A model generated the notes under the pieces. It did no database searches. It had not been told where the DNA came from and saw nothing but the letters and a program-made list of their open reading frames with translations. Below, in pieces: positions 1-64,000 of a stretch of DNA of 64,000 bases. The translations under genes and the position numbers were made by a program. Location: contig DATAOI010000064.1 of the NCBI GenBank assembly GCA_036265815.1, positions 1-64,000 of the forward strand, in the 5' to 3' direction. Source of the DNA: Gemmatimonadales bacterium (GTDB lineage: Bacteria > Gemmatimonadota > Gemmatimonadetes > Gemmatimonadales > GWC2-71-9). Numbering within the stretch: position 1 is the first letter of the stretch; each line of letters starts with the position of its first letter.

Positions 1-140
1 ACTACGACCGCTCGCTGGACGATGTGCGCACCAAGGTGAGCTACGACCTGGAGTACATCCGCCGCCAGAGCCTGCGCGAAGACCTCCGCATCATGCTCAA
101 GACCATCCCCGTCATCCTCCTCCGCCGCGGCGGCTGGTAG
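1..140 (+). CDS. C-terminal end of an initiating sugar transferase (polyprenyl-phosphate hexose-1-phosphate transferase family), 5' end outside the window
   Basis: Only the last 45 residues are present (reading frame from base 3, stop TAG at 138-140). The tail with VSYDLEYIRRQSLREDLRIM followed by a hydrophobic stretch and a basic end matches the C-terminus of the WcaJ/ExoY/RfbP family, where a V-x-x-D-L-x-Y-I-x-x-W-S-L-x-x-D segment precedes the final helix. Such enzymes load the first sugar phosphate onto undecaprenyl phosphate in the inner membrane. It stands directly upstream of glycosyltransferases and flippases on the same strand, which fits an initiating enzyme for the polysaccharide locus. 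Family assignment rests on this short tail only. Confidence 0.75.
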   Translation, partial: YDRSLDDVRTKVSYDLEYIRRQSLREDLRIMLKTIPVILLRRGGW

Positions 141-269
141 CCCTCGACCCAGCCGCCGGTACACCCTGATCCAGTCCAGTCGCCCGCCGCGCCGGAACGG
201 GTATTGCTACTCCCCGGCGAGTCATGCAGGTATTTTCGACATAGCCCCCAGGGAAGCGACGACGCGACC

Positions 270-1244
270 ATGACCGTACCCGGCACGCCCGCAGCGCCTC
301 CGCCCGCGCCCGACCTCTCGGTCGTGGCACCGCTGTACAACGAGTCCGAGAACGTGAAGCCGCTGGTCGAGTGGATCGTCCAGGCGCTCGAGGGCGACCG
401 TCGCTCCTACGAGATCATTCTGGTGGACGATGGCAGCCGCGACGACACCTGGGCCCAGGTGGTCCAGGCGGCCGCCGCCGATCACCGCATCCGGGGGTTG
501 CGCCTGGGCCGCAACGTGGGACAGACCGCGGCCATGATGGCGGGATTTGATCACGCTCAGGGGCAGGTGGTGGTTTCGCTGGACGGGGACCTGCAGAACG
601 ATCCGCGGGATATCCCCGCGTTGATCGCCAAGCTGGATGAGGGTTACGACCTGGTCTGTGGCTGGCGGGAACGGCGCCAGGACAAGCTGCTGCTGCGGAA
701 GGTTCCCTCCTGGGTGGCCAATCGCATCATCCGCCGGCTGACGGGCGTACCCATCACCGATAACGGCTGCTCGCTGAAGGCCTACCGCCGCACCCTGCTG
801 AGTCGCATCTCGCTGTACGCCGAGCAACACCGGTTCATTCCCGCCTTGTCGGCCAGCGTGGGGGCCCGGATCGCCGAGATGCCGGTGCGGCATCATGCCC
901 GCCGCTTCGGCGAGAGCAAGTACGGAATCTCCCGCACGGTCAAGGTGCTGGCGGACCTGATCACGCTCAAGATGATCACCACCTTCCGCTCGCGGCCGCT
1001 GGTGGGCTTCATCACCGCGTCGCTCCCTCCGCTGGGCGCGGCGCTGGTCTTCACCATCCTCTGGCTGGTCGCGTTGACCCAGTTCGCCCCGGTGAAGTCC
1101 ACGGCGCTGGTGTTTCCCGGAGCGGCGGCCCTCTGGCTCGCCACTGCGCTGTATCTATTCATGCTCGGGCTGGTGGCCGAGGTGGCGCTGCGCACCGAGC
1201 AGGCAAGCGCCAACGCCACCCCGACTGCCTGGGAGGTCGGTTGA
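270..1244 (+). CDS. GT2 glycosyltransferase, DPM1/ArnC/GtrB type, with two C-terminal membrane segments
   Basis: Predicted 324-residue polyisoprenyl-phosphate sugar transferase acting at the cytoplasmic face of the inner membrane. The GT-A fold opens with VVAPLYNESENV (about 18-29); LVDDGS (51-56) and the metal-binding DGD in SLDGDLQNDP (105-107) are intact. Hydrophobic segments lie near 246-272 and 278-307. A TTG at 204 is in frame, but ATG 270 is preferred because the fold begins soon after it and a weak GGAAG precedes it. TATTTT at 231-236 is a possible -10 box. The next gene overlaps or abuts its stop and is a divergent paralogue, suggesting a paired function. Confidence 0.85.
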   Translation: MTVPGTPAAPPPAPDLSVVAPLYNESENVKPLVEWIVQALEGDRRSYEIILVDDGSRDDTWAQVVQAAAADHRIRGLRLGRNVGQTAAMMAGFDHAQGQVVVSLDGDLQNDPRDIPALIAKLDEGYDLVCGWRERRQDKLLLRKVPSWVANRIIRRLTGVPITDNGCSLKAYRRTLLSRISLYAEQHRFIPALSASVGARIAEMPVRHHARRFGESKYGISRTVKVLADLITLKMITTFRSRPLVGFITASLPPLGAALVFTILWLVALTQFAPVKSTALVFPGAAALWLATALYLFMLGLVAEVALRTEQASANATPTAWEVG

Positions 1245-1246
1245 CC

Positions 1247-2236
1247 ATGACAGCCAAGGGAGTGCTGATGGAGCCACTGCCGACGCCCCTGCGTGCGGCC
1301 CACCCCGCCGGGGAGCGGCTGGTGTCTGTCGTGGTTCCGGTGGTGGAGCGGGTCGACGATCTGGTCGCGCTCTATCGGGAGTTCACGCCGGAGCTGGCCA
1401 CCCGCGGCGAGCGGTTCGAGTTTGTGTTCGTGTTCGACGGCGGCTTCGAGCCCAGCCCCGAGCTGCTGCTGCTGAGCCGGGAGATCGCGGACATTCACCT
1501 GTTGCGCTTCGCCCAGCGGTTCGGAGAGACGGCGGCGCTTCGGCTGGGAATCGAGCGGAGCCGGGGCGAGGTGATTCTCACCCTCCCGGCCTATCCCCAG
1601 GTGCGCCCTGAGGGTCTCGCGCCGTTGCTCGACGCGGTGGACGGCGGGGCGGACATGGCCGTAGCCAACCGATCGCCGCGGCTCGACAGCTGGCTCAACC
1701 GGATGCAGTCGCGCGCGTTTCATCAGATCCTGGGCGGCATCTCCGACCATCGCTTTCACGACATGGCCTGCGGTGTCCGGGCGATGAGCCGGCGGGTGGC
1801 CGAGGCACTACCGCTCTACGGGGACATGCACCGCTTCATTCCGGCGATCGCGATGCGTGAAGGGTTCGTGGTCCAGGAAGTCGCGGTGCCGCAGCATCCG
1901 CGGAACGCGGGCACGAGGGTGTACGGCCCCGCGGTCTATTTCCGCCGCTTGCTCGACATCGCGACCTTCTTCTTTCTGGCCAAGTTCACCGAGAAGCCGC
2001 TGCGGTTCTTCGGCCTGGTCGGATCGGCGTTCCTGGGAGTCGGAGGCATCGTCTCCTTCGCATTGCTGGTGGAGCGGCTCCAGGGCAATCCCATCGCCAA
2101 TCGGCCGCTGCTGCTCCTGGGCGTGCTGCTGATCGCCCTGGGTGTCCAGCTGATCGGATTGGGGCTGGTCGGGGAGATCATTGTCCATCTCCGCGCACCC
2201 CACCGGCGAGCCTACCGCGTGCGAGAGCGGATCTGA
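1247..2236 (+). CDS. GT2-like membrane protein lacking the DxD motif (paralogue of the preceding gene)
   Basis: A 329-residue protein with the same architecture as its neighbour: GT-A-like N-terminal half, then two hydrophobic segments near the C-terminus. It keeps the early strand and FVFDGG (61-66), but the position equivalent to the neighbour's DGD reads P-A-Y (114-116, in LTLPAYPQV), so the metal/nucleotide ligand is absent. The later CGVRAMSRR and MHRFIPA segments are still recognisable. It is either a non-catalytic partner of the upstream enzyme or a glycosyltransferase using another donor-binding geometry. ATG 1247 sits two bases after the previous stop; TTG 1241 is an alternative. The reading frame is intact, so it is not a simple pseudogene. 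Confidence 0.75.
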   Translation: MTAKGVLMEPLPTPLRAAHPAGERLVSVVVPVVERVDDLVALYREFTPELATRGERFEFVFVFDGGFEPSPELLLLSREIADIHLLRFAQRFGETAALRLGIERSRGEVILTLPAYPQVRPEGLAPLLDAVDGGADMAVANRSPRLDSWLNRMQSRAFHQILGGISDHRFHDMACGVRAMSRRVAEALPLYGDMHRFIPAIAMREGFVVQEVAVPQHPRNAGTRVYGPAVYFRRLLDIATFFFLAKFTEKPLRFFGLVGSAFLGVGGIVSFALLVERLQGNPIANRPLLLLGVLLIALGVQLIGLGLVGEIIVHLRAPHRRAYRVRERI

Positions 2237-2546
2237 GTGGTGGGGTCGCAAATCACGGCAGCAAAAGCCGGTTCAGACCATTGTTTACGCTGGCAGTGTA
2301 AAATTCATCTACGGTTCGCCGCGAACCGGGGGGCACCGATCTGGTCGCCGCTGCCCCGGGATCGCTGTTCCGAAATGCCGCTCGGCGGATGCACTCTCCT
2401 GGGCCAGAGCGAGGGACCAATGGCGGGGACGCAAGCCGACATCGAGTTCGGCGGACGGGCCTCGGGGTTCCACCGAGGCGCTGTCGGGAGCTTGGCGACG
2501 TGACTGGTCGGCCTGGGATGCCCGGTGGTGGGCCGGAGGTCTCCAG
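2237..2546 (+). promoter_or_regulatory. 310-bp gene-free stretch with a candidate -10 box and a hairpin
   Basis: No credible gene is seen here. An A+T-rich patch around 2259-2312 contains TAAAAT (2299-2304), a good -10 hexamer, though no convincing -35 lies 16-18 bases upstream. About 8 bases downstream, CGGTTCG (2312-2318) and CGAACCG (2322-2328) form a 7-bp hairpin with a CCG loop, which would sit at the very 5' end of the predicted transcript. The remaining ~220 bases would be an untranslated leader for the GT4 gene at 2547. A weak 88-codon frame (2237-2503) shows no recognisable domain. Confidence 0.3.
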
Positions 2547-3743
2547 GTGAAGATCCTCCTCATCGCTCCCCATCCCTTCTTTCAAGCCCGCGGCACCCCT
2601 ATCGCCGTCCGGAGGGTTCTGGAGTTCCTCAGCGCGCGCGGCCACCAGGTCGATCTGCTGACCTTCCATGAAGGCGCCGACGTCGAGATTCCCAATTGCC
2701 GCATCTTCCGGATCGTGCGGGTGCCGGGAATCCGGAACATCCGACCGGGATTCTCCCTGAAGAAGATCGTCTGCGACACCTTCATGTTCGCCAAGTGCCT
2801 CGGCATGATCCGGCGCACCCGGTACGATCTGATTCACGCGGTCGAAGAGGGGGCGTTCATCGCGGCGTTCATGCAGGCAGTGGCCGGCGTCCCGTATGTC
2901 TACGACATGGACTCCTCGCTCGCCGAGCAGCTGGTCGAGACCTACCCCGAGCTGCAGATCGTCTTCCCCATTCTCCGGCGGCTGGAAGCGATCGCGGTGC
3001 GGCGCAGCCTGGGCGTACTGACGGTCTGTGCGGCGCTGGAGGACGTGGCGCTTGCCCACGCGCCAGAGAAGACGGTGGGCCGGGTGGAAGACACCACCCT
3101 GCTCACCAGCGGAGCTCCGTACAGCCAGAATGGCGACGTGCGACTGCCCCAGGGCGCCGACGGCGGACCGGTGGTGATGTACGTGGGAAATCTGGAGCGG
3201 TACCAGGGGATCGGCTTGCTGCTCGAGGGCTTCCGCCACACGCTGGCGCGGGTGCCCAGCGCCAGACTGGTGATCGTCGGCGGCCAGGGCGACGACGTCG
3301 ACCGGTACCGGAGTCTCGCGGCCTCGCTCGGCATCCTTCCCGCGGTCTACTTCACCGGTCCCCGTCCGCTCGCCCTGCTGGGTGAGCTCTTCCGGCAGGC
3401 CGACGTGCTGGTCTCGCCTCGTCTCAAGGGACTCAACACGCCGATGAAGATCTACTCCTACCTCGACTCCGGCACGGCGGTTCTGGCCACCCGGATTCGC
3501 ACCCACACGCAGGTACTCAACGACGAGAACGCCTACCTGGTCGACCCGGAGCCGCAGGCCCTCGGCGGCGGCCTGGCCGAGCTGTTGAGCGACAGCGCCT
3601 TGCGGGAGCGGCTCGCGCGCCAGGCCAAGGCCTATGTCCAGCGGGAGTTCACGCCGGAAGCGGCCTGGCGCAAGCTGGACACCTTCTATCGGCAGATGGA
3701 ATCCAGGGCGGTCGAGGCCCGGGCGGTCGAGGCCAGGGCGTGA
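2547..3743 (+). CDS. GT4 family glycosyltransferase
   Basis: 398-residue GT-B enzyme predicted to add a sugar to the growing lipid-linked glycan in the cytoplasm. The N-terminal Rossmann domain starts KILLIAPHPFFQARGTP, and the C-terminal half has VMYVGNLERYQGIGLLLEG, a glycine-rich IVGG strand and SPRLKGLNTPMKIYSYLDSG, a variant of the usual E-x7-E donor site. GTG 2547 is chosen over upstream in-frame starts because GGAGG (2535-2539) is well spaced and the Rossmann strand begins at once. The last residues are encoded by a 15-bp direct repeat (RAVEARAVEARA). The stop overlaps the next gene's GTG. Confidence 0.88.
   Translation: MKILLIAPHPFFQARGTPIAVRRVLEFLSARGHQVDLLTFHEGADVEIPNCRIFRIVRVPGIRNIRPGFSLKKIVCDTFMFAKCLGMIRRTRYDLIHAVEEGAFIAAFMQAVAGVPYVYDMDSSLAEQLVETYPELQIVFPILRRLEAIAVRRSLGVLTVCAALEDVALAHAPEKTVGRVEDTTLLTSGAPYSQNGDVRLPQGADGGPVVMYVGNLERYQGIGLLLEGFRHTLARVPSARLVIVGGQGDDVDRYRSLAASLGILPAVYFTGPRPLALLGELFRQADVLVSPRLKGLNTPMKIYSYLDSGTAVLATRIRTHTQVLNDENAYLVDPEPQALGGGLAELLSDSALRERLARQAKAYVQREFTPEAAWRKLDTFYRQMESRAVEARAVEARA
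3706..3735 (+). repeat. Two tandem 15-bp units at the 3' end of the GT4 gene
   Basis: GGGCGGTCGAGGCCC is followed at once by GGGCGGTCGAGGCCA, plus a partial third unit before the stop. The repeat stays in frame and only lengthens a charged C-terminal tail (AVEAR units), so it looks like a slippage product without functional meaning. Confidence 0.85.
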
Positions 3744-4960
3744 AGCGGCTGTGGTACTCCCCGACGCTGCGCAGCATGGTGGTCTACGGCGCGGCGGGGT
3801 TGGGGTTCGCGGGCGCCAACCTGATCCTGGCGCGGGTCCTGTCGGAGGTGGAGTACGGCGTCTTCACCCTGGTGACCGCGCTGGTAAACCTGGGCTTCTC
3901 GCTCGCCCCGGTCGGATTGGACGGCCTGGTGCTCCGGCACCACCTGGTGGCAGGTCCCCGGCTGGTGGGCCGGGTGCTTCTCGTCACCACACTGGTGGGG
4001 CTGGCCTTCGCGGCAATTGGTGCCGTGGGGTACAAGCTCGACCCGATGCTGTTGGCGCTGCTGCTGATCTCCACCGTCGCGGGTGGCGCCATGATGGTGG
4101 CCAGTGCTCAGTTTCAGAGCGATCAGCGGTTCGGCCTCTCGCTGGCGCTGCTTCAGAGTCCCAATATCGTCCTGCTGCTCGCCGCGCTGGCGACGGTGGC
4201 GGTGCATGGCACCCACGCCTGGCTTCCGCTGCTGATCGCCACTGCGGGCCTCATCCTGGCGGCGTTCTATGGCTGGCGGATCCTCTCCCGTGAAGACCAG
4301 CGTCGCCGGCCGATCGAGGGCGCGCTCCCCTGGGGCGAGGCGCTCTCGTACGCGGGGCTCCAGGCGTCCGGCCTCCTGCTGATCCAGCTCGATCGCCTGG
4401 TCATTCCCCACGCGCTTCCGATCCAGGACCTCGCCACTTTCGGGGTCCTCTCCGCCATCGCGGGCTCGCTCTTCCGGGTGCTTCAGATGGGGGTCGGCTA
4501 TACGCTGCTACCTCAGCTTCGGGCGGCGCCGGACGTGCCCGCGCGCCGGCGGCTGATCGCGCACGAGGCGCGCCTGGTCAGCGTGATCGCCCTGCTGGGC
4601 TCTGCGTTCATCTGGGTGGTGACGCCGCTGGTGGAGCGCTGGTTCCTGGCCGGTAAGTATCACCTGGGCGGGTCCCTCGTCCTGGCGGCCATCGTGGCCG
4701 GAATCGCCAAGATCCTCAACTCGTTCAGCAAGTCCGCCATCTCGGCGCTGGGCGATGCCCGGGAGCTGAGGCTGGTGAATGTGACGGGTTGGGCTGCGGT
4801 CGCCATCGCGATACCGGCGGCACTGTTCGGCGCGCACTGGGGGCTGGCCGGGCTCATTTATGGGGTGGGGCTGGGCTGGGTGCTGCGCTCGGTGACCGCA
4901 TTCCATCTGGCGCTGCGCCACCTGCGGCTCCCCGCCCCGGTGCCGGTCACCGCCCCCTGA
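3740..4960 (+). CDS. Polysaccharide flippase (Wzx/MurJ-like, MOP superfamily)
   Basis: 406-residue, very hydrophobic protein with about 12 membrane segments and the family opening in which a short basic N-terminus is followed by GAAGLGFAGANLILARVLSEVEYGVFTL. MOP-superfamily flippases move undecaprenyl-linked glycan units to the periplasmic side. The GTG start overlaps the stop of the upstream GT4 gene (GTGA), indicating translational coupling. A second flippase at 9286-10884 in the same locus suggests two substrates or two sub-loci. Confidence 0.85.
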   Translation: MKRLWYSPTLRSMVVYGAAGLGFAGANLILARVLSEVEYGVFTLVTALVNLGFSLAPVGLDGLVLRHHLVAGPRLVGRVLLVTTLVGLAFAAIGAVGYKLDPMLLALLLISTVAGGAMMVASAQFQSDQRFGLSLALLQSPNIVLLLAALATVAVHGTHAWLPLLIATAGLILAAFYGWRILSREDQRRRPIEGALPWGEALSYAGLQASGLLLIQLDRLVIPHALPIQDLATFGVLSAIAGSLFRVLQMGVGYTLLPQLRAAPDVPARRRLIAHEARLVSVIALLGSAFIWVVTPLVERWFLAGKYHLGGSLVLAAIVAGIAKILNSFSKSAISALGDARELRLVNVTGWAAVAIAIPAALFGAHWGLAGLIYGVGLGWVLRSVTAFHLALRHLRLPAPVPVTAP

Positions 4961-4963
4961 GTC

Positions 4964-6787
4964 ATGGGGGCCGTGTACGGAATACTGGGGGAGGGCGATC
5001 TCGCCGAGGTCCGGGCGATGGGAGAACGCCTGTCGCACCGTGGTTCGCACGCCCAGGCGTGGTCCCTCTCGCCCCGAGTTCATCTCGGCATCCGGGGCAG
5101 CAGCGAGACGATCCTGGCCCAGGCGGACGGTGTCCTAGCCTTCGACGGCGCGGTCGACAATCGGAGTGAGCTGGCCCGGCTGCTCAAGCAGGCCCACCCG
5201 GCTGATGCCACGCCGCGTGACGACGCGGCCCTCCTGGTTGAGCTGCTCTGCTCGCTCGGGGCCGAGGCTCTCGCCCTCGTCGCGGGCCAGTTCGCCTTCG
5301 CCTTCTGGCATGCCCCCACCCGGCGGCTGATGCTCGCCCGCGACCGCATCGGATACGCCCCGCTCTATTTCACGGCCGACCACCGGCGCTTCATCTTCGC
5401 CAGCGAGTACAAGGCGCTCCTCGCCATCGGCTCGGTCCCTGCCCGACCGAACCGTGACGCTCTCCAGACCATTCAGTCAACCAAGTGGGTTCAACCCGGC
5501 GTGAGCTGCCTGGAGCAGGTCTATCCGGTGGCTCCGGGCACCTGGCTGGAGTTGGACCCGGAGCGGATGCACACCGCGCGCTACTGGGACATCCCCATAC
5601 GGGTGATCCACCAGGACGAAGACCGGCACGCCGCCGCCCTGCGCGAGTCGTTCCTCGAAACGCTGCGCCGGCAGACTCAGCCCTACCAGCGGATCGGGGT
5701 CTCACTGAGCGGCGGACTCGATTCGGCCGTGATGGCCGCGGGAGCGCGCCAGGTGCTCGGGACCAGGGAGCTGCACACCTTCAGCGCCGGCTTCGGAGAG
5801 GACGATCGAGAGCTGGTCAATGCCGCGGCGGTGGCGCGGGAGCTCGGCACCCGGCACCACCCGCTGGTCCTGAAGCCGGGTGACCTGCCGGGCCTCCTGC
5901 CGTGGATGACCTGGTATCTGGAGGAGCCGATCGGCCGGGAGGACATCGCCTACCTCTTCGTCGCGGCGCGGGAGGCGGCACGGCATGTCGAGCTGGTGCT
6001 GGCTGGCTTCGGATTCGACGGGCTGTTCGCGGGGCAGCCGCGGCACCGTCTGGTAGACCTAGCGACCCGCCTTCCGCCACTGCGGCGGCCGCTGGAGGAG
6101 TTCTACGACTACACCGTCCGGAGCGTCGAGCCTCGCACGCTGCCGGGCCGTGCGCTCAAGGCCGCATACTTCCACGGGCGCGAGTATCCGGCGCCACGGG
6201 TATCGGGCGCGGCACCGTTGCCCCAGTTCGGCGGCTTTCCCCGCGGTGGAGACCAGCCGCTGACCGAGTTCCTCCGGCGTGGATTCATGGTACTCCCCTA
6301 CCAGCATCCGATCGAGCGCCTGTACAGCGCAGCCGGCGTGCGGATGAACGCGCACCACACCGATCCAGGCTTCCTGGCTACGGCGCTCGGCATCCCGGAC
6401 CGGCTCAAGATTCACGGTCGGACCCAGAAGTACATCCTGCGGAAGGCGTGCGCGGGGCTGCTGCCGCAAACGATGCTGGCAGCGGGTAAGAGCTTCAACC
6501 GGCTCAGGCACGACAAGGAGATGAGCGACGTGCTGGATCGGATGGGAGATGAGCTGCTGGAGCCGGCGGCGGTGCGGAGCCGAGGTCTCTTCGATCCAGG
6601 GTACGTCGGCCGGCTGCGGCAGCGCCCGGCGGGCACACCGTACAGCCAGGAGCGTGCCTACCGGCTCTGGTCGCTGCTCCTGGCCGAGATCTGGGCTCGC
6701 CAGTACCTCGACCGGCGGGGTGCGCCGCCTGTCGTGGAGCTCCCACCGGTCCGCCACGCGGGCGGTTCACCGGCTATCGCGCCGTGA
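4964..6787 (+). CDS. Asparagine-synthetase-like amidotransferase lacking the N-terminal Cys nucleophile
   Basis: 607-residue protein with the two-domain layout of class II glutamine amidotransferases: an N-terminal Ntn-type domain and a C-terminal ATP-pyrophosphatase domain with SLSGGLDSAVMAAG (about 246-259). In AsnB the first residues are M-C-G and Cys2 hydrolyses glutamine; here the protein starts MGAVYGILG. The in-frame codon two triplets upstream is the previous gene's TGA, so no alternative start restores Cys. The synthetase half looks intact, so free ammonia use or a different ligation (as in beta-lactam synthetases) is possible. It probably modifies a polymer sugar or precursor. Its 3' end overlaps the convergent SDR gene by 14 bases. 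Confidence 0.85.
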   Translation: MGAVYGILGEGDLAEVRAMGERLSHRGSHAQAWSLSPRVHLGIRGSSETILAQADGVLAFDGAVDNRSELARLLKQAHPADATPRDDAALLVELLCSLGAEALALVAGQFAFAFWHAPTRRLMLARDRIGYAPLYFTADHRRFIFASEYKALLAIGSVPARPNRDALQTIQSTKWVQPGVSCLEQVYPVAPGTWLELDPERMHTARYWDIPIRVIHQDEDRHAAALRESFLETLRRQTQPYQRIGVSLSGGLDSAVMAAGARQVLGTRELHTFSAGFGEDDRELVNAAAVARELGTRHHPLVLKPGDLPGLLPWMTWYLEEPIGREDIAYLFVAAREAARHVELVLAGFGFDGLFAGQPRHRLVDLATRLPPLRRPLEEFYDYTVRSVEPRTLPGRALKAAYFHGREYPAPRVSGAAPLPQFGGFPRGGDQPLTEFLRRGFMVLPYQHPIERLYSAAGVRMNAHHTDPGFLATALGIPDRLKIHGRTQKYILRKACAGLLPQTMLAAGKSFNRLRHDKEMSDVLDRMGDELLEPAAVRSRGLFDPGYVGRLRQRPAGTPYSQERAYRLWSLLLAEIWARQYLDRRGAPPVVELPPVRHAGGSPAIAP

Positions 6788-7805
6788 TCGGATCAGGATT
6801 CGTCCGGCTGGGTTCGGGCGCAGGGCGGAGACGGTCGATATATCCGTTGGCGACGTACCAGTCGAGCGTCCTCCGGATCCCGTCGGCGAGGCTCACCTGC
6901 GGGGCGTAGCCGAGCAGCCGTTTGGCTTTTTCGATGCTGAACGCGCGACTCTTGGTATAGAAGTCCACCCGCCGCCGGTGAATTGGCGGCTCGATACCCA
7001 AGGGGACGCAGAGCTTCTCGCAGATGCTCCCGGCGATCTGGAACGGACGCGCAGGCAGGCGCAGCCGCGGTGGCGGTACCCTGGCGGCCGCCGCGATCAT
7101 GTCCGCGAGCTCCCGCAGTTTCTGATATCCGTCTCCACCCAGGATGAATACTTCGCCCACCGCCCGCGGATGCGTGCCGAGGAGACGCAACCCGCGGATG
7201 AGGTCGTCGATATACACCATGTGGTAGTAGTTCTCGCCGCCGCCCACCAGGGGGAACCGTTGGCGGGCGACCATCCGGAACATCTTGAGCAGACGGGTAT
7301 CTCCCGGGCCGTAGATTGCCGTGGGCCGCGCGACGGTCAAGGGAAGCCGATCACGATAGGAGAGCGCGAGCCGCTCAGCCTCGTACTTGGTCTCCTGATA
7401 GACGTCGCCCGGGTGGTACGCGGCCCCCTCGTCGGCAGGCGGGGCGGCGATATGGCCGTGGACCCCGACCGTGCTGCAGTGGACGTAGCGACGGACGCCG
7501 GTGGCGATCGCTGCGTCCAGCAGCCGGCGCGACGCCGCGACGTTCACCTCCCGATAGTGCTGATCCGTGTGCTTGGCCTCCCGGTACACTGCCGCGAGAT
7601 GGTAGACCGTCTGCACACCCGGCATCGCCCGGGGCGCCAGCTCCGGGTCGGCGAGATCCCCCGCGACGACCTCCACCTCGGCCGGAAGTAGCTCGCGGGC
7701 CCGGCTGGAGGAGCGGACCACCGCCCGCACCCGCCGGCCCTCCAAAACGAGCGAGCGAACCAGATACCGGCCGGTGAACCCAGTCGCTCCGGTCACCAGG
7801 GTCAC
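6774..7805 (-). CDS. NAD-dependent epimerase/dehydratase (extended SDR family)
   Basis: 343-residue extended SDR. The nucleotide-binding loop TLVTGATGFTGRYLV begins at residue 2, STVGVHG carries the catalytic Ser/Thr region and YQETK is the Y-x3-K pair. Such enzymes epimerise, dehydrate or reduce nucleotide sugars or related substrates; the exact substrate cannot be read. GTG 7805 is preferred over ATG 7832 because AGGAGG (complement of 7811-7816) precedes GTG with a short spacer, whereas the ATG has no ribosome-binding site. It is the only minus-strand gene in this part of the locus. Confidence 0.85.
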   Translation of the reverse strand: MTLVTGATGFTGRYLVRSLVLEGRRVRAVVRSSSRARELLPAEVEVVAGDLADPELAPRAMPGVQTVYHLAAVYREAKHTDQHYREVNVAASRRLLDAAIATGVRRYVHCSTVGVHGHIAAPPADEGAAYHPGDVYQETKYEAERLALSYRDRLPLTVARPTAIYGPGDTRLLKMFRMVARQRFPLVGGGENYYHMVYIDDLIRGLRLLGTHPRAVGEVFILGGDGYQKLRELADMIAAAARVPPPRLRLPARPFQIAGSICEKLCVPLGIEPPIHRRRVDFYTKSRAFSIEKAKRLLGYAPQVSLADGIRRTLDWYVANGYIDRLRPAPEPSRTNPDPITAR

Positions 7806-7866
7806 CGGGCCCTCCTGCACGCGTGCGATCATGAAATATGTGATAAACCTTCGGAGCCGGCGCCAC

Positions 7867-7882
7867 TGTGACCATGGTCACG
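7867..7882. promoter_or_regulatory. Candidate CRP/FNR-family operator (TGTGA-N6-TCACG)
   Basis: The 14-bp perfect palindrome GTGACCATGGTCAC (7868-7881) sits inside TGTGA-CCATGG-TCACG, nine of ten positions of the classical CRP consensus TGTGA-N6-TCACA. It lies in the divergent gap between the SDR gene and the GT4 gene at 8030. TATCAT at 7925-7930 on the plus strand would give a start point about 62 bases from the palindrome centre, the spacing of class I CRP activation. Site recognition is by eye. Confidence 0.4.
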
Positions 7883-8029
7883 CCGCTGGTTGCCAAATTG
7901 TCCGATCTTCAGGAACATTGGCCCTATCATGCGGCGAGCACTGGCGGGCGACCAGGACCGTTGCCGCCGAGGTGCTGCCGCCCCGCTGGTGATTGCCGGC
8001 ATTCACCCTTGCGAGGAACGCGTATCCCG

Positions 8030-9289
8030 ATGCCAGTCGCGCGGGCCCCGAAGGCAGCCCCCGAAGACCGCGGGAGCGAGACCGCTGCCGGCCCGCCACC
8101 GCTCCGCATTGGCTTGATGCTCCGGGCGATCGACGACGTCGATGGCCAGGGGATCTACATCCGCAAGCTGTGCGAGGCCTTGTTCCAGGTGGACACCCGG
8201 AACGAGTACGTCGCCTTTTACAGCGAGGCCCGCCAGGCGGGCCGCTACCACGGGCACCCCAACGTGCGCGAGCTGGTGGTGCCGGGCCGTGCCAAGCTGT
8301 TCTGGGACCAGGTGCTGGTCCCCCTTGCCGCGCGCCGGGAGCACCTCGACGTCCTCTTTCATCACAAGTTCAGCATCCCGCTCCTGCCACCGTGCTCGAC
8401 AGTGGTCCAGCAGCGGGGTACCGAGTACTGGAGTCACCCGGAATTCTACGTGGGCTGGTCGGGGAGGGTGGACCGGCTGTACAACCGCCTGCTCATCCCG
8501 CTGTACTGCCGGCGGGCCCAGCGGGTCCTCACCAACTCCGACAGCCTGGGCGATGAGCTGGTGCGTCACGCCGGCGTGCCCCGGTCCAAGCTGCGCACGG
8601 TCTACGCGGCGGCTGACGAGAGCTTCCGGCCCACTCGCGATCCCGCGACACTCGAGCAGGTGCGACAGCGCTACTCGCTGCCGGCGGAGCCGTTCCTCCT
8701 GATGGTGGTCAAGGGGCACCAGATCCTCGGACAGAGCTCGGGACAGGCGCTCACACCCAGGAAGAACGTCGCGGTCGCCCTCGAGGCCTATGGACGCATG
8801 CGGCGGCGAATGAGCGAGACCGGTGCATCGGTGCCGCCGCTGGTGATTCTTGGCATCGGGATCGCCGAGCGGCTGACGCCGGCGAGGATCGCCGGCTACA
8901 CCGATCCCGCGGCGGTGCACACGCCGGGGTTCGTGGAGTTCACCGATATGCCGGCGGTCTACGCCATGGCCCGAGCGCTGGTTTTCCCGTCGCGCTATGA
9001 GAGCTTCGGCATCCCCATCGTGGAAGCGATGGCGTGCGGCTGTCCGGTGATCACCGCGACTACCGCCGCCTGCCCCGAAGTCGCCGGGGACGCGGCGCTC
9101 CTGGTGGATCCGGACGACATGGAGGGGCTGGGCTCCGCGATGGAGCGGATGAGTTTCGACCAGGCTCTGGTAGAGGAGCTCCGGCGCCGGGGTCTACGCC
9201 GGGCGGCGAGCTTCTCCTGGACCCGGAGCGCGCTCACGCTGCTGTCGGAGCTTCGGACCGCCGCAGGCGTCCGCGCGGCCGCCTCGTGA
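8030..9289 (+). CDS. GT4 family glycosyltransferase
   Basis: 419-residue retaining GT-B glycosyltransferase. After a ~20-residue low-complexity N-terminus the first domain starts LRIGLMLRAIDDVDGQGIYI; the donor-binding motif FPSRYESFGIPIVEAMACG, with both glutamates of E-x7-E, is complete. Substrate unknown. ATG 8030 has GAGG about 14 bases upstream; the longer frame from 7868 runs through the operator region and is not supported. Its stop overlaps the next gene's GTG, coupling it to the second flippase. Confidence 0.88.
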   Translation: MPVARAPKAAPEDRGSETAAGPPPLRIGLMLRAIDDVDGQGIYIRKLCEALFQVDTRNEYVAFYSEARQAGRYHGHPNVRELVVPGRAKLFWDQVLVPLAARREHLDVLFHHKFSIPLLPPCSTVVQQRGTEYWSHPEFYVGWSGRVDRLYNRLLIPLYCRRAQRVLTNSDSLGDELVRHAGVPRSKLRTVYAAADESFRPTRDPATLEQVRQRYSLPAEPFLLMVVKGHQILGQSSGQALTPRKNVAVALEAYGRMRRRMSETGASVPPLVILGIGIAERLTPARIAGYTDPAAVHTPGFVEFTDMPAVYAMARALVFPSRYESFGIPIVEAMACGCPVITATTAACPEVAGDAALLVDPDDMEGLGSAMERMSFDQALVEELRRRGLRRAASFSWTRSALTLLSELRTAAGVRAAAS

Positions 9290-10884
9290 CGCGGGAGGAC
9301 GCGACCGTGCCCGAGCCGCTGCCGGCCGAGCTGGATGAGCCGCTCGACGGATCGCCGCACCTGTCGATGGGGGAGGCGGGCGGGCCCGAGCTCGACGGAC
9401 CCCCCGGCGACCTCAAGCGCAAGACGGCGCTGTCCATCCTGTGGACCATCGTCCGCACCGGGTCCGACTACTTCCTTTCGTTCGTCATCTTTGCCCTGCT
9501 GGCCCGCAAGCTCGGTCCCGCCGCGTTCGGGGTGTTTACTCTGGCCGTGGCGTTCGCGGAGTTCGGAAAGATCCTTCCGTCCACCGGCCTGGTGAGCGCC
9601 CTCACTCGCGCCAAACACGTCTCCCCCGCGATGGCGGACACGGTGTTCTGGTCGACGCTCGCGCTCTCCTGCCTGATTGCCGGCGTGATGGCGCTGATCG
9701 CTCACCCGCTGGCGGCGGTCTTCGGCGCGCCAGCGGTGGCCCCGCTGCTGACGGCGCTGGGGCTGATTCTCCCGGTGTCCGCCGCGGGGGCGACCCACAT
9801 TGCGCTCACGCTGCGCGCCTTCGGTCACAAGGCGATGGCCTCGCGATCGGTGGTGAGCGGCGCCGTGGGCGGCTCCGCCGCGCTGGCGGCCGCCTGGGCG
9901 GGTTGGGGGCCGTGGAGCCTCGTCGTGCAGCGCGGGGTCACCGAGATCGCCGGGACGGCGATGGCCTGGCACGCGTACCGCTGGATGCCCGGCCGGCGGT
10001 TCTCGTCCGGCGCGCTTCGGGACATGGCCGGCTTCAGCGCGAGCATGACGCTCACCCAGCTGCTCTATGTGGGCCTGGTGCGGGTGCAGGACCTGATTGT
10101 GGGCCGGACCATCGGGGTTCCGGCGGTCGGGGCCTATCGTACCGCGTGGCGGACGGTCGAGCTGATCGCTCAGGGTGCGATCATGCCCTTCTCCCAGGTG
10201 TCCCTCCCCGCGCTCGCGCGCTTGCAGGACGACCTGCCCGCCTTTCGCAAGGCCTACCTCCGCATCCTCGGCGTGAGCGCGGCGATCGCGTTTCCGGCGA
10301 TCATCGGGTTTGCCGTGCTGGCCCCCGACGCGGTGCGGCTGCTCTATGGCCCCCGCTGGGCGGCGAGCGCCAGGCTTGCCCAGGTGCTGGGTCTCATGGC
10401 GGTCCCCTTCACCATCAACTACTTCGCCGGCCCGGCGCTGGCCGCGCTCGGGCGGTCGGGCACCCTGGCGAAGATCGCGACTCTGCAGCTCACGCTGACG
10501 GTCGTGCTCTCGCTGCTGGCAGCACCGTTCGGACTGACCGCGATCGCTGGAGCGTACGTGCTGCGCGCCTATCTCACCCTGCCGGTTCAGATGGGAGCGT
10601 TCAAGCGCTACAGCGGCATCGGCTATGGTGCGCTGCTGGGCGCGATCGCTCCGCCGCTCTCGATGGCCCTGGTGATGGCGGGCTGTCTCATGGCGCTCGA
10701 CTATCTCGTCGGGGCGCGGTTTCACAACCGGGGGCTCTTCCTCCTCCTCATGGTCTGCACCGGAACCACGGTGTACGCGGCATCCCTGTTCCTTTTTGCC
10801 CGCAACTTCGTCTCTCAACAGCTCAGGGATCTTCGGCGCCTGCTCCCCAGCGTCTCCGCCAAGCTCTCCGGCGCCGGCGCGTGA
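9286..10884 (+). CDS. Polysaccharide flippase / lipopolysaccharide transporter-like (MOP superfamily)
   Basis: 532-residue membrane protein with a ~45-residue acidic cytoplasmic N-terminus, then repeated hydrophobic helices beginning TALSILWTIVRTGSDYFLSFVIFALLARKLGPAAFGVFTL, which is the opening pattern of the RfbX/Wzx and PST families. It should export a lipid-linked oligosaccharide. GTG 9286 overlaps the preceding stop (GTGA). It is longer than, and clearly different from, the flippase at 3740-4960. Confidence 0.85.
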   Translation: MTREDATVPEPLPAELDEPLDGSPHLSMGEAGGPELDGPPGDLKRKTALSILWTIVRTGSDYFLSFVIFALLARKLGPAAFGVFTLAVAFAEFGKILPSTGLVSALTRAKHVSPAMADTVFWSTLALSCLIAGVMALIAHPLAAVFGAPAVAPLLTALGLILPVSAAGATHIALTLRAFGHKAMASRSVVSGAVGGSAALAAAWAGWGPWSLVVQRGVTEIAGTAMAWHAYRWMPGRRFSSGALRDMAGFSASMTLTQLLYVGLVRVQDLIVGRTIGVPAVGAYRTAWRTVELIAQGAIMPFSQVSLPALARLQDDLPAFRKAYLRILGVSAAIAFPAIIGFAVLAPDAVRLLYGPRWAASARLAQVLGLMAVPFTINYFAGPALAALGRSGTLAKIATLQLTLTVVLSLLAAPFGLTAIAGAYVLRAYLTLPVQMGAFKRYSGIGYGALLGAIAPPLSMALVMAGCLMALDYLVGARFHNRGLFLLLMVCTGTTVYAASLFLFARNFVSQQLRDLRRLLPSVSAKLSGAGA

Positions 10885-10900
10885 CGACGGGAGAGGAAGC

Positions 10901-11920
10901 GTGACCGTGGTCGACGGCGAGCGCGAGCGGACCAAGGTCATCCAGCAGCTGCAACGGAAGGCCATCGCGGAGCTGCGCGACGTCCCCGCCGACGGACCGT
11001 TCTGTCTGGTGGATTTTCCGGACCAGCGCAACGTGGGGGATTCCGCGATCTGGCTCGGCACCACGACCTACTTGCGGGAGCATCGTGGGGCCAAGCCTGG
11101 TTACGTCGCGTCCCTCAGAGCGTTCTCCGAGGCAGCGCTCCGGGCCTCGGTTCCCGAGGGACCGATCGTGATTCACGGCGGAGGGAACTTCGGCGACCTC
11201 TGGCCTCGTCATCATGGCCTTCGGGAGCATCTGCTGGAGCGATTCCCGGATCGAGAGATCGTTCAGCTCCCCCAGTCGATTCATTTCGACCGTCCCGAGC
11301 AGGCCGCGCGGACGGCGCGCGCGATCGCGCGCCACGGGAGGTTTCGACTGTTCGTCAGAGATCAGTTCTCCTACGAGTTCGCGACCACCAACTTCGACTG
11401 CGAGGTCCGGCTCTGCCCGGACATGGCGTTCTTTCTCGGCGCACTCGAGCGCCCGGGTGCACCGGAGGTGGACGTCTGCTATCTAATGCGGACCGACAAG
11501 GAGCGCGTGCTGGACGCTCCGGCGGGGCGGCCGGAGTTCACCTCGCGGGTGGTCGACTGGCTGACGGAGAGTCGGGTATCGGTCCAGATGCACAAGCTTC
11601 GCGGCGTGGCTCGGGCCGTCGGCGGCGGGTGCCGCGATCGGATCGGGCTGCGGCGCACGTGGTATGATGCGGTCGCCCGGGCGCGGGTGGCTCGTGGGTG
11701 CCGGCTCTTGTCCTCCGGACGAGTGGTCATCACCGATCGGCTTCACGCCCATGTGTTGAGCCTCCTGCTGGGCATCCCCCACGCGGTGCTGGACAACAGT
11801 TATGGGAAGCTTGGCCGCTTCCTGGATGTCTGGACTGGGGATGCCAGCGGCGTCCACCGCGCCTCCTCGACCGACGACGCCGAGGGCTGGGCGGCGTCGG
11901 TGCTGAGCGGTGCGAGGTAA
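10901..11920 (+). CDS. Polysaccharide pyruvyltransferase family protein
   Basis: 339-residue member of the WcaK/CsaB/ExoV pyruvyltransferase family, which transfers pyruvate from PEP onto a sugar to form a ketal. Recognisable elements are DQRNVGDSAIW near residue 36, the glycine-rich IVIHGGGNFGDLWP, QLPQSIHF and the C-terminal VVITDRLHAHVLSLLLGIPH with NSYGKL. GTG 10901 has GAGAGGA just upstream and lies 16 bases after the flippase stop. Pyruvylation would add negative charge to the polymer; the acceptor sugar is unknown. Confidence 0.88.
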   Translation: MTVVDGERERTKVIQQLQRKAIAELRDVPADGPFCLVDFPDQRNVGDSAIWLGTTTYLREHRGAKPGYVASLRAFSEAALRASVPEGPIVIHGGGNFGDLWPRHHGLREHLLERFPDREIVQLPQSIHFDRPEQAARTARAIARHGRFRLFVRDQFSYEFATTNFDCEVRLCPDMAFFLGALERPGAPEVDVCYLMRTDKERVLDAPAGRPEFTSRVVDWLTESRVSVQMHKLRGVARAVGGGCRDRIGLRRTWYDAVARARVARGCRLLSSGRVVITDRLHAHVLSLLLGIPHAVLDNSYGKLGRFLDVWTGDASGVHRASSTDDAEGWAASVLSGAR

Positions 11921-11921
11921 C

Positions 11922-12641
11922 ATGCGTCGGACGCTCGAAAAACTTCGCGAGCCGTGGCATGCGCTCCGGGCCTCTCCGCTGGTGCGGCAAGTCCGGAAGC
12001 GCCATCTCACCTACCTCGGCTACGACGCGCTTTCGGATCTGGAGCGTACCGTCCGCCGGCTCGACGCCGAGGGCGTGGGGGGAATCATCCTCGAAGCGGG
12101 ATGCGCCCTCGGCGGTTCCTCGGTGGTGTTGGGGCTGACCAAGCATCCCGACCGCCCGCTCCGCGTGTACGATGTGTTCGGCATGATCCCGCCGCCATCG
12201 GAGGCGGATGGCGCGGATATCCACGCCCGCTATGAGACGATTCTGCGGGGTGACTCCGGCGGAATCGGCGGGGACAAATACTACGGATACGCGGAGAACC
12301 TCCGAGAGCAGGTCGTGAACACCCTTCGCAGCTTCGGCCTGGATCTGGAAGCTCGCCGGATCGAGCTGGTCCAGGGCCTGTTCCAGGATACCCTGGACGT
12401 CGACGGGCCGGTGGCCCTGGCGCACATCGACGCGGACTGGTACGAGTCGGTCAGGATCTGTCTGGAGCGGATCGAGCCGCAGCTCTCACCCGGGGGTGTG
12501 CTGGTCATCGACGATTACGAGCACTGGTCGGGGTGCCGGAAGGCGGTGGACGAGTACTTCGCGGACAAGCGCGACCGGTATCGCTTCATCCGCCGCTCCC
12601 GGCTGCACATCGTGCGCGGCGGGCAGGAGCCGCTGGTCTGA
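11922..12641 (+). CDS. TylF/MycF-like SAM-dependent methyltransferase
   Basis: 239-residue class I methyltransferase resembling the macrocin O-methyltransferase family. GIILEAGCALGGSSVVLGL carries the SAM-binding glycine motif; ALAHIDADWYESV and VLVIDDYEHWSGCRKAVDEY hold the acidic residues that bind metal in TylF/MycF. It probably O-methylates a sugar of the polymer. ATG 11922 starts one base after the pyruvyltransferase stop, with GCGAGG upstream. Confidence 0.85.
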   Translation: MRRTLEKLREPWHALRASPLVRQVRKRHLTYLGYDALSDLERTVRRLDAEGVGGIILEAGCALGGSSVVLGLTKHPDRPLRVYDVFGMIPPPSEADGADIHARYETILRGDSGGIGGDKYYGYAENLREQVVNTLRSFGLDLEARRIELVQGLFQDTLDVDGPVALAHIDADWYESVRICLERIEPQLSPGGVLVIDDYEHWSGCRKAVDEYFADKRDRYRFIRRSRLHIVRGGQEPLV

Positions 12642-12646
12642 CCTGT

Positions 12647-13489
12647 ATGGACATCTCCTTGGTGATCTCGACCAGGAATCGGGCTTCGCAGCTCGAGCAG
12701 GCCTTGAATTCGTATGCCCGGCTCCAGTACGAGGGGGCATGGGAGCTGGTGATCGTGGACAACGGCTCCTCCGATGCGACGACACAGGTACTCGAGGCGT
12801 TCGGCCGGAGCTTCAGCGGGCACCTTCGCCTGCTGCACCATGAGCGGCCGGGGCTCGGAGGTGCTCGAAACGCCGGGTGGCGGGCGGCACGTGGAAGCAT
12901 CGTCGCATTCACCGACGATGACTGCTATCCGCGGGAGGACTATCTGTCGCGCATCCAGAGCTGTTTTTCGGACCCGCGCATGGGATTCGCGGCGGGCCGC
13001 GTGCTTCTGTACGATCAGCTGGACTATCCCGTCACGATCCAGTTATCCGACCGACGAGTGGAGTTCCCGCCGAAGTCCTACATCGCGCCAGGAGACATTC
13101 ATGGTGCCAACTTCGGATTTCGCCGTCAGGCATTGGAGGCCGTCGGAGGGTTTGATGAGCGGCTCGGCGCTGGGTCGAAGTACCACAGCGCCGAAGATAC
13201 CGACGCGGTGGCCCGGGTCTCCGCCATGGGATGGTGGGGAGTGTACGATCCCGCGCCGACCGTGTTGCATCATCATCGCCGGCGCGCACCAGAACAGCTC
13301 CGGCAGTTGAAGAAAGCGCACGGAATCGGTGCCGGAGCGTACTTCATCAAGTGCCTCGCCAACCCGGAGCTGCGCGGGAAATATCTGTATCGCTGGCCGA
13401 AGGCGATGATGCGAAGCGGGCTGCGGAGGAGTCTGTGGCAGGTGGTCGGGGCCTGGCGCTTTCTCGCGGCCGAGCGGACCCACAAGTGA
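12647..13489 (+). CDS. GT2 family glycosyltransferase
   Basis: 280-residue inverting GT-A enzyme. It starts MDISLVISTRNRASQLEQAL, has LVIVDNGSSDAT and the metal site FTDDDCYP; the acceptor-side signature reads GANFGFRRQALEAVGGFDERL and AEDTDAVARV supplies the expected catalytic ED pair. No membrane segments are evident, so it should act in the cytoplasm on a lipid-linked acceptor. It lies five bases after the TylF-like gene and is the last plus-strand gene before a convergent GT4. Confidence 0.87.
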   Translation: MDISLVISTRNRASQLEQALNSYARLQYEGAWELVIVDNGSSDATTQVLEAFGRSFSGHLRLLHHERPGLGGARNAGWRAARGSIVAFTDDDCYPREDYLSRIQSCFSDPRMGFAAGRVLLYDQLDYPVTIQLSDRRVEFPPKSYIAPGDIHGANFGFRRQALEAVGGFDERLGAGSKYHSAEDTDAVARVSAMGWWGVYDPAPTVLHHHRRRAPEQLRQLKKAHGIGAGAYFIKCLANPELRGKYLYRWPKAMMRSGLRRSLWQVVGAWRFLAAERTHK

Positions 13490-13498
13490 ACCGGGTGA

Positions 13499-14572
13499 CT
13501 AGCTCGGGGCCAGGTACAACGCGAGCGTCTGTCGAGCGATCTCCGGCCACTCCAGCGCGTCCAGTCGGGGGGATGCGTCCGGCACCCGATGCGTCGCCCA
13601 GTCCAGCGCGGTCGCAAGGATCTGCGGCGTCAGGTCACCCTCATAGGTCCGCACCCAGTCGTGGCCGGCGATAGCCTGGAGCTCGCCCATGGCTCCCCGG
13701 GAGGGCACCAGGACCGGCCGGTCGAACGAGAGTGCCAGCAAAGCGCTTCCGGAGTTGGTGATCTCCCTGAAGGGGAGCACGACGAGGTCGGCCGCCCGCA
13801 GATAGCGCTGCACATCGATCTCCGGCACGTGCTCGAGCACCAGTCGCACGCGGGGGTCGCCGCCGGCTGCAGCCCGAACCTCCTCGGCGATCGTCGATGT
13901 GAGCGGCGCCCCCACCACCAGCAGTGTCACGTCACCGGTCCGGGCGAACAGCTCGCCCGCCGTACGAATCAGCTGAGGCACGTTCTTGTACGGCCGCAGC
14001 AGCCCGAAATAGGTCATCACCCGTGTGCCGGGTGGGATGTCCAGCGAGGCGCGCGCTTCCTCCCGGGACACGGCATCGGGATACGAGCCGCGATAGTGCC
14101 CGAGCGGCACGACCGCGTGCGGACGGGCGGCAAGCGCCGGATAACGCGCCTCCACTGCCTCCTGCCCTGCGACGCTGGGATGGACTACGGCATCCACTCG
14201 CCGCACGAAAGCCCCCCAGAACCACCGTTCCAGGCGTGGGTGCCGCGACTCGTGGGGATGGGCATTGTGAGCGGTCCACACGACACGCGCGCCGTGGCGG
14301 TGCGCCGCATCCAGGCACGCCAGCGCCGCAGCCGCGCCTGCTGCCGACACCACCCAGGGCCCGGCCGTGAGTGCCTTGTCGGGCCAGTGGACGTGAAAGA
14401 CATCGTATCCGCCGCGGAGGGCACGCGCGACGGTGAATTCCTCCACTCGCACCCCCAGCGACGCAAGCTGAGAATAGAGGAGCCAGGTATAGGGGTTTTT
14501 GGTGCGCGCGCCGAGGCCGGGCCACGCGAGGACTCGAGGACCGTCGTGGGTGTCTCGCGGAGGTCGGGGCAC
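13499..14572 (-). CDS. GT4 family glycosyltransferase
   Basis: 357-residue GT-B protein with FHVHWPDKALTAGP, a Rossmann-type first domain, VMTYFGLLRPYKNVPQLI at the domain junction and LPFREITNSGSALLALSFDRPVLVP in the donor site, a variant in which the usual E-x7-E is weakened (typical of bacterial GT4 enzymes resembling AceA/WcaC types). The start is GTG 14572. A -10 hexamer TACACT (complement of 14578-14583) lies five bases before it, suggesting a leaderless transcript. It converges on the GT2 gene with a nine-base gap and no visible terminator. Confidence 0.83.
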   Translation of the reverse strand: MPRPPRDTHDGPRVLAWPGLGARTKNPYTWLLYSQLASLGVRVEEFTVARALRGGYDVFHVHWPDKALTAGPWVVSAAGAAAALACLDAAHRHGARVVWTAHNAHPHESRHPRLERWFWGAFVRRVDAVVHPSVAGQEAVEARYPALAARPHAVVPLGHYRGSYPDAVSREEARASLDIPPGTRVMTYFGLLRPYKNVPQLIRTAGELFARTGDVTLLVVGAPLTSTIAEEVRAAAGGDPRVRLVLEHVPEIDVQRYLRAADLVVLPFREITNSGSALLALSFDRPVLVPSRGAMGELQAIAGHDWVRTYEGDLTPQILATALDWATHRVPDASPRLDALEWPEIARQTLALYLAPS

Positions 14573-14577
14573 GCCGG

Positions 14578-14583
14578 AGTGTA
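14578..14583 (-). promoter_or_regulatory. Candidate -10 box for the GT4 gene at 13499-14572
   Basis: TACACT on the minus strand ends five bases before GTG 14572; a poor -35 (TGGTGA) lies 17 bases further up. No ribosome-binding site fits between box and start. One of twelve starts with this arrangement. Confidence 0.4.
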
Positions 14584-14636
14584 ACTGCCGCCGGATCGCC
14601 TCACCAGAGCGGTGGACGGCCGCTCGGAAGCGGTAC

Positions 14637-14642
14637 TACCTT
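14637..14642 (+). promoter_or_regulatory. Candidate -10 box for the methyltransferase gene at 14651
   Basis: TACCTT ends eight bases before ATG 14651, with TGGACG (14613-14618) 18 bases upstream as a possible -35. Together with the opposing TACACT it makes this 78-bp divergent gap a two-way leaderless promoter region. Confidence 0.45.
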
Positions 14643-14650
14643 CTCCGGCC

Positions 14651-15400
14651 ATGAGGACGCAACCTGTGAACCAGCGTGGGCCCGGCCGGGAAGACGCCGA
14701 CATCGAGACATCGTCGGAGGAATACGCCCGCCGGTTTTCCGGCAGCGTTGGCCGGTGGTTCCTCGATCTGCAGGCGCGGATCACGCTGGACCTGCTCCGG
14801 GACCTGCCGGCGGGTGCGTCGGTGCTCGACGTCGGGGGCGGTCACGCGCAGCTCACCGGGCCGCTGCTGGGCGCCGGTTTCGACGTACGGGTGGCCGCGA
14901 GTGAACCATCGTGCGCTGCCCGGCTGACCCCGTGGCGGGAGCACCCGCACCTTCGCTTCGAGGTGGTAAACCTTGGCGCGCTGCCCTATGCGGCCCGGGC
15001 GTTCGACGCAGTGCTCTGCTTTCGCCTGCTGCCCCACAGCGTCGCGTGGACCACGCTCGTGTCCGAGCTGTGCCGGGTGGCCGGGCAGGCGGTGGTGGTG
15101 GACTACCCCTCCAGCCGAAGCGTCAACATCATCGCCGACCGCCTCTTTGGACTGAAGCACCGGATCGAGCGAGATACCAGACCATATGCCGTGTTCCAGC
15201 CCGCCGCCGTCCGCGCGGCCTTCGCGGCGCATGGGTTCGAGGTGCGACAGGAGCGACCTCAGTTTCTCCTGCCGATGGTGCTCCACCGGGCGGTCGGACG
15301 GGCGGCGCTGGCCCGGGCGCTGGAGCTTCCCGGCCGGCTCACCGGACTGCGCCGGATCCTGGGATCGCCCGTCATCGTCCGCGCCGATCGTCTGAAGTGA
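14651..15400 (+). CDS. Class I SAM-dependent methyltransferase
   Basis: 249-residue methyltransferase with SVLDVGGGHAQLTGPLL (motif I, about residues 57-73) and AVLCFRLLPHSVAW as the post-II region, as in UbiE/UbiG-like enzymes. The substrate is not readable; its position inside a glycan locus suggests a sugar or lipid carrier. ATG 14651 has no Shine-Dalgarno; a TACCTT box stands eight bases upstream. The stop overlaps the GTG of the VanZ-like gene. Confidence 0.83.
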   Translation: MRTQPVNQRGPGREDADIETSSEEYARRFSGSVGRWFLDLQARITLDLLRDLPAGASVLDVGGGHAQLTGPLLGAGFDVRVAASEPSCAARLTPWREHPHLRFEVVNLGALPYAARAFDAVLCFRLLPHSVAWTTLVSELCRVAGQAVVVDYPSSRSVNIIADRLFGLKHRIERDTRPYAVFQPAAVRAAFAAHGFEVRQERPQFLLPMVLHRAVGRAALARALELPGRLTGLRRILGSPVIVRADRLK

Positions 15401-16662
15401 TCGCCCGCCGGATTGCCTCCATGCTGGCGCTGGGCGGGCTGGTCGTGATCCTTGTGGTCACGCTCATCCCCATCCCGGAGCAGGCAGCGAGCTCCGCCGC
15501 CACCCCGTTCCTCTGTCTGGTCTGCGGCCAGCGGGGAGGGGTGGACGTGGTGCTGAACATCCTCCTCTTCATTCCTTTCGCCTTCGGCCTCAGGCTGTCG
15601 GGCATCGCAACCAAGCGGGTCATCCTGGCGTCCTTTCTGCTGACGGCACTGGTGGAGTTCCTCCAGTACACCGTGGTGACCGGCAGGGACAGCAGCTTGA
15701 GCGATATCCTCACCAATACGCTGGGCGGAACGCTGGGGGCGCTGCTGGCAGGCCACATCGATACCGTGTTTCGACCGAGCGCTCCCGCTGCCCGGCGATT
15801 CGCCCTCGCCTGGACCGCGGTATGGCTCGGCGTCAGCGGAGTCACGGCTCTGGCTCTGCGCCCCTGGGCACCGGGCGGACCATTCCTGGTGCAGTGGGCG
15901 CGGGAGCGGCCGCCGCATCCTCCCTTCGGCGGCAAAGTGACCGCGGCATCGCTGGAAGACGTTCCGCTCCCGCCGGGGCATCTGCCGGCTGGATCCCAGC
16001 TGCCGGCCCCGATGCGGGCCGGGACGATGCGGCTCCGGGTGTCGGTTCTGACCGGACTCCCTGCCTCGGACTGGCGCCCGATTCTCATCCTCTGGCATCC
16101 AGGAAATGAGGTCCTGGCGCTCAGCCAGTCGGGGCACGACCTCGTCTTCGAGGGCGCATGGCAGGCCACACCGCTCAACTTCCGGCCGGTGGCGATACGA
16201 CTGGACGACGCCCTCCCGAGCGAGTCTGGAGTGCCGCTCGAGCTCACGGCCGAGGTTGCGCAGCGGACGGTTCGCCTGAGCTCGTCGTACGGTGGCGGTC
16301 GCAGCTGGAGCTTACAGTTGAGCCCATCCTTCAGCTGGAGTCTCGTGCTCCCGTTCGATTACGCGTTCGGACCCGAGGTCCATCTGCTGACCGGGCTCTG
16401 GCTCGCCGGCTTCATGCTCCCGCTCGGACTCTGGTGGGCCCGCGTGGGGCTGCCGCTCAGCGTGTCGCTCGCATGGATGGCCGGCACCCTGTTCCTGGGG
16501 CTCGCGCTGCTCCCGCGGCTCGCCGGCTATCCACCGGTGCACTGGTCGGAGTGGGCCGCCGCCACCGCGGGCCAGGTGCTCGGGTGGGCCTGCTCCCGGC
16601 GCGCGGCTTATCTTCCAGATCGATGCGACTCACCTTCCATCGGCGCATTCTCCTCATCCTGA
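15397..16662 (+). CDS. VanZ-family membrane protein with a large extracytoplasmic insert
   Basis: 421-residue protein. Residues about 8-130 hold four hydrophobic helices with the VanZ pattern (NILLFIPFAFGLRL, LLTALVEFLQYTV, DILTNTLGGTLGALLAG). A fifth helix is followed by ~190 mostly beta-rich residues predicted outside the membrane, then two or three C-terminal helices. Most VanZ proteins lack this insert. VanZ was first seen in teicoplanin resistance, but many homologues sit in polysaccharide loci and have no proven activity. GTG 15397 overlaps the previous stop; the 3' end overlaps the kinase gene by 40 bases. Confidence 0.78.
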   Translation: MIARRIASMLALGGLVVILVVTLIPIPEQAASSAATPFLCLVCGQRGGVDVVLNILLFIPFAFGLRLSGIATKRVILASFLLTALVEFLQYTVVTGRDSSLSDILTNTLGGTLGALLAGHIDTVFRPSAPAARRFALAWTAVWLGVSGVTALALRPWAPGGPFLVQWARERPPHPPFGGKVTAASLEDVPLPPGHLPAGSQLPAPMRAGTMRLRVSVLTGLPASDWRPILILWHPGNEVLALSQSGHDLVFEGAWQATPLNFRPVAIRLDDALPSESGVPLELTAEVAQRTVRLSSSYGGGRSWSLQLSPSFSWSLVLPFDYAFGPEVHLLTGLWLAGFMLPLGLWWARVGLPLSVSLAWMAGTLFLGLALLPRLAGYPPVHWSEWAAATAGQVLGWACSRRAAYLPDRCDSPSIGAFSSS

Positions 16663-17807
16663 TCCTCCTCGGCGCGGTCCCCACCGCCGTGGCGATCGTG
16701 GGCTGGGGGCTGACCATTCGCTCCACCGCCCCCGCGGGTCCGGGCCGTGCGCTCGAAGCGGTCGGCACCTCGGGGCGCACGCTCCTGCAGACGCTCGATT
16801 CCACTCGCCTGCGCCCCGCCGAACGACGAGCGCTGGCGGACCACGCCACCAAGCTCAACGCGGCGTTGGCCCGGTTTCAGCGGGCCGCGACGTTCGACCG
16901 CTATTACTCGGCCGGGCTCGCGCTGGTGGTGCTGCTGGTGGGAGCCGCGTTCCTCTATGCGTCGGTTCGCCTCGGGGGGCATCTCTCCCGCCAGCTCGGC
17001 CGGCCGATCGAGGAGTTGATCGGGTGGACCGGAAACATCCGCCGTATGGAGCCGCTGCCGGCAGACCGCCCGCGTCGCGGCGCCCCCGAGTTCGCCGCGC
17101 TCCGGACGGCGCTCCGCGAGATGGCCGACACTCTGGAGCGAGCACGAGCCCAGGAGATCGAGAGTGAACGGCTGCGTGCCTTTCGGGAGACCGCCCGGCG
17201 GGTGGCGCACGAGATGCGAAACCCGCTCACGCCGATCCGCCTGGCCGTCTCGCAGCTGTCGCGCACGGCGGCCTCGGGCCAGCAGGACGCCATCGAAGTC
17301 CTGGTGGCGGAATCCGGGCGGCTGGAGCAGCTGGCCCGTGAGTTCACCGAGTTCGGCCGCCTGCCGGAAGGCCCAGCCGCGCCGGTGGACCTGCCGGAGC
17401 TCCTGTCCGAGCTGGCGCGCTCCACGCTGCCCACGGGCGTGACTGCCCGCCTGGTGCTCGCGCCCAGCACGCCCACGCTGCTGGGCCACTACGACCCGCT
17501 CCGGCGCGCCTTCAGCAACATCCTGCGGAATGCGGTGGAAGCGTGCGACGGGAAGGGAGAGATCGAGATCTCCTCCGAGGCCCTGGCCGATGGCCGGGCG
17601 CGGGTGATCATTCGCGATCACGGCCCCGGCATCCCGCCGGAGCTGGCAGCCCGCATCTTCGATCCGTACTTCACCGCCAAGGATGGTGGCACCGGGCTGG
17701 GGCTGGCACTGGCCAAGCAGACGGTGGAGATGCACGCCGGCAGCATCGCGGTGGAGCCCACGGCCGGCGGCGGCGCGAGCTTCGTGATTCTGCTGGCCGG
17801 CCGATGA
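16623..17807 (+). CDS. NtrY-like membrane sensor histidine kinase
   Basis: 394 residues: two membrane helices (about 8-28 and 96-118) flanking a short ~65-residue periplasmic region, a HAMP-like linker, the dimerisation/phosphoacceptor helix with RRVAHEMRNPLTPIRLAVSQL (H-box) and an HATPase domain with FSNILRNAVEA (N-box), DHGPGIP (G1) and GTGLGLAL (G2). It should autophosphorylate and pass phosphate to the regulator encoded immediately downstream, whose ATG overlaps its stop (ATGA). The sensory signal cannot be inferred. The layout is that of NtrY-type kinases. Confidence 0.87.
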   Translation: MRLTFHRRILLILILLGAVPTAVAIVGWGLTIRSTAPAGPGRALEAVGTSGRTLLQTLDSTRLRPAERRALADHATKLNAALARFQRAATFDRYYSAGLALVVLLVGAAFLYASVRLGGHLSRQLGRPIEELIGWTGNIRRMEPLPADRPRRGAPEFAALRTALREMADTLERARAQEIESERLRAFRETARRVAHEMRNPLTPIRLAVSQLSRTAASGQQDAIEVLVAESGRLEQLAREFTEFGRLPEGPAAPVDLPELLSELARSTLPTGVTARLVLAPSTPTLLGHYDPLRRAFSNILRNAVEACDGKGEIEISSEALADGRARVIIRDHGPGIPPELAARIFDPYFTAKDGGTGLGLALAKQTVEMHAGSIAVEPTAGGGASFVILLAGR

Positions 17808-19159
17808 GCAGCGCGCCGGCACAGGTGCTCCTGGTCGACGACGAGTCCAACATCCGGCGGATGCTCGCGGCCCTGTTGCGGGAGGAGGGATTCACCGTCG
17901 CGGAGGCTCCCAATGGCAACGCGGCGCTGCTGCAGCTCGATGACGTCGACCCCGACGTCATCGTGCTCGACCTGCTGATGCCGCCCGGCCCGGACGGGCT
18001 GGAGACCCTGGTCCGGATCAGGGAGCGGGGCCTGGGAACACCCGTCATCATGATGAGCGGGAAGGCCCAGCTCACCGATGCCGTGCGCGCGGTCAAGCAG
18101 GGGGCGTTCCAGTTCCTGGAGAAGCCGCTCACTCCGGAATCAGTCCTGGTGACGGTGCGGGCTGCGCTGGAGCTCAACCGCACCCGCGCGGAGAATCGCG
18201 CGTTGCACGCGGAGCTGGCGCGCCGGGGCACGCTCATCGGCGACAGCGCGGCCATGCGGGAGGTGCGCGCCCTCATCGCGCGGGTGGCGCCCACCGAGGC
18301 GCGGGTACTCGTCACCGGCGAGTCGGGCACCGGCAAAGAGCTGGTGGCCGCTGCGATTCATGCGGCCAGCCGTCGGTCGGCGCGGGCGTTCGTCACCGTG
18401 AACTGCGCGGCAATACCCCGCGACCTGGTCGAGTCCGAGATGTTCGGGCACGAGCGCGGCTCCTTCACCGGCGCCACCGAGCGGCGACTCGGCCGGTTCG
18501 AGCTGGCCCACGAGGGCACGCTCTTTCTCGATGAAGTAGGCGACCTGAGCGGTGAGGCCCAGGCCAAGCTACTCCGCACGCTGGAGACCGGGGAGCTGCA
18601 GCGCATAGGGGCGGAGCGCTCGCAACGGGTGGACGTGCGGGTAGTGGCGGCCACCAATCGCAGGCTGGAGGATGAGGTCCAGGAAGGCCGATTCCGGGAG
18701 GATCTCTTCTTCCGTCTCAACGTCTTCCCGTTGCACCTCCCGCCGCTCAGGGAGCGGCTGGAGGATCTGCCGGCGCTGGTGGCCCACTTGAGCGAGCGGG
18801 TGCGCCCACGCTACGCCGCCACCTTCACGCCAGCCGCGCTGGAGGCCCTGGCATCGTATGCCTGGCCGGGCAACATCCGTGAGCTGGCCAACCTGGTGGA
18901 GCGACTGACCATTTTGAGCGGCCCGATGGTCGACGACACGGCGGTTCGCCAGGTCCTGCGAGGGGGTCCCGCCCCGGTCCTGTCACTGCCCTCGCCGGGC
19001 CGGCCGTTGAACGAGGCGCTGGACGACTTCGAGCGCAGAGTCATCGGCGCGGCGCTGGCGCAGGCCGAAGGCAACGTGGCCGAGGCGGCGCGGGCGCTGC
19101 AGACCGACCGGGCCAACCTTTACCGCCGGATGCGCCGCCTGGGCCTCGACCGCCAGTAG
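17804..19159 (+). CDS. NtrX/NtrC-type sigma-54-dependent response regulator
   Basis: 451 residues in three domains: receiver (about 7-120; acidic pair in LLVDDES, phosphoacceptor in VIVLDLLMPP, Lys in FLEKPLTP), AAA+ activator (about 140-370; Walker A GESGTGKE, sigma-54-contact loop GSFTGA in HERGSFTGATERR, Walker B LFLDEVGDL, arginine-finger FREDLFFRLNV) and a C-terminal Fis-type helix-turn-helix (GNVAEAARALQTDRANLYRRM). The loop has Ser for the commoner Ala (GAFTGA), a variant found in working activators. It should open sigma-54 promoters; one candidate occurs in this window at 61434-61449. Confidence 0.9.
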   Translation: MSSAPAQVLLVDDESNIRRMLAALLREEGFTVAEAPNGNAALLQLDDVDPDVIVLDLLMPPGPDGLETLVRIRERGLGTPVIMMSGKAQLTDAVRAVKQGAFQFLEKPLTPESVLVTVRAALELNRTRAENRALHAELARRGTLIGDSAAMREVRALIARVAPTEARVLVTGESGTGKELVAAAIHAASRRSARAFVTVNCAAIPRDLVESEMFGHERGSFTGATERRLGRFELAHEGTLFLDEVGDLSGEAQAKLLRTLETGELQRIGAERSQRVDVRVVAATNRRLEDEVQEGRFREDLFFRLNVFPLHLPPLRERLEDLPALVAHLSERVRPRYAATFTPAALEALASYAWPGNIRELANLVERLTILSGPMVDDTAVRQVLRGGPAPVLSLPSPGRPLNEALDDFERRVIGAALAQAEGNVAEAARALQTDRANLYRRMRRLGLDRQ

Positions 19160-19190
19160 TCCGATCTCCTCTTCCACTCCCGAGACCCGC

Positions 19191-20921
19191 ATGCGAGTGC
19201 TCGTCGGCGGCCTCCTCCTCCTGCTCGGCGCGACCACCGTTCGGGCGCAGGACAGCGTCATCGTCATCGACCCCGATGCCCCGCCGGGCGACTCCACCGT
19301 GATCCGGGGCGGCCCGCCCGCCGACATCGTGGCCGAGCTGATCGCCTTCTTCAACGATTCCGCGACCACGCGGATGTCGGGCGACGTGGCTTTCCCGCCG
19401 GGCACCACGTTCCAGGGAAAACTGGCGCAGTACCGGGGATCGCTCCGGATTGCGGGCCGGGTGACGGGGTCGATCGCGGTGGCCAACGGCACCCTCTACC
19501 TGCTTCCCGGCGCCGAAGTGGATGGCGAGATCCTGGTGGTCGGGGGCCGGCTCATCCGCAGTGCGGGAGCCCACCATGAGGGTCGCGAGCGGGTGTTCTG
19601 GGACGCGGCACCGGTGCTCCGGCTTCCCGGCGGCATGCTCGCGCTGCGGGAGCGGCACCGCCCGCTGGGCGAGCTGGCCGCCGCCAGGACCAGCTTCCAG
19701 ACGGGCAAGGTGCGCACGACGCTGTTCCTCGCCACCGGCGGGACGTACGACCGGATCGAGGGACTGCCTATCGTCTTCGGGCCACTCTTCGAGCTGCGTC
19801 CCACCGCCCGATCGGTCGCCCGGCTGGACCTGCGGGGGGTTCTGCGAACCGCCGGGGGCGGCTCCGGACTGACCAGCGATTTCGGGTACACCACCCGCGC
19901 CGAGCTTCGACTTCCCACGATCGGCATCGCCGGCCGGGTGTACAGCGAGGTGGACGCGATCGAGGACCAGCCCCTCTCGGCCAACGAGAACGGCTGGTCG
20001 GCGTTTCTGCTGCAGCGGGATTACCGCGATTACTACGAGCGTATCGGCGGGGGCGGCGCCGTCTGGGTCCAGCCGTGGCGGCCGGTCCGGCTGGAACTGT
20101 CGCTCCGGCGGGACCGGGAGCGCTCGGTGCGCGCCACCGATCCCTGGTCACTCCTCAGGAACAGCGACCGCTGGCGCCGGAATCCGTTGGTCGACGACGG
20201 CCACTACTTCAGCAGCGGGCTCCAGCTGGACCTGGATACCCGGAATTCCCGGGATCTCCCGAGTACCGGCTGGCTGCTGCGCGCCCGCTTCGAGCACTCG
20301 ACCAGCGACGACATCGCCCCGGTCACGCTGCCCCAGGAGGTCCGGCCGTCGCCGCCGACGGGCGGAGGCTACGCCTTCGACCGGCTCGCGATCGATCTCA
20401 GGCGCTATTCCCGGCTGACCCCATCGCTCAGGGTCAACGCTCGCCTCAAGGCCGACGGCTGGGTGGGCGGCGACCGGCTGCCAGTGCAGCGGCGGGTCTC
20501 GCTGGGCGGACCCGACCTCCTCCCCGGCTACGATTTCCGGGCCTTCACCTGCGCGCCCCGGGGATTCGCCGACGCATCCGATCCGGCGCTGTGCGACCGG
20601 ATGATCGCCGCCCAGGTCGAGGTGCGTACTCGATTGGGCCTCAACCTGGGGTACCGGGTGCGTGATCGGGATGGCAGCCCGTCGGGTCGGTTCGTCGGGA
20701 TCGAGGAAGCCGATCTCGTCTTCCTGACCGATGCGGGCAAGGCGTGGCTCGCGGGAGACGGGCCGGGCCAGGTGCCGGTCAACCGGATCCCGTCGTTCGA
20801 CGAGTGGAAGCTCGACGTCGGCGCCGGTCTCGATGCCGGCGAGATCGCCGTGTATCTGGCGAAGAGTCTCTCCCAAGGCGAGCCGGTTCGGCTCCTCGTC
20901 CGTCTCCAGCGCCGGTTCTAG
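19191..20921 (+). CDS. Bactofilin-like repeat fused to an Omp85-type outer-membrane beta-barrel
   Basis: 576 residues. A signal peptide (MRVLVGGLLLLLGATTVRAQ) is followed by about 50 residues and then a right-handed beta-type segment (about 80-130: GSLRIAGRVTGSIAVANGTL, LLPGAEVDGEILVVGGRLI) that resembles the polymer-forming bactofilin repeat. The remaining ~430 residues alternate polar and aromatic residues as in a beta-barrel, contain SLGGPDLLPGYDFR near the place of the BamA/TamA L6 motif, and end in ...LQRRF with a terminal Phe. It likely sits in the outer membrane. It follows the NtrX-like gene by 31 bases. Confidence 0.72.
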   Translation: MRVLVGGLLLLLGATTVRAQDSVIVIDPDAPPGDSTVIRGGPPADIVAELIAFFNDSATTRMSGDVAFPPGTTFQGKLAQYRGSLRIAGRVTGSIAVANGTLYLLPGAEVDGEILVVGGRLIRSAGAHHEGRERVFWDAAPVLRLPGGMLALRERHRPLGELAAARTSFQTGKVRTTLFLATGGTYDRIEGLPIVFGPLFELRPTARSVARLDLRGVLRTAGGGSGLTSDFGYTTRAELRLPTIGIAGRVYSEVDAIEDQPLSANENGWSAFLLQRDYRDYYERIGGGGAVWVQPWRPVRLELSLRRDRERSVRATDPWSLLRNSDRWRRNPLVDDGHYFSSGLQLDLDTRNSRDLPSTGWLLRARFEHSTSDDIAPVTLPQEVRPSPPTGGGYAFDRLAIDLRRYSRLTPSLRVNARLKADGWVGGDRLPVQRRVSLGGPDLLPGYDFRAFTCAPRGFADASDPALCDRMIAAQVEVRTRLGLNLGYRVRDRDGSPSGRFVGIEEADLVFLTDAGKAWLAGDGPGQVPVNRIPSFDEWKLDVGAGLDAGEIAVYLAKSLSQGEPVRLLVRLQRRF

Positions 20922-21616
20922 TGCCCCCCACCGCCGGACACCTCCGCCGACGGTTCGCGCCGCGGGTGCGAGCGGTGGCCACAGGCCTGCTCCTCGCGCT
21001 GGCCGCGGGCGGGACGGCGCAGGCCCAAGCGCCGGGAGCCGTCCACCTCCAGGTGCGGCTGGCGCCGGACTCGACGGTCGCGGGCGCGCGGGCGCCGATC
21101 GTCCGTTCGCAGAATTTGCTGGCGGATGGCCGCTGGCTCTCGGCGCTGCGCTCGGGACTGCCGGTGCGGCTGCACTACCGGGTGGAGGTCTGGCGTTCGC
21201 GGGAGGGCTGGTTCGACACCTTCGAGCGGCAGGCGGAATGGGACGTCGTGGTCCATCATGAGCCGCTGCTGGACCAGTACACTCTGCTGACCATCGTGGG
21301 CGCGCGCGCGCGCGAGCGGCGCTACGCTACGCTCGACGCCTTGAGTGCGGCGCTGGAGTTCGCCTACCGCGTGAACGTGCAGCCGGCACAGCCCGGCCGC
21401 TACTACTTCGCCGCGGCGCTGCAGATCTCCACGCTGTCCGACTCGGACCTGGACGAGCTGCAGCGGTTCCTGGAGGGGGATGTGGGCGATGTAGCCCAGG
21501 GCAAGGAGCGGGTGGGCGACGCACTGGGCCGAGGAGCGACCCGTTTTCTCTTACGGCTGGCCGGGCTGCCGGCGCTCAGGCTGGAGGGGCGGAGCGAGGC
21601 ATTCGTGGTGAGGTGA
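20921..21616 (+). CDS. DUF4390 family exported protein
   Basis: 231 residues with a signal peptide (hydrophobic core LLLALAAGGTAQA ending about residue 35). The DUF4390 hallmarks are present: LPVRLHYRVEVWRSREGWFD, WDVVVHHEPLLDQYTL and a C-terminal PGRYYFAAALQISTLSDSDLDELQ. Function unknown. In several Betaproteobacteria a DUF4390 gene precedes ntrY-ntrX, so its presence here beside a kinase/regulator pair of that type agrees with a conserved link. GTG 20921 overlaps the previous stop (TAGTG). Confidence 0.82.
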   Translation: MPPTAGHLRRRFAPRVRAVATGLLLALAAGGTAQAQAPGAVHLQVRLAPDSTVAGARAPIVRSQNLLADGRWLSALRSGLPVRLHYRVEVWRSREGWFDTFERQAEWDVVVHHEPLLDQYTLLTIVGARARERRYATLDALSAALEFAYRVNVQPAQPGRYYFAAALQISTLSDSDLDELQRFLEGDVGDVAQGKERVGDALGRGATRFLLRLAGLPALRLEGRSEAFVVR

Positions 21617-21620
21617 CAGG

Positions 21621-21706
21621 GTGGGGCAAGGTGGGGCAGAGTAAGGCAAAGTGGTGAGCGGCCCTCGTTCCCCACCCTTGCCTCACGCTGCCCCACCTTG
21701 CCCCAC
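21621..21706. terminator. Long hairpin built of 10-bp repeats between convergent genes
   Basis: The left arm GTGGGGCAAGGTGGGGCAG (21621-21639) pairs perfectly over 19 bp with CTGCCCCACCTTGCCCCAC (21688-21706). Both arms continue inward with a 10-base period (GTGGGGCAAG, GTGGGGCAGA, GTAAGGCAAA, GTGGTGAGCG on the left) and pair partly. It fills the gap between the DUF4390 stop and the HNH stop, where a two-way terminator would lie, but there is no T-run on either side. It could equally be a repeat element. Confidence 0.6.
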
Positions 21707-21715
21707 CTTGCGACC

Positions 21716-22264
21716 CTATCCTCCCAGCGCCCGGAGCGCCTCCTCGCCGTAGAACAGCTTGATGTACTTGGCCTGCGCGGCCGAGAGACGGCGGACCGCC
21801 CACGAGAGATGCACGAAGTGCGGCTCCCGCGGCACCACCAGCGGGTGCATCCCGCACTCCTGCGGCAGGTGGTTCCCCTTGCGGGTGTTGCAGGCGCTGC
21901 AGGCGGTCACCACGTTGCTCCACTCGTTGTCGCCGCCCCGCGAGAGCGGGATCAGGTGATCCCGGGTCAGGCACTCCCGATGCCGCAGCTCGATCTGGCC
22001 GCGATGGCAGTACTGGCAGCGGTATCCATCGCGGGCGAAGAGGAAGGTGTTGGTGACTTGGCGGCGGAAGCGGCGGGGAACGTGGACGAACTTGACGAGC
22101 CGGATGATGGCAGGTTTGGGCAGCGTGAGGCGTTCACTTCGAACGTAGTCGTTCGCGTCGGACTCGACGATCTCCGCCTTGCCCTCGATCACCAGGCGCA
22201 ACGCGCGCCGGACCGGGACCATCGTCAGCGGCTCGAAGGACGCGTTCAACGCGAGACACCGCAC
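21716..22264 (-). CDS. HNH endonuclease family protein
   Basis: 182 residues from GTG 22264, giving the usual start of this common family (RCLALNASFEPLTMVPVRRALRLV...GKAEIVE). The C-terminal half has the zinc-binding and HNH core: CQYCHRGQ, LTRDHLIPLSRGGDNEWSN, and ACSACNTRKGNHLP. Members are widespread single-domain HNH proteins whose physiological target is unknown. GGAGA lies about 7 bases before GTG 22264; GTG 22300 is the alternative start. A promoter with a ~110-base leader is proposed upstream. Confidence 0.83.
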   Translation of the reverse strand: MRCLALNASFEPLTMVPVRRALRLVIEGKAEIVESDANDYVRSERLTLPKPAIIRLVKFVHVPRRFRRQVTNTFLFARDGYRCQYCHRGQIELRHRECLTRDHLIPLSRGGDNEWSNVVTACSACNTRKGNHLPQECGMHPLVVPREPHFVHLSWAVRRLSAAQAKYIKLFYGEEALRALGG

Positions 22265-22381
22265 GCGACGTCTCCACTGCGAAACGGGTAGAGGATGCAC
22301 GTGTCCCGCCTTGCTCGCCCAACGTTGGACGGGTCCGACGGGAGGGGAACCGACTGGGAGATCGGTTGTTACCGCTGCAGA

Positions 22382-22410
22382 ATCGTAATGTGCGCCCGCA
22401 ACCGGAGCAA
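22382..22410 (-). promoter_or_regulatory. Sigma-70-type promoter upstream of the HNH gene
   Basis: On the minus strand TTGCTC (complement of 22405-22410), a 17-bp spacer and TACGAT (complement of 22382-22387). The -10 hexamer is the same as that of the tyrS promoter. Transcription would start near 22375 and leave a ~110-base leader that includes a small hairpin, AACCGA/TCGGTT, at about 22349-22368. Confidence 0.5.
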
Positions 22411-22442
22411 GGGAAACCGGTCCGGCACCCGCTTCGGCCGAC

Positions 22443-22889
22443 TCATTTCTTGACGATCGCCTGAATTCTCGACGCGATCGATTCGCGCTGCTTCTGGCTC
22501 CGGGTGATGACCAGCACGGTGTCGTCCCCCGCGATGGTGCCGATGACTTCGGACCACCCGGTCTGATCGAGGGCCTCGGTGATGGCGCCGGCGGAGCCGC
22601 TCGCGGTCTTGAGGACCAGCAGCGGCCCCACGCCGTCCACGCTCACCAGCAGTGCGGGCAGCACCTGGGCCAGATCGGGCCGCACCGCCGCCCGGTGCGG
22701 GTGGGTGTAGAACGCCCCGCCCTGGGGATCGGCGAGCTTGGCCAGGCCCAGCTCGCGGATGTCGCGCGAGAGCGTGGCCTGGGTCACGATGAACCCTTCG
22801 GACGCGAGTGCCCCGCGCAGCTCGTCCTGACTCTCGATGCGGCGCTCCCGCACGACGCGCAGGATCGCGGCATGGCGCTGGATCTTCAT
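22443..22889 (-). CDS. argR: Arginine repressor ArgR
   Basis: 148 residues, full family length. The winged-helix N-terminal domain includes the DNA-recognition segment TQATLSRDIRELGLAK, and the C-terminal oligomerisation domain has the arginine-binding motif GTIAGDDTVLV. ArgR hexamers repress arginine biosynthesis genes when arginine is bound. No arg gene is nearby; instead its ATG overlaps the stop of the amidohydrolase gene (ATGA), so it is probably translated as the third gene of a PBP1A-amidohydrolase-argR operon. Confidence 0.93.
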   Translation of the reverse strand: MKIQRHAAILRVVRERRIESQDELRGALASEGFIVTQATLSRDIRELGLAKLADPQGGAFYTHPHRAAVRPDLAQVLPALLVSVDGVGPLLVLKTASGSAGAITEALDQTGWSEVIGTIAGDDTVLVITRSQKQRESIASRIQAIVKK

Positions 22890-24136
22890 ACCGGCCCACC
22901 GGCTCGATACACGTCCCGTCCTCCCACATAGGTGGCCAACACGTCAGCCGGTCCGCTCGCAAGCACCTGCTCTTCGGGCGGGAGAGCAGCCCCGCCGTCG
23001 GGCGGCCGCAGCACGACGCAATCGCCCCACTTCCCTTCCCGGAGGCTCCCGGTCTCGCTGTCGAGTCCCAGCGCCCGAGCCGCTTCCAACGTGCAGAGCG
23101 CCAGCGCGCTCGGCGCATCGAGCCCCGCGAGCGCGCGGGCGGCACGGGCTTCCGCCAGGAGATCCGGCGTCCCCACGCTGAGCACCGAGTCGGTGCCGAG
23201 TCCGACGCGCAGGCCCCGGTGGAGAAACCCCGCGAGTGGCGCCGCGCCATGCCCGTGGCTCTGGTTGGAGAGCGGGCAGTGCGCGATGGCCGCTCCCGCG
23301 CGGGCCAGCCGGTCGAGATCGTCTGCGCCGGCCTGCACCACGTGGATACAGAGCGTCCGCTCGGAAAGCACGCCGTGGCGCTCGAGCCATTCTACCGGGG
23401 TACAGCCGAGCGGCACCGGGTTCGGGATCCCCCGCCCTCTCCACGCCTCGGCGAACGCGCCCTCTCCCGTGGCGAGCAGCTGGCTCTCGGCCCGCGACTC
23501 GGCGATGTGCGTGGCCAGGGGGAGTCCCTCCAGCCTGGCCCATCCGGCCACCGCGCCGTAGAGCGGGCCGCTCACCGTGTAGGGCGCATGAGGCGAGACT
23601 CCGATGCGCACCCGCCCGGTTGCGAACGCCCCCAGTGATTCTACCTGGCGCTGGAGTCCGGTCAGGCTCTCGCCCAGCTGCTCCGGATGCGGACCGAAGA
23701 CCTCCTGGTACGCCACGCCGGACCCGCCCGCCTCGGCGAGCGCGCGGATGACGGAGCCCGAGTCCCCGGTATCCGCGATGGTCGTAACGCCCGACGCGTG
23801 CGATGCCGAGAGTCCGGCCCGGGCCGCTGCCAAAATCGACTCGGGAGCGCGGCTGGCTTTCCGCTGGCGGACACCGCGGATCCAGGCGGCGAAATCGGGC
23901 TCGGGCGGCTCGCCCTGGAGATCGGTGAGCTCCAGGTGCGTGTGCGTATTGATCAGGCCGGGGAGCAGCAGGCCACGCTCGTACGTCTCGGCTGCGCTGT
24001 TTCCGGGACGAGGCACCACGTCGTCGGGGCCCACCGCGATCACCCGGCCGTCGGCTCCGATGAGCACCGCGCCGCGCTCGATCGGGCGGCCTTCGACGGG
24101 AATGACCCACCGGGCCACCAGCCGGCGGGCCGGCAT
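22886..24136 (-). CDS. Metal-dependent amidohydrolase (cytosine deaminase/chlorohydrolase-like; possibly aminofutalosine deaminase)
   Basis: 416-residue TIM-barrel amidohydrolase. Metal ligands and active-site elements are visible: [11 protein letters not shown] (the HxH), [23 protein letters not shown], and GLGTDSVLS. This subgroup deaminates purine or pyrimidine nucleosides or related compounds. The SPHAPYTVS segment is also seen in aminodeoxyfutalosine deaminases of the futalosine menaquinone pathway, so that role is possible but unproven; no other menaquinone gene is in view. ATG 24136 lies one base after the PBP stop, and the gene overlaps argR, so the three form an operon. Confidence 0.8.
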
Positions 24137-24137
24137 C

Positions 24138-26468
24138 CTAGTGGGGCTGCGACCCGGGAGGTCCCGCGCCCCCCATGGCGCCCGGGGGCGGGGCAGCGGT
24201 ACCCGGCCGCGAGGGCGTCGGCGTGCCGCCGCCCGGCTTGGGCGACCCAGCGCCTGGCTGCAGCGGTGTTCCCGGCGGCGGCGCACCCGGCGCAGGGGTG
24301 ACCGGCGGCGGCGCGGCCGGAGCCGTCCCACCCAGCGGGCCCGTGGTGCTGCCGACCGCCCCGAACGGCGAGTGGATGGGACAGAACTGGGTCGGCTCGG
24401 TACCGGGAATGAACGATTCGATGTAGTGCACGTCCTTGGGGCAGAACGGCGTCGCCTTGTAGCCGGTGGTCTTGTCGATGTCGAGTGCCGTGAGGCCGTC
24501 CGGCCGGGGCCAGGCCGCCGGGAGCTCACGCCGTTCGTAGACCTCGCGCATCATCGCCGTCCACGCCGGCGCCGCGAGCACGCCGCCTTGCGCGTTGCCC
24601 TTGATCTTCTGAGGCTGGTCGAAGCCGATCCACACGCCGGTCACGAGGTCCGGGGTGAACCCGATGAACCACACATCGAAGCCATCGTTCGTCGTCCCGG
24701 TCTTGCCGGCGGCCGGAAAGTTGATCCGCGCACCCACCGAGCCGACCGCTGTGCCGTGGCGGACCACGTCCCTGAGCACGTCGGTCATGAGCCAGGCGTG
24801 CGCGGTGTCCATCACCGTGACCGACCGTACCGGCGGCTGCCACACGATCTTCCCGCTGCGGTCCTCCACCCGAAGGATCGAGTTCGGAAGCGTGCGGGTG
24901 CCGAGGTTGGCGAAGGCGGTGTACGCGGCGATCATCTCCAGCGGATACACGTCGGCCGAGCCGATGTAGATCGACGGATATGGCCGGATAGGGGTGGTGA
25001 TCCCGAACTTGGTGGCCTCGCTGATCACCGCGTCGGGACCGATCTCCATCCCCAGCTTGATGGCGATGATGTTGCGCGAGAGATAGAGCGCCCGCCTGAG
25101 CGTCATCGGCCCGTCGAATTCGAGGTCGTAGTTCTGCGGGGTCCAGGGATCCTGGGCGGGGTCGATCTCCACGCTGAGCGGGTCATCCACCATGACGTAG
25201 GAGAGCGGATACCCGGCCTGCAGCGCCGCCGCGTAGACCAGCGGCTTGAAGGTGGACCCGGGTTGCCGCCTGGCCTGAGTGGCGCGATTGAATTTGCTGT
25301 CATCGAAGTCGCGGCCGCCCACCATCGCCCGGATGTTGCCGGTCTTGGCATCGAGCGTCACGACCAGCCCCTGGAGGTATGGCGTCGGGGTTCGATCGCC
25401 GGACTCGGTGCTCTCGGACCGCGAGTCCATGTACTGGCGGTACGTCTTATGGGGAAACGGGCCATCGGCCCCGCTCTCGATCGCCTCCAGCCTGGCCTCG
25501 AGCGCGCGCTCGGCGGCTTGCTGAATGTCGAGATCGAGCGTGGTGTAGATCCGGTAGCCGGCGCGGTAGAGCCCCGGGCCGAACCGGGCGTCCAGCTGCC
25601 GGCGCACGTGCTCGACGAAATACTCCGCGACCCCGCTGTAGTCGGAGTGGGAGGAAAGGAGGAGCGGATACGCCTTCCAGCGTTCCGCCTCCTCCGGCGA
25701 GAGCAGATCGTTGTCCCGCAGCAGGTTCAGAATGGTATTGCGGCGCTGCAGGCTGAGATTGGGATTCTTGCGCGGATTGTAGCGCGAGGGGGCCTTGGGA
25801 ATGGCCGCCAGCGTCGCCGCCTCGGCCACGTTGAGGTCGCGCACCGACTTGCCGAAGTAGCGCTGGGACGCCGCCTCCACGCCGTAGGCCCGGTTGCCCA
25901 GATCGATCTGGTTGAGATAGAGCTCCAGGATCTTGTCCTTGGAGTATTTGGCCTCGATCTCCTGGGCCACGTGCGCTTCCCGCAGCTTCCGCCGCAGCGA
26001 CTTGTCCCGGCCGCTGATGTCCTCCGGCCAGAGATTGCGGGCCAACTGCATGGTGATGGTGGAGAACCCCTCCGCCACCCGGAACTTGAAGACGTTGTTC
26101 TTGATGGCGCCCAGCACCCGGACCCAGTCGATCCCGTGATGCTGGTAGAAGCGTTTGTCCTCGGTGGTGATGAACGCCGCCTTCACGTAGGGCGACATCT
26201 CCACCAGCGGCACGACCGTGCGGCGCTCCAGGCCGAGATCGGTGATCAGCCGTCCGTCGGCAGCATACACCTTGGAAGCCTGCTTCGGATCGTAGCCGCC
26301 CAGCCCCGCAATGGAGGGGCAACTGTTGCCCGCGCACGCCCGGGTCCACGCCGCCAGCAGGATGGCGAGGGCCAGCGCGACGACCGCGAGAGACGAGACC
26401 AGAACGATGCGTTGTGCGCGGGGCGAGAGCCGAACGCGCATGCGCGGGAGGGACAGCCGGCGGGCCAT
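24138..26468 (-). CDS. Penicillin-binding protein 1A (bifunctional transglycosylase/transpeptidase)
   Basis: 776 residues. One membrane helix (about 19-42) anchors it; the GT51 domain has [15 protein letters not shown] and [14 protein letters not shown]; the transpeptidase domain has the nucleophile motif STFK, then SRN and KTGTTND. The last ~80 residues are a proline/glycine-rich tail after a possible Cys-containing segment. It polymerises and cross-links peptidoglycan outside the membrane. Promoter TGGAAA-17-TAGCTT lies only six bases before ATG, giving a leaderless message divergent from tyrS. Confidence 0.93.
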
Positions 26469-26474
26469 GCAGGC

Positions 26475-26503
26475 AAGCTAGCCGGTTGCGGGGCCCGTTT
26501 CCA
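26475..26503 (-). promoter_or_regulatory. Leaderless promoter of the PBP1A operon
   Basis: Minus strand TGGAAA (complement of 26498-26503), 17-bp spacer, TAGCTT (complement of 26475-26480), six bases, ATG. It overlaps the tyrS promoter on the other strand within a 54-bp gap, so the two polymerases may compete. Confidence 0.6.
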
Positions 26504-26514
26504 GCGGGTACGAT
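26486..26514 (+). promoter_or_regulatory. Leaderless promoter of tyrS
   Basis: TTGCGG (26486-26491), 17-bp spacer, TACGAT (26509-26514), eight bases, ATG 26523. A start point 6-8 bases after the -10 would fall on or next to the initiation codon. No Shine-Dalgarno is present. Confidence 0.65.
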
Positions 26515-26522
26515 TGGCGCCT

Positions 26523-27794
26523 ATGACCGACCTCTTCGAGCTGCTCCAGGCCCGCGGCTTCGTGCAGGACGCCACCCCGGGCGTGGCGGAGCGGCTGCGT
26601 GCATCCCCAATCACCGGCTACGTCGGCTTCGATCCGACCGCCGACTCGCTGCACGTCGGCAGCCTGGTCCCGGTGATGGGGCTGGCTTGGCTGCAACGGC
26701 TGGGGCACACACCGATCGCGCTGGTCGGGGGCGGCACCGGCATGGTGGGCGACCCCAGCGGCAAGCGGGAAGAGCGACCGGTCATGGGTCTCGACCAGAT
26801 CGACCGCAACGCCCAGGCAGTCGGCCGGCAACTCTCGCGCTTCCTCGCTTTCGAGGGCGCCAACGCCGTCCGGATGCGCAACAACGCGGAGTGGCTCCGC
26901 GGTGTCCCGCTCATGGAGTTTCTGCGCGATACCGGCAAGCACTTCACCGTCAGCTACATGCTGCAGAAGGAGTCGGTGCAGAGCCGGCTCGAGAGCGGGA
27001 TCTCGTACACCGAATTCAGCTACATGCTGGTGCAGGCCTACGACTTCTGGCACCTGTTCCGGACCGAAGGCTGCGAGCTTCAGATGGGCGGCAGCGACCA
27101 GTGGGGCAACATCACGGCCGGCGCGCAACTGGTCGACAAGCGGGAGCACCGGCAGGTGCACGGGATCGTCTTCCCGCTCGTGACCACCGCGGCCGGGGCC
27201 AAGTTCGGCAAGAGCGAGGCCGGCAACGTCTGGCTCGATCCGGCGCGGACCACGCCCTATGCCTTCTATCAGTTCTGGCTCAACACCGACGACCACGACG
27301 TCGAGCGCTATCTCAAGCTGTTCACCTTTCTTCGGCTGGAGCGGATCGCCGCCGCGATGGAGGAGCACGTCCGCGATCCCGGCCGGCGCGCCGCCCAACG
27401 CCTCCTCGCCCGGGAGGTGACCGCCACGGTGCACGGCGACCCCGCGGCCGAGCAGGCGATACAGACCAGCGCGGCGCTGTTCGGGGGCGGGAGCGCGGGC
27501 GGGATCGAGCTCTCGCCGGAAGACCTGCCAGACATGCCGGAGCGCCGGGTCTCCCGCTCACAGTTGCCGGACGGGCTGCCGGTGATCGAGGTGCTCGTCG
27601 CGAGTGGGCTGGCGAGCTCCAAGGCGGACGCCCGCCGCGGGATTCAGGGGAGGGGCTTCTACCTCAACGGTCACCCGATCGAGGACTTGGAGCTCGCCCT
27701 AGGCGACGAAGCGCTGCAGGGACCTCCGGGCCAGCAGTTCGTGATTCTTCGCAAAGGCAAGAAGAACTACGTGCGGCTGGTGTTGGAGCCGTAG
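26523..27794 (+). CDS. tyrS: Tyrosyl-tRNA synthetase
   Basis: 423 residues, normal for bacterial TyrRS. Class I signatures are seen as HVGS (HIGH variant, near residue 46) and KFGKS (KMSKS variant, near 232). The tyrosine/tRNA region QAYDFWHLF and [10 protein letters not shown] are typical, and the C-terminal S4-like RNA-binding domain begins around 350 ([19 protein letters not shown]). It charges tRNA-Tyr in the cytoplasm. A much longer in-frame extension upstream runs antisense to the PBP gene and is not real. It converges with the HerA-like gene five bases away. Confidence 0.96.
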
Positions 27795-27799
27795 GCCCC

Positions 27800-29350
27800 C
27801 TACCAGCGCGATCGGGTCGTGCTGCGGGACGGCTTCGCGCCCAGCAGGCCGAACAGACCGCGCACCACCTCGCGCCCGATCGACCGTCCGATGCTGGAGG
27901 AGAGGGCCCCCACGAGCGCCCCGCCCGCGACCTGTGCCACCGTTCTGGCCGCCGAGCCGCCGCGCGAGGACGTCGGAGCCGGTGTCGCGGGCGGCTCCGT
28001 CTTCGCCATCCGCGCGGCGAGGATTTCCCGCGCGCTCTCCCGGTCCACGGTCTTTCCGTACTCCTGGATCAGATCGCTCTCGCGGATGTCCGCCTGCAGC
28101 TCCTCGGGCGTGAGCGGCGCCATGCGTGACCCTGGGGGGACGAGCCGAGTCGCCACGACCGGCCCCGGGGAACCGCGGGCGTCCAGCCCCGTGACCACGG
28201 CTTCGCCGATTCCCAGAGAGGTGAGCGTCTCCTCGAGATCGTAGAATTGGGTCTTGGGGAAGGTGCGCGCCGTCGCCTTGAGTGCCACCTCGTCGTCCGG
28301 CGTATGGGCTCGAAGGGCGTGCTGGACCCGGTTGCTGAGCTGCGCCAGCACCTCGCTGGGCACGTCCTTCGGCGTCTGGGTGACGAAGTAGACCCCGATG
28401 CCTTTCGACCGGATGAGTCGGACCACCTGCTGGACCTGTTCGAGGAAGGCCTTTGAAGCGTCGGCGAACAGCAAATGAGCTTCGTCGAAGAAAAAGACCA
28501 GCTTCGGTTTGGGCAGGTCGCCGGCCTCCGGCAGATTGTGATACAACTCCGCCAGCAGCCACATGATGAAAGTGGAATAGAGCAGCGGCTTGTCCTGCAC
28601 GTCCGAGATCTCCAGACAAGTGACCACGCCTCGACCGTCGGAGGTGACGTGCAGCATGTCCTTCACATCGAACTCGGGTTCCCCGAAGAACTTCTCGGCC
28701 CCCTGGGATTCGAGCTCCACCAACTTGCGCAACAGCACCCCCACCGATGCACCTGACATCCCCCCATACTGAGCCAGCGCCGGCTTGCCCGTGTCCGAAG
28801 AGAGGAACTGGAGTACGGCCCGCAGGTCCGACAGATCGAGCAAGAGAAGCTGGTTGTCGTCGCAATATTTGAAAACCATGGTAAGGACGCTGGTCTGGGT
28901 CTCGTTGAGCGAGAGCGCCTTCCCCAGGAGCAGCGGGCCGAACGAGCTGACGGTCGCCCGGAGCTGCACTCCGAGTGCGCCGGTGAGGCTTACGAACTCG
29001 ACCGGCGCGCCGGCTGGCTTCCATGTCCAGCCGATGTCCTTGGCGCGCTGGGCGATCCGATCACTCGCCTCCCCCGGCACTGCCAGCCCGCTCAAGTCAC
29101 CCTTGATGTCGGCAACAAAAACGGGCACCCCCTGCGCCACGAGCTGCTCGGTGAGCAGTTGGAGCGTTTTGGTCTTGCCCGTGCCCGTGGCTCCGGCAAT
29201 GAGCCCGTGGCGGTTGAGCATGGCGAGGGGGATCTTGACCTTGGGCTCCTGGTGGACCCCGCCACCGGACTCGAGCGCGGCGCCAAGAGTCACCGACGGG
29301 TCCGTGGATGCGTAGCCGGCCGCGAGCATTTCTGTGAATGAGGAAGCCAT
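27800..29350 (-). CDS. HerA/FtsK-like ATPase (DUF853 family)
   Basis: 516-residue RecA-like ATPase with Walker A GATGTGKTKTLQLL (about 54-67), ADIKGDLSGLA, Walker B KLVFFFDEAHLLF and YFVTQTPKDVPSEVLAQLSNRVQHALRA, the standard DUF853 core. The last ~90 residues are rich in Ala, Pro and Ser and end in glycine-bearing helices. The family is often annotated as helicase HerA-like, but its role is not settled. The gene follows the aminotransferase by 14 bases and probably shares its transcript. Confidence 0.85.
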   Translation of the reverse strand: MASSFTEMLAAGYASTDPSVTLGAALESGGGVHQEPKVKIPLAMLNRHGLIAGATGTGKTKTLQLLTEQLVAQGVPVFVADIKGDLSGLAVPGEASDRIAQRAKDIGWTWKPAGAPVEFVSLTGALGVQLRATVSSFGPLLLGKALSLNETQTSVLTMVFKYCDDNQLLLLDLSDLRAVLQFLSSDTGKPALAQYGGMSGASVGVLLRKLVELESQGAEKFFGEPEFDVKDMLHVTSDGRGVVTCLEISDVQDKPLLYSTFIMWLLAELYHNLPEAGDLPKPKLVFFFDEAHLLFADASKAFLEQVQQVVRLIRSKGIGVYFVTQTPKDVPSEVLAQLSNRVQHALRAHTPDDEVALKATARTFPKTQFYDLEETLTSLGIGEAVVTGLDARGSPGPVVATRLVPPGSRMAPLTPEELQADIRESDLIQEYGKTVDRESAREILAARMAKTEPPATPAPTSSRGGSAARTVAQVAGGALVGALSSSIGRSIGREVVRGLFGLLGAKPSRSTTRSRW

Positions 29351-29364
29351 AGACTCAGATTGGG

Positions 29365-30585
29365 TTAGTGGTTGCCTTCGAGCACCTCGACCACCCGCTC
29401 CATCTCCTCCACCGTGTTGTACGCGTGCGGGCTCAGCCGGATGGCACCCTCGCGCAGGCTGCAGATGATCCGTGCCGATTTGAGTCGGCGAAACGCCTCC
29501 TCCACGACACCAGTTGCCACGGCAATGATGCCGGAGCGATGGGCGTCCTGCGGTGAGACGATCCGGCCCCCGCCCCGCTCCGCCCAGCGAACCAGCGGCT
29601 CCTGGAGTCTCCGCAAATGCTCCGCGATCCGATCGACGCCCAGCCCCAGGAGCAGCTCCAGCGACGCATTCATCCCCGCGAAATCCTGGTACGGGAGCGT
29701 GATCAGCTCGAACCGCCGGGCATCGGACCGGAGGGTGCGGTTGTATTGGGTGAGCCGGGTGAAATCATCGGTGCCCTCGAAGGCCATCCAGCCGGTCACC
29801 GGCGGATCCAGGGTGGGGATCAGCTCCCGCCGGATGTACACGAAGCCCGAGCCCCAGGGGGAAAGCAACCACTTCTGCCCGCCGCAGGCGAGGACGTCGA
29901 CCTGGACGCGCGTGAGGTCCACCGGCACCTGGCCCAGCCCTTGGATCGCATCCACTACCAGGTAGGCCCCGGTCCGGCGGGTCGCCTCCGAGAGCGCCGC
30001 CAGGTCCGCCAGGTAACCGCTGCTGAACTGCACCAGCGAGACCGCCAGCACCCGTACCCGCGGGTCTCGCAGGCGTTCCAGCAGACGGGCCTCATCCGGC
30101 CAGCCTTCCGGCGTGGTCGGCACCAGCTCCATGGTCACGCCGGCATCGCCCAGGCGCATCCAGGGGTAGACGTTGGCCGGGAACTCGCGATCGCTCACCA
30201 GCACCACGTCTCCCGGCCGGAGCGGGAGCGCGCGCGCCACAACCGTGAGGCCGAACCCGGTGTTCACCGTCAATCCGATCTCGCCTGGCGTCACCGAGAG
30301 GAGCTCCGCCACCAGGCGGCGGCTCTCGGTCAAGGTGCCGAAGAGGTCACGATCCGGGAGTCGGAACGGCATCGTCCGGCGCCGGTTGAACTCCTCCAGC
30401 GCCAGGCGGGACCGCTCCGGGAGCGGGCCGACGCTCGCGTTGTTGAGGTAGATCGTCTCCCCGGTCCAGGGGAACTCTCCGGCCCGGAGCGCGGCCACAT
30501 CGAGCGGCGCCGCGACGGCGCCCGCCGGGTCGGCGCTCACCGGCCGGGCCCCGGCTGGGGGGCGTTTCGCAACTCCCGGCCCCAC
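29365..30585 (-). CDS. Class V aminotransferase family PLP enzyme (cysteine desulfurase/selenocysteine lyase-like)
   Basis: 406-residue fold-type I PLP enzyme. IYLNNASVGPLPERSR is the usual N-terminal substrate segment, VVDAIQGLGQVPVDL contains the PLP-binding Asp and Gln, and DVLACGGQKWLLSPWGSGF holds the Schiff-base Lys. Cysteine desulfurases carry an active-site Cys loop near the C-terminus; none is obvious here, so the reaction may be another of this family. The start is GTG 30585, with a weak GAGG upstream. Confidence 0.83.
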   Translation of the reverse strand: MGPGVAKRPPAGARPVSADPAGAVAAPLDVAALRAGEFPWTGETIYLNNASVGPLPERSRLALEEFNRRRTMPFRLPDRDLFGTLTESRRLVAELLSVTPGEIGLTVNTGFGLTVVARALPLRPGDVVLVSDREFPANVYPWMRLGDAGVTMELVPTTPEGWPDEARLLERLRDPRVRVLAVSLVQFSSGYLADLAALSEATRRTGAYLVVDAIQGLGQVPVDLTRVQVDVLACGGQKWLLSPWGSGFVYIRRELIPTLDPPVTGWMAFEGTDDFTRLTQYNRTLRSDARRFELITLPYQDFAGMNASLELLLGLGVDRIAEHLRRLQEPLVRWAERGGGRIVSPQDAHRSGIIAVATGVVEEAFRRLKSARIICSLREGAIRLSPHAYNTVEEMERVVEVLEGNH

Positions 30586-30714
30586 CGCTCACCCAGCCTC
30601 CCTGCGGCCATGTCGATTCCGTGATGTGGGTTACCCCGCAGAAGCGGAGTCGCGCACCCTCTTGCACCATCCGCCTTCACAGCGCCCGGCGCATGATTCT
30701 TGCAATTTTGTCTC

Positions 30715-31815
30715 ATGAAACGTTACGCACTGACCCTCAGCGCAGGCAAGCGAGTGAAAGTGGATCGACCCTTCACCCTGGTCCTGAGTGGCGGCGGCCT
30801 CAAGGGGCTGGCGCACATCGGCGTGCTGAGAGCCCTGGAAGAGCGGGGCCTGGTGCCGGGACTGGTGGTGGGGTCGAGCATCGGGTCACTCATCGGCGCT
30901 GCCTGGGCGGCCGGGGCCACCATCGCCCAAATGGAAGCCAAGGCACGCGGCATCCGCCGCCGCGACGTGTTCCAGGTGGCCCATACCGACGTCGCCCTCC
31001 GCCGGCTGCTCGCGCCCTCGCTCTACCGCCGGGAGCCGCTGGAGGCGCTGATCGCCAGCCTGGTCGGAGAAGTAACCTTCCGCCAGCTCAACCGGCGCCT
31101 GCTGGTCAACACCACCGACCTTCACTCCGGAATGCAGGTGATGTGGGGCCTCCCGGGTCTGCTCGATGCCCGGGTGGCCGACGCGGTGGCGGCGTCGTGC
31201 GCGCTGCCCGGGATCTTCCCGCCCCGGCAGATCCAGGGCCGGGCCTACGTGGACGGCGCGGTCGTGGAGAACCTTCCGGTCCGCCTGGCCGCCTCCCTCG
31301 GCTCGGGACCGATCGTCGCGGTCAATGTGGCGGCCACCAGCATCCGGCGCGACGTGCACGAGACCCAAGGGTTCGCCGCCACCTACATCCGCGGGCTGGA
31401 GATCGTGATGCAGACGCAGATCGAGGGGCAGCTCCGCGATTGGACGGGGCCGCCGCTGGTGATGGTGCAGCCGCGGGTCGAGCACATCTCCATGTTTGCC
31501 TTCGACAAGACCGAGGAGCTGATGGAGGCGGGTTACCGGGCCACGGCGCAGACGCTGGACCAGCTGGATATGGATCTGCACTTGATCGAGCGCGGCATGC
31601 ACCCGACGCGCCGGCTGCGGGTACTGGTGGACGATGCCCGCTGCGTGGGATGCGGTGCCTGCGTGGTGCAGGCGCCCAAGGTGTTCCGGCTGGACCAGCG
31701 GGGCAAGGCCGAGGTGATGACCCCGGTCCAGACCTGGTCGCCCGTGGACGGGGCCTATGTGCTCAACTGTCCGACCGACGCCATCAGCGTACGGCCCGAG
31801 GAGACAGCGGCGTAA
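30715..31815 (+). CDS. Patatin-like phospholipase fused to a [4Fe-4S] ferredoxin domain
   Basis: 366 residues. The N-terminal ~290 residues form a patatin domain: oxyanion loop SGGGLKGLAHIGVL, nucleophile elbow GSSIG (Ser near residue 53) and catalytic Asp in YVDGAVVENLPVRL. The C-terminal ~65 residues are a small ferredoxin: CVGCGACVVQAPKVFRL and LNCPTDAI supply four Cys for one cluster. Patatins hydrolyse acyl esters of lipids; why one carries a redox domain is unclear. ATG 30715 begins the conserved part. The A+T-rich upstream (30691-30714) has no clear box pair. The 3' end overlaps the convergent methyltransferase by 32 bases. Confidence 0.85.
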   Translation: MKRYALTLSAGKRVKVDRPFTLVLSGGGLKGLAHIGVLRALEERGLVPGLVVGSSIGSLIGAAWAAGATIAQMEAKARGIRRRDVFQVAHTDVALRRLLAPSLYRREPLEALIASLVGEVTFRQLNRRLLVNTTDLHSGMQVMWGLPGLLDARVADAVAASCALPGIFPPRQIQGRAYVDGAVVENLPVRLAASLGSGPIVAVNVAATSIRRDVHETQGFAATYIRGLEIVMQTQIEGQLRDWTGPPLVMVQPRVEHISMFAFDKTEELMEAGYRATAQTLDQLDMDLHLIERGMHPTRRLRVLVDDARCVGCGACVVQAPKVFRLDQRGKAEVMTPVQTWSPVDGAYVLNCPTDAISVRPEETAA

Positions 31816-32434
31816 CCTCGAAGATGAACACCGCGTCGCCCCGCCGCCGGACAGGAAGCAGGTTCCGCAGCCGGCTCCGGTAATGCCGATGCGCCCGCAC
31901 CTTCCCCCAGGGCGCCAGCGCCCGCTGCAACAGGGCTTCGTCGTAGAGCCGTTTGGGGTCAGGATCGGAACGGGTGTCGCGCACCGGCGTGGTGCCCACG
32001 ACAGCTCCCCCGGCCGCCAGATATCCCACCAGCTCACCGATCAGCCCCGAGTCGTCCTCGAACTGCTCCAGCACTTCGCTGCAGTAGATCCGATCGAACT
32101 GCCCCGGCCCCGGCGGCATGGTGGTGAATACCGGCCGTGCCGCGGACCCGCGAAACTGCTTGGCCTGGCCGATGGCCGCGGGTGAGATGTCGTACCCCAC
32201 CGCCTCCCCGCCCAGCTGCTGCAGCCGCAGCGTGAACACCCCATCGAAGCACCCGAAGTCGAGCACACGCTTCCCTTCCGGCGGATAGCGCCGCAGGAGC
32301 GCCCGCTGGCTCCACTGGAGATGGGTGAGTCGCCAGTCGAGGTCGAACGCGCGCGGCCCCTGCCGCTCGATCCATTCGCGGTACTGCCGGTCGTACTCGT
32401 CCGCCGCGGCGAGTTGCGCCAAGGTGTTCACCAC
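31784..32434 (-). CDS. Class I SAM-dependent methyltransferase
   Basis: 216 residues with RVLDFGCFDGVFTLRL as motif I (about 61-76), VGYDISPAAIGQAK as motif II region and FDRIYCSEVLEQFED as the post-II acidic region. Substrate unknown; its place at the end of a glycosyltransferase operon suggests a sugar or glycolipid. The GTG start at 32434 overlaps the GT4 stop by one base (TAGTG). Confidence 0.82.
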   Translation of the reverse strand: MVNTLAQLAAADEYDRQYREWIERQGPRAFDLDWRLTHLQWSQRALLRRYPPEGKRVLDFGCFDGVFTLRLQQLGGEAVGYDISPAAIGQAKQFRGSAARPVFTTMPPGPGQFDRIYCSEVLEQFEDDSGLIGELVGYLAAGGAVVGTTPVRDTRSDPDPKRLYDEALLQRALAPWGKVRAHRHYRSRLRNLLPVRRRGDAVFIFEVTPLSPRAVR

Positions 32435-33630
32435 TAGGGGGCGCCCTCCCGCGCGCGCACCCGGCCGAGCTCGTGTCCGATCCGCGCGAGTTCCGAGGTG
32501 ACCCGATCCCAGTTGTAGTGCCGCTCGATCAGGCGCCGGCCGGCCGTGCCCAGCCGGGCGCGGAGCCCGGGATCTGCCAGCAGCCGTCGCACGGCAGCGG
32601 CCACGGCCTCCGCGCTCTCGGCATCGACCAGGAGGCCGGTCTCACCGTCCCGCACGCCTTCCGGAATTCCGCCGCTCCGGCCGGCGATCACCGGCAGCCC
32701 GCAGGCTGAGGCTTCCGAGAGTGAGATACCGAATCCCTCCACCCGCTGCTCCATGAGACGGGAGACGCCAAGATAGATCTCGGCGGCGTTGTAGAGCGCC
32801 GGCAGGTCGCGGTCGGGCACGTCGGTGAGGAAGCGGACCTGGTCGGCCACGCCGAGCTGGCGGGCCTCCTGCTCCAGGGCGTCCTGCGCCTCACCGGCCC
32901 CGACCACCGCGTAGCGCAAGTCGGGGTAGTCGGTCCGCAGCCGGGCGAGGGCCTGGAGTGCGGTGTCGATGCCCTTGTGCCGGGTGAGCCGCGCTACCGA
33001 GAGTAGCCAGCGGCCGGGTCCGAGGCCATAGCGCGCGCGTACGTCCGTCGTGTCGATACCGGGGCGAAAGAACGCCTGGTCGGCGCCCAGCGCGACCACC
33101 CGCACGAGATCGGGCGGAGTGTCCAGCTCCAGCTCGCTCAACAGGGTGAGGCAGGTGTCCCGGGTCCACTGACTATTGGCCACCAGCACCGCGGCCGAGG
33201 AAAGGAGGGCCCGGGCCGTCCGGCGCTTGACCGAGGATTGATGCACCTGATGCCGCAGGATCAGGATATCGCCGCCGTGGAGCAGCACGCCGAAGGGAAC
33301 ACCCACCCGTTCCATCGTCCATTTGGCCGGGTACGCCGCGGGCTTGATGTTGCCGCACCAGATGAATTCCGCCTCGGTGGCCCGGGCCAGCACGGCCGCG
33401 CGGCGGGACCAGAGCAGGATCCCCTGTATGGTCCGGAGCCTTCGCGCCGGGATCGGCAGGCGGTCGACCCGGTTGGGAAAGGTCCCGTCGATGTCCGCCG
33501 CGTCGGGATGCTGTCCGGTGGAGACGACCAGCGAGCCGGGAGGGTAGCGCTTGGTGAGCTCGGCCATCCACCGGGCAATGCCACCGCTCATCGGCGGGAA
33601 GTCATAAGTGAGGAGCAGGTGGGTGCCCAT
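32434..33630 (-). CDS. GT4 family glycosyltransferase (PimB-like)
   Basis: 398-residue GT-B enzyme. LLLTYDFPPMSGGIARWMAEL is the classic N-terminal glycine loop of the PimB/WcaL group, VARLTRHKGIDTALQALARL marks the second domain, and EGFGISLSEASACGLPVIAG carries E-x7-E. TAGATT (complement of 33639-33644) lies eight bases before ATG 33630, consistent with a leaderless start, though its TAG is also the previous gene's stop codon. The gene overlaps the following methyltransferase. Confidence 0.88.
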   Translation of the reverse strand: MGTHLLLTYDFPPMSGGIARWMAELTKRYPPGSLVVSTGQHPDAADIDGTFPNRVDRLPIPARRLRTIQGILLWSRRAAVLARATEAEFIWCGNIKPAAYPAKWTMERVGVPFGVLLHGGDILILRHQVHQSSVKRRTARALLSSAAVLVANSQWTRDTCLTLLSELELDTPPDLVRVVALGADQAFFRPGIDTTDVRARYGLGPGRWLLSVARLTRHKGIDTALQALARLRTDYPDLRYAVVGAGEAQDALEQEARQLGVADQVRFLTDVPDRDLPALYNAAEIYLGVSRLMEQRVEGFGISLSEASACGLPVIAGRSGGIPEGVRDGETGLLVDAESAEAVAAAVRRLLADPGLRARLGTAGRRLIERHYNWDRVTSELARIGHELGRVRAREGAP

Positions 33631-33638
33631 ATATCGAC

Positions 33639-33644
33639 AATCTA
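33639..33644 (-). promoter_or_regulatory. Candidate -10 box for the GT4 gene at 32434-33630
   Basis: TAGATT, eight bases before ATG 33630, no Shine-Dalgarno between. No good -35 is seen at 16-18 bases. The first three bases are the stop codon of the upstream gene, which raises the chance of coincidence. Confidence 0.3.
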
Positions 33645-34766
33645 GCGCAGGAGCGGCGGGAGCGACGAGTGGACGCGGAGCGCCCCGCCGAGCGCGGCTT
33701 CATAGCCGTCGACCATGCGATGGAGCGGGAACTCGACTTCGATCCGCCGGCGACCGCCCTCGCCCAGCAACCGGCGGCGGCCAGGATCGTCGAGCAACGC
33801 CGCGACAGTGGCGCCGAGCGCGTCGGGATCGCCCGGCGGCACCAGGAGCCCGGCGCTACCATCGCGACCGACCAGCTCGCCGGTGCCACCCCCGTCCGCG
33901 GCCACCACGGGACGGGCGCACGACATCGCCTCGCCCACCGCGTTGGGGAATGTCTCCCTGGGCGAGGGGTGCACCACCAGATCGGCCGCATTGAGCGCGG
34001 CCGCCACTTCCGCCGGACTCAGCAATCCGGTGAAGATCGTCGGCAGCGACAGCCGGTCGGCCAGCGACCGAAGCTCGGTCTCCCGGGCGCCGTCGCCCAT
34101 CACGACATAGGTGATGGGCGGATGTTCCCGGGCCACCACTCCCGCCAGCGCGTCGAAGGCCACTTCGTGACCCTTGTTGCGCGCCAGCTTTCCGGGCGTG
34201 AGGACCACGAAGCGGTCGGGGCCGATCCGGTACGCCGCGCGGAAGGCCAGCCCGGCCTGGGGATCGGGCCGGTAGCGCACGGTATCGTAGCCATTGGGGA
34301 TTCGCACCTGGGGAATCCGGCGAAGCCAGGGAGACTGCCGGTAGGCGTCCTCCCGGATGAAGTGCGATTGAAACACCAGGAGGGAGATGCGCCGGGCGTA
34401 CATTCGGTCGGCCAGGTGCCCTCGCGCGCCCCGATAATTCAGATTGTAGCGATACACCACCGCCGTCTTGAGCGGGAGCGTGGCGTATCCCGCCAGGCGC
34501 AGGTCGCGCGGCGTGTCGACGATGATGGCCTGCGCGCCCAGCCCGCGCAGCGCCCGGTTCAATGCCCAGACCTCGCGCGGGCCGGTATTCTTGGCCGGGA
34601 GCTGGGTCACCGGCAGGCCTTCCTCTTCGAATCGCCTGGTGAGGCGGGGGGCGCCGGTGAGCAGCAACGACTGGTGTCCTCGCTCCAGCAGCCCCTGGGC
34701 GATCTTGGCATAGCTGGCGGCCGATCCGCGCCAGCCGACCGCACCGATCATGAGAGCCACGCGCAT
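33642..34766 (-). CDS. GT4 family glycosyltransferase
   Basis: 374 residues from ATG 34766 (MRVALMIGAVGWRGSAASYAKIAQGLL). The second domain opens VLTPGKLARNKGHEVAFDALAG and the donor site is HPSPRETFPNAVGEAMSCARPVVA, with both glutamates present. The 187 codons open upstream of ATG 34766 overlap the next methyltransferase gene antiparallel in frame use and show no domain, so the short form is preferred. It is the middle of three minus-strand genes (methyltransferase, GT4, GT4) followed by another methyltransferase. Confidence 0.87.
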   Translation of the reverse strand: MRVALMIGAVGWRGSAASYAKIAQGLLERGHQSLLLTGAPRLTRRFEEEGLPVTQLPAKNTGPREVWALNRALRGLGAQAIIVDTPRDLRLAGYATLPLKTAVVYRYNLNYRGARGHLADRMYARRISLLVFQSHFIREDAYRQSPWLRRIPQVRIPNGYDTVRYRPDPQAGLAFRAAYRIGPDRFVVLTPGKLARNKGHEVAFDALAGVVAREHPPITYVVMGDGARETELRSLADRLSLPTIFTGLLSPAEVAAALNAADLVVHPSPRETFPNAVGEAMSCARPVVAADGGGTGELVGRDGSAGLLVPPGDPDALGATVAALLDDPGRRRLLGEGGRRRIEVEFPLHRMVDGYEAALGGALRVHSSLPPLLR

Positions 34767-34783
34767 GCCGGGAACGGCCGGGC

Positions 34784-35587
34784 TCACGCGCGCTCGAGCA
34801 GCCAGGCACCGCGGCCGGTGGGCAGCCGCGTGGCGCGCCACCCCTGCTCGCGGGCCCAGGTCTCCGCGATCTCCCGCTCGTCGGCGCGGTTGCCGTCGTC
34901 GAGCAGGATGGCGCACCCGGGCGCGAGATGCGGCCCGAGGAGCGGCACCGCGGGGTAGCGCGCGCGGGGCCCGCCGGCGCCTGGCGGACCGTCCACCACC
35001 AGCAGATCGATCGGCTCGCCCAGCGCGGATTCGTAGACCGGTGCGTACCATCGGAGCGACCGCCCGTCGGGCGCGGGCCGCTCCACCAGCGGTGCCGTCA
35101 CCAGGGTGACCAGATCCGCCAGGCCGTGCAGGCGGAGCTGCTCGAGCGTGCGCCTGGCGAACTCGGGATCGTGCTCCAGCGACACCAGTCGGCCGGCGCC
35201 CAGCCGGCGAAGGCAGCGGGCCAGGACCACCGTGGAGCTGCCCGAGCCGCACTCCACCACCAGCCGCGGGCGCCGCTCGGCCACCAGCTCGACGGCGCGC
35301 CGCATCACCAGCGGATCGGCGGCCCATCCGCCCAGCCAGACCGGAAAGTCACCCAGCAAGGGCTGGAGCTGAATGAGCGCCTCCTGCTGCCGGGCGGCCT
35401 GCAACAGCGTCGCCTCCGTCCGCGCCAGCTCGGCCAGCACAACGGCGCCGGTCCCGACGGCGCAGAGCGCGGCGCCGGCCCACCCCGCACCCCAGAGTCC
35501 AGTGACCACGCCGGCCACGATGGCCCCGAGGCCGAGCCACTGAGCCCGAGTCTGGGAGCGGACGCTGCGCAAGGAGATGAGTTTCAT
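34784..35587 (-). CDS. Membrane-anchored class I SAM-dependent methyltransferase
   Basis: 267 residues. Two hydrophobic helices (about 19-51) precede a cytoplasmic domain with RLVVECGSGSSTVVLARCL (motif I), VSLEHDPEFARRTLEQLRL and DLLVVDGPPGAGGPRARYPA, and then AILLDDGNRADER. This set is typical of the SAM methyltransferase group (methyltransferase_24) common in glycan loci. ATG 35587 has GAGGG five bases upstream. The membrane anchor suggests a lipid-linked substrate, which is inference. Confidence 0.8.
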   Translation of the reverse strand: MKLISLRSVRSQTRAQWLGLGAIVAGVVTGLWGAGWAGAALCAVGTGAVVLAELARTEATLLQAARQQEALIQLQPLLGDFPVWLGGWAADPLVMRRAVELVAERRPRLVVECGSGSSTVVLARCLRRLGAGRLVSLEHDPEFARRTLEQLRLHGLADLVTLVTAPLVERPAPDGRSLRWYAPVYESALGEPIDLLVVDGPPGAGGPRARYPAVPLLGPHLAPGCAILLDDGNRADEREIAETWAREQGWRATRLPTGRGAWLLERA

Positions 35588-35612
35588 GGACCCTCAATGA
35601 TGGCGTGGTCGC

Positions 35613-35618
35613 TATCTT
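35613..35618 (+). promoter_or_regulatory. Candidate -10 box upstream of the CgeB-like gene at 35664
   Basis: TATCTT in an otherwise GC-rich divergent gap; a start point near 35625 would leave a ~39-base leader. No clear -35 is visible, so confidence is low. Confidence 0.3.
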
Positions 35619-35663
35619 TCCGCTTTTCCGCGGCTCGCTCCGCCGGGCCACGCACCCTGGAGG

Positions 35664-36647
35664 ATGATCCTGCGCGTCGTCATCATCGGAGCGGGGCGGA
35701 GCCACAAGAACGAAGCCGCTATCGGGCGGGCCGTCGAGTCCCTGGGACTGCCCTCTCTGGTGATCAACGCCGTCACCTGGACCCAGAATCTAGGTCGGCT
35801 GGCCGCGCCGCTCCTACAGCGCCGGATCGAGGCGTTCGAGCCTGACGTGCTGATCTGCTCGCGGCACGCGCTGCTGCTGGGCGAGGCGCGGCTCCGGAGC
35901 CTCTTCCGCGGGCGCTATTCCGCCTTCTGGTACTTCGACCTCCGCATCCCACCGATCAAAGATGTCATCACCCTGGGCCGGCTGGTCGATACCATGTACA
36001 CCACCTACGCGCCCCAAGTCGAGGTCTTTCGCCAGCACGGAATCGAGCGGGTCCTGCACTTGCCGCAGGGCATGGACCCGGAGCTCGACCGCCCGGCCCC
36101 GGACCCGATCCCCGCGGCTTTCCGCTGCGACGTGGTATTCGTCGGCAGCGGCAAATTCGAGAACCGTTTCGCCGTGCTCCGGGCCGTGAGCGGGGTGGCG
36201 AAGCTGCACATTCGCGGCACCGACTGGGAGCGCGCCCCGGCGGACATGCCCGTCGTGGGCGGCCCGGTGTATGGCCCGGCGTATGCCCAGACCGTGAGCG
36301 GCGCGGCCATCTCGCTGGGGGCCAACTCGCTGCCCGAGATGGCGGCACAGCACGGCTCCGCCTCGAACCGCATGTGGAAGGTCATGGGGTGCGGCGGCTT
36401 CTACCTGGGCGAGTGGGTCGAGGGGCTGGACGCCTTTGCCCGTCACGGCGAGCACTGCGCCTGGTACCGCCAGCCGGGCGAGGCCGCGGAGCTGGCGCGG
36501 TATTATCTCGACCGGCCCGATGAGCGGCGGGCCATCGCCGCCGCGGGTCGCGAGCACGCCCTGGCTCACCACACCTATGCCCACCGGGTCCGCCTGCTGT
36601 TGGACCGCCGTGGCTACGACGCCGCGAGCCCTCAGACGATGGTGTAG
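35664..36647 (+). CDS. CgeB-like glycosyltransferase, copy 1
   Basis: 327 residues with the CgeB/Glyco_trans_1_2 layout: a short Rossmann start (RVVIIGAGRSHKNEAAIGRA), a central FVGSGKFENRFAVLRAV, the second-domain AISLGANSL...SNRMWKVMGCGGFYLGEWVEGL and the C-terminal HHTYAHRVRLLL. The CgeB group takes its name from a Bacillus spore-coat maturation protein; members here probably add sugars to a surface glycan. ATG 35664 directly follows GGAGG with no spacer, which is unusual. The 3' end overlaps a convergent GT2 gene by 16 bases. Confidence 0.78.
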   Translation: MILRVVIIGAGRSHKNEAAIGRAVESLGLPSLVINAVTWTQNLGRLAAPLLQRRIEAFEPDVLICSRHALLLGEARLRSLFRGRYSAFWYFDLRIPPIKDVITLGRLVDTMYTTYAPQVEVFRQHGIERVLHLPQGMDPELDRPAPDPIPAAFRCDVVFVGSGKFENRFAVLRAVSGVAKLHIRGTDWERAPADMPVVGGPVYGPAYAQTVSGAAISLGANSLPEMAAQHGSASNRMWKVMGCGGFYLGEWVEGLDAFARHGEHCAWYRQPGEAAELARYYLDRPDERRAIAAAGREHALAHHTYAHRVRLLLDRRGYDAASPQTMV

Positions 36648-37495
36648 TTGCGGTATTCGAACACCCGGATGCCGGTCAGCCGCTCGATCAGGCCCGAGAT
36701 CCAGTAGCGGAAAAATCTCCAGCGGAACCGGCGGGGCGAGATGATGCGCGCGGGGTCATGCCGCCGCGCGGCGATCCACTCCCTCGCGACGGCGGGATGG
36801 GGCCGGCGGAAGGGCCGGATCCCCGGCACCCAGGCGAGCAGCGGCATGCTCGGATCGGACTGCCGCCAGGGAAACATCGCTCGGTCGAGCTCCCGCTTCT
36901 GCCGCAGCGCCTGCGCGGGACGGGCCCAACCGTAGTGGAACATCTCGGCACTGGTGAGTCGTGCCCGGATCTTCCGGTGCTCTGGCCCCACCCGGAAGCC
37001 CTGCGCGTCCTGGTACGGGCGAATGTCGAGCGCGGGATCGAGCCGCACGGCCCGGACCTCGCGCCGATACCAACGCCGGTGAGTCGCGATCGTGTCGAAC
37101 CCGCCATAGAAGTGGAGGTAGCGGACCAGCAGCCCTTCCACTTTCGGATCGCCGTCGTATCTCTGGATCGCCCGCGCGAGCTCGACGGCGCCGTGCTCCT
37201 CCAGCACTTCGTCCGCCTGGATGTAGATGCCCCAGGGATGCCCGCAGTGCTGCATCGCCCGGAGCGTCTCGATCGCCAGCACCGCATTGCCCTGGCTCAT
37301 GTCCCATTCGGTCTCGACGATGCGGATCTTGGGGTCGTCAATCCCGCGCACCAGCTCCAGGGTCTCGTCTTCCGAGCGGCCCACGTTCACTACGACCTCA
37401 TCGCAGATCGGCAGGATCGAGCAGAGGCTCGCTTCCAGCGGAAAGTCCAGCTTGAGGGCGTTCCTCACGATGGTGAAGCCCGACACCTTGAGCAC
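36632..37495 (-). CDS. GT2 family glycosyltransferase (WaaE/KdtX-like)
   Basis: 287 residues from GTG 37495, giving VLKVSGFTIVRNALKLDFPL, the usual start of this family; EVVVNVGRSEDET and YIQADEVLEE carry the donor/metal-site acidic residues (QADE in place of DxD). Similar proteins add glucose to LPS core heptose. ATG 37558 is in frame but would share its codon with the divergent gene; a TATATT -10 box (complement of 37538-37543) lies inside that longer form, and GGAG precedes GTG 37495, so the shorter form is chosen. Confidence 0.8.
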   Translation of the reverse strand: MLKVSGFTIVRNALKLDFPLEASLCSILPICDEVVVNVGRSEDETLELVRGIDDPKIRIVETEWDMSQGNAVLAIETLRAMQHCGHPWGIYIQADEVLEEHGAVELARAIQRYDGDPKVEGLLVRYLHFYGGFDTIATHRRWYRREVRAVRLDPALDIRPYQDAQGFRVGPEHRKIRARLTSAEMFHYGWARPAQALRQKRELDRAMFPWRQSDPSMPLLAWVPGIRPFRRPHPAVAREWIAARRHDPARIISPRRFRWRFFRYWISGLIERLTGIRVFEYRNYTIV

Positions 37496-37537
37496 GGCGT
37501 GGTTCTCCAGCGCTGGTGGGGTTGGTGTCCCGGTCGC

Positions 37538-37547
37538 AATATAGATT
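37538..37547. promoter_or_regulatory. Overlapping divergent -10 boxes between the GT2 and GT4 genes
   Basis: The A+T-rich 10-mer AATATAGATT holds TAGATT on the plus strand (37542-37547, nine bases before ATG 37557) and TATATT on the minus strand (complement of 37538-37543). One small region would therefore serve both genes, and the two could not be opened independently. Confidence 0.4.
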
Positions 37548-37556
37548 TCCTCACCC

Positions 37557-38513
37557 ATGCACGTCGTCCTCTACCATCATGCGCGACTCCCGGTACGGGG
37601 CTACGGTGGAACCGAGCGGGTGGTCGTATGGCTCACGCGCGGGCTGGCCGCGCTGGGACACCGGGTCACCCTGCTGGCGCCCCGAGGGTCGCGGGTACCG
37701 GAGGCGGAGCTGATCGCGCTCGATCCGGCGGCGCTTCGCCGGCGGGAGTTCGACCTCGCCGCGCAGCTTCCGGCGGCCTTCGACATTCTGCACCTCCATG
37801 GTCCGCGTTATCTGCCCGCCGGCGTGCCCCACGTCTTCACCCTGCACGGCAACAGCAAGCCCGGGGTGACCCGGCCGGCGAACACCATCTACGTCAGTGC
37901 CGACCATGCCCGGCGGCACGGTGCGTCAGCCTTCGTGCACAACGGAGTGGATCCCGGCGAGTTCGTCTTCCGGCGGGCGAAGGGCGACTACGACCTGTTC
38001 CTCGGACGGCTGCACGGGCTCAAGGGCTACCGCTGGGCCATCGAGGGTGCGCGCGCCAGCGGCCGCCGGCTGGTGCTGGCGGGCGGATGGCGCCCCAGTG
38101 TCCGGCGGGGCGTCCGGTTCGTGGGATCGGTGGACGGCGCGGCCAAGGCGGAGTGGCTCGCCGGCGCTCGCTGTCTCTGGATGCCGGCGCGATGGGACGA
38201 GCCGTTCGGGCTCACCGCGGTCGAGGCGATGATGAGCGGGACGCCCGTGCTGGGCACCCGGCGGGGTGCGCTGCCCGAAGTGATTACCCCGGACGTGGGA
38301 GCGTTGGGCGATTCGGTTGCCGAGCTTGCGGCACTAGCTCACGACATCGAGCGCATCGACCCGCTGGCCTGCCGGGCCCGTGCCGAGCGGCATTTCTCGC
38401 ACCGCGTCATGGCGGAGCGATACCTGCGGATGTACCAGGGATTCCTCGAGACGGGTAGTCTGCCGGAGGGGGTGTTGCCGCCCGGCCGAGCGGCTACATT
38501 GGATCTTCCATGA
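37557..38513 (+). CDS. GT4 family glycosyltransferase
   Basis: 318 residues, shorter than most GT4 enzymes. It begins MHVVLYHHARLPVRGYGGTERVVVWL (glycine-rich N-terminal loop), has LFLGRLHGLKGYRWAIEGA at the domain boundary and PARWDEPFGLTAVEAMMSGTPVLG as the complete E-x7-E donor site. The stop overlaps the ATG of the next CgeB-like gene (ATGA). Confidence 0.87.
   Translation: MHVVLYHHARLPVRGYGGTERVVVWLTRGLAALGHRVTLLAPRGSRVPEAELIALDPAALRRREFDLAAQLPAAFDILHLHGPRYLPAGVPHVFTLHGNSKPGVTRPANTIYVSADHARRHGASAFVHNGVDPGEFVFRRAKGDYDLFLGRLHGLKGYRWAIEGARASGRRLVLAGGWRPSVRRGVRFVGSVDGAAKAEWLAGARCLWMPARWDEPFGLTAVEAMMSGTPVLGTRRGALPEVITPDVGALGDSVAELAALAHDIERIDPLACRARAERHFSHRVMAERYLRMYQGFLETGSLPEGVLPPGRAATLDLP
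38475..38500 (+). promoter_or_regulatory. Possible internal promoter before CgeB-like copy 2
   Basis: TTGCCG (38475-38480) and TACATT (38495-38500) with a short 14-bp spacer, nine bases before ATG 38510. The box lies within the coding end of the upstream GT4 gene and may be chance. Confidence 0.3.
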
Positions 38514-39550
38514 CGCTATCTGAACCTGGACGGACCCGCCGCCGCGTGCTGATCGTGGGCCGCGGCGGCTCCCACCGCATCGAGGCGGCGATCGCCCGGG
38601 GTGTCCGGGAGCTGGGCCACACGGTCCGCCTCCTCGACGTCCCCCGCTGGCAGCAGCGGCTCGGGGGCCCGGCCGGACGCCTCATCCGCTGGCGGGCCGA
38701 CAGCTTCGCACCGGACAGCGTCCTCCTGACCCGCCATGCCGCCGCCCTGGACCAGCCCACGCTGGACGCCCTGGTCCGGGGCCGCCGCTCCGCGTTCTGG
38801 TCCTTCGACCTGGTGAGCAAGCCGCACGAACGTATCATTCGGCTGGCTCGCGCGGTGGATCGGATGTTCGTCACCTGCCCCTCGCAGGTGGAGCTCTACC
38901 AGTCCGCGGGTATCCACGCGGTGCACTTTCTCCCCCTCGCGGCCGATCCCGCGCTCGATCGCCCGGCGCGATGGTCCTCGCGCCGCTACCGCTGCGAGGT
39001 CTCCTTCGTCGGATCGGGGGAGTACTCCTTCCGGCACCAGTTGCTGCGTAGCGTCGCCGCGCGATTCGCCCTGCAGATCCGCGGTCCCGGCTGGGAGGAC
39101 GCCGACGGCGATCTGCCGGTGGCCGGTGGCGCGGTGCGCGGCCGCCAGCTCGCCAGGGTGGTGCGGGGCGCGGCCATCTCGCTCGGCGCGCATGCGTTTC
39201 GTGCCCAGAGCACCGAGCAGGCCTGCCCCTCGAATCATATGTGGAAGATCCTGGCGTGCGGCGGCTTCTATCTGGGTCCCTGGATGGAGGGGATCGATAG
39301 CCTGGCCCACGGAGGCGAGCACTGCGTGTGGTACGACCCGGCGGAGGAAGCGGTGGATCTCATTCACTACTATCTGCACCGGCCCGAGATCCGCTCCGCC
39401 ATTGCCCATGCCGGCCGCCGCCATGTCCTGGAGCATCACACCTATGCCGACCGCCTGGCTCTGCTGCTCGAGGGCCGCGGATTTTCGCTGGACGACACCG
39501 TGCCGGAGGCGGACGCGGATGGCCGCGCTCCAATGGATCAGACGGCGTAA
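38510..39550 (+). CDS. CgeB-like glycosyltransferase, copy 2
   Basis: 346 residues, clearly paralogous to the gene at 35664: VLIVGRGGSHRIEAAIARG, FVGSGEYSFRHQLLRSV, AISLGAHAFR...SNHMWKILACGGFYLGPWMEGI and HHTYADRLALLL align one to one with copy 1. Coupled to the preceding GT4 by a four-base overlap; TACATT at 38495-38500 lies nine bases before ATG, so an internal leaderless promoter is also possible. The 3' end overlaps the convergent third copy by 13 bases. Confidence 0.8.
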   Translation: MTLSEPGRTRRRVLIVGRGGSHRIEAAIARGVRELGHTVRLLDVPRWQQRLGGPAGRLIRWRADSFAPDSVLLTRHAAALDQPTLDALVRGRRSAFWSFDLVSKPHERIIRLARAVDRMFVTCPSQVELYQSAGIHAVHFLPLAADPALDRPARWSSRRYRCEVSFVGSGEYSFRHQLLRSVAARFALQIRGPGWEDADGDLPVAGGAVRGRQLARVVRGAAISLGAHAFRAQSTEQACPSNHMWKILACGGFYLGPWMEGIDSLAHGGEHCVWYDPAEEAVDLIHYYLHRPEIRSAIAHAGRRHVLEHHTYADRLALLLEGRGFSLDDTVPEADADGRAPMDQTA

Positions 39551-40536
39551 GCCGGGGGCGGGTCCGCTCGGGGGGTGACGGTTTCCAGCAGGGCCCACAT
39601 CCGGTGCATGTAGGTGTGCTCGGTGAGCGCCCGCTGGCGCGCCCCCGCGCCCACCTGCTCCGCCCAGGCGCGATCGTGCAGCGCTTCCGCCGTGAGACTT
39701 CGGAGATCGGCCGTGCCGCGCGCCACCAGGATCTCGGAGCCTTCGCGGAAGTAGTCGTGCAGGTCGGGCGAGTCTTCGACCACCTGGGGCACCCCGATGG
39801 CCGCGAGCTCGAACAGGCGGCGGTCTACGCCTGACTGCGCGCCCTCGACGCAGGGGATGTTGATGGCCACCGAGGCTCCCGCGTAGGCCCGCACGTAGTC
39901 CTCGTGCTGCAGCAGCTCCCCCCGGCAGTAGTCCCGCAGCCTGGTCTTCCGCCAGCCCGGACCCCAGACCGCCAGCCCGTACTCCACCAGCTCCCACAGC
40001 ATCCGCTCGCGATGGGGCGTCGCGGTGCCGACGAACACCACGTTGGCCCGGAATCGGTCGCGCGCACGCATGGGGCGGTGCACCGACGGGTCGCAGCCGG
40101 CCGCAAGGTAGTAGACCGGTGGGTTGCCGGCGGCCTCGAGCACGCCGGCGGTGGCGCTGTCCGCTACGAACACGGCGTCGTAGGAGGCGGCGTAAGGGCG
40201 GATTTCTTGCGGGGAGCGCCGGGCGTCGCAGAACCAGTTCACCCAGGTAGCGTGGACCGCTTTCTTGAGCCAGGCCACCATGCCGGCGTCGATCTGGGTG
40301 CCCTCGAGCACCAGCACCAGCGCGGGCGACGTATGCCCCAACGCGCGGGCCAGCCGCTCCTGCAGTCCGATCCGGCGGAGCCGGCTCAGCCACCCGCCCG
40401 AGCGCGAGAGGTTGAACGCCACCACCCGGCAGCCGAGCCGCTCCAGCGCCCGCCGGCGGAGCCTGGCGTGGGCGTGGAGCTGCTCGTCGAACTCGCCGAC
40501 CAGAAAGACCCGGGTATCGGAGAACATGTCTGACAC
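39538..40536 (-). CDS. CgeB-like glycosyltransferase, copy 3
   Basis: 332 residues from GTG 40536. More diverged than the other two copies: RVFLVGEFDEQLHAHARLRRRAL, VVFVGTATPHRERMLWELV, VAINIPCVEGAQSGVDRRLFELAAIGVPQVVED and EHTYMHRMWALL keep the family order. Promoter TTGTAA-16-TACCTT ends seven bases before GTG, so GTG 40536 is preferred to ATG 40527. Confidence 0.8.
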   Translation of the reverse strand: MSDMFSDTRVFLVGEFDEQLHAHARLRRRALERLGCRVVAFNLSRSGGWLSRLRRIGLQERLARALGHTSPALVLVLEGTQIDAGMVAWLKKAVHATWVNWFCDARRSPQEIRPYAASYDAVFVADSATAGVLEAAGNPPVYYLAAGCDPSVHRPMRARDRFRANVVFVGTATPHRERMLWELVEYGLAVWGPGWRKTRLRDYCRGELLQHEDYVRAYAGASVAINIPCVEGAQSGVDRRLFELAAIGVPQVVEDSPDLHDYFREGSEILVARGTADLRSLTAEALHDRAWAEQVGAGARQRALTEHTYMHRMWALLETVTPRADPPPAYAV

Positions 40537-40543
40537 GGTTCCG

Positions 40544-40571
40544 AAGGTAGCGAATGGCGAGACGATTACAA
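40544..40571 (-). promoter_or_regulatory. Leaderless promoter of CgeB-like copy 3
   Basis: Minus strand TTGTAA (complement of 40566-40571), 16-bp spacer, TACCTT (complement of 40544-40549), seven bases, GTG 40536. The -35 includes the TAA stop of the ABC transporter gene upstream. Confidence 0.5.
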
Positions 40572-42398
40572 CTCCGCCGGCACGGTCGTCTCCTCGTCGC
40601 GAAATTGCAGATCGTAGAGCCGGCGATAGAGACCGCGGGCCCGGAAGAGCTCCTCGTGGGTGCCGCGCTGCACGATCCGGCCGGCATCGAGCACCACGAT
40701 CTCGTCGGCGTCCCGCACGGTGGCGAGGCGGTGGGCGATCACCAGCACGGTGCGCTCCCGCATCAGCCGGTCGATCGCCTGCTGGACCAGGCGCTCCGAT
40801 TCGGTGTCCAGCGCGCTGGTGGCCTCGTCGAGGATAAGGATCGGCGGATCGCGCAGCAGCGCGCGGGCGATGGCGATGCGCTGCCGCTGGCCGCCCGAGA
40901 GGCGGGTGCCCCGCTCCCCGAGAACCGTCTCGTAGCCCTGAGGGAGCTGGGCGATGAAGCCGGCCGCGTTGGCCGCCTCCGCGGCCGCCTCGACCTGGGC
41001 TCGGGTAGCTCCCGGTGAGCCGTAGGCGATATTGGCATGCACCGTGTCGTTGAGCAGCACGGTATCCTGGCTCACCACGCCGAGCAGCGCGCGGATCGAG
41101 CGCCGGGTGAGCCGGGTGAGCGGAACCCCGTCCATCAGGATCTCTCCCCCGGTCGGGTCGTGGAACCGGGGCAGCAGGTCGGCCAGCGTGGTCTTCCCCG
41201 CCCCGGAGGGGCCCACGAGGGCCACGACACGCCCGCGCGGCAGCACGAAGGAGACGTCGAGCAGCACCGGGTCGCCGCTCCCATAGCGGAACGAGACCCG
41301 GTCGAAGACCACCTCGCGCTGGAAGCGGGCCTCGCCCTCGCCCGGCTGATCGAGCTCGCTCGAGGGCTCGTCCAGGATCTCGAACACCCGCTCGGCACTC
41401 GCCAGGGTGACCGCCATGACGGCGGGGTAAGAGGCGATGGTCTTGAGCGGCGAAGTCAGCTTCAGCGCCGCCATGAGGAAGACGATGATCGTCTCGGGCG
41501 CGAGCGGCGCGGAGAGACCGATGAGACCAGGCTTGGTGGCGGCCCAGATGATGAGGATCACCAGCAGCCCGGAGAAGACCTCGGTGAGCGGACTGGTGAG
41601 GGAGGAGAAGCGCTGGGTGCGGATCACCTGTTTCCGGTACCGGCTGGCCTGGGAGGCAAAGCGCGCCGCCTCACGGGGCTCCTCGCCGTAGGAGCGGATG
41701 AGCCGGATGGCGCTGATCCGCTCGGTGATCGTGGCCGTCACCTCGCCCCGCTCACGGGTGCGGGCCCGCGAGTGCCGCCGGAGCCGGATGAGGAGCGACT
41801 GCAGCAGCAGCACCAGGAACGGCACGAACGCCAGGGTGAGGAGGGTGAGCCGGAGCGAGATCTGGCTCAGCACCACCAGCGTGGTCGCCACCACCACCGC
41901 GTTCTGGAAGAGCGAAAGCAGCGACGCCGTAATGACCGTCTTGGTCTGATCCACCTCGGTGATGATGCCCGAGATGAGCTGCCCGGCCCGGGTCCGCTGG
42001 AAGTAGCCCAGGTCGAGCGTCAGCATGTGGCTGAAGATCCGGGTGCGGAGGTCGCGCACCAATCCTTCCTGCACCCCGACCGAGATCTGGGTCGACGCGT
42101 AGGCGAGCGCGTTCTTGAGCAGCAGGCCGATCGCGAGCAGCACCACCAGCCGGCCTGCCGCCCCCGCGGGCGTGAGTCCCGCCACCAGCGGCTCGGTCAC
42201 GTGGTAGACCAGGGCCTCCAGCCGGGTGGACCCGGCGCGGAGCGGTCCGGCGGTGCCGAAGAGGTGTTTGAGCAGCGGGATCAGGATGACCAGGGTCACC
42301 CCGTCGAGCAGCGACGCCAGGAAGGTGGTGAGAAGCCCGAGCGCCAGCCAGCCCCGGTAGGGTCGGACCTGCCGCAGCAGCCGGAGCTCGGTCCGCAC
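40566..42398 (-). CDS. MsbA-like ABC exporter (fused membrane and ATPase domains)
   Basis: 610 residues. Six membrane helices fill about 15-320; the nucleotide-binding domain has Walker A GPSGAGKTT, Q-loop SQDTVLLN, signature LSGGQRQR, Walker B ILILDEATSAL and the switch His in IAHRLAT. Type IV exporters of this form flip lipid A, lipid-linked oligosaccharides or drugs. In a glycosyltransferase cluster, export of a lipid-linked glycan is most likely. GTG 42398 follows the PorX-like stop by two bases, so both are on one transcript. Confidence 0.9.
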   Translation of the reverse strand: MRTELRLLRQVRPYRGWLALGLLTTFLASLLDGVTLVILIPLLKHLFGTAGPLRAGSTRLEALVYHVTEPLVAGLTPAGAAGRLVVLLAIGLLLKNALAYASTQISVGVQEGLVRDLRTRIFSHMLTLDLGYFQRTRAGQLISGIITEVDQTKTVITASLLSLFQNAVVVATTLVVLSQISLRLTLLTLAFVPFLVLLLQSLLIRLRRHSRARTRERGEVTATITERISAIRLIRSYGEEPREAARFASQASRYRKQVIRTQRFSSLTSPLTEVFSGLLVILIIWAATKPGLIGLSAPLAPETIIVFLMAALKLTSPLKTIASYPAVMAVTLASAERVFEILDEPSSELDQPGEGEARFQREVVFDRVSFRYGSGDPVLLDVSFVLPRGRVVALVGPSGAGKTTLADLLPRFHDPTGGEILMDGVPLTRLTRRSIRALLGVVSQDTVLLNDTVHANIAYGSPGATRAQVEAAAEAANAAGFIAQLPQGYETVLGERGTRLSGGQRQRIAIARALLRDPPILILDEATSALDTESERLVQQAIDRLMRERTVLVIAHRLATVRDADEIVVLDAGRIVQRGTHEELFRARGLYRRLYDLQFRDEETTVPAEL

Positions 42399-42400
42399 GG

Positions 42401-43966
42401 TCAGCCGTGCCGGGGCGTCAGCAGGGCGATCGGCAGGATCACCTCTTCCGGCGAGACTCCCCCGTGGAGGAAGGCGCCGCGGTAGCGGGCCTGATACTCC
42501 CGGAGCTTGGTCGGGTAGACGAAGAAGCGATCTCCGGTGGCCAGCAGCAGCCGGGTGGCCGGCGTCCGGGCCGGCAGCCCGAAGCTGGGCAGGTCCTCCA
42601 CCACCAGCGCCGCCTCGGCCTCCTGGGCTCTCAGGTCCTCGCCGAACTTGTAGCGCAGGTTGGCCGTGGTGTCCCGCTTGGCGAAGACCGTGGCCGGGGT
42701 GTGGCAGTGGATCGACCCGTGGTCGGTGGTGAGCAGCACCGGGACGCCCCGCCGCTCGGCCTCACGCAGGGCGTCCCACAGCGGGGAGCGCTCGAACCAG
42801 GTCCGGGTGAGGTTCCGGAGCGCCGAGGTGTCGCGGGCCACCTCGAACAGGGTGGAGTTCTCGGTGCGGCCGTGGGTGAGCTGGTCGATGAAGTTGAACA
42901 CCAGCGCGGTGACGCCCCCTTGCGACAGATGGGCGGGAAGCCGCTTGAGCAGGGCATCGCCGTCGGCAGCGGTGAAGACCTTCTCGTAATGCACCGGCAC
43001 GGCCTTGCCGGTGAGGTCCTTGAGCTGCTCGGTGAGCAGCTCCGCCTCGTGCGCGTTGAGGCTGGCTTCCTCCTGATCGCTCCACCACTTGGGATAGCGC
43101 GCCTTGATCTCCGCCGGAAACAGCCCGCTGAAGATGGCGTTCCGGGCGAACGGCGTGGCCGTCGGCAGAATGGAGAAGTAGTGCGCCGTCTCGATGTCGA
43201 AGCGAGCCCCGATCAGCGGGCGGATCATGGCCCACTGATCCAGCCGGAGGCAGTCCACCACCACCAGCAGCACCTTCCCGTGGCTCTGCAGCACCGGCCG
43301 CAGGAACTCGGCGCCGATGTCCACAGAGAGCGGCGGGCGGTCGCTGTCGCCGTCGTGCAGCCAGTGGGCGTAGTTGCGCTGAAGGAACCGGGCGAAGTCC
43401 TGGCGCAGACTCTCCTGCAGGGTACGGAGCGCGTCCTGCAGCCCCGGCTCGTCCGCCTGGCCCAGCCGGACCTCCCATTCGGCCAGCTCCGCCACCAGCT
43501 CGACCCACTCGCGCCAGGCGAGCGGTCCGCCGCGGCGGGCCTCGAGCTCGCGGAACCGGGTGGCGAAGTCGCGGGAGAGGCGCTGCTGCCGGATCCGGTC
43601 GCCGTCCAGCAGCCGGGTGACCACCGAGAGGATCTGCCGCGGGTTGACCGGCTTGATCAGGTAGTCGGAGATGTCGGAGCCGATGGCGTCCTTGAGGGTG
43701 TCGTTCTCCTCGCTCTTGGTGACCATCACCACCGGCATGCCGTGGTCCAGCGCGCGGATGGCACGGAAGAGCTCGAGCCCGCGCCGGCCGGGCATCTGCT
43801 CGTCCAGGAGGACCACCCCGTAGGGCTGGCGCTGGAGCAACACCAGGGCATCATCGCCATGGGTGCTGGTCTCCACGGCGAACCCCTGCTCCTCCAGGAA
43901 CATGATATGGGACGTGAGGCTCTCGACCTCATCGTCCACCCAGAGAATGCTCTTGGGACGCGGCAT
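42401..43966 (-). CDS. Response regulator fused to a PglZ (alkaline-phosphatase-like) domain, PorX-like
   Basis: 521 residues. The receiver domain (about 5-120) has the acidic pair in WVDDE, phosphoacceptor Asp in VVLLDEQMPG, Thr in VMVTKSE and Lys in YLIKPVNP. After a helical linker the PglZ domain has VVVDCLRLDQW (first metal Asp), the nucleophile region LPTATPFARNAIFSG, NFIDQLTH and TTDHGSIH. This order is that of PorX, the Bacteroidota regulator of type IX secretion shown to be a zinc phosphodiesterase. No type IX genes are visible here. TAGACT lies six bases before ATG 43966. Confidence 0.87.
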   Translation of the reverse strand: MPRPKSILWVDDEVESLTSHIMFLEEQGFAVETSTHGDDALVLLQRQPYGVVLLDEQMPGRRGLELFRAIRALDHGMPVVMVTKSEENDTLKDAIGSDISDYLIKPVNPRQILSVVTRLLDGDRIRQQRLSRDFATRFRELEARRGGPLAWREWVELVAELAEWEVRLGQADEPGLQDALRTLQESLRQDFARFLQRNYAHWLHDGDSDRPPLSVDIGAEFLRPVLQSHGKVLLVVVDCLRLDQWAMIRPLIGARFDIETAHYFSILPTATPFARNAIFSGLFPAEIKARYPKWWSDQEEASLNAHEAELLTEQLKDLTGKAVPVHYEKVFTAADGDALLKRLPAHLSQGGVTALVFNFIDQLTHGRTENSTLFEVARDTSALRNLTRTWFERSPLWDALREAERRGVPVLLTTDHGSIHCHTPATVFAKRDTTANLRYKFGEDLRAQEAEAALVVEDLPSFGLPARTPATRLLLATGDRFFVYPTKLREYQARYRGAFLHGGVSPEEVILPIALLTPRHG

Positions 43967-43972
43967 CCACGA

Positions 43973-43978
43973 AGTCTA
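43973..43978 (-). promoter_or_regulatory. Candidate -10 box of the PorX-like gene
   Basis: TAGACT (minus strand) ends six bases before ATG 43966; only a weak -35 is visible. It opposes the promoter of the GT9 gene in a 65-bp gap. Confidence 0.45.
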
Positions 43979-43996
43979 ACCCCGGGCGCGGAACTC

Positions 43997-44025
43997 TTCA
44001 CCCCGCCGCATCGGAGGCGTACATT
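43997..44025 (+). promoter_or_regulatory. Leaderless promoter of the GT9 gene
   Basis: TTCACC (43997-44002), 17-bp spacer, TACATT (44020-44025), six bases, GTG 44032. No Shine-Dalgarno between box and start codon. Confidence 0.55.
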
Positions 44026-44031
44026 GCCGCC

Positions 44032-45057
44032 GTGGCGTACAGCATTTTCCTCTCCCCAGACGTGTTGGTGCTGCGGTTCAGCGCGATCGGCGACATCATC
44101 CTGATGACGCCGCTCTTGCGCGCCATCCGCACCCGCTATCCCGGCGCGCGGATCACCGTGCTGACCAAGCGCCAGTACACCCCGCTGGTGAGCGACAACC
44201 CCAACGTCAATGAAGTGTTCGGCGTGGCTCCGACCGACGGCGTCCGGGACATCGTGAAGCAGATCCGGAGCGTGCACTACACCCATCTCCTCGACCTGCA
44301 GGGCGGCCTCAGGACCGCACCGATCCGCCTGCTCGCCCGGGGTCCCTGGTCGAGCTATTCCAACCAACGGGGGGCGCGGGAGCTGCTGATCCGAACCAAG
44401 CGCAACGCCTATCCCGAGTATGTGCCGGTGGCGGAGCGGTATTTCGAAGCGGCACGCGACCTGGGCGTCGAGCCCGATGGCGCGCCGCCCGAGTTCTTCC
44501 TCAATCCGGGCGAGGAGGATCGGGCCGCCGCGTGGTTGGCGCAGGCGGGTATCGGCGGCGAGCGGCCGATGGTCAGCATCGCGCCGGGTGCCGCCCATGC
44601 CACCAAGCGCTGGCCCCGGGATTACTGGGTCCAGCTCATCCGCAGCATCGTCCACACCGGGGCCGACGTGGTGATCGTGGGCGGCCCGGACGACTCCGCC
44701 ACCGGCACCGACCTGGCGGTGCGCGCCGGGTCCCGCGTCGCCAGCGCCGCGGGGGACCTGAGCCTCCAGGGCACCGGGGCCGTGATCAAGCGGTCGGCCG
44801 CGCTGATCTCGGGCGACACCGGCGTCATGCACATGGCCACCGGGCTAGACACACCGGTGGTCGCCCTCTTCGGACCCACGGTGCGGCAGTTCGGATTCTT
44901 TCCCTACAAGGCGCGCGCGACCGTGGTGGAGCGAGACCTCGGCTGCCGTCCCTGCAGCAGTCACGGCGGACCCGCGTGCCCGCTGGAGCACCATCGCTGC
45001 ATGCGCGAGATCCAGCCCGAGATGGTCTTCACTGCCCTCACCCGGGCACTGGCGTGA
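44032..45057 (+). CDS. GT9 family glycosyltransferase (heptosyltransferase-like)
   Basis: 341 residues. LVLRFSAIGDIILMTPLLRAIRTRYP is the N-terminal signature of the WaaC/WaaF family; VSIAPGAAHATKRWPRDYW, VVIVGGPDDS and SGDTGVMHMATGLDTPVVALFGPT are the standard donor-domain segments. Such enzymes add heptose from ADP-heptose to LPS inner core. A Cys-rich C-terminal piece (CRPCSSHGGPACPLEHHRCM) is usual in this family. First gene of a three-gene operon with four-base overlaps. Confidence 0.88.
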   Translation: MAYSIFLSPDVLVLRFSAIGDIILMTPLLRAIRTRYPGARITVLTKRQYTPLVSDNPNVNEVFGVAPTDGVRDIVKQIRSVHYTHLLDLQGGLRTAPIRLLARGPWSSYSNQRGARELLIRTKRNAYPEYVPVAERYFEAARDLGVEPDGAPPEFFLNPGEEDRAAAWLAQAGIGGERPMVSIAPGAAHATKRWPRDYWVQLIRSIVHTGADVVIVGGPDDSATGTDLAVRAGSRVASAAGDLSLQGTGAVIKRSAALISGDTGVMHMATGLDTPVVALFGPTVRQFGFFPYKARATVVERDLGCRPCSSHGGPACPLEHHRCMREIQPEMVFTALTRALA

Positions 45058-45440
45058 GTGCCTGGGACCCGCCCGCCGTCGCCCTGCTGACCCTGTTGAG
45101 CGAGACCGTCCGCGGGCCCAAGCGCGAGGGCGTCTTCGCGCTCTGGCTCACCGTGAGAGTGGCGCAGGACCTCCTGGTGGAGCCCCCACCGCTGGAGCGG
45201 GCTCACCGGCGGCGGGTGCAGGCACTGGAGCAGCGACTCTCCAGTCTCACGATGCCGCCTCCGCTCCGGCGCGCGCTTACCGCCGCGGTGAGTCAGCTCC
45301 GGGAGGCCCGGCCCGAGAGCGTCGCCCAGGTGTTGAGCCAGTTGGTGGCGCCCGCCCGCGAATCGGGCGGCAGCGCGGCGGGTGAGGCGCTCACCCTGGC
45401 GGCGCGGTCGGCCCGCGCGGTGTTCCGGGGGGAGCGGTGA
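45054..45440 (+). CDS. Hypothetical helical protein between GT9 and the DnaB-like gene
   Basis: 128 residues, Ala/Leu/Arg-rich and predicted almost entirely alpha-helical (VALLTLLSETVRGPKREGVF, ALEQRLSSL, ALTAAVSQLREARPESVAQVLSQL). No signal peptide, membrane helix or known domain is recognised. Both ends overlap neighbours by four bases (GTGA type), so its synthesis is tied to the GT9 enzyme and, more tellingly, to the helicase-like ATPase downstream; a partner or regulator of that ATPase is a reasonable guess only. Confidence 0.65.
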   Translation: MSAWDPPAVALLTLLSETVRGPKREGVFALWLTVRVAQDLLVEPPPLERAHRRRVQALEQRLSSLTMPPPLRRALTAAVSQLREARPESVAQVLSQLVAPARESGGSAAGEALTLAARSARAVFRGER

Positions 45441-46300
45441 CGCCGCGACGGGAGGTGGCCGGACCGCTCGAGGCGCTGGTGGCGCGGATCGACGCGATCG
45501 AGCCGGGATCCACCGGGCCCGACACTGTGGCCACCGGGTTTCCATCCCTCGACCGGACCCTGGGCGGTGGCTTCCGCCGACAGGACCTGGTGGTGCTCGC
45601 CGGCGACGTGGCCAGTGGGAAGTCGGCCCTGGCACTGGGCATCGCGGTGCGCGCGGCGATGGCCGGCATTCCTGCCGTCTATCTCTCCGGTGAGATGAGT
45701 CCCGAGCGGGTGATGGAGCGCGCGCTCGCCCTCGAGGGCAAGGCGGCGATCGACGACCTCCGCCAGGGCCGGCTCGATGCGGTCACCCGGGCGGCGGTGG
45801 GAGCCGCGGCGCTCCGCCTGCGCAACGCCCCGCTCCTGCTCCGGCCGCTGCTGGGGGAAAGCTTCGATGAGGTCGGCTCGGCGCTGGAGCAGGTGCCCGG
45901 GCGCCAGCTGGTGGTGGTCGACTCGCTGCAGCTCACCCCGTCGCCCCGCCCGGCCGCGCGGCTGGACGAGCGAATCGCGCTGGCCGTGCGGGCGCTCAAA
46001 GGATTGGCGGTCGAAGCCAACGTGGCGGTGCTGGCGCTGGCGCAACTGCCCCGACACCGCGCGGGCCGGGATGACCCGCGGCCCACGCTCGACGATCTCG
46101 GCGCGCTGGGGAGCATCAAGCAGAACGCGGACTTGGTGCTGGCGATCTATCGGGAGGAGATGTATCGGCCGGGCCACGGCGTCGAAGGGGCGACGGAGCT
46201 CATCATCGCCAAGAACCGCAACGGGGCGACCGGGTTCGTGGATCTGTATTTCTATCCGCGATGGCTCCGGTTCGAGGACATGCTGGACCCGTCGTCCTGA
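45437..46300 (+). CDS. Stand-alone DnaB C-terminal-type RecA ATPase
   Basis: 287 residues matching only the helicase half of DnaB: TGFPSLDRTLGGGFRRQDLVVLAG opens the RecA fold, GDVASGKSALALG is Walker A, VYLSGEMSPERVMERALAL follows, QLVVVDSLQLT is Walker B, and ALGSIKQNADLVLAIYREE with IIAKNRNGATG matches the DnaB C-terminal motifs. The DnaB N-terminal helical domain, needed for its ring collar and primase contact, is missing. It might form rings without that domain, or act like RadA/KaiC-type ATPases. Start GTG 45437 overlaps the previous stop. Confidence 0.8.
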   Translation: MTPRREVAGPLEALVARIDAIEPGSTGPDTVATGFPSLDRTLGGGFRRQDLVVLAGDVASGKSALALGIAVRAAMAGIPAVYLSGEMSPERVMERALALEGKAAIDDLRQGRLDAVTRAAVGAAALRLRNAPLLLRPLLGESFDEVGSALEQVPGRQLVVVDSLQLTPSPRPAARLDERIALAVRALKGLAVEANVAVLALAQLPRHRAGRDDPRPTLDDLGALGSIKQNADLVLAIYREEMYRPGHGVEGATELIIAKNRNGATGFVDLYFYPRWLRFEDMLDPSS

Positions 46301-46307
46301 GCGCGCG

Positions 46308-46730
46308 CTACGACGTGGGTTTGCTCCCGGACGCCTGCGCCACCTTCGCGCTGTCCACCACGGCTCCCGCCAGATCCACCAAAGCCCCCCCGGTGCCAGG
46401 ATCCAGCCTCACCCGCACCCAGAGCGGCCGGTTCTCCCGTTGCGCGAAGAGCACCACGCTTCCACCCCGGTCCTTGGCGTCGTTGATCAGCTTCCAGCCG
46501 TCATTCTTGAATACCGAGCGGTAGTACGTGGCGATCTGGTCCGGCCGGATCGGTGTCCGCAGCGTGATCTGCAGGGCATCGGCGCCGCCCGACCGGGAGA
46601 CGAAGGTCGCCTGCGGAGGGATCGGCAGCCGGCTGAACACGTCCGACATCTTGGGAGGGCTCGGCGGCTTCTCACCGCACGCGGCCACCGCGAGAGCGAG
46701 CGCGGCCAGGCAGATTTTCCAGGGGTTCAT
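46308..46730 (-). CDS. Predicted lipoprotein of unknown function
   Basis: 140 residues. MNPWKICLAALALAVAACGEK is a lipoprotein signal with lipobox A-A-C, so mature Cys is residue 18. The rest is a compact alpha/beta domain (ATFVSRSGGADALQITLRT, YYRSVFKNDGWKLINDAKDR, SVVLFAQRENRPLWVRV) that recalls small lipid-anchored proteins of the same length but matches no family I can name. Strong promoter TTGACC-17-TAGTCT ends eight bases before ATG. It converges on the DnaB-like gene with a seven-base gap. Confidence 0.8.
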   Translation of the reverse strand: MNPWKICLAALALAVAACGEKPPSPPKMSDVFSRLPIPPQATFVSRSGGADALQITLRTPIRPDQIATYYRSVFKNDGWKLINDAKDRGGSVVLFAQRENRPLWVRVRLDPGTGGALVDLAGAVVDSAKVAQASGSKPTS

Positions 46731-46738
46731 GAGGCGGG

Positions 46739-46767
46739 AGACTAGCGTCCGGACCGGTGTCGGTCAA
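46739..46767 (-). promoter_or_regulatory. Strong leaderless promoter of the lipoprotein gene
   Basis: Minus strand TTGACC (complement of 46762-46767; five of six consensus bases), 17-bp spacer, TAGTCT (complement of 46739-46744), eight bases, ATG 46730. The best -35 of the twelve cases. Confidence 0.7.
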
Positions 46768-46777
46768 GTGCTGCGCG

Positions 46778-46806
46778 TTGCCGCAAGCGGCTGTCAGACT
46801 TATGTT
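46778..46806 (+). promoter_or_regulatory. Promoter of the yebC-ruvCAB operon
   Basis: TTGCCG (46778-46783), 17-bp spacer, TATGTT (46801-46806). The start point would be near 46813, leaving a ~67-base leader that ends with AAGGAG seven bases before ATG 46880. The dyad GCCGC-AA-GCGGC (46780-46791) overlaps the -35 and spacer and could be an operator. Its -35 lies back to back with that of the lipoprotein promoter. Confidence 0.6.
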
Positions 46807-46879
46807 TCCGCCTGCGCTCCGGGTCCGAGAGCCCGCCCATCGCAGCGTCCCAACCTTGTCAGCGGTAAGGAGTTCGGCT

Positions 46880-47629
46880 ATGGCCGGCCATAGCAAGTGG
46901 AAACAGATCAAGCGGAAGAAGGCGGTCACCGATGCCCGGCGTGCCTCCTCCTGGACCAAGGTCATCCGCGAGATCACCGTCGCCGCCCGAAGCGGCGGGG
47001 GCGACCCCGGCGGCAACCCCCGCCTCCGCACCGCGATCGATGCCGCCAAGGCGGTCAACATGCCCGGCGAGAACATCGATCGCGCGGTAAAGAAGGGCAC
47101 CGGTGAGCTGGAAGGGAGCGTCTACGAGGAGCTCACCTACGAGGGCTACGGACCCGGCGGCGCCGCCATCTTCATCGAGGCCACCACCGACAATCCCAAC
47201 CGGACGGTCGCCGAGATCCGCCACGCCTTCAGCCGCAACGGCGGCAACCTCGGCGCTACCAACTCGGTGGCCTGGATGTTCGACCGGAAGGGCCAGATCT
47301 ATCTTGACGCCACTCGCTACGATGAGGACCCGACTCTCGAGGCGGCGTTGGACGCCGGCGCCGAAGACTTCACCCGGGAGGGCGATCAGTTCGTCATCAC
47401 CACCACCCCAGCCGCCTTCCACGCGGTGCAGGACGCGCTCCGGGCGCGGAAGCTGGCGATCGAGTCGGCCGAGTTGACGATGGTGCCCAGGAACACCGTC
47501 AAGGTCGAGGGCGTGGACGCCGAGCGGATTCTCCGGCTGATGGAGGTGCTGGAGGAGCTGGACGACGTCTCCAAGGTCTCCTCCAACTTCGATATCGACG
47601 CCGCCCACCTGGCCGAGGCCGAGGCCTGA
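46880..47629 (+). CDS. yebC: YebC/PmpR family protein
   Basis: 249 residues. The family start MAGHSKWKQIKRKKAVTDARR is exact, and AIDAAKAVNMPGENIDRAVKKGTGE and YEGYGPGGAAIFIEATTDNPNRT are typical. YebC-type proteins act either as DNA-binding regulators or as translation factors that relieve ribosome stalling at difficult sequences. It commonly precedes ruvC, as here. It has a proper Shine-Dalgarno, unlike the leaderless genes. Confidence 0.95.
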   Translation: MAGHSKWKQIKRKKAVTDARRASSWTKVIREITVAARSGGGDPGGNPRLRTAIDAAKAVNMPGENIDRAVKKGTGELEGSVYEELTYEGYGPGGAAIFIEATTDNPNRTVAEIRHAFSRNGGNLGATNSVAWMFDRKGQIYLDATRYDEDPTLEAALDAGAEDFTREGDQFVITTTPAAFHAVQDALRARKLAIESAELTMVPRNTVKVEGVDAERILRLMEVLEELDDVSKVSSNFDIDAAHLAEAEA

Positions 47630-47639
47630 GAGCGCCTCG

Positions 47640-48152
47640 GTGAGGGTGCTGGGGATCGACCCGGGCACCGCGGTCCTGGGCTATGGCGTGGTGGAGAGCG
47701 GGACCGGACCTCATCCCCGGCTGGTCGAGTGCGGCACCCTCACCACCACCGCTCGCGACACTCTGCCGGCGAGACTCCGCATGATCCATGAGGGCATGGC
47801 CACGCTCCTCACCCAGCACGCGCCGGATGCGATGGCCGTGGAGAGCGCCTTCTACGGCAAGAACGTGCGGACCACGGTGGTGCTGAGCCATGCCCGCGGC
47901 GTCATCCTGCTCGCGGCCGAGCAGGCCGGGGTGACGATCGCGGAGTACTCGCCGGCGCAGGTGAAGAAGGCGGTGGTGGGACGGGGCGCGGCGCTGAAGC
48001 CCCAAGTGGGGTACATGGTGGCGCAGCTGCTCCGGCTCAAGGCGCCGCCTCAGCCGGCGGATGCGGCCGACGGTGTGGCGGTGGCGCTGACCCACCTGTT
48101 GATCGCCACCCGCCAGGCGGCGTTCTTCCGCCAGGTCACGGGCGCGCGATGA
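47640..48152 (+). CDS. ruvC: Holliday junction endonuclease RuvC
   Basis: 170 residues. The RNase H-like active site is complete: Asp in LGIDPGTAVLGYG (residue 7), Glu in VESAFYGKNVRT, and the Asp pair in PADAADGVAVALTH. RuvC cuts Holliday junctions bound by RuvAB. GTG 47640 is 10 bases after yebC; the stop overlaps ruvA (ATGA). Confidence 0.95.
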   Translation: MRVLGIDPGTAVLGYGVVESGTGPHPRLVECGTLTTTARDTLPARLRMIHEGMATLLTQHAPDAMAVESAFYGKNVRTTVVLSHARGVILLAAEQAGVTIAEYSPAQVKKAVVGRGAALKPQVGYMVAQLLRLKAPPQPADAADGVAVALTHLLIATRQAAFFRQVTGAR

Positions 48153-48748
48153 TCGCCACGGTGACTGGCACGCTCTCCGAGCGGGATGGCGACACCATCG
48201 TGGTGCAGACCGAAGGCGGCGTGGGCTACGCCGTGACCGTGCCCACCGGCGTAGCGGAGCGGCTTCCGCCCCAAGGCGGCCGGGTGAGTCTCCATACCGA
48301 GCTGGTGGTGAAGGAAGACGGTTGGGCCCTGTTCGGCTTCGACCGGGCGGCGGAGCGGTTGGTCTTCCAACGGCTGCTCGGCGCCAGCGGGTTCGGTCCC
48401 AAGCTGGCCCTCGCCCTGCTCTCGGCGCTGGGCCCGGAGCGCACGGTGCGCAGCATCCTCGCGCGGGACCTCACGGCGCTCAGTTCCGTCGGCGGCATCG
48501 GCAAGAAGAAGGCGGAGCGCCTCGTGCTGGAGCTGCAGGACCGGTTCGGCGGCCTGATGCTGGAGCCGCAGCCGTCGAGGCCGGCCGGCACCGAGGACGC
48601 GGTCCGCGCACTGGTGAGCCTGGGCTACGGAGTCGCGGCGGCCGATGACGCCGTGCGAGCCGCCCTGGCCGAAGAGACGCCGATGGAGCCGTCGCAACTT
48701 ATCCGCCGCGCGCTGCAGCAGCTTGCCGCCGCCCGGGGAGGGCGCTGA
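48149..48748 (+). CDS. ruvA: Holliday junction DNA helicase subunit RuvA
   Basis: 199 residues. MIATVTGTLSERDGDTIVVQTEGGVGYAV is the N-terminal OB-type domain, GASGFGPKLALALLSAL and VGGIGKKKAERLVLEL are the two helix-hairpin-helix motifs, and the flexible linker and C-terminal domain III (ALVSLGYGVAAADDAV) that contacts RuvB follow. Overlaps ruvC by four bases. Confidence 0.95.
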   Translation: MIATVTGTLSERDGDTIVVQTEGGVGYAVTVPTGVAERLPPQGGRVSLHTELVVKEDGWALFGFDRAAERLVFQRLLGASGFGPKLALALLSALGPERTVRSILARDLTALSSVGGIGKKKAERLVLELQDRFGGLMLEPQPSRPAGTEDAVRALVSLGYGVAAADDAVRAALAEETPMEPSQLIRRALQQLAAARGGR

Positions 48749-48752
48749 TCCC

Positions 48753-48929
48753 ATGACCGTCGCCGCGGTGACCGCCGAGTGGAACTGCACCCGCTGCGGC
48801 ACCACCAATCGCAAGCTGGTTCCGGCAACCACCAGCCAGACGGTCGACGTCTGCAATCATTGCCACGCCCGGCACCTGATCGAGCCGGGTACCCGCCCGG
48901 TACGCTGGACCGCGCGGCTGGACGACTGA
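48753..48929 (+). CDS. Small zinc-ribbon protein between ruvA and ruvB
   Basis: 58 residues: [32 protein letters not shown]. Two C-x2-C pairs (CTRC and CNHC) about 20 residues apart make a one-zinc ribbon; the short tail is basic. ATG 48753 is four bases after the ruvA stop with GGGGAGGG upstream, and ruvB follows 17 bases after its stop. I do not know a named family with this place in a ruv operon. It may assist RuvAB or be an unrelated nucleic-acid-binding protein. Confidence 0.75.
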
Positions 48930-48946
48930 AGGCCCAGGTGCACCAC

Positions 48947-49961
48947 ATGACGAGACTACAGGTCACCACCCCCGAGGTCCTCCCCGAGGAGACCGGCGCC
49001 GATGCCGCGCTCCGGCCATCCAGACTGGACGAGTTCATCGGCCAGGCGCAGGTGAAGAGCTCGCTCCAGATCGCGATCGATGCCGCCAAGCAGCGCCGGG
49101 AGACCCTGGACCACACCCTCTTCTTCGGGCCGCCCGGGCTGGGCAAGACCACGCTTGCAATGCTCATGGCAAAGGAGATGGGCGTGCAGCTCCGCACCAC
49201 CTCCGGTCCGGTGCTGGAGAAACCGGGCGACCTGGTCGGCCTGCTCACGTCGCTCGGCGCGGGCGACATGCTTTTCATCGACGAGATCCACCGGATGAAG
49301 CCGGCGCTGGAGGAGTTCCTCTATCCCGCCATGGAGGATTACCGGGTCGACGTCCGCATCTCGGAGGGACCCCACGCGCAGACCATCCCCATGGCGCTCG
49401 AACGCTTCACCCTGGTCGGCGCCACCACGCGGTTCGGACTCCTGACCCCGCCGATGCGGGCCCGCTTCGGTCTGGTGGAGCGGTTGGGCTTCTATCCGGC
49501 CGACGAGCTGCAGCGCATCGTGATGCGCTCCGCGACCATCCTCGCGGTCCCCATCGACGAGACCGGCGCCGCGGAGATCGCCCGGCGGAGCCGGGGCACA
49601 CCGCGGGTCGCCAACCGGCTGCTCCGCCGGGTGCGGGACTACGCCCAGGTGAAGGCGGACGGCCGGATCACGACCGAGGTGGCGGATGCCGCCCTGGCCC
49701 GACTCAACGTGGACAGCTTCGGACTCGACGATATGGACTCGCGCATTCTCACCACCATCATCGAGAAGTTCGGCGGCGGACCGGTGGGTCTGGGGACCGT
49801 CGCGGTGGCGGTGGGAGAGGACGCGGGCACACTGGAGGACGTGTACGAGCCGTACCTCATTCAGCAGGGCTTCCTGGAGCGCACGCCCCGAGGCCGGTGC
49901 GCCACCGCGCACGCCTACCGCCACTTCGGCCTGACGCCGCCCGTCGGGCAGACGACGATCT

Positions 49962-49972
<11 letters not shown>
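48947..49972 (+). CDS. ruvB: Holliday junction branch-migration ATPase RuvB
   Basis: 341 residues. [20 protein letters not shown] starts the AAA+ domain; Walker A is GPPGLGKTT, Walker [10 protein letters not shown], sensor 1 LVGATTRFG, arginine-finger region PPMRARFG, and the winged-helix C-terminus contains [12 protein letters not shown] 48947 is selected because the conserved part begins about 30 residues later, as in other RuvB. The 3' end overlaps queA by 11 bases. Confidence 0.96.
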
Positions 49973-52788
<2,816 letters not shown>

Positions 52789-52797
52789 GGAGAGACC

Positions 52798-53130
52798 ATG
52801 TTCGGAACCCAATCCGGTTCGGGCGGCGGACTCAGCGTCCTGCTGCTGCAGATGGTCGCGATCGGCCTGGTCTTCTATTTCCTCATCCTGCGCCCGTCGG
52901 GCCAGGCCAGAAAGAAGCACGCCGAGATGCTGGCGAACCTGAAAAAGGGCGACGAGGTGATGACCAGCGGTGGCATCATCGGGCGGGTGAAGGACATCAA
53001 GGACGTGGAGGCCGATGGTGTGAAGGAGACCCGGGTGACGGTGGAGAGCGGCACGGCCAGCGTCATCGTCGAGCGGTCGCGGATCGTGCGCATCGGCGGC
53101 GCCTCGGCCCAGAGCGTGTCCGCGGCATGA
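52798..53130 (+). CDS. yajC: Sec translocase accessory protein YajC
   Basis: 110 residues. A short N-terminus precedes one membrane helix (LLLQMVAIGLVFYFLILRP), then the YajC signature KKHAEMLANLKKGDEVMTSGGIIGRV. YajC joins SecDF at the SecYEG channel. It lies between tgt and def; secD and secF, frequent neighbours, are absent. ATG 52798 has GAGGAGA as ribosome-binding site. TATGCT at 52771-52776 might be an internal -10 box. Confidence 0.93.
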   Translation: MFGTQSGSGGGLSVLLLQMVAIGLVFYFLILRPSGQARKKHAEMLANLKKGDEVMTSGGIIGRVKDIKDVEADGVKETRVTVESGTASVIVERSRIVRIGGASAQSVSAA

Positions 53131-53663
53131 GCCTCAGGACCCTGCACCTGCTGGGCTCTCCCGTCCTCCGGCAACACAGCGCGGAGGTGGGCGCGGTGGA
53201 CGACGACGTCCGCCGGCTGGTCGAGGACCTGTTCGAGACGATGGACGCCGCCCGCGGCGTCGGTCTCGCCGCCAATCAGGTCGGGGTGGCCCGCCGGGTG
53301 GCGGTGGTCGATGCCGACGGCGATCGGTTCGCCATGATCGACCCGGTGATCGTCGAGACCGAGGGTCGCTCGACCGCCGAGGAAGGCTGCCTCTCCATTC
53401 CCGAGATCTTCGGCGATGTCGGCCGCCCCGAGCGGGTGGTCATCGAGGCGGTCGATCAGGACGGACAGCGCTACCGGCGCGAGGCCACCGGCCTCAAGGC
53501 GCGGGCCATCCAGCACGAGATCGATCACCTCGACGGCATCCTCTTCCTCGATCACTTGAGTCTGGTGAAGCGGCAGATCCTGCTGGCCCGCTGGCGGCGG
53601 GAGCACAAGGATGACGCGAGCTACCTCAAAGAGGTGCAGCCGGAATCCGCCCGGTCGGAGTGA
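53127..53663 (+). CDS. def: Peptide deformylase
   Basis: 178 residues with all three motifs: GVGLAANQVG (motif 1), EGCLSIP (motif 2; metal-binding Cys) and QHEIDHLDG (motif 3; two metal His and catalytic Glu). Removes the formyl group from nascent proteins. Overlaps yajC (ATGA) and fmt, which adds the formyl group to initiator tRNA; the two enzymes act at opposite ends of one cycle. Confidence 0.96.
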   Translation: MSLRTLHLLGSPVLRQHSAEVGAVDDDVRRLVEDLFETMDAARGVGLAANQVGVARRVAVVDADGDRFAMIDPVIVETEGRSTAEEGCLSIPEIFGDVGRPERVVIEAVDQDGQRYRREATGLKARAIQHEIDHLDGILFLDHLSLVKRQILLARWRREHKDDASYLKEVQPESARSE

Positions 53664-54586
53664 TGCGGATCGTCTTCTTCGGCACGCCGGAGTTTGCCGT
53701 CCCCTCGCTCGAGGCGCTCCTCCGCGAGCGCCAGGTAATCGCCGGCGTCGTCACCCAGCCCGACAAGCCACAGGGGCGCTCCCGCTCCACCCTGGTCCCT
53801 CCACCCATCAAGCTGGTCGCCGAGCGGGAGCAGCTCCCGCTGCTGCAGCCGGTCCGGCCGGTCGGCGATCTCTTCCTCGCCAGCCTCCGGCGGCTGGAGC
53901 CCGAGCTCGGCGTGGTCGTGGCCTACGGTCACGTGCTGCGCCGCGAGGTGCTGAATGTTCCAGCCCACGGCATGATCAACGTCCATGCCTCACTGCTCCC
54001 CCGCTGGCGCGGCGCCGCGCCGGTGCAGCATGCCCTGCTCGCGGGAGACGGAGAGACCGGCATCAGCATCATGCGCATGGAAGAGGGGCTCGACACCGGA
54101 CCGGTGCTCCATCGGGTGGCCACGGCCATCGGCCCCAATGAGACCGCCGGCGCGCTGGCTGCCCGGCTCGCGGTGCTCGGGGCGGCCGCGCTGACCAGCG
54201 TGCTCTCGCTGCTCGCCACGGGATCGGTCACCGCCGAGCCGCAGGACGACGGCGCCGCCACCTACGCTCCCAAGATCGAGCGGGAGTCGGCCCATCTCGA
54301 CTGGGCCGGGGATGCGGAGGCCGTGGTGCGGCAGGTCCGGGCGTTCGACCCGAGCCCCGGCGCGTGGACCTCGCACGCCGGAGCACCGCTCAAACTCTTC
54401 GGCGCGGCAGCCTCCATCGCGCACGGCGCGCCGGGCACGGTGCTGGCGGCCGACGAGCGCCTGGTCGTGGCGTGCGGGCGCGGGGCCGTCGCCCTCAAGG
54501 AGGTCCAGCCGGCCGGAAAGGCCCGGCTCCCGGTGGGCGCGTGGGTCCGCGGGCGTGGGGTGAGCGTCGGAGAGCAGTTCGCGTGA
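53663..54586 (+). CDS. fmt: Methionyl-tRNA formyltransferase
   Basis: 307 residues. MRIVFFGTPEFAVPSLEALL is the standard start, so ATG 53663 is preferred to GTG 53660. The active-site region NVHASLLPRWRGAAPVQHALLAGD contains the catalytic N-x-H and the SLLP loop, and the C-terminal tRNA-binding domain includes VRAFDPSPGAW. It overlaps the def stop by one base and thiE by four. Confidence 0.95.
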   Translation: MRIVFFGTPEFAVPSLEALLRERQVIAGVVTQPDKPQGRSRSTLVPPPIKLVAEREQLPLLQPVRPVGDLFLASLRRLEPELGVVVAYGHVLRREVLNVPAHGMINVHASLLPRWRGAAPVQHALLAGDGETGISIMRMEEGLDTGPVLHRVATAIGPNETAGALAARLAVLGAAALTSVLSLLATGSVTAEPQDDGAATYAPKIERESAHLDWAGDAEAVVRQVRAFDPSPGAWTSHAGAPLKLFGAAASIAHGAPGTVLAADERLVVACGRGAVALKEVQPAGKARLPVGAWVRGRGVSVGEQFA

Positions 54587-55206
54587 GACCGTTGCCGCGT
54601 CTCCATGCCATCACCGACGCCGTCGTGCTCGCGGCACCGGATCTGGGAATCCGTGCGGCGGCGATCGCCGCCGCCGGTCCGGCCGTGGCCCTCCACGCCC
54701 GCGACCGCTCCGCCAGCGGGGCCGTCCTCACCGCGGCCGCCCGCCGGCTCATGGCGCTCGCCCGGCCGCCCGAGGCATCGGTGTTCGTGAACGCCCGGCC
54801 GGACATCGCCGCCGCCCTGGGCGCGCAAGGCCTCCAGCTCGGCGCCGAGGACCTCACGGCGGAAGACGCGCGCGGCATCTTTCCGCAGGGGTGGATCGGC
54901 CGCTCGGTGCACAGTCCGTCCGAGGCGGCGCGGGCGGTGGAGGAGGGGGCGGACTTTCTCCTGGTGGGGAGCGTGTTCCGGAGCGGCTCCCATCCGGATC
55001 GGCCGGCGGTGGGACTCGACCTGGTCAGGGAGACGGCGTCGCTGGGGCGGCCGGTGATCGCCATCGGCGGCATCGATCCGGCGCGTGCCCCCGAAGTCCG
55101 CGACGCGGGTGCCTACGGCGTGGCCGCGATCTCCGCGCTCTGGCGCGCGCCCGACTCCGCCGCCGCGGCGCTGGCCCTGCTGCAGCCATGGCTGGACGCC
55201 TCATGA
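54583..55206 (+). CDS. thiE: Thiamine phosphate synthase / TenI-like protein
   Basis: 207 residues, TIM-barrel. Conserved parts: VNARPDIAAALGAQGLQLGAEDL, IGRSVHSPSEAARAVEEGADF, LVGSVFRSGSHPDRPAVGL and VIAIGGIDPARAPEVRDAG. ThiE joins the pyrimidine and thiazole halves of thiamine; the related TenI isomerises the thiazole. The usual ThiE HLGQ-D is QLGA-E-D here, so a TenI-type role cannot be excluded. Overlaps fmt and thiS. Confidence 0.82.
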   Translation: MRPLPRLHAITDAVVLAAPDLGIRAAAIAAAGPAVALHARDRSASGAVLTAAARRLMALARPPEASVFVNARPDIAAALGAQGLQLGAEDLTAEDARGIFPQGWIGRSVHSPSEAARAVEEGADFLLVGSVFRSGSHPDRPAVGLDLVRETASLGRPVIAIGGIDPARAPEVRDAGAYGVAAISALWRAPDSAAAALALLQPWLDAS

Positions 55207-55412
55207 GCCGGCTCCAGGTGCTCGTGAACGGCGAGACCCGCGAGATCGCGGGGCCGGCCACCCTGCTGGAGCTCCTGGCGCAGCTTGGCCTCGACCCTCG
55301 CAGCGTGGTGGTGGAGCTCAACCGCGAGATCGTCCGGCGCCCCCGTCTCGCCGAGACCCCCGTTGCCGAGGGCGACACCATCGAGCTGGTGCACTTCGTG
55401 GGCGGAGGGTGA
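55203..55412 (+). CDS. thiS: Sulfur carrier protein ThiS
   Basis: 69-residue ubiquitin-like protein: VLVNGETREIAGPATLLELL, a central VVVELNREIVRR and the C-terminal HFVGGG, whose last glycines are adenylated and thiocarboxylated before sulfur is handed to ThiG. Overlaps thiE by four bases. Confidence 0.95.
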   Translation: MSRLQVLVNGETREIAGPATLLELLAQLGLDPRSVVVELNREIVRRPRLAETPVAEGDTIELVHFVGGG

Positions 55413-55429
55413 AGCGAGCCGAACCTCAT

Positions 55430-55435
55430 TATGTT
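55430..55435 (+). promoter_or_regulatory. Candidate -10 box immediately before thiG
   Basis: TATGTT ends six bases before ATG 55442, in the 29-base gap after thiS. No -35 of quality is visible, and there is no Shine-Dalgarno. The spacing matches the leaderless starts elsewhere in the window. Confidence 0.35.
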
Positions 55436-55441
55436 CCCCGC

Positions 55442-56245
55442 ATGACCGCCACGCTCGCCCACGAACCAGCCCTGGACAGTCCGCTCACCATCGGCGGCCG
55501 GAGCTTCCGCTCCCGGCTCATGGTAGGCACCGGGAAATACCGCACCAACAACGACATGGTGCGCGCCATCGATGCCTCGGGCGCCGAGATCGTCACGGTC
55601 GCGGTGCGCCGGGTCGACCTCGACCGCAGCAAGGAAGAGAGTATTCTCTTCCACCTGAGCCCGGATCAGTACTTCCTCCTTCCCAACACCGCCGGCTGCT
55701 ACACGGCCGACGAGGCCATCCGCTACGCCCGGCTCAGCCGCGAGGCCGGATTCAACGATTTCGTCAAGCTGGAGGTCATCGGCGACCGGGAGACGCTGCT
55801 CCCCGACGCCGAGGGCCTGCTGCTGGCCACCCGCGAGCTGGTGCGCGACGGCTTCAAGGTCCTGGCCTATACCACCGACGACCTGATCACGGCGCTTCGG
55901 CTGGAAGATGCCGGCTGCGCCGCCGTCATGCCGCTCGCCTCGCCCATCGGAAGCGGGCTGGGGCTGCTCAATCCGTACGGCATCCGCACCATCAAGCGCC
56001 GGCTGAGGGTACCGGTGGTCGTCGACGCCGGAGTGGGCACCGCGTCCGACGCCTGTGTCACCATGGAGCAGGGCGTCGACGGAATCCTGATGAACACCGC
56101 GCTGGCCGAAGCGCAGGATCCGCCGACCATGGCGCGCGCGATGCGCCTGGCCGTCGAGGCCGGACGCGCGGCCTATCTCGCCGGCCGGATGCCCCGCCGC
56201 GAAGTGGCGGTGCCGTCGAGTCCACTGCGCGGAATGCTGGAGTAG
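55442..56245 (+). CDS. thiG: Thiazole synthase ThiG
   Basis: 267 residues. RLMVGTGKYRTNNDMVRAID starts the barrel; the Schiff-base Lys is in DFVKLEVIGD; PLASPIGSGLGLLNP and VPVVVDAGVGTASDA form the phosphate-binding end. ThiG makes the thiazole phosphate from deoxyxylulose phosphate, dehydroglycine and the ThiS sulfur. thiE, thiS and thiG are the only thiamine genes here; no TPP riboswitch was recognised in front of them. Confidence 0.95.
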   Translation: MTATLAHEPALDSPLTIGGRSFRSRLMVGTGKYRTNNDMVRAIDASGAEIVTVAVRRVDLDRSKEESILFHLSPDQYFLLPNTAGCYTADEAIRYARLSREAGFNDFVKLEVIGDRETLLPDAEGLLLATRELVRDGFKVLAYTTDDLITALRLEDAGCAAVMPLASPIGSGLGLLNPYGIRTIKRRLRVPVVVDAGVGTASDACVTMEQGVDGILMNTALAEAQDPPTMARAMRLAVEAGRAAYLAGRMPRREVAVPSSPLRGMLE

Positions 56246-56257
56246 ACCGACGCGACA

Positions 56258-57574
56258 GTGGATTCCCCCGGATCGGGCGTCGCATCGCGCCGGGCCGCGC
56301 TCGAGGTGCTGCAGCAGGTCCGCGCCGGCCGGCCGTTCGGCCTGGCCCTGGATCAGGCCGTGAAGGATCTGTCCGCCGCCGACCGGCGGCTGGCGCACGA
56401 ATTGGCGGCGGGCGTGCTGCGAAGCCAGAACACCCTCGATGAACGGCTGGCACCGCTGGTACCCCGCGGCTGGGATGGCGTTGCCCCCCAGCTCAAGGAG
56501 GTCCTCCGACTCGGCGCCTTTCAGCTCTCGGCGCTCGACCGGATCCCCGCCCATGCCGCGGTGGACACCAGCGTCACCCTGGCCAAGGAAGTCGGCGGCG
56601 CCAGAGCGGGCGGCTTCGTGAACGCGGTGCTCCGCCGCCTGGGTCCCGCCACGTCCGCGCCCGACGGCGGCACCGCCGCTGCCCGCGGTGCCGCCGCGCG
56701 CCTGGCCGACGAGTTCTCCCATCCACGGTGGATGGTGGAGCGCTGGCTCGAGCGGTACGGTCCGGAGGAGACCCGCGCGCTTCTCCTCTGGAACAACACC
56801 AGGCCCCGGTTGGTCCTCCAGGCAGCCCGCGAGGAGCTTCCCGCGCTGGAGGCGAGATGGCGCGGGGCCGGGATCGCGGTGGAGCCGGCGCCGTACGGCG
56901 CGGGTCTGATCACCGATCGGACCCGGCCCACCGATCTTCCGGGCTACGACGAAGGTGCCTTCCTAGTGCAGGATCCGGCGCAGGCGCTGCTCGCCCGGTT
57001 CGCCGATCTGCCGCCGGAGGTGACGCTCTACGACGCCGCTGCCGCGCCGGGCGGCAAGACGATCTCACTGGGCCGCCGGGTGGCAGGCGTCATCGCCGCG
57101 GATGTGAGCCGTGCCCGGGTGCGGCGCCTCGTGGCCAATCTCGCCCGAGCGGGCAGCGGACGGGAGCAGACGGTGGTAGCGGACGCGCGGCACCCGCCGC
57201 TCCGGCCGCTGGACGCGGTGCTGCTCGACGCGCCCTGCCTGGGCACCGGGACCTTCGCCCGGCATCCCGACGCTCGCGTTCGGATCACGCCTGACGCGCT
57301 CGCCATGCTGGAGCGGCGCCAGGCCGAGCTGCTGGACCGCGCCGCCACCGTGGTGGCGCCCGGCGGGCTGCTGATCTACGCCACCTGCTCCCTGGAGCCG
57401 GAGGAGAACGAGCGGCAGGTCGCTCGTTTTCTCGACCGGCACCGGGAGTTCAAGCGCGAGCCCAGCGAGACGTTCCCGCCGGCCCTGCAGTCACCCGACG
57501 GAGATCTCATGATCCTCCCGCAGCGTCATCATATGGACGGAGCCTTCGCGGCCCGGCTGAGGCGCGCCCGATGA
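56258..57574 (+). CDS. rsmB: 16S rRNA m5C967 methyltransferase RsmB
   Basis: 438 residues. The N-terminal NusB-like RNA-binding domain is followed by the SAM domain with YDAAAAPGGKTISLGRRV (motif I), LDAPCLGTGTFARHPD (motif IV; Cys) and YATCSLEPEENERQV (motif VI; catalytic Cys). Normal length. GTG 56258 follows thiG by 12 bases; the stop overlaps the next ATG. Confidence 0.93.
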   Translation: MDSPGSGVASRRAALEVLQQVRAGRPFGLALDQAVKDLSAADRRLAHELAAGVLRSQNTLDERLAPLVPRGWDGVAPQLKEVLRLGAFQLSALDRIPAHAAVDTSVTLAKEVGGARAGGFVNAVLRRLGPATSAPDGGTAAARGAAARLADEFSHPRWMVERWLERYGPEETRALLLWNNTRPRLVLQAAREELPALEARWRGAGIAVEPAPYGAGLITDRTRPTDLPGYDEGAFLVQDPAQALLARFADLPPEVTLYDAAAAPGGKTISLGRRVAGVIAADVSRARVRRLVANLARAGSGREQTVVADARHPPLRPLDAVLLDAPCLGTGTFARHPDARVRITPDALAMLERRQAELLDRAATVVAPGGLLIYATCSLEPEENERQVARFLDRHREFKREPSETFPPALQSPDGDLMILPQRHHMDGAFAARLRRAR

Positions 57575-58149
57575 GGACACGACGTCACACCGGACCGGCC
57601 TTCTCCTTCGGTCCGGGCACGCCGCTCCGGCGGTTCCTGCGCGACCTCGGTCTGGTGACGCTCACGTTCGTGGTAGGCTATGGAGTGTCGGCCTTGTGGA
57701 TCTCGCCGGGCTCGGTGATCGGCACCGACCACCCGATTCCCCGGGTGCTCGGCCTTCCCGAGGCGGCGGCGCGGGCCAAGCTGGCCGGGCTGGGATTCCG
57801 GCCGCGGATCGAGGAGGAGCGGCCCAGCGACACCTCACCCCGCGGAACCGTGCTGTGGCAGGATCCGCCGCCGGAGATGGTGCTGGCGCCCAACAGCAAC
57901 GTGGAGCTGGTCCTGAGCGGCGGCCCGGCGCCGGCCACCGTCCCCGACGTGATCGGCTTCGCGCTTCCCGACGCGGAGAAGGTGTTCGACGCGGCCGGAG
58001 TCAAGGTGGGCCGGATCGACACCGTACGTGCGGGCCCCGAAGCCGGTGTGGTGATCGCGACCCGCCCGGGGGTCGGGAGCGGCCAGCCCCGAGGTGCTGC
58101 GGTCGACCTGGTGGTGAGCGCCGCGGCCCCGACCGGAGGAGGACTGTGA
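57571..58149 (+). CDS. Membrane-anchored PASTA-domain protein
   Basis: 192 residues: a short Arg-rich cytoplasmic start, one membrane helix (LGLVTLTFVVGYGVSALWI, about 29-47) and two PASTA repeats (HPIPRVLGLPEAAARAKLAGL... and ATVPDVIGFALPDAEKVFDAAG). PASTA domains of kinases and PBPs bind peptidoglycan stem peptides; here no kinase or transpeptidase domain is attached. Small PASTA proteins often sit beside rsmB and rpe in similar gene strings, from general knowledge. Overlaps both neighbours by four bases. Confidence 0.87.
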   Translation: MRTRRHTGPAFSFGPGTPLRRFLRDLGLVTLTFVVGYGVSALWISPGSVIGTDHPIPRVLGLPEAAARAKLAGLGFRPRIEEERPSDTSPRGTVLWQDPPPEMVLAPNSNVELVLSGGPAPATVPDVIGFALPDAEKVFDAAGVKVGRIDTVRAGPEAGVVIATRPGVGSGQPRGAAVDLVVSAAAPTGGGL

Positions 58150-58811
58150 GCGTGCGCATCGCCCCCAGCGTGCTGAGCGCCGACCTCGGGCGGCTGCGGG
58201 AGGAGATCGAGCAGGCGCTCGCCGGCGGAGCCGAGTGGATCCACGTGGATGTGATGGACGGCCACTTCGTGCCCAATCTCACCTTCGGCGCACCGGTCAT
58301 TCACGCCGTCCGGCGGATTACCGACCGTCCGATCGACGTGCACCTGATGGTCGAGCGGCCGGAGCAGTACATCGCCGAGTTCGCCGACGAGGGCGCCACG
58401 GTCTTCACCTTCCACCCCGAAGCCACCTGGCACGTGCAGCGGCAGCTCGCCGTCGTGCGCGAGCGCGGCATGCTGGCGGGCCTGGCGCTCAACCCGGCCA
58501 GCCCGCTGGCTCTGGCGGAAGAGGTGGTGGATGATCTCGATCTGCTGCTGATCATGTCGGTGAACCCGGGATTCGGCGGTCAGTCCTACCTGCCTAACGC
58601 CACCGACAAGATCCGCCGGGCCCGCGCGATGCTGGACCGGGGCGGATCCCGCGCGGCGCTCGAGGTCGACGGTGGCATCACCCGCGCCACGATCGGCCAG
58701 GCATGGTCGGCCGGGGCCGACACCTTCGTGGCTGGCACCTCCGTGTTCGGCACCGCCGACCCGGCGGAGGCGGTACGAACCCTCATCCGGCAATGCGCCG
58801 TGCCCGTCTGA
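58146..58811 (+). CDS. rpe: Ribulose-phosphate 3-epimerase
   Basis: 221 residues. RIAPSVLSADLGRLREEIE, WIHVDVMDGHFVPNLTFG, DVHLMVERPEQYI, IMSVNPGFGGQSY and LEVDGGITRATI are the family's metal-binding and catalytic segments in order. It interconverts ribulose-5-P and xylulose-5-P. GTG 58146 overlaps the PASTA gene's stop. Confidence 0.95.
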   Translation: MSVRIAPSVLSADLGRLREEIEQALAGGAEWIHVDVMDGHFVPNLTFGAPVIHAVRRITDRPIDVHLMVERPEQYIAEFADEGATVFTFHPEATWHVQRQLAVVRERGMLAGLALNPASPLALAEEVVDDLDLLLIMSVNPGFGGQSYLPNATDKIRRARAMLDRGGSRAALEVDGGITRATIGQAWSAGADTFVAGTSVFGTADPAEAVRTLIRQCAVPV

Positions 58812-58819
58812 GGCGACCG

Positions 58820-59359
58820 ATGTCCAGGCAATGGATCTTCGTCGGGGTGGTGCTGGCGGGCGTCGCCACCGGGGCGGCCGTGCTCACCCGGGTCGGCAGC
58901 GAGGTCGCCTCCGTGGAGGTGGGCGCCACCGCGCCGGACTTCAACGCGGTGGACCTCGCCACCGGCGATTCGGTGACGCTCCGGCAGCGCTACTGGGGCA
59001 AGGTCACCCTGGTGAACATCTGGGCCACCTGGTGCGAGCCCTGCAAGATCGAGATGCCGGCGATGGAGCAGGTCTATCGGGCCCTCGCCCCCCGCGGCTT
59101 CGCGGTCGCCGCGGTGAGCATCGACGAAGGCGAGCCCGACGAGGTCCGGGCATTCGGGCAGCAGCTGGGGCTGTCGTTCGACCTGTTGCAGGACCGGAGC
59201 ACCCGAATCCAGCAGATCTACCAGACCACCGGCGTGCCCGAGAGCTTCCTGCTCAACCGCCAGGGCGTCATCGTGAAGCGCATCATCGGCGCGCACGACT
59301 GGAACTCACCGGTCAATCGCGCCCTGCTCGAGCGCCTGCTGGCCGAGCCGGGGACCTGA
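58820..59359 (+). CDS. TlpA/ResA-like thioredoxin-fold protein
   Basis: 179 residues. One N-terminal membrane helix (IFVGVVLAGVATGAAVLT) faces a periplasmic thioredoxin domain with NIWATWCEPCKIEMPAM; the C-E-P-C pair is the redox site, and GVPESFLLNRQGVIVKR has the cis-Pro region. Proteins of this type reduce apocytochrome c or other exported thiols. It lies between rpe and tsaD. Confidence 0.9.
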   Translation: MSRQWIFVGVVLAGVATGAAVLTRVGSEVASVEVGATAPDFNAVDLATGDSVTLRQRYWGKVTLVNIWATWCEPCKIEMPAMEQVYRALAPRGFAVAAVSIDEGEPDEVRAFGQQLGLSFDLLQDRSTRIQQIYQTTGVPESFLLNRQGVIVKRIIGAHDWNSPVNRALLERLLAEPGT

Positions 59360-59360
59360 C

Positions 59361-60440
59361 GTGGCCGAGTGGATCCTGGGGATCGAGACCTCCTGCGACG
59401 AGACGTCGGCCGCGCTGCTCCGGTCCGAGCGGGGCGGGCGCCCCGAGCTCGGTAGCCTGGTCATCCTGTCGCAAGACGTCCATCGAATATTCGGCGGCGT
59501 GGTGCCCGAGCTGGCGAGCCGGGCGCACCTGCAGACCCTCGGATCCGTCGTGGAGCGCGCGCTGGGAGACGCGGGAATCGGCCTTCCTCAGGTGGACGGG
59601 ATCGCGGTGACCGCGGGACCCGGTCTGGTGGGAGCGCTCCTGGTCGGCGTGATGTACGCCAAGACGCTCGCGATGAGCCTCGACCGGCCGGTGCTCGGCG
59701 TGAATCACCTGGAGGGTCACATCTTCGCACCGGTGCTGGAAGATCCGGAGCTGGGGCCCCCGTTCGTCGCCCTGCTGGTGAGCGGGGGGCACACCATGCT
59801 GCTCGACGTACCGGCCTGGGGTGAGTACCGGCTTCTGGGACAGACGCTGGACGACGCGGCGGGAGAGGCGTTCGACAAGGTCGCCAAGCTGCTGGGCCTG
59901 GGCTATCCCGGCGGCGCCCCCATCGAGCGGCTGGCGCGGGAGGGCCGGAGCGATCGCCATCGCTTTCCCCGTCCCATGCTCCAGGAGCTGGCCCGCGAAG
60001 GCCCCAACCGGTACGCGTTCTCCTTTTCCGGCCTCAAGACGGCGGTGCTCCGCGCGGTGCGCGGACCGGACGGCCAGCGGGAGCTCCCCGAAGCCGAGCG
60101 GGCCGACCTTGCGCGCGGCTTTCAGGACGCGGTGATCGACGTGCTCTCGGCCAAGGCGGCGCATGCGGTGGAGGCGCTGGGCTACGAGCGGGGGATGATC
60201 GGCGGCGGGGTCGCCTGCAACCGGGCGCTGGTGGCGCGCCTCCGCGAGCGGCTGGCGGGACGAGCCCGGGTGAGCGTAGCTTCTCCGCGGCTCAACACCG
60301 ACAACGCGGCGATGATCGCCGCCGCGGGCGCGTGGCGCCTGGCACGCGGGGAGCGAAGCGGGTGGGAGCTCGAGCCGCGCGACGACCTCCCGATCCCCGG
60401 GCTGGTCGCGCCATCTCTCGTCTCTGGACTCGCCTCATGA
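59361..60440 (+). CDS. tsaD: tRNA threonylcarbamoyl transferase TsaD
   Basis: 359 residues. ILGIETSCDETSAALL is the family start, VNHLEGHIFAP holds the two metal His, and LVSGGHTMLL, DDAAGEAFDKVAKLLGLGYPGG and GGGVACNRAL are all present. It completes t6A37 on ANN-decoding tRNAs with TsaB/C/E, which are not in the window. GTG 59361 starts one base after the tlpA-like stop. Confidence 0.96.
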   Translation: MAEWILGIETSCDETSAALLRSERGGRPELGSLVILSQDVHRIFGGVVPELASRAHLQTLGSVVERALGDAGIGLPQVDGIAVTAGPGLVGALLVGVMYAKTLAMSLDRPVLGVNHLEGHIFAPVLEDPELGPPFVALLVSGGHTMLLDVPAWGEYRLLGQTLDDAAGEAFDKVAKLLGLGYPGGAPIERLAREGRSDRHRFPRPMLQELAREGPNRYAFSFSGLKTAVLRAVRGPDGQRELPEAERADLARGFQDAVIDVLSAKAAHAVEALGYERGMIGGGVACNRALVARLRERLAGRARVSVASPRLNTDNAAMIAAAGAWRLARGERSGWELEPRDDLPIPGLVAPSLVSGLAS

Positions 60441-61288
60441 CCATCTATCCCCTGGTCTTTCACCTGGGCCCGCTGGAGATCACCGGCTACGGCATCATGA
60501 TGATGGTGGCTTTCCTCGTGGGAGGCTGGCTGATCTCGCTGGAGCTCCGGCGCCGTGGATTCGCGGAGGACTATGCGGCCGACATGGTGGCCGCCGCGGT
60601 CATCGGCGGTATCATCGGGGCGAAGCTCTGGTACGTGGCCCTCACCCGCGACCCGGGCGCGCTCTTCTCCCGAGGCGGACTGGTGTGGTATGGCGGCTTC
60701 CTCGGCGGGACGGCGGCGGTGATCCTCAACGGCTGGCGCGTTCGAGTCCCCCTCCGCTGGACCATGCAGCTGGTCGCCCCCGCGCTCGCGGCGGCCTACG
60801 CCCTGGGTCGGGTCGGCTGCTTCATGGTGAACGACGACTACGGCCGGCCGTCCAGCGTGCCCTGGGCAGTGCGCTTTCCCCGCGGGCTCCCGCCCTCCAC
60901 CGCCGGCAACATGCAGCACCTGTTCGGCATTCCGGTGCCGGCGGGCACCAATCCGTCGACCGTCCTGGCAGTGCATCCGACCCAACTCTATGAGACCACC
61001 CTGATGCTGCTCGCGTTCGGGGTGCTCTGGAGCTTGAGGCGGCGGATGCGTCCGGTGGGCTGGCTCTTCGGGCTCTACCTGGTGTTCGCCGGCGCGGAGC
61101 GCTTCGCGGTGGAGTTTCTCCGGGCCAAGGATGATCGGTTCCTCGGGCCATTCACGCTGGCGCAGCTGACGTCGGTGATTCTGATCGGGGTGGGCGTCTG
61201 GCTGCTCACGGTCTGGCGGGAGGGGGCCAGTCCGGCGCCTGGGGGCTACCTCGAGGGTGGCAAGCAAGTGACGAGGTCAAAGAATTAG
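60437..61288 (+). CDS. lgt: Prolipoprotein diacylglyceryl transferase Lgt
   Basis: 283 residues, seven membrane helices. FHLGPLEITGYGIMMMVAF, RGGLVWYGGFLGG and the Lgt signature ALGRVGCFMVNDDYGRPS are present; HPTQLYETTLML and EFLRAKDDRFLGPFTLAQ follow. It attaches diacylglycerol to the lipobox Cys, the first step for lipoproteins such as the one at 46308-46730. ATG 60437 overlaps the tsaD stop. It ends the 14-kb co-directional run. Confidence 0.95.
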   Translation: MTIYPLVFHLGPLEITGYGIMMMVAFLVGGWLISLELRRRGFAEDYAADMVAAAVIGGIIGAKLWYVALTRDPGALFSRGGLVWYGGFLGGTAAVILNGWRVRVPLRWTMQLVAPALAAAYALGRVGCFMVNDDYGRPSSVPWAVRFPRGLPPSTAGNMQHLFGIPVPAGTNPSTVLAVHPTQLYETTLMLLAFGVLWSLRRRMRPVGWLFGLYLVFAGAERFAVEFLRAKDDRFLGPFTLAQLTSVILIGVGVWLLTVWREGASPAPGGYLEGGKQVTRSKN

Positions 61289-61315
61289 GCAGTGACGCAA
61301 CTGCTGCAACTTCAA

Positions 61316-61343
61316 TTGATTACAGGTGCGTCTTTTGTAGTGT
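61316..61343 (+). promoter_or_regulatory. Candidate sigma-70-type promoter inside the AT-rich island
   Basis: TTGATT (61316-61321), 16-bp spacer, TAGTGT (61338-61343). It would start an RNA near 61350 that reads to the hairpin at 61564-61601, about 250 bases. The AT-rich setting raises the chance of a random match. Confidence 0.35.
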
Positions 61344-61433
61344 TTAATCCTTCGACATTTTCAGCCCACTCGCGCATTTCTGGCGCTCTTCCCTAAGACC
61401 CAGTACCATAATGACTTACGGTGATGCACCAAG

Positions 61434-61449
61434 TGGCACTGCCCTTGCT
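61434..61449 (+). promoter_or_regulatory. Sigma-54 promoter core TGGCAC-N5-TTGCT
   Basis: TGGCAC (61434-61439), five bases, TTGC (61445-61448) then T: all ten core bases of the -24/-12 consensus with the right spacing. The start point would be near 61460, about 105 bases before the terminal hairpin. An NtrC-type activator with GSFTGA is encoded at 17804-19159. The dyad at 61289-61304 lies about 140 bases upstream, a usual distance for activator sites. Confidence 0.5.
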
Positions 61450-61459
61450 TCTACTTACA

Positions 61460-61605
61460 AGGTCGGAATGAAGAGGACTTTCATCCAAAAAGTGGTAGGT
61501 CGAAGAAGGGTGGAGCGGGCACTTCGGTCCGTCTCCGAAAACTCAGGGGGCGATCTACCACGTACTCGAACGGCTCGCCAGCATTGGCGAGCCGTTCGAG
61601 TTTCG
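61460..61605 (+). ncRNA. Candidate sigma-54-dependent small RNA
   Basis: Predicted from position only: begins about 12 bases after the -12 element and ends with the 17-bp hairpin. Within it, C-TTCG-G at 61522-61527 is a canonical stable tetraloop closed by an imperfect GGAG...CTCC stem (61512-61536). No known RNA family (SRP, tmRNA, RNase P, 6S) is recognised. The ends are estimates. Confidence 0.3.
61564..61601. terminator. 17-bp perfect hairpin (bidirectional terminator candidate)
   Basis: ACTCGAACGGCTCGCCA (61564-61580), loop GCAT, then the exact reverse complement (61585-61601). It stands eight bases beyond the stop of the minus-strand RraA gene and would end that transcript as well as any plus-strand transcript from the island. 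Neither side has more than three T residues, so it is not a textbook intrinsic terminator. Confidence 0.65.
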
Positions 61606-61609
61606 GCAT

Positions 61610-62095
61610 TCAGGGCCGCAGCAGGTCGCGATCGGCTACCAGCATACCATCGCGATCCGCGTACAGGTAGGCGCCGGGAGTGAAGGTCACACCGGCAAAG
61701 GTGACCGGCACGCTCCGCTGCCCCGTTCCCGCCTTGCCGCTCTGCATCGGAACGGCGTGGAGCGCCTTCACCCCTACCGCCGTACCCGCAAGCTCGGCCG
61801 AATCGCGGATGCAGCCGTGCACCACGAGCCCGCTCCAGCCGTTCTGCTGGGCCAGCGCGGCAAGCCGTCCGCCCACCAACGCTGAGCGCACCGAGCCACC
61901 GCCGTCCACCACCAGCACCCGTCCCCGGCCCTCGCTCTCCAGCACCTGCCGCACCAGCGCGTTGTCGTCGAACACCCGCACCGTCTCGATCTGACCCGCG
62001 AAGCTCAACACCCCACCCCAGTCGCGGAACAGCGGCTCCGCCGCGCGGAGGTGTTGGGCGAACTGGTCGCAAAGGTCGGGGGTCGTGAAGCTCAC
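61610..62095 (-). CDS. RraA family protein
   Basis: 161 residues. TPDLCDQF...VRVFDDNALVRQVLESEGRGRVLVVDGGGSVRSALVGGRLAALA and NGWSGLVVHGCIRDSAEL follow the RraA fold exactly. E. coli RraA inhibits RNase E; close relatives are 4-hydroxy-4-methyl-2-oxoglutarate aldolases, which need the G-x20-R-D metal motif (VHGCIRDS is present). Either function is possible. Its ATG overlaps the stop of the upstream permease gene by four bases. Confidence 0.9.
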   Translation of the reverse strand: MSFTTPDLCDQFAQHLRAAEPLFRDWGGVLSFAGQIETVRVFDDNALVRQVLESEGRGRVLVVDGGGSVRSALVGGRLAALAQQNGWSGLVVHGCIRDSAELAGTAVGVKALHAVPMQSGKAGTGQRSVPVTFAGVTFTPGAYLYADRDGMLVADRDLLRP

Positions 62096-64000
62096 CGCGG
62101 CGGCTTGGAGGCGGCAGCCCCGGGGGCCGGCATCGCGATGTTCCTCCGCATCCGCTCCACTTCGGCCTGCATCTCCGCCAGATCGGCTTCCATCCGCTCC
62201 AACGAGCGGAGCAGGTCGTGGTGCGCGCCCCGCCCTTCGGGCACCGTGGCTCGGGTCCGCCGGCGCACCCGGCGGGGCTCCAGCACGAAATTCCAGACCA
62301 GTGCCACCAGGAGCAGGACCAGCAGGAGCCCCTGTACCGCGAGCGACTCTGCCGTGGGGTAAATGCCGAGCGCCGGGATGCGCGGGGCCCAGGGGGCAAA
62401 GCTGCTGGGGATCAGATTGCCTTCCTGCAGCTCGGCGACGCCTTTACCGGCGAACACGAAGGCCATGTAGTAGAGGAACGCGCTGGTGACCGCGAAGAAC
62501 GGCTTGAGTGGAAGCCGCACCCCGAACCGGTGAATGGCCACGTAGATGATGAGCAGGACCACGGAGCCGGCCGCGATGCCGCCCACCACCGGCATGGCGC
62601 CACCGCCGCCGCCAGACAGAAACAGCGCCTTATAGAAGAGCACCGTCTCGAACCCTTCGCGGTAGACCGCCAGGAACGCGGCGGCCGACAGCGCGAGGGC
62701 GGACCCGCTGGACAGGGCGTCCTGCACCTTGCTCTTCACGAAGTGATTCCACTTCACCACTTCCATCTTGGACAGCAGCCAGTAGCTCACGTAAAACAGC
62801 ACCACCGTGGCCACCATCATGGTGCCGCCTTCCAGCGCCTCCCGCTTGGCGGGCGAGAGCACGAAGATCGTCTCCAGCGCCAGCGCGGTCAGCAGGCTGG
62901 CGCCGACGGCGGCAGCCACACCGATGTTGATGTCCCGCTTGCGGTGGCCCGCGCCCATCTTGCTCAGGAAGGTCATGAGGGCGCCGACGATCAGAATCGC
63001 CTCGAGCCCTTCCCGCAGCAGGATGATGAACGACTGGAAGAAGAGATTGACCGGCGAGAGATCGTTGCCGATGGTGCGCTCTGCCTTCTCCAGCCCCGCC
63101 GCGAGTTGGCCCCGGATGGCGCTCAGCTCCGACGGTGTGGCTCCGCCTGCCGCACGGGCCCGGAGCGTCGCGAACGACGCCTCCAGCTCGGCCGCGAGCG
63201 CCGCGTCCTTTGTCCGGACCGTTCGCTCGACCTGCTCGAACGTCATATACGCATCGACCGCGCGAGCCGTCGCCGCGGGGTTACCCGCGCGGGCCAGGGT
63301 GTAGGCCGAATCCACCTGCCCGCGCACCCGGTCGAAGATCTGGGCGGTGGCGGCGGCGCTGGCATCCGACTGGAACGTGCGCACGGCGGCCACCCGGGCG
63401 AGGGCGCCCGGCTCGGTGGCGTCGTGCAACCCGAGGGCCGCGACCATTTGATCGTCCGACATCCGGCCGGTGGTCGCGAACGCCCGGAGCGCCGGCGGCA
63501 CCTCTCCTGCCGGAGCGGGCAGCCGGAGCACGCTGGCGTAGAGCGCCACGGCCCAGCGGTCCTCCGCGGGCAGGCGGGCTTCGAAAGCCGGCATTGCGGT
63601 GCCGACGGTGCCAATGCTGATGCGACGGTAGTAGTCGAGCGGAGAAACGTCGTGGAGCGCGGCGTGATCGGCGAGGTTGGCCGGCGGCGGCTCGAGACCC
63701 GTAGCTTGTGGCCCGTCACCCCGCCCGATGGCACCGTGGCAGCCCGCACAATTCGCCTGGTAGATCTCGGCCCCACGGGCCAGCGACGGCGCCTCGGCGG
63801 GCAACTCGTCGAGCGAGACCCCGAACCGGCGGGACAGCCCCTCGGCCAGGCTCCGCACGCGGGCATCGAGCGTGTCGGGGGGCGAGGTCCGGCTCACCAG
63901 GCGAATCAGGCTGTCGATCTGGTGGAGAGCGGGTTGGGCGCTGTCGCTGGGGAGAAGCGCGGCCGAGCGCCGGGCTTCCTGGAGGAACATGCTGGCCTCC
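62092..64000 (-). CDS. Cytochrome c domain fused to an FTR1-type iron permease, 5' end outside the window
   Basis: At least 632 residues are present and the frame stays open to the window edge. A c-type cytochrome domain (EIYQANCAGCHGAIGRGDG; C-x2-CH haem site, near residue 80 of the visible part; FEARLPAEDRWAVALY) precedes a helical region and a seven-helix FTR1 permease with iron motifs LREGLEAILIVGAL and YREGFETVLFYKAL. The last ~50 residues form a predicted coiled coil. FTR1 moves iron across the membrane after oxidation; a fused cytochrome would take the place of the separate oxidase. The signal peptide must lie beyond 64000. Confidence 0.9.
   Translation of the reverse strand, partial: EASMFLQEARRSAALLPSDSAQPALHQIDSLIRLVSRTSPPDTLDARVRSLAEGLSRRFGVSLDELPAEAPSLARGAEIYQANCAGCHGAIGRGDGPQATGLEPPPANLADHAALHDVSPLDYYRRISIGTVGTAMPAFEARLPAEDRWAVALYASVLRLPAPAGEVPPALRAFATTGRMSDDQMVAALGLHDATEPGALARVAAVRTFQSDASAAATAQIFDRVRGQVDSAYTLARAGNPAATARAVDAYMTFEQVERTVRTKDAALAAELEASFATLRARAAGGATPSELSAIRGQLAAGLEKAERTIGNDLSPVNLFFQSFIILLREGLEAILIVGALMTFLSKMGAGHRKRDINIGVAAAVGASLLTALALETIFVLSPAKREALEGGTMMVATVVLFYVSYWLLSKMEVVKWNHFVKSKVQDALSSGSALALSAAAFLAVYREGFETVLFYKALFLSGGGGGAMPVVGGIAAGSVVLLIIYVAIHRFGVRLPLKPFFAVTSAFLYYMAFVFAGKGVAELQEGNLIPSSFAPWAPRIPALGIYPTAESLAVQGLLLVLLLVALVWNFVLEPRRVRRRTRATVPEGRGAHHDLLRSLERMEADLAEMQAEVERMRRNIAMPAPGAAASKPPR

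Follow-up and report, generated by a model that had tools for sequence, protein, structure and literature searches.

An undescribed, putative sigma-54-type small RNA gene between lgt and rraA in a Gemmatimonadota soil bacterium

Introduction

Does the island that separates lgt from rraA in a Gemmatimonadota soil bacterium hold a sigma-54-dependent small RNA gene, as a reading of the DNA letters alone (hereafter the sequence-only reading) had proposed? We followed up this proposal within the window, that is, the whole stretch of 64,000 nucleotides analysed, and in related genomes, computing homology, structure, promoter conservation and promoter switch, upstream dyads, and the correlation with an activator loop. 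The proposal is supported by a conserved RNA, a conserved promoter core, covariation, and the presence of rpoN, and on this comparative evidence we regard the element as a real, structured small RNA gene, undescribed so far and predicted to be of the sigma-54 type. It probably encodes a free-standing, trans-acting RNA of ~143–145 nt with a Rho-independent terminator, expressed from a sigma-54 promoter that a neighbouring activator would serve via two dyads, and bearing a loop that would bind a protein or ligand. The locus offers a well-bounded RNA family for which promoter, enhancer sites, likely activator, and structure can all be predicted.

Genomic context of the island

The genes flanking the island are as follows.

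60437..61288, plus strand: lgt (prolipoprotein diacylglyceryl transferase; Pfam LGT, E 9.4e-54; synteny), the conserved upstream neighbour of the RNA
61610..62095, minus strand: rraA-like gene (Pfam RraA-like, E 8.7e-43), convergent to the RNA
62092..63990, minus strand: cytochrome c–FTR1 fusion gene (Pfam FTR1 and Cytochrome_CBB3), convergent, the conserved downstream neighbour

The island had been described as AT-rich and devoid of any credible gene. Both descriptions hold, with a GC content of 46.5% against ~70% in the surroundings and with chance reading frames that are interrupted by 1-nt indels between homologues. Wherever the flank is readable, the RNA lies 3' of tsaD-lgt, and next comes either a convergent rraA or a convergent cytochrome c–FTR1 gene, rraA not adjoining the RNA in some relatives. 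No gene on the same strand follows the RNA, the downstream gene being convergent, so it is not a leader, and a riboswitch or leader RNA was rejected on this ground. The fusion gene of this genome encodes a single protein of 632 aa with a cytochrome c domain and an FTR1 iron permease.

Distribution and losses of the RNA

When the island was searched against 100 relatives, its 3' half (61480-61598) matched in many members of the same family, and the aligned matches defined a core of ~76 nt with very high identity. A model of this core (R1) detected it in 25 of 395 Gemmatimonadota genomes, all from the same family and each with one copy, except for G003, in which it was matched on two contig ends. 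A 26th match (G019, 26 bits) was taken as chance, lgt not being nearby, and short matches in G053, G050, and G038 were discarded, since the sequence extracted there has no core and has the look of coding DNA. An exact-pattern search of ~85,000 GTDB species genomes returned 22 stretches, every one from Gemmatimonadota assemblies, and no match outside that phylum. Viral contigs (IMG/VR) likewise contained no match, and viral spread of the RNA was rejected accordingly. Rfam gave no match at gathering, and lax matches fell far below the families' cut-offs, which led us to reject membership in a known RNA family; a literature search brought up no described regulatory RNA from Gemmatimonadota.

Replacement of the region by unrelated sequence in relatives had been named as an outcome that would speak against the proposal, and the result is mixed: the RNA is kept in place in 25 genomes and the promoter core in 16, but some relatives are without the RNA. 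Such relatives are common, and one belongs to the same genus (G001; L098), in which the lgt-rraA gap is only ~45 bp. In another, G060 (L115), a terminator-like hairpin is all that lies between lgt and FTR1. The R1 model found no diverged copies behind lgt in 36 stretches from RNA-less relatives (default filters for 16 of them, no filters for the other 20). A TsaD+Lgt tree, weak in its deep nodes, is compatible with an old element that has been lost several times.

Structure and covariation of the RNA core

The predicted transcript and its parts, all on the plus strand, are the following.

61460..61602, plus strand: predicted small RNA of ~143 nt (start placed 12 nt past TTGC of the promoter, end placed from the hairpin)
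61465..61486, plus strand: 5' hairpin, structure kept, sequence variable
61489..61564, plus strand: conserved RNA core (model R1, 76 nt, 100.4 bits), with covariation
61492-61501 with 61552-61561, plus strand: outer 10-bp stem of the core, 100% of cells paired, four pairs with double-sided changes
61502..61507, plus strand: invariant internal-loop strand GAAGAA (17 of 17 aligned homologues)
61545-61551, plus strand: invariant partner strand AGGGGGC, opposite GAAGAA
61564..61601, plus strand: 17-bp perfect hairpin resembling a terminator, its T tail weak (GTTTCGG); homologues have a hairpin at the equivalent position

From outside to inside, the core consists of the outer stem, the GAAGAA / AGGGGGC internal loop, a GGGU/ACUC helix, and an apical hairpin. 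Its pairs are intact in 99.0% of cells, eight of them show double-sided changes, and its covariation score of 0.226 compares with 0.124 for shuffled alignments (0/500 as high) and at most 0.096 for slid controls, an excess over both kinds of control that marks the element as a conserved non-coding RNA structure. A covariance search on homologous lgt-rraA intergenic regions had been suggested as a check; the comparison of homologues shows a conserved RNA with strong covariation. Upstream of the core, the 5' hairpin has a mean energy of -9.9 kcal/mol across 23 homologues against -5.4 kcal/mol when shuffled, and none of 200 shuffle sets was equally low. The stem, apical loop, linker, and 5' hairpin vary; what stays constant is chiefly the internal-loop strands together with the helix next to them.

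The structural details of the sequence-only reading fared unequally. Its 17-bp perfect hairpin was recovered, and its RNA size of ~140 bases agrees with the ~143 nt between the predicted start and the hairpin end. The CUUCGG letters of its C(UUCG)G hairpin exist, but homologues keep a loop of 6 nt (ACUUCG, ACAUCG, ACUCAG) with a closing C-G pair other than that of a UUCG tetraloop, which is therefore not conserved. A pseudoknot of the GGGGG strand with a C-rich linker was also considered and rejected, the linker reading GUACU in this genome.

Mode of action

The strongest competitor to our reading keeps the promoter and activator unchanged and takes the RNA as a classical antisense sRNA, whose conserved purine stretches would form short seed pairings with mRNAs and so repress or activate them. 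Qrr is a sigma-54 sRNA that acts by pairing. So does the sigma-54 sRNA GlmZ (PMC6075780), and the conserved purine-rich strands here could pair with pyrimidine-rich leaders. Against this, a search for Hfq (PF17209) did not find it in any of seven family genomes (G000, G002, G013, G051, G041, G043, and G114) while finding it in controls, and an Hfq-dependent antisense sRNA was rejected on that basis. Moreover, both strands sit in a closed internal loop and are invariant in all homologues, whereas it is the stem, apical loop, and linker that vary. Perfect 11-nt complements of the two loop strands, compared by position in six genomes, do occur elsewhere, but the RNA gene itself is the only position that the genomes have in common. 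We consider antisense action possible but doubtful.

Three observations modestly favour a protein- or ligand-binding RNA over a classic antisense RNA: Hfq was not found in the seven genomes searched, the purine-rich internal-loop strands alone are invariant, and the genomes share no long perfect complement. The functional site of such an RNA would most likely be the invariant purine-rich internal loop, held by the long stem, and this loop would bind a protein or ligand rather than engage in Hfq-mediated pairing.

A sigma-54 promoter and its sigma-70-type replacement

The predicted regulatory sites, positioned relative to the -24 element, are listed below.

61275..61291, strand not assigned: far activator dyad, GGTCAAAGAATTAGGCA, at -159, matrix score 12.9
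61341..61357, strand not assigned: near activator dyad, TGTTTAATCCTTCGACA, at -93, matrix score 14.9
61434..61448, plus strand: sigma-54 promoter -24/-12 element, TGGCAC-N5-TTGC

The exact core that had been reported is present at these coordinates on the plus strand, and a form of it is conserved in 16 of the 25 RNA-bearing genomes: all 16 homologues outside genus g35 carry TGGCAY-N5-[T/G]TGC (CGGCAC in one), 31 to 42 nt upstream of the RNA core. All nine genomes of genus g35, which is monophyletic with support of 100 in the TsaD+Lgt tree, lack the sigma-54 element and have a sigma-70-type element, TTGAC[A/G]-N17-TAnnnT, at the equivalent position, followed by an RNA with the same core, the 5' hairpin, and a similar predicted length. 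Absence of rpoN had been named as a refutation of the proposal; the gene is present in this genome (PF04552, E 1.5e-62) and in 35 of 38 relatives. Since eight of the nine g35 genomes still have it (the exception, G295, is 86% complete), the promoter switch is not explained by loss of rpoN. At weakly conserved positions of the 16 promoters, counted from the -24 element, A occurs at -39 in 12 and T at -18 in 14; these positions, between dyads and promoter, possibly mark a site for DNA bending or for a second factor.

Upstream dyads

Gibbs sampling upstream of the promoters yielded a dyad, GTCnAAnnnTTnGAC, with a score of 225 against 159–169 in shuffles. Of the 16 promoters, 14 have it near -93 by a matrix, with a second copy near -159 in 12 of the 14 readable ones, and these dyads are putative upstream enhancer sites of the kind expected for a sigma-54 sRNA. 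The two dyads of this genome depart from the consensus and are 66 bp apart. The far one overlaps the 3' end of lgt; its score of 12.9 compares with 7.8 for the 99% level of shuffles, taking the best site in 32 bp. They form the only pair spaced by 62–70 bp in 1.25 Mb, with a matrix partly trained on these very sites. The sequence-only reading had pointed to a dyad ~140 bases upstream, which is real (61294-61303 / 61323-61332, 10 nt, 90%) but has no counterpart seen in relatives; the conserved dyads are the two listed above. In G007, the promoter and an intact activator are present, yet neither dyad is scored by the matrix, and in the g35 genomes dyads are not recognisable with it.

A candidate activator past the window end

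Beyond the end of the window, ~6 kb from the RNA on its downstream side, lies the gene of an NtrC-type response-regulator enhancer-binding protein (contig ~67,101-68,444, minus strand; L245:3102-4445). Its Pfam domains (receiver, AAA+, and Fis-type helix-turn-helix) and its loop of a competent type, GAFTDA, are those of a sigma-54 enhancer-binding protein, and the gene is syntenic in relatives where contigs reach; GAFTDA and GAYTDA are competent loop variants in a Desulfovibrio listing (PMC4641369). Of 15 genomes with the sigma-54 promoter, 14 have an intact loop (GAFTDA/GAYTDA), and all nine with the sigma-70-type promoter have a destroyed one, a correlation confounded by kinship, which Fisher values ignore, so that they are descriptive. 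The lone sigma-54 genome with a destroyed loop, G041, keeps the sigma-54 element and has also lost the dyads, neither being scored by the matrix. Among 13 RNA-less genomes, four (G001, G052, G059, and G049) have an intact loop, and there the activator may have other targets. Across the neighbour and its orthologues (L235, L240, L242, L243, L247, and L262-L275), many lineages of the family have a destroyed loop but an unchanged set of receiver, fold, and helix-turn-helix, apparently a family of sigma-54-deaf activators.

An NtrC-type activator had been noted in the window itself. Such a gene is present at 18233-18733 (L082) but is probably not the regulator, no close orthologue having been found in G013, which keeps promoter and dyads; the neighbour is the better candidate. 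Alternatively, the sRNA could be sigma-54-dependent with another enhancer-binding protein as its activator, for example L079 or L080, both of which occur in all genomes with the sigma-54 promoter, and the kinship behind the neighbour's loop correlation leaves room for this reading. However, L079 and L080 are present in every genome tested, g35 and RNA-less genomes included, and so do not track promoter class; only the loop of the neighbour, which is also syntenic, was seen to do so. We therefore judge another activator unlikely.

With the neighbour as activator, sigma-54 RNA polymerase would wait at 61434-61448, and the protein encoded at ~67,101-68,444 would bind the two dyads and open the promoter. 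The resulting RNA would terminate at the hairpin 61564-61601 and act in trans. Expression of the RNA, its termination, its activator, the way it acts, and its target are what we infer here from the computed features. In genus g35, loop loss in the activator goes together with a sigma-70-type promoter in front of the RNA. More tentatively, although we hold it to be a real possibility, the locus may represent a new family of Hfq-independent, free-standing regulatory RNAs with a dedicated sigma-54 activator, in which an invariant, purine-rich internal loop serves to bind a protein or small ligand; in several lineages of one bacterial family the activator loop would have been lost, and the RNA would then have disappeared or have been retained under a new sigma-70 promoter. 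That several lineages read this RNA from a sigma-54 promoter and one from a sigma-70-type promoter, with matching damage to the activator, constitutes a natural experiment, and this contrast makes directly testable how a tightly gated sigma-54 RNA becomes an ordinary one.

Chance match or coding sequence

The exact promoter core by itself is weak evidence. It occurs once in the window, where shuffles expect 0.09 occurrences (the core turns up in 8 of 100 shuffles), and six times in 1.25 Mb of the same genome against four for the reversed control, which is near background, so the case rests on homology. One could accordingly take the promoter match as chance and the conserved hairpins as no more than the terminator-bearing 3' end of the lgt transcript, a view to which the lone hairpin behind lgt in RNA-less G060 lends some colour. 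Such an arrangement is nevertheless very improbable given that all 16 homologues outside g35 have the -24/-12 element, that the remaining nine have a sigma-70-type element in its place, and that the dyads keep fixed distances. A small conserved protein in place of an RNA, suggested by a 90-codon chance frame that crosses the element in this genome (61411-61683), can practically be dismissed, as 1-nt insertions and deletions within the core among homologues exclude a conserved protein and the stem changes are compensatory.

Relation to known systems

The closest parallel is GlmY/GlmZ with QseE-QseF (GlrK-GlrR) of Enterobacteriaceae, in which an sRNA with a sigma-54 promoter is likewise served by a response-regulator enhancer-binding protein encoded nearby, here a candidate, and by several dyads with TGTC/GACA half-sites (PMC6075780, PMC8745638). 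The half-sites here are spaced by 9, whereas the GlmY/GlmZ sites read TGTC-N10-GACA (consensus in PMC8745638), and there is no Rfam match and no link of sequence family; membership in the GlmY/GlmZ family was rejected on this spacing and on the Rfam searches, in which gathering gave no match and the lax searches list no such family. Further differences are that the candidate activator lies at a distance of ~6 kb, no kinase gene having been seen next to it, and that Hfq was not found in the seven genomes searched here. The glmY gene has an overlapping sigma-70 promoter, so both promoter classes have served that sRNA, but here the sigma-54 and sigma-70-type promoters occur in different genera and do not overlap.

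Among more distant parallels, the response-regulator activators DVU0653 and DVU0679 of Desulfovibrio vulgaris are listed with a nearby ncRNA target, and GAFTDA-type loop variants are listed there as competent (PMC4641369); that organism belongs to a different phylum. NtrC-type proteins of Caulobacter and Rhodobacter without GAFTGA have similarly lost the sigma-54 contact loop and act at sigma-70 promoters (PMC10274813). In contrast to those, loop loss here accompanies the replacement of the promoter of one particular sRNA, dyads not being recognisable in g35. Elsewhere, the sequence TGGCATGTGCGTTGC at L361:19171 (plus strand; contig C78, ~59,171) precedes another activator gene by ~2.8 kb and has a site resembling the dyad at -102 (score 11.5); it is possibly a second sigma-54 promoter.
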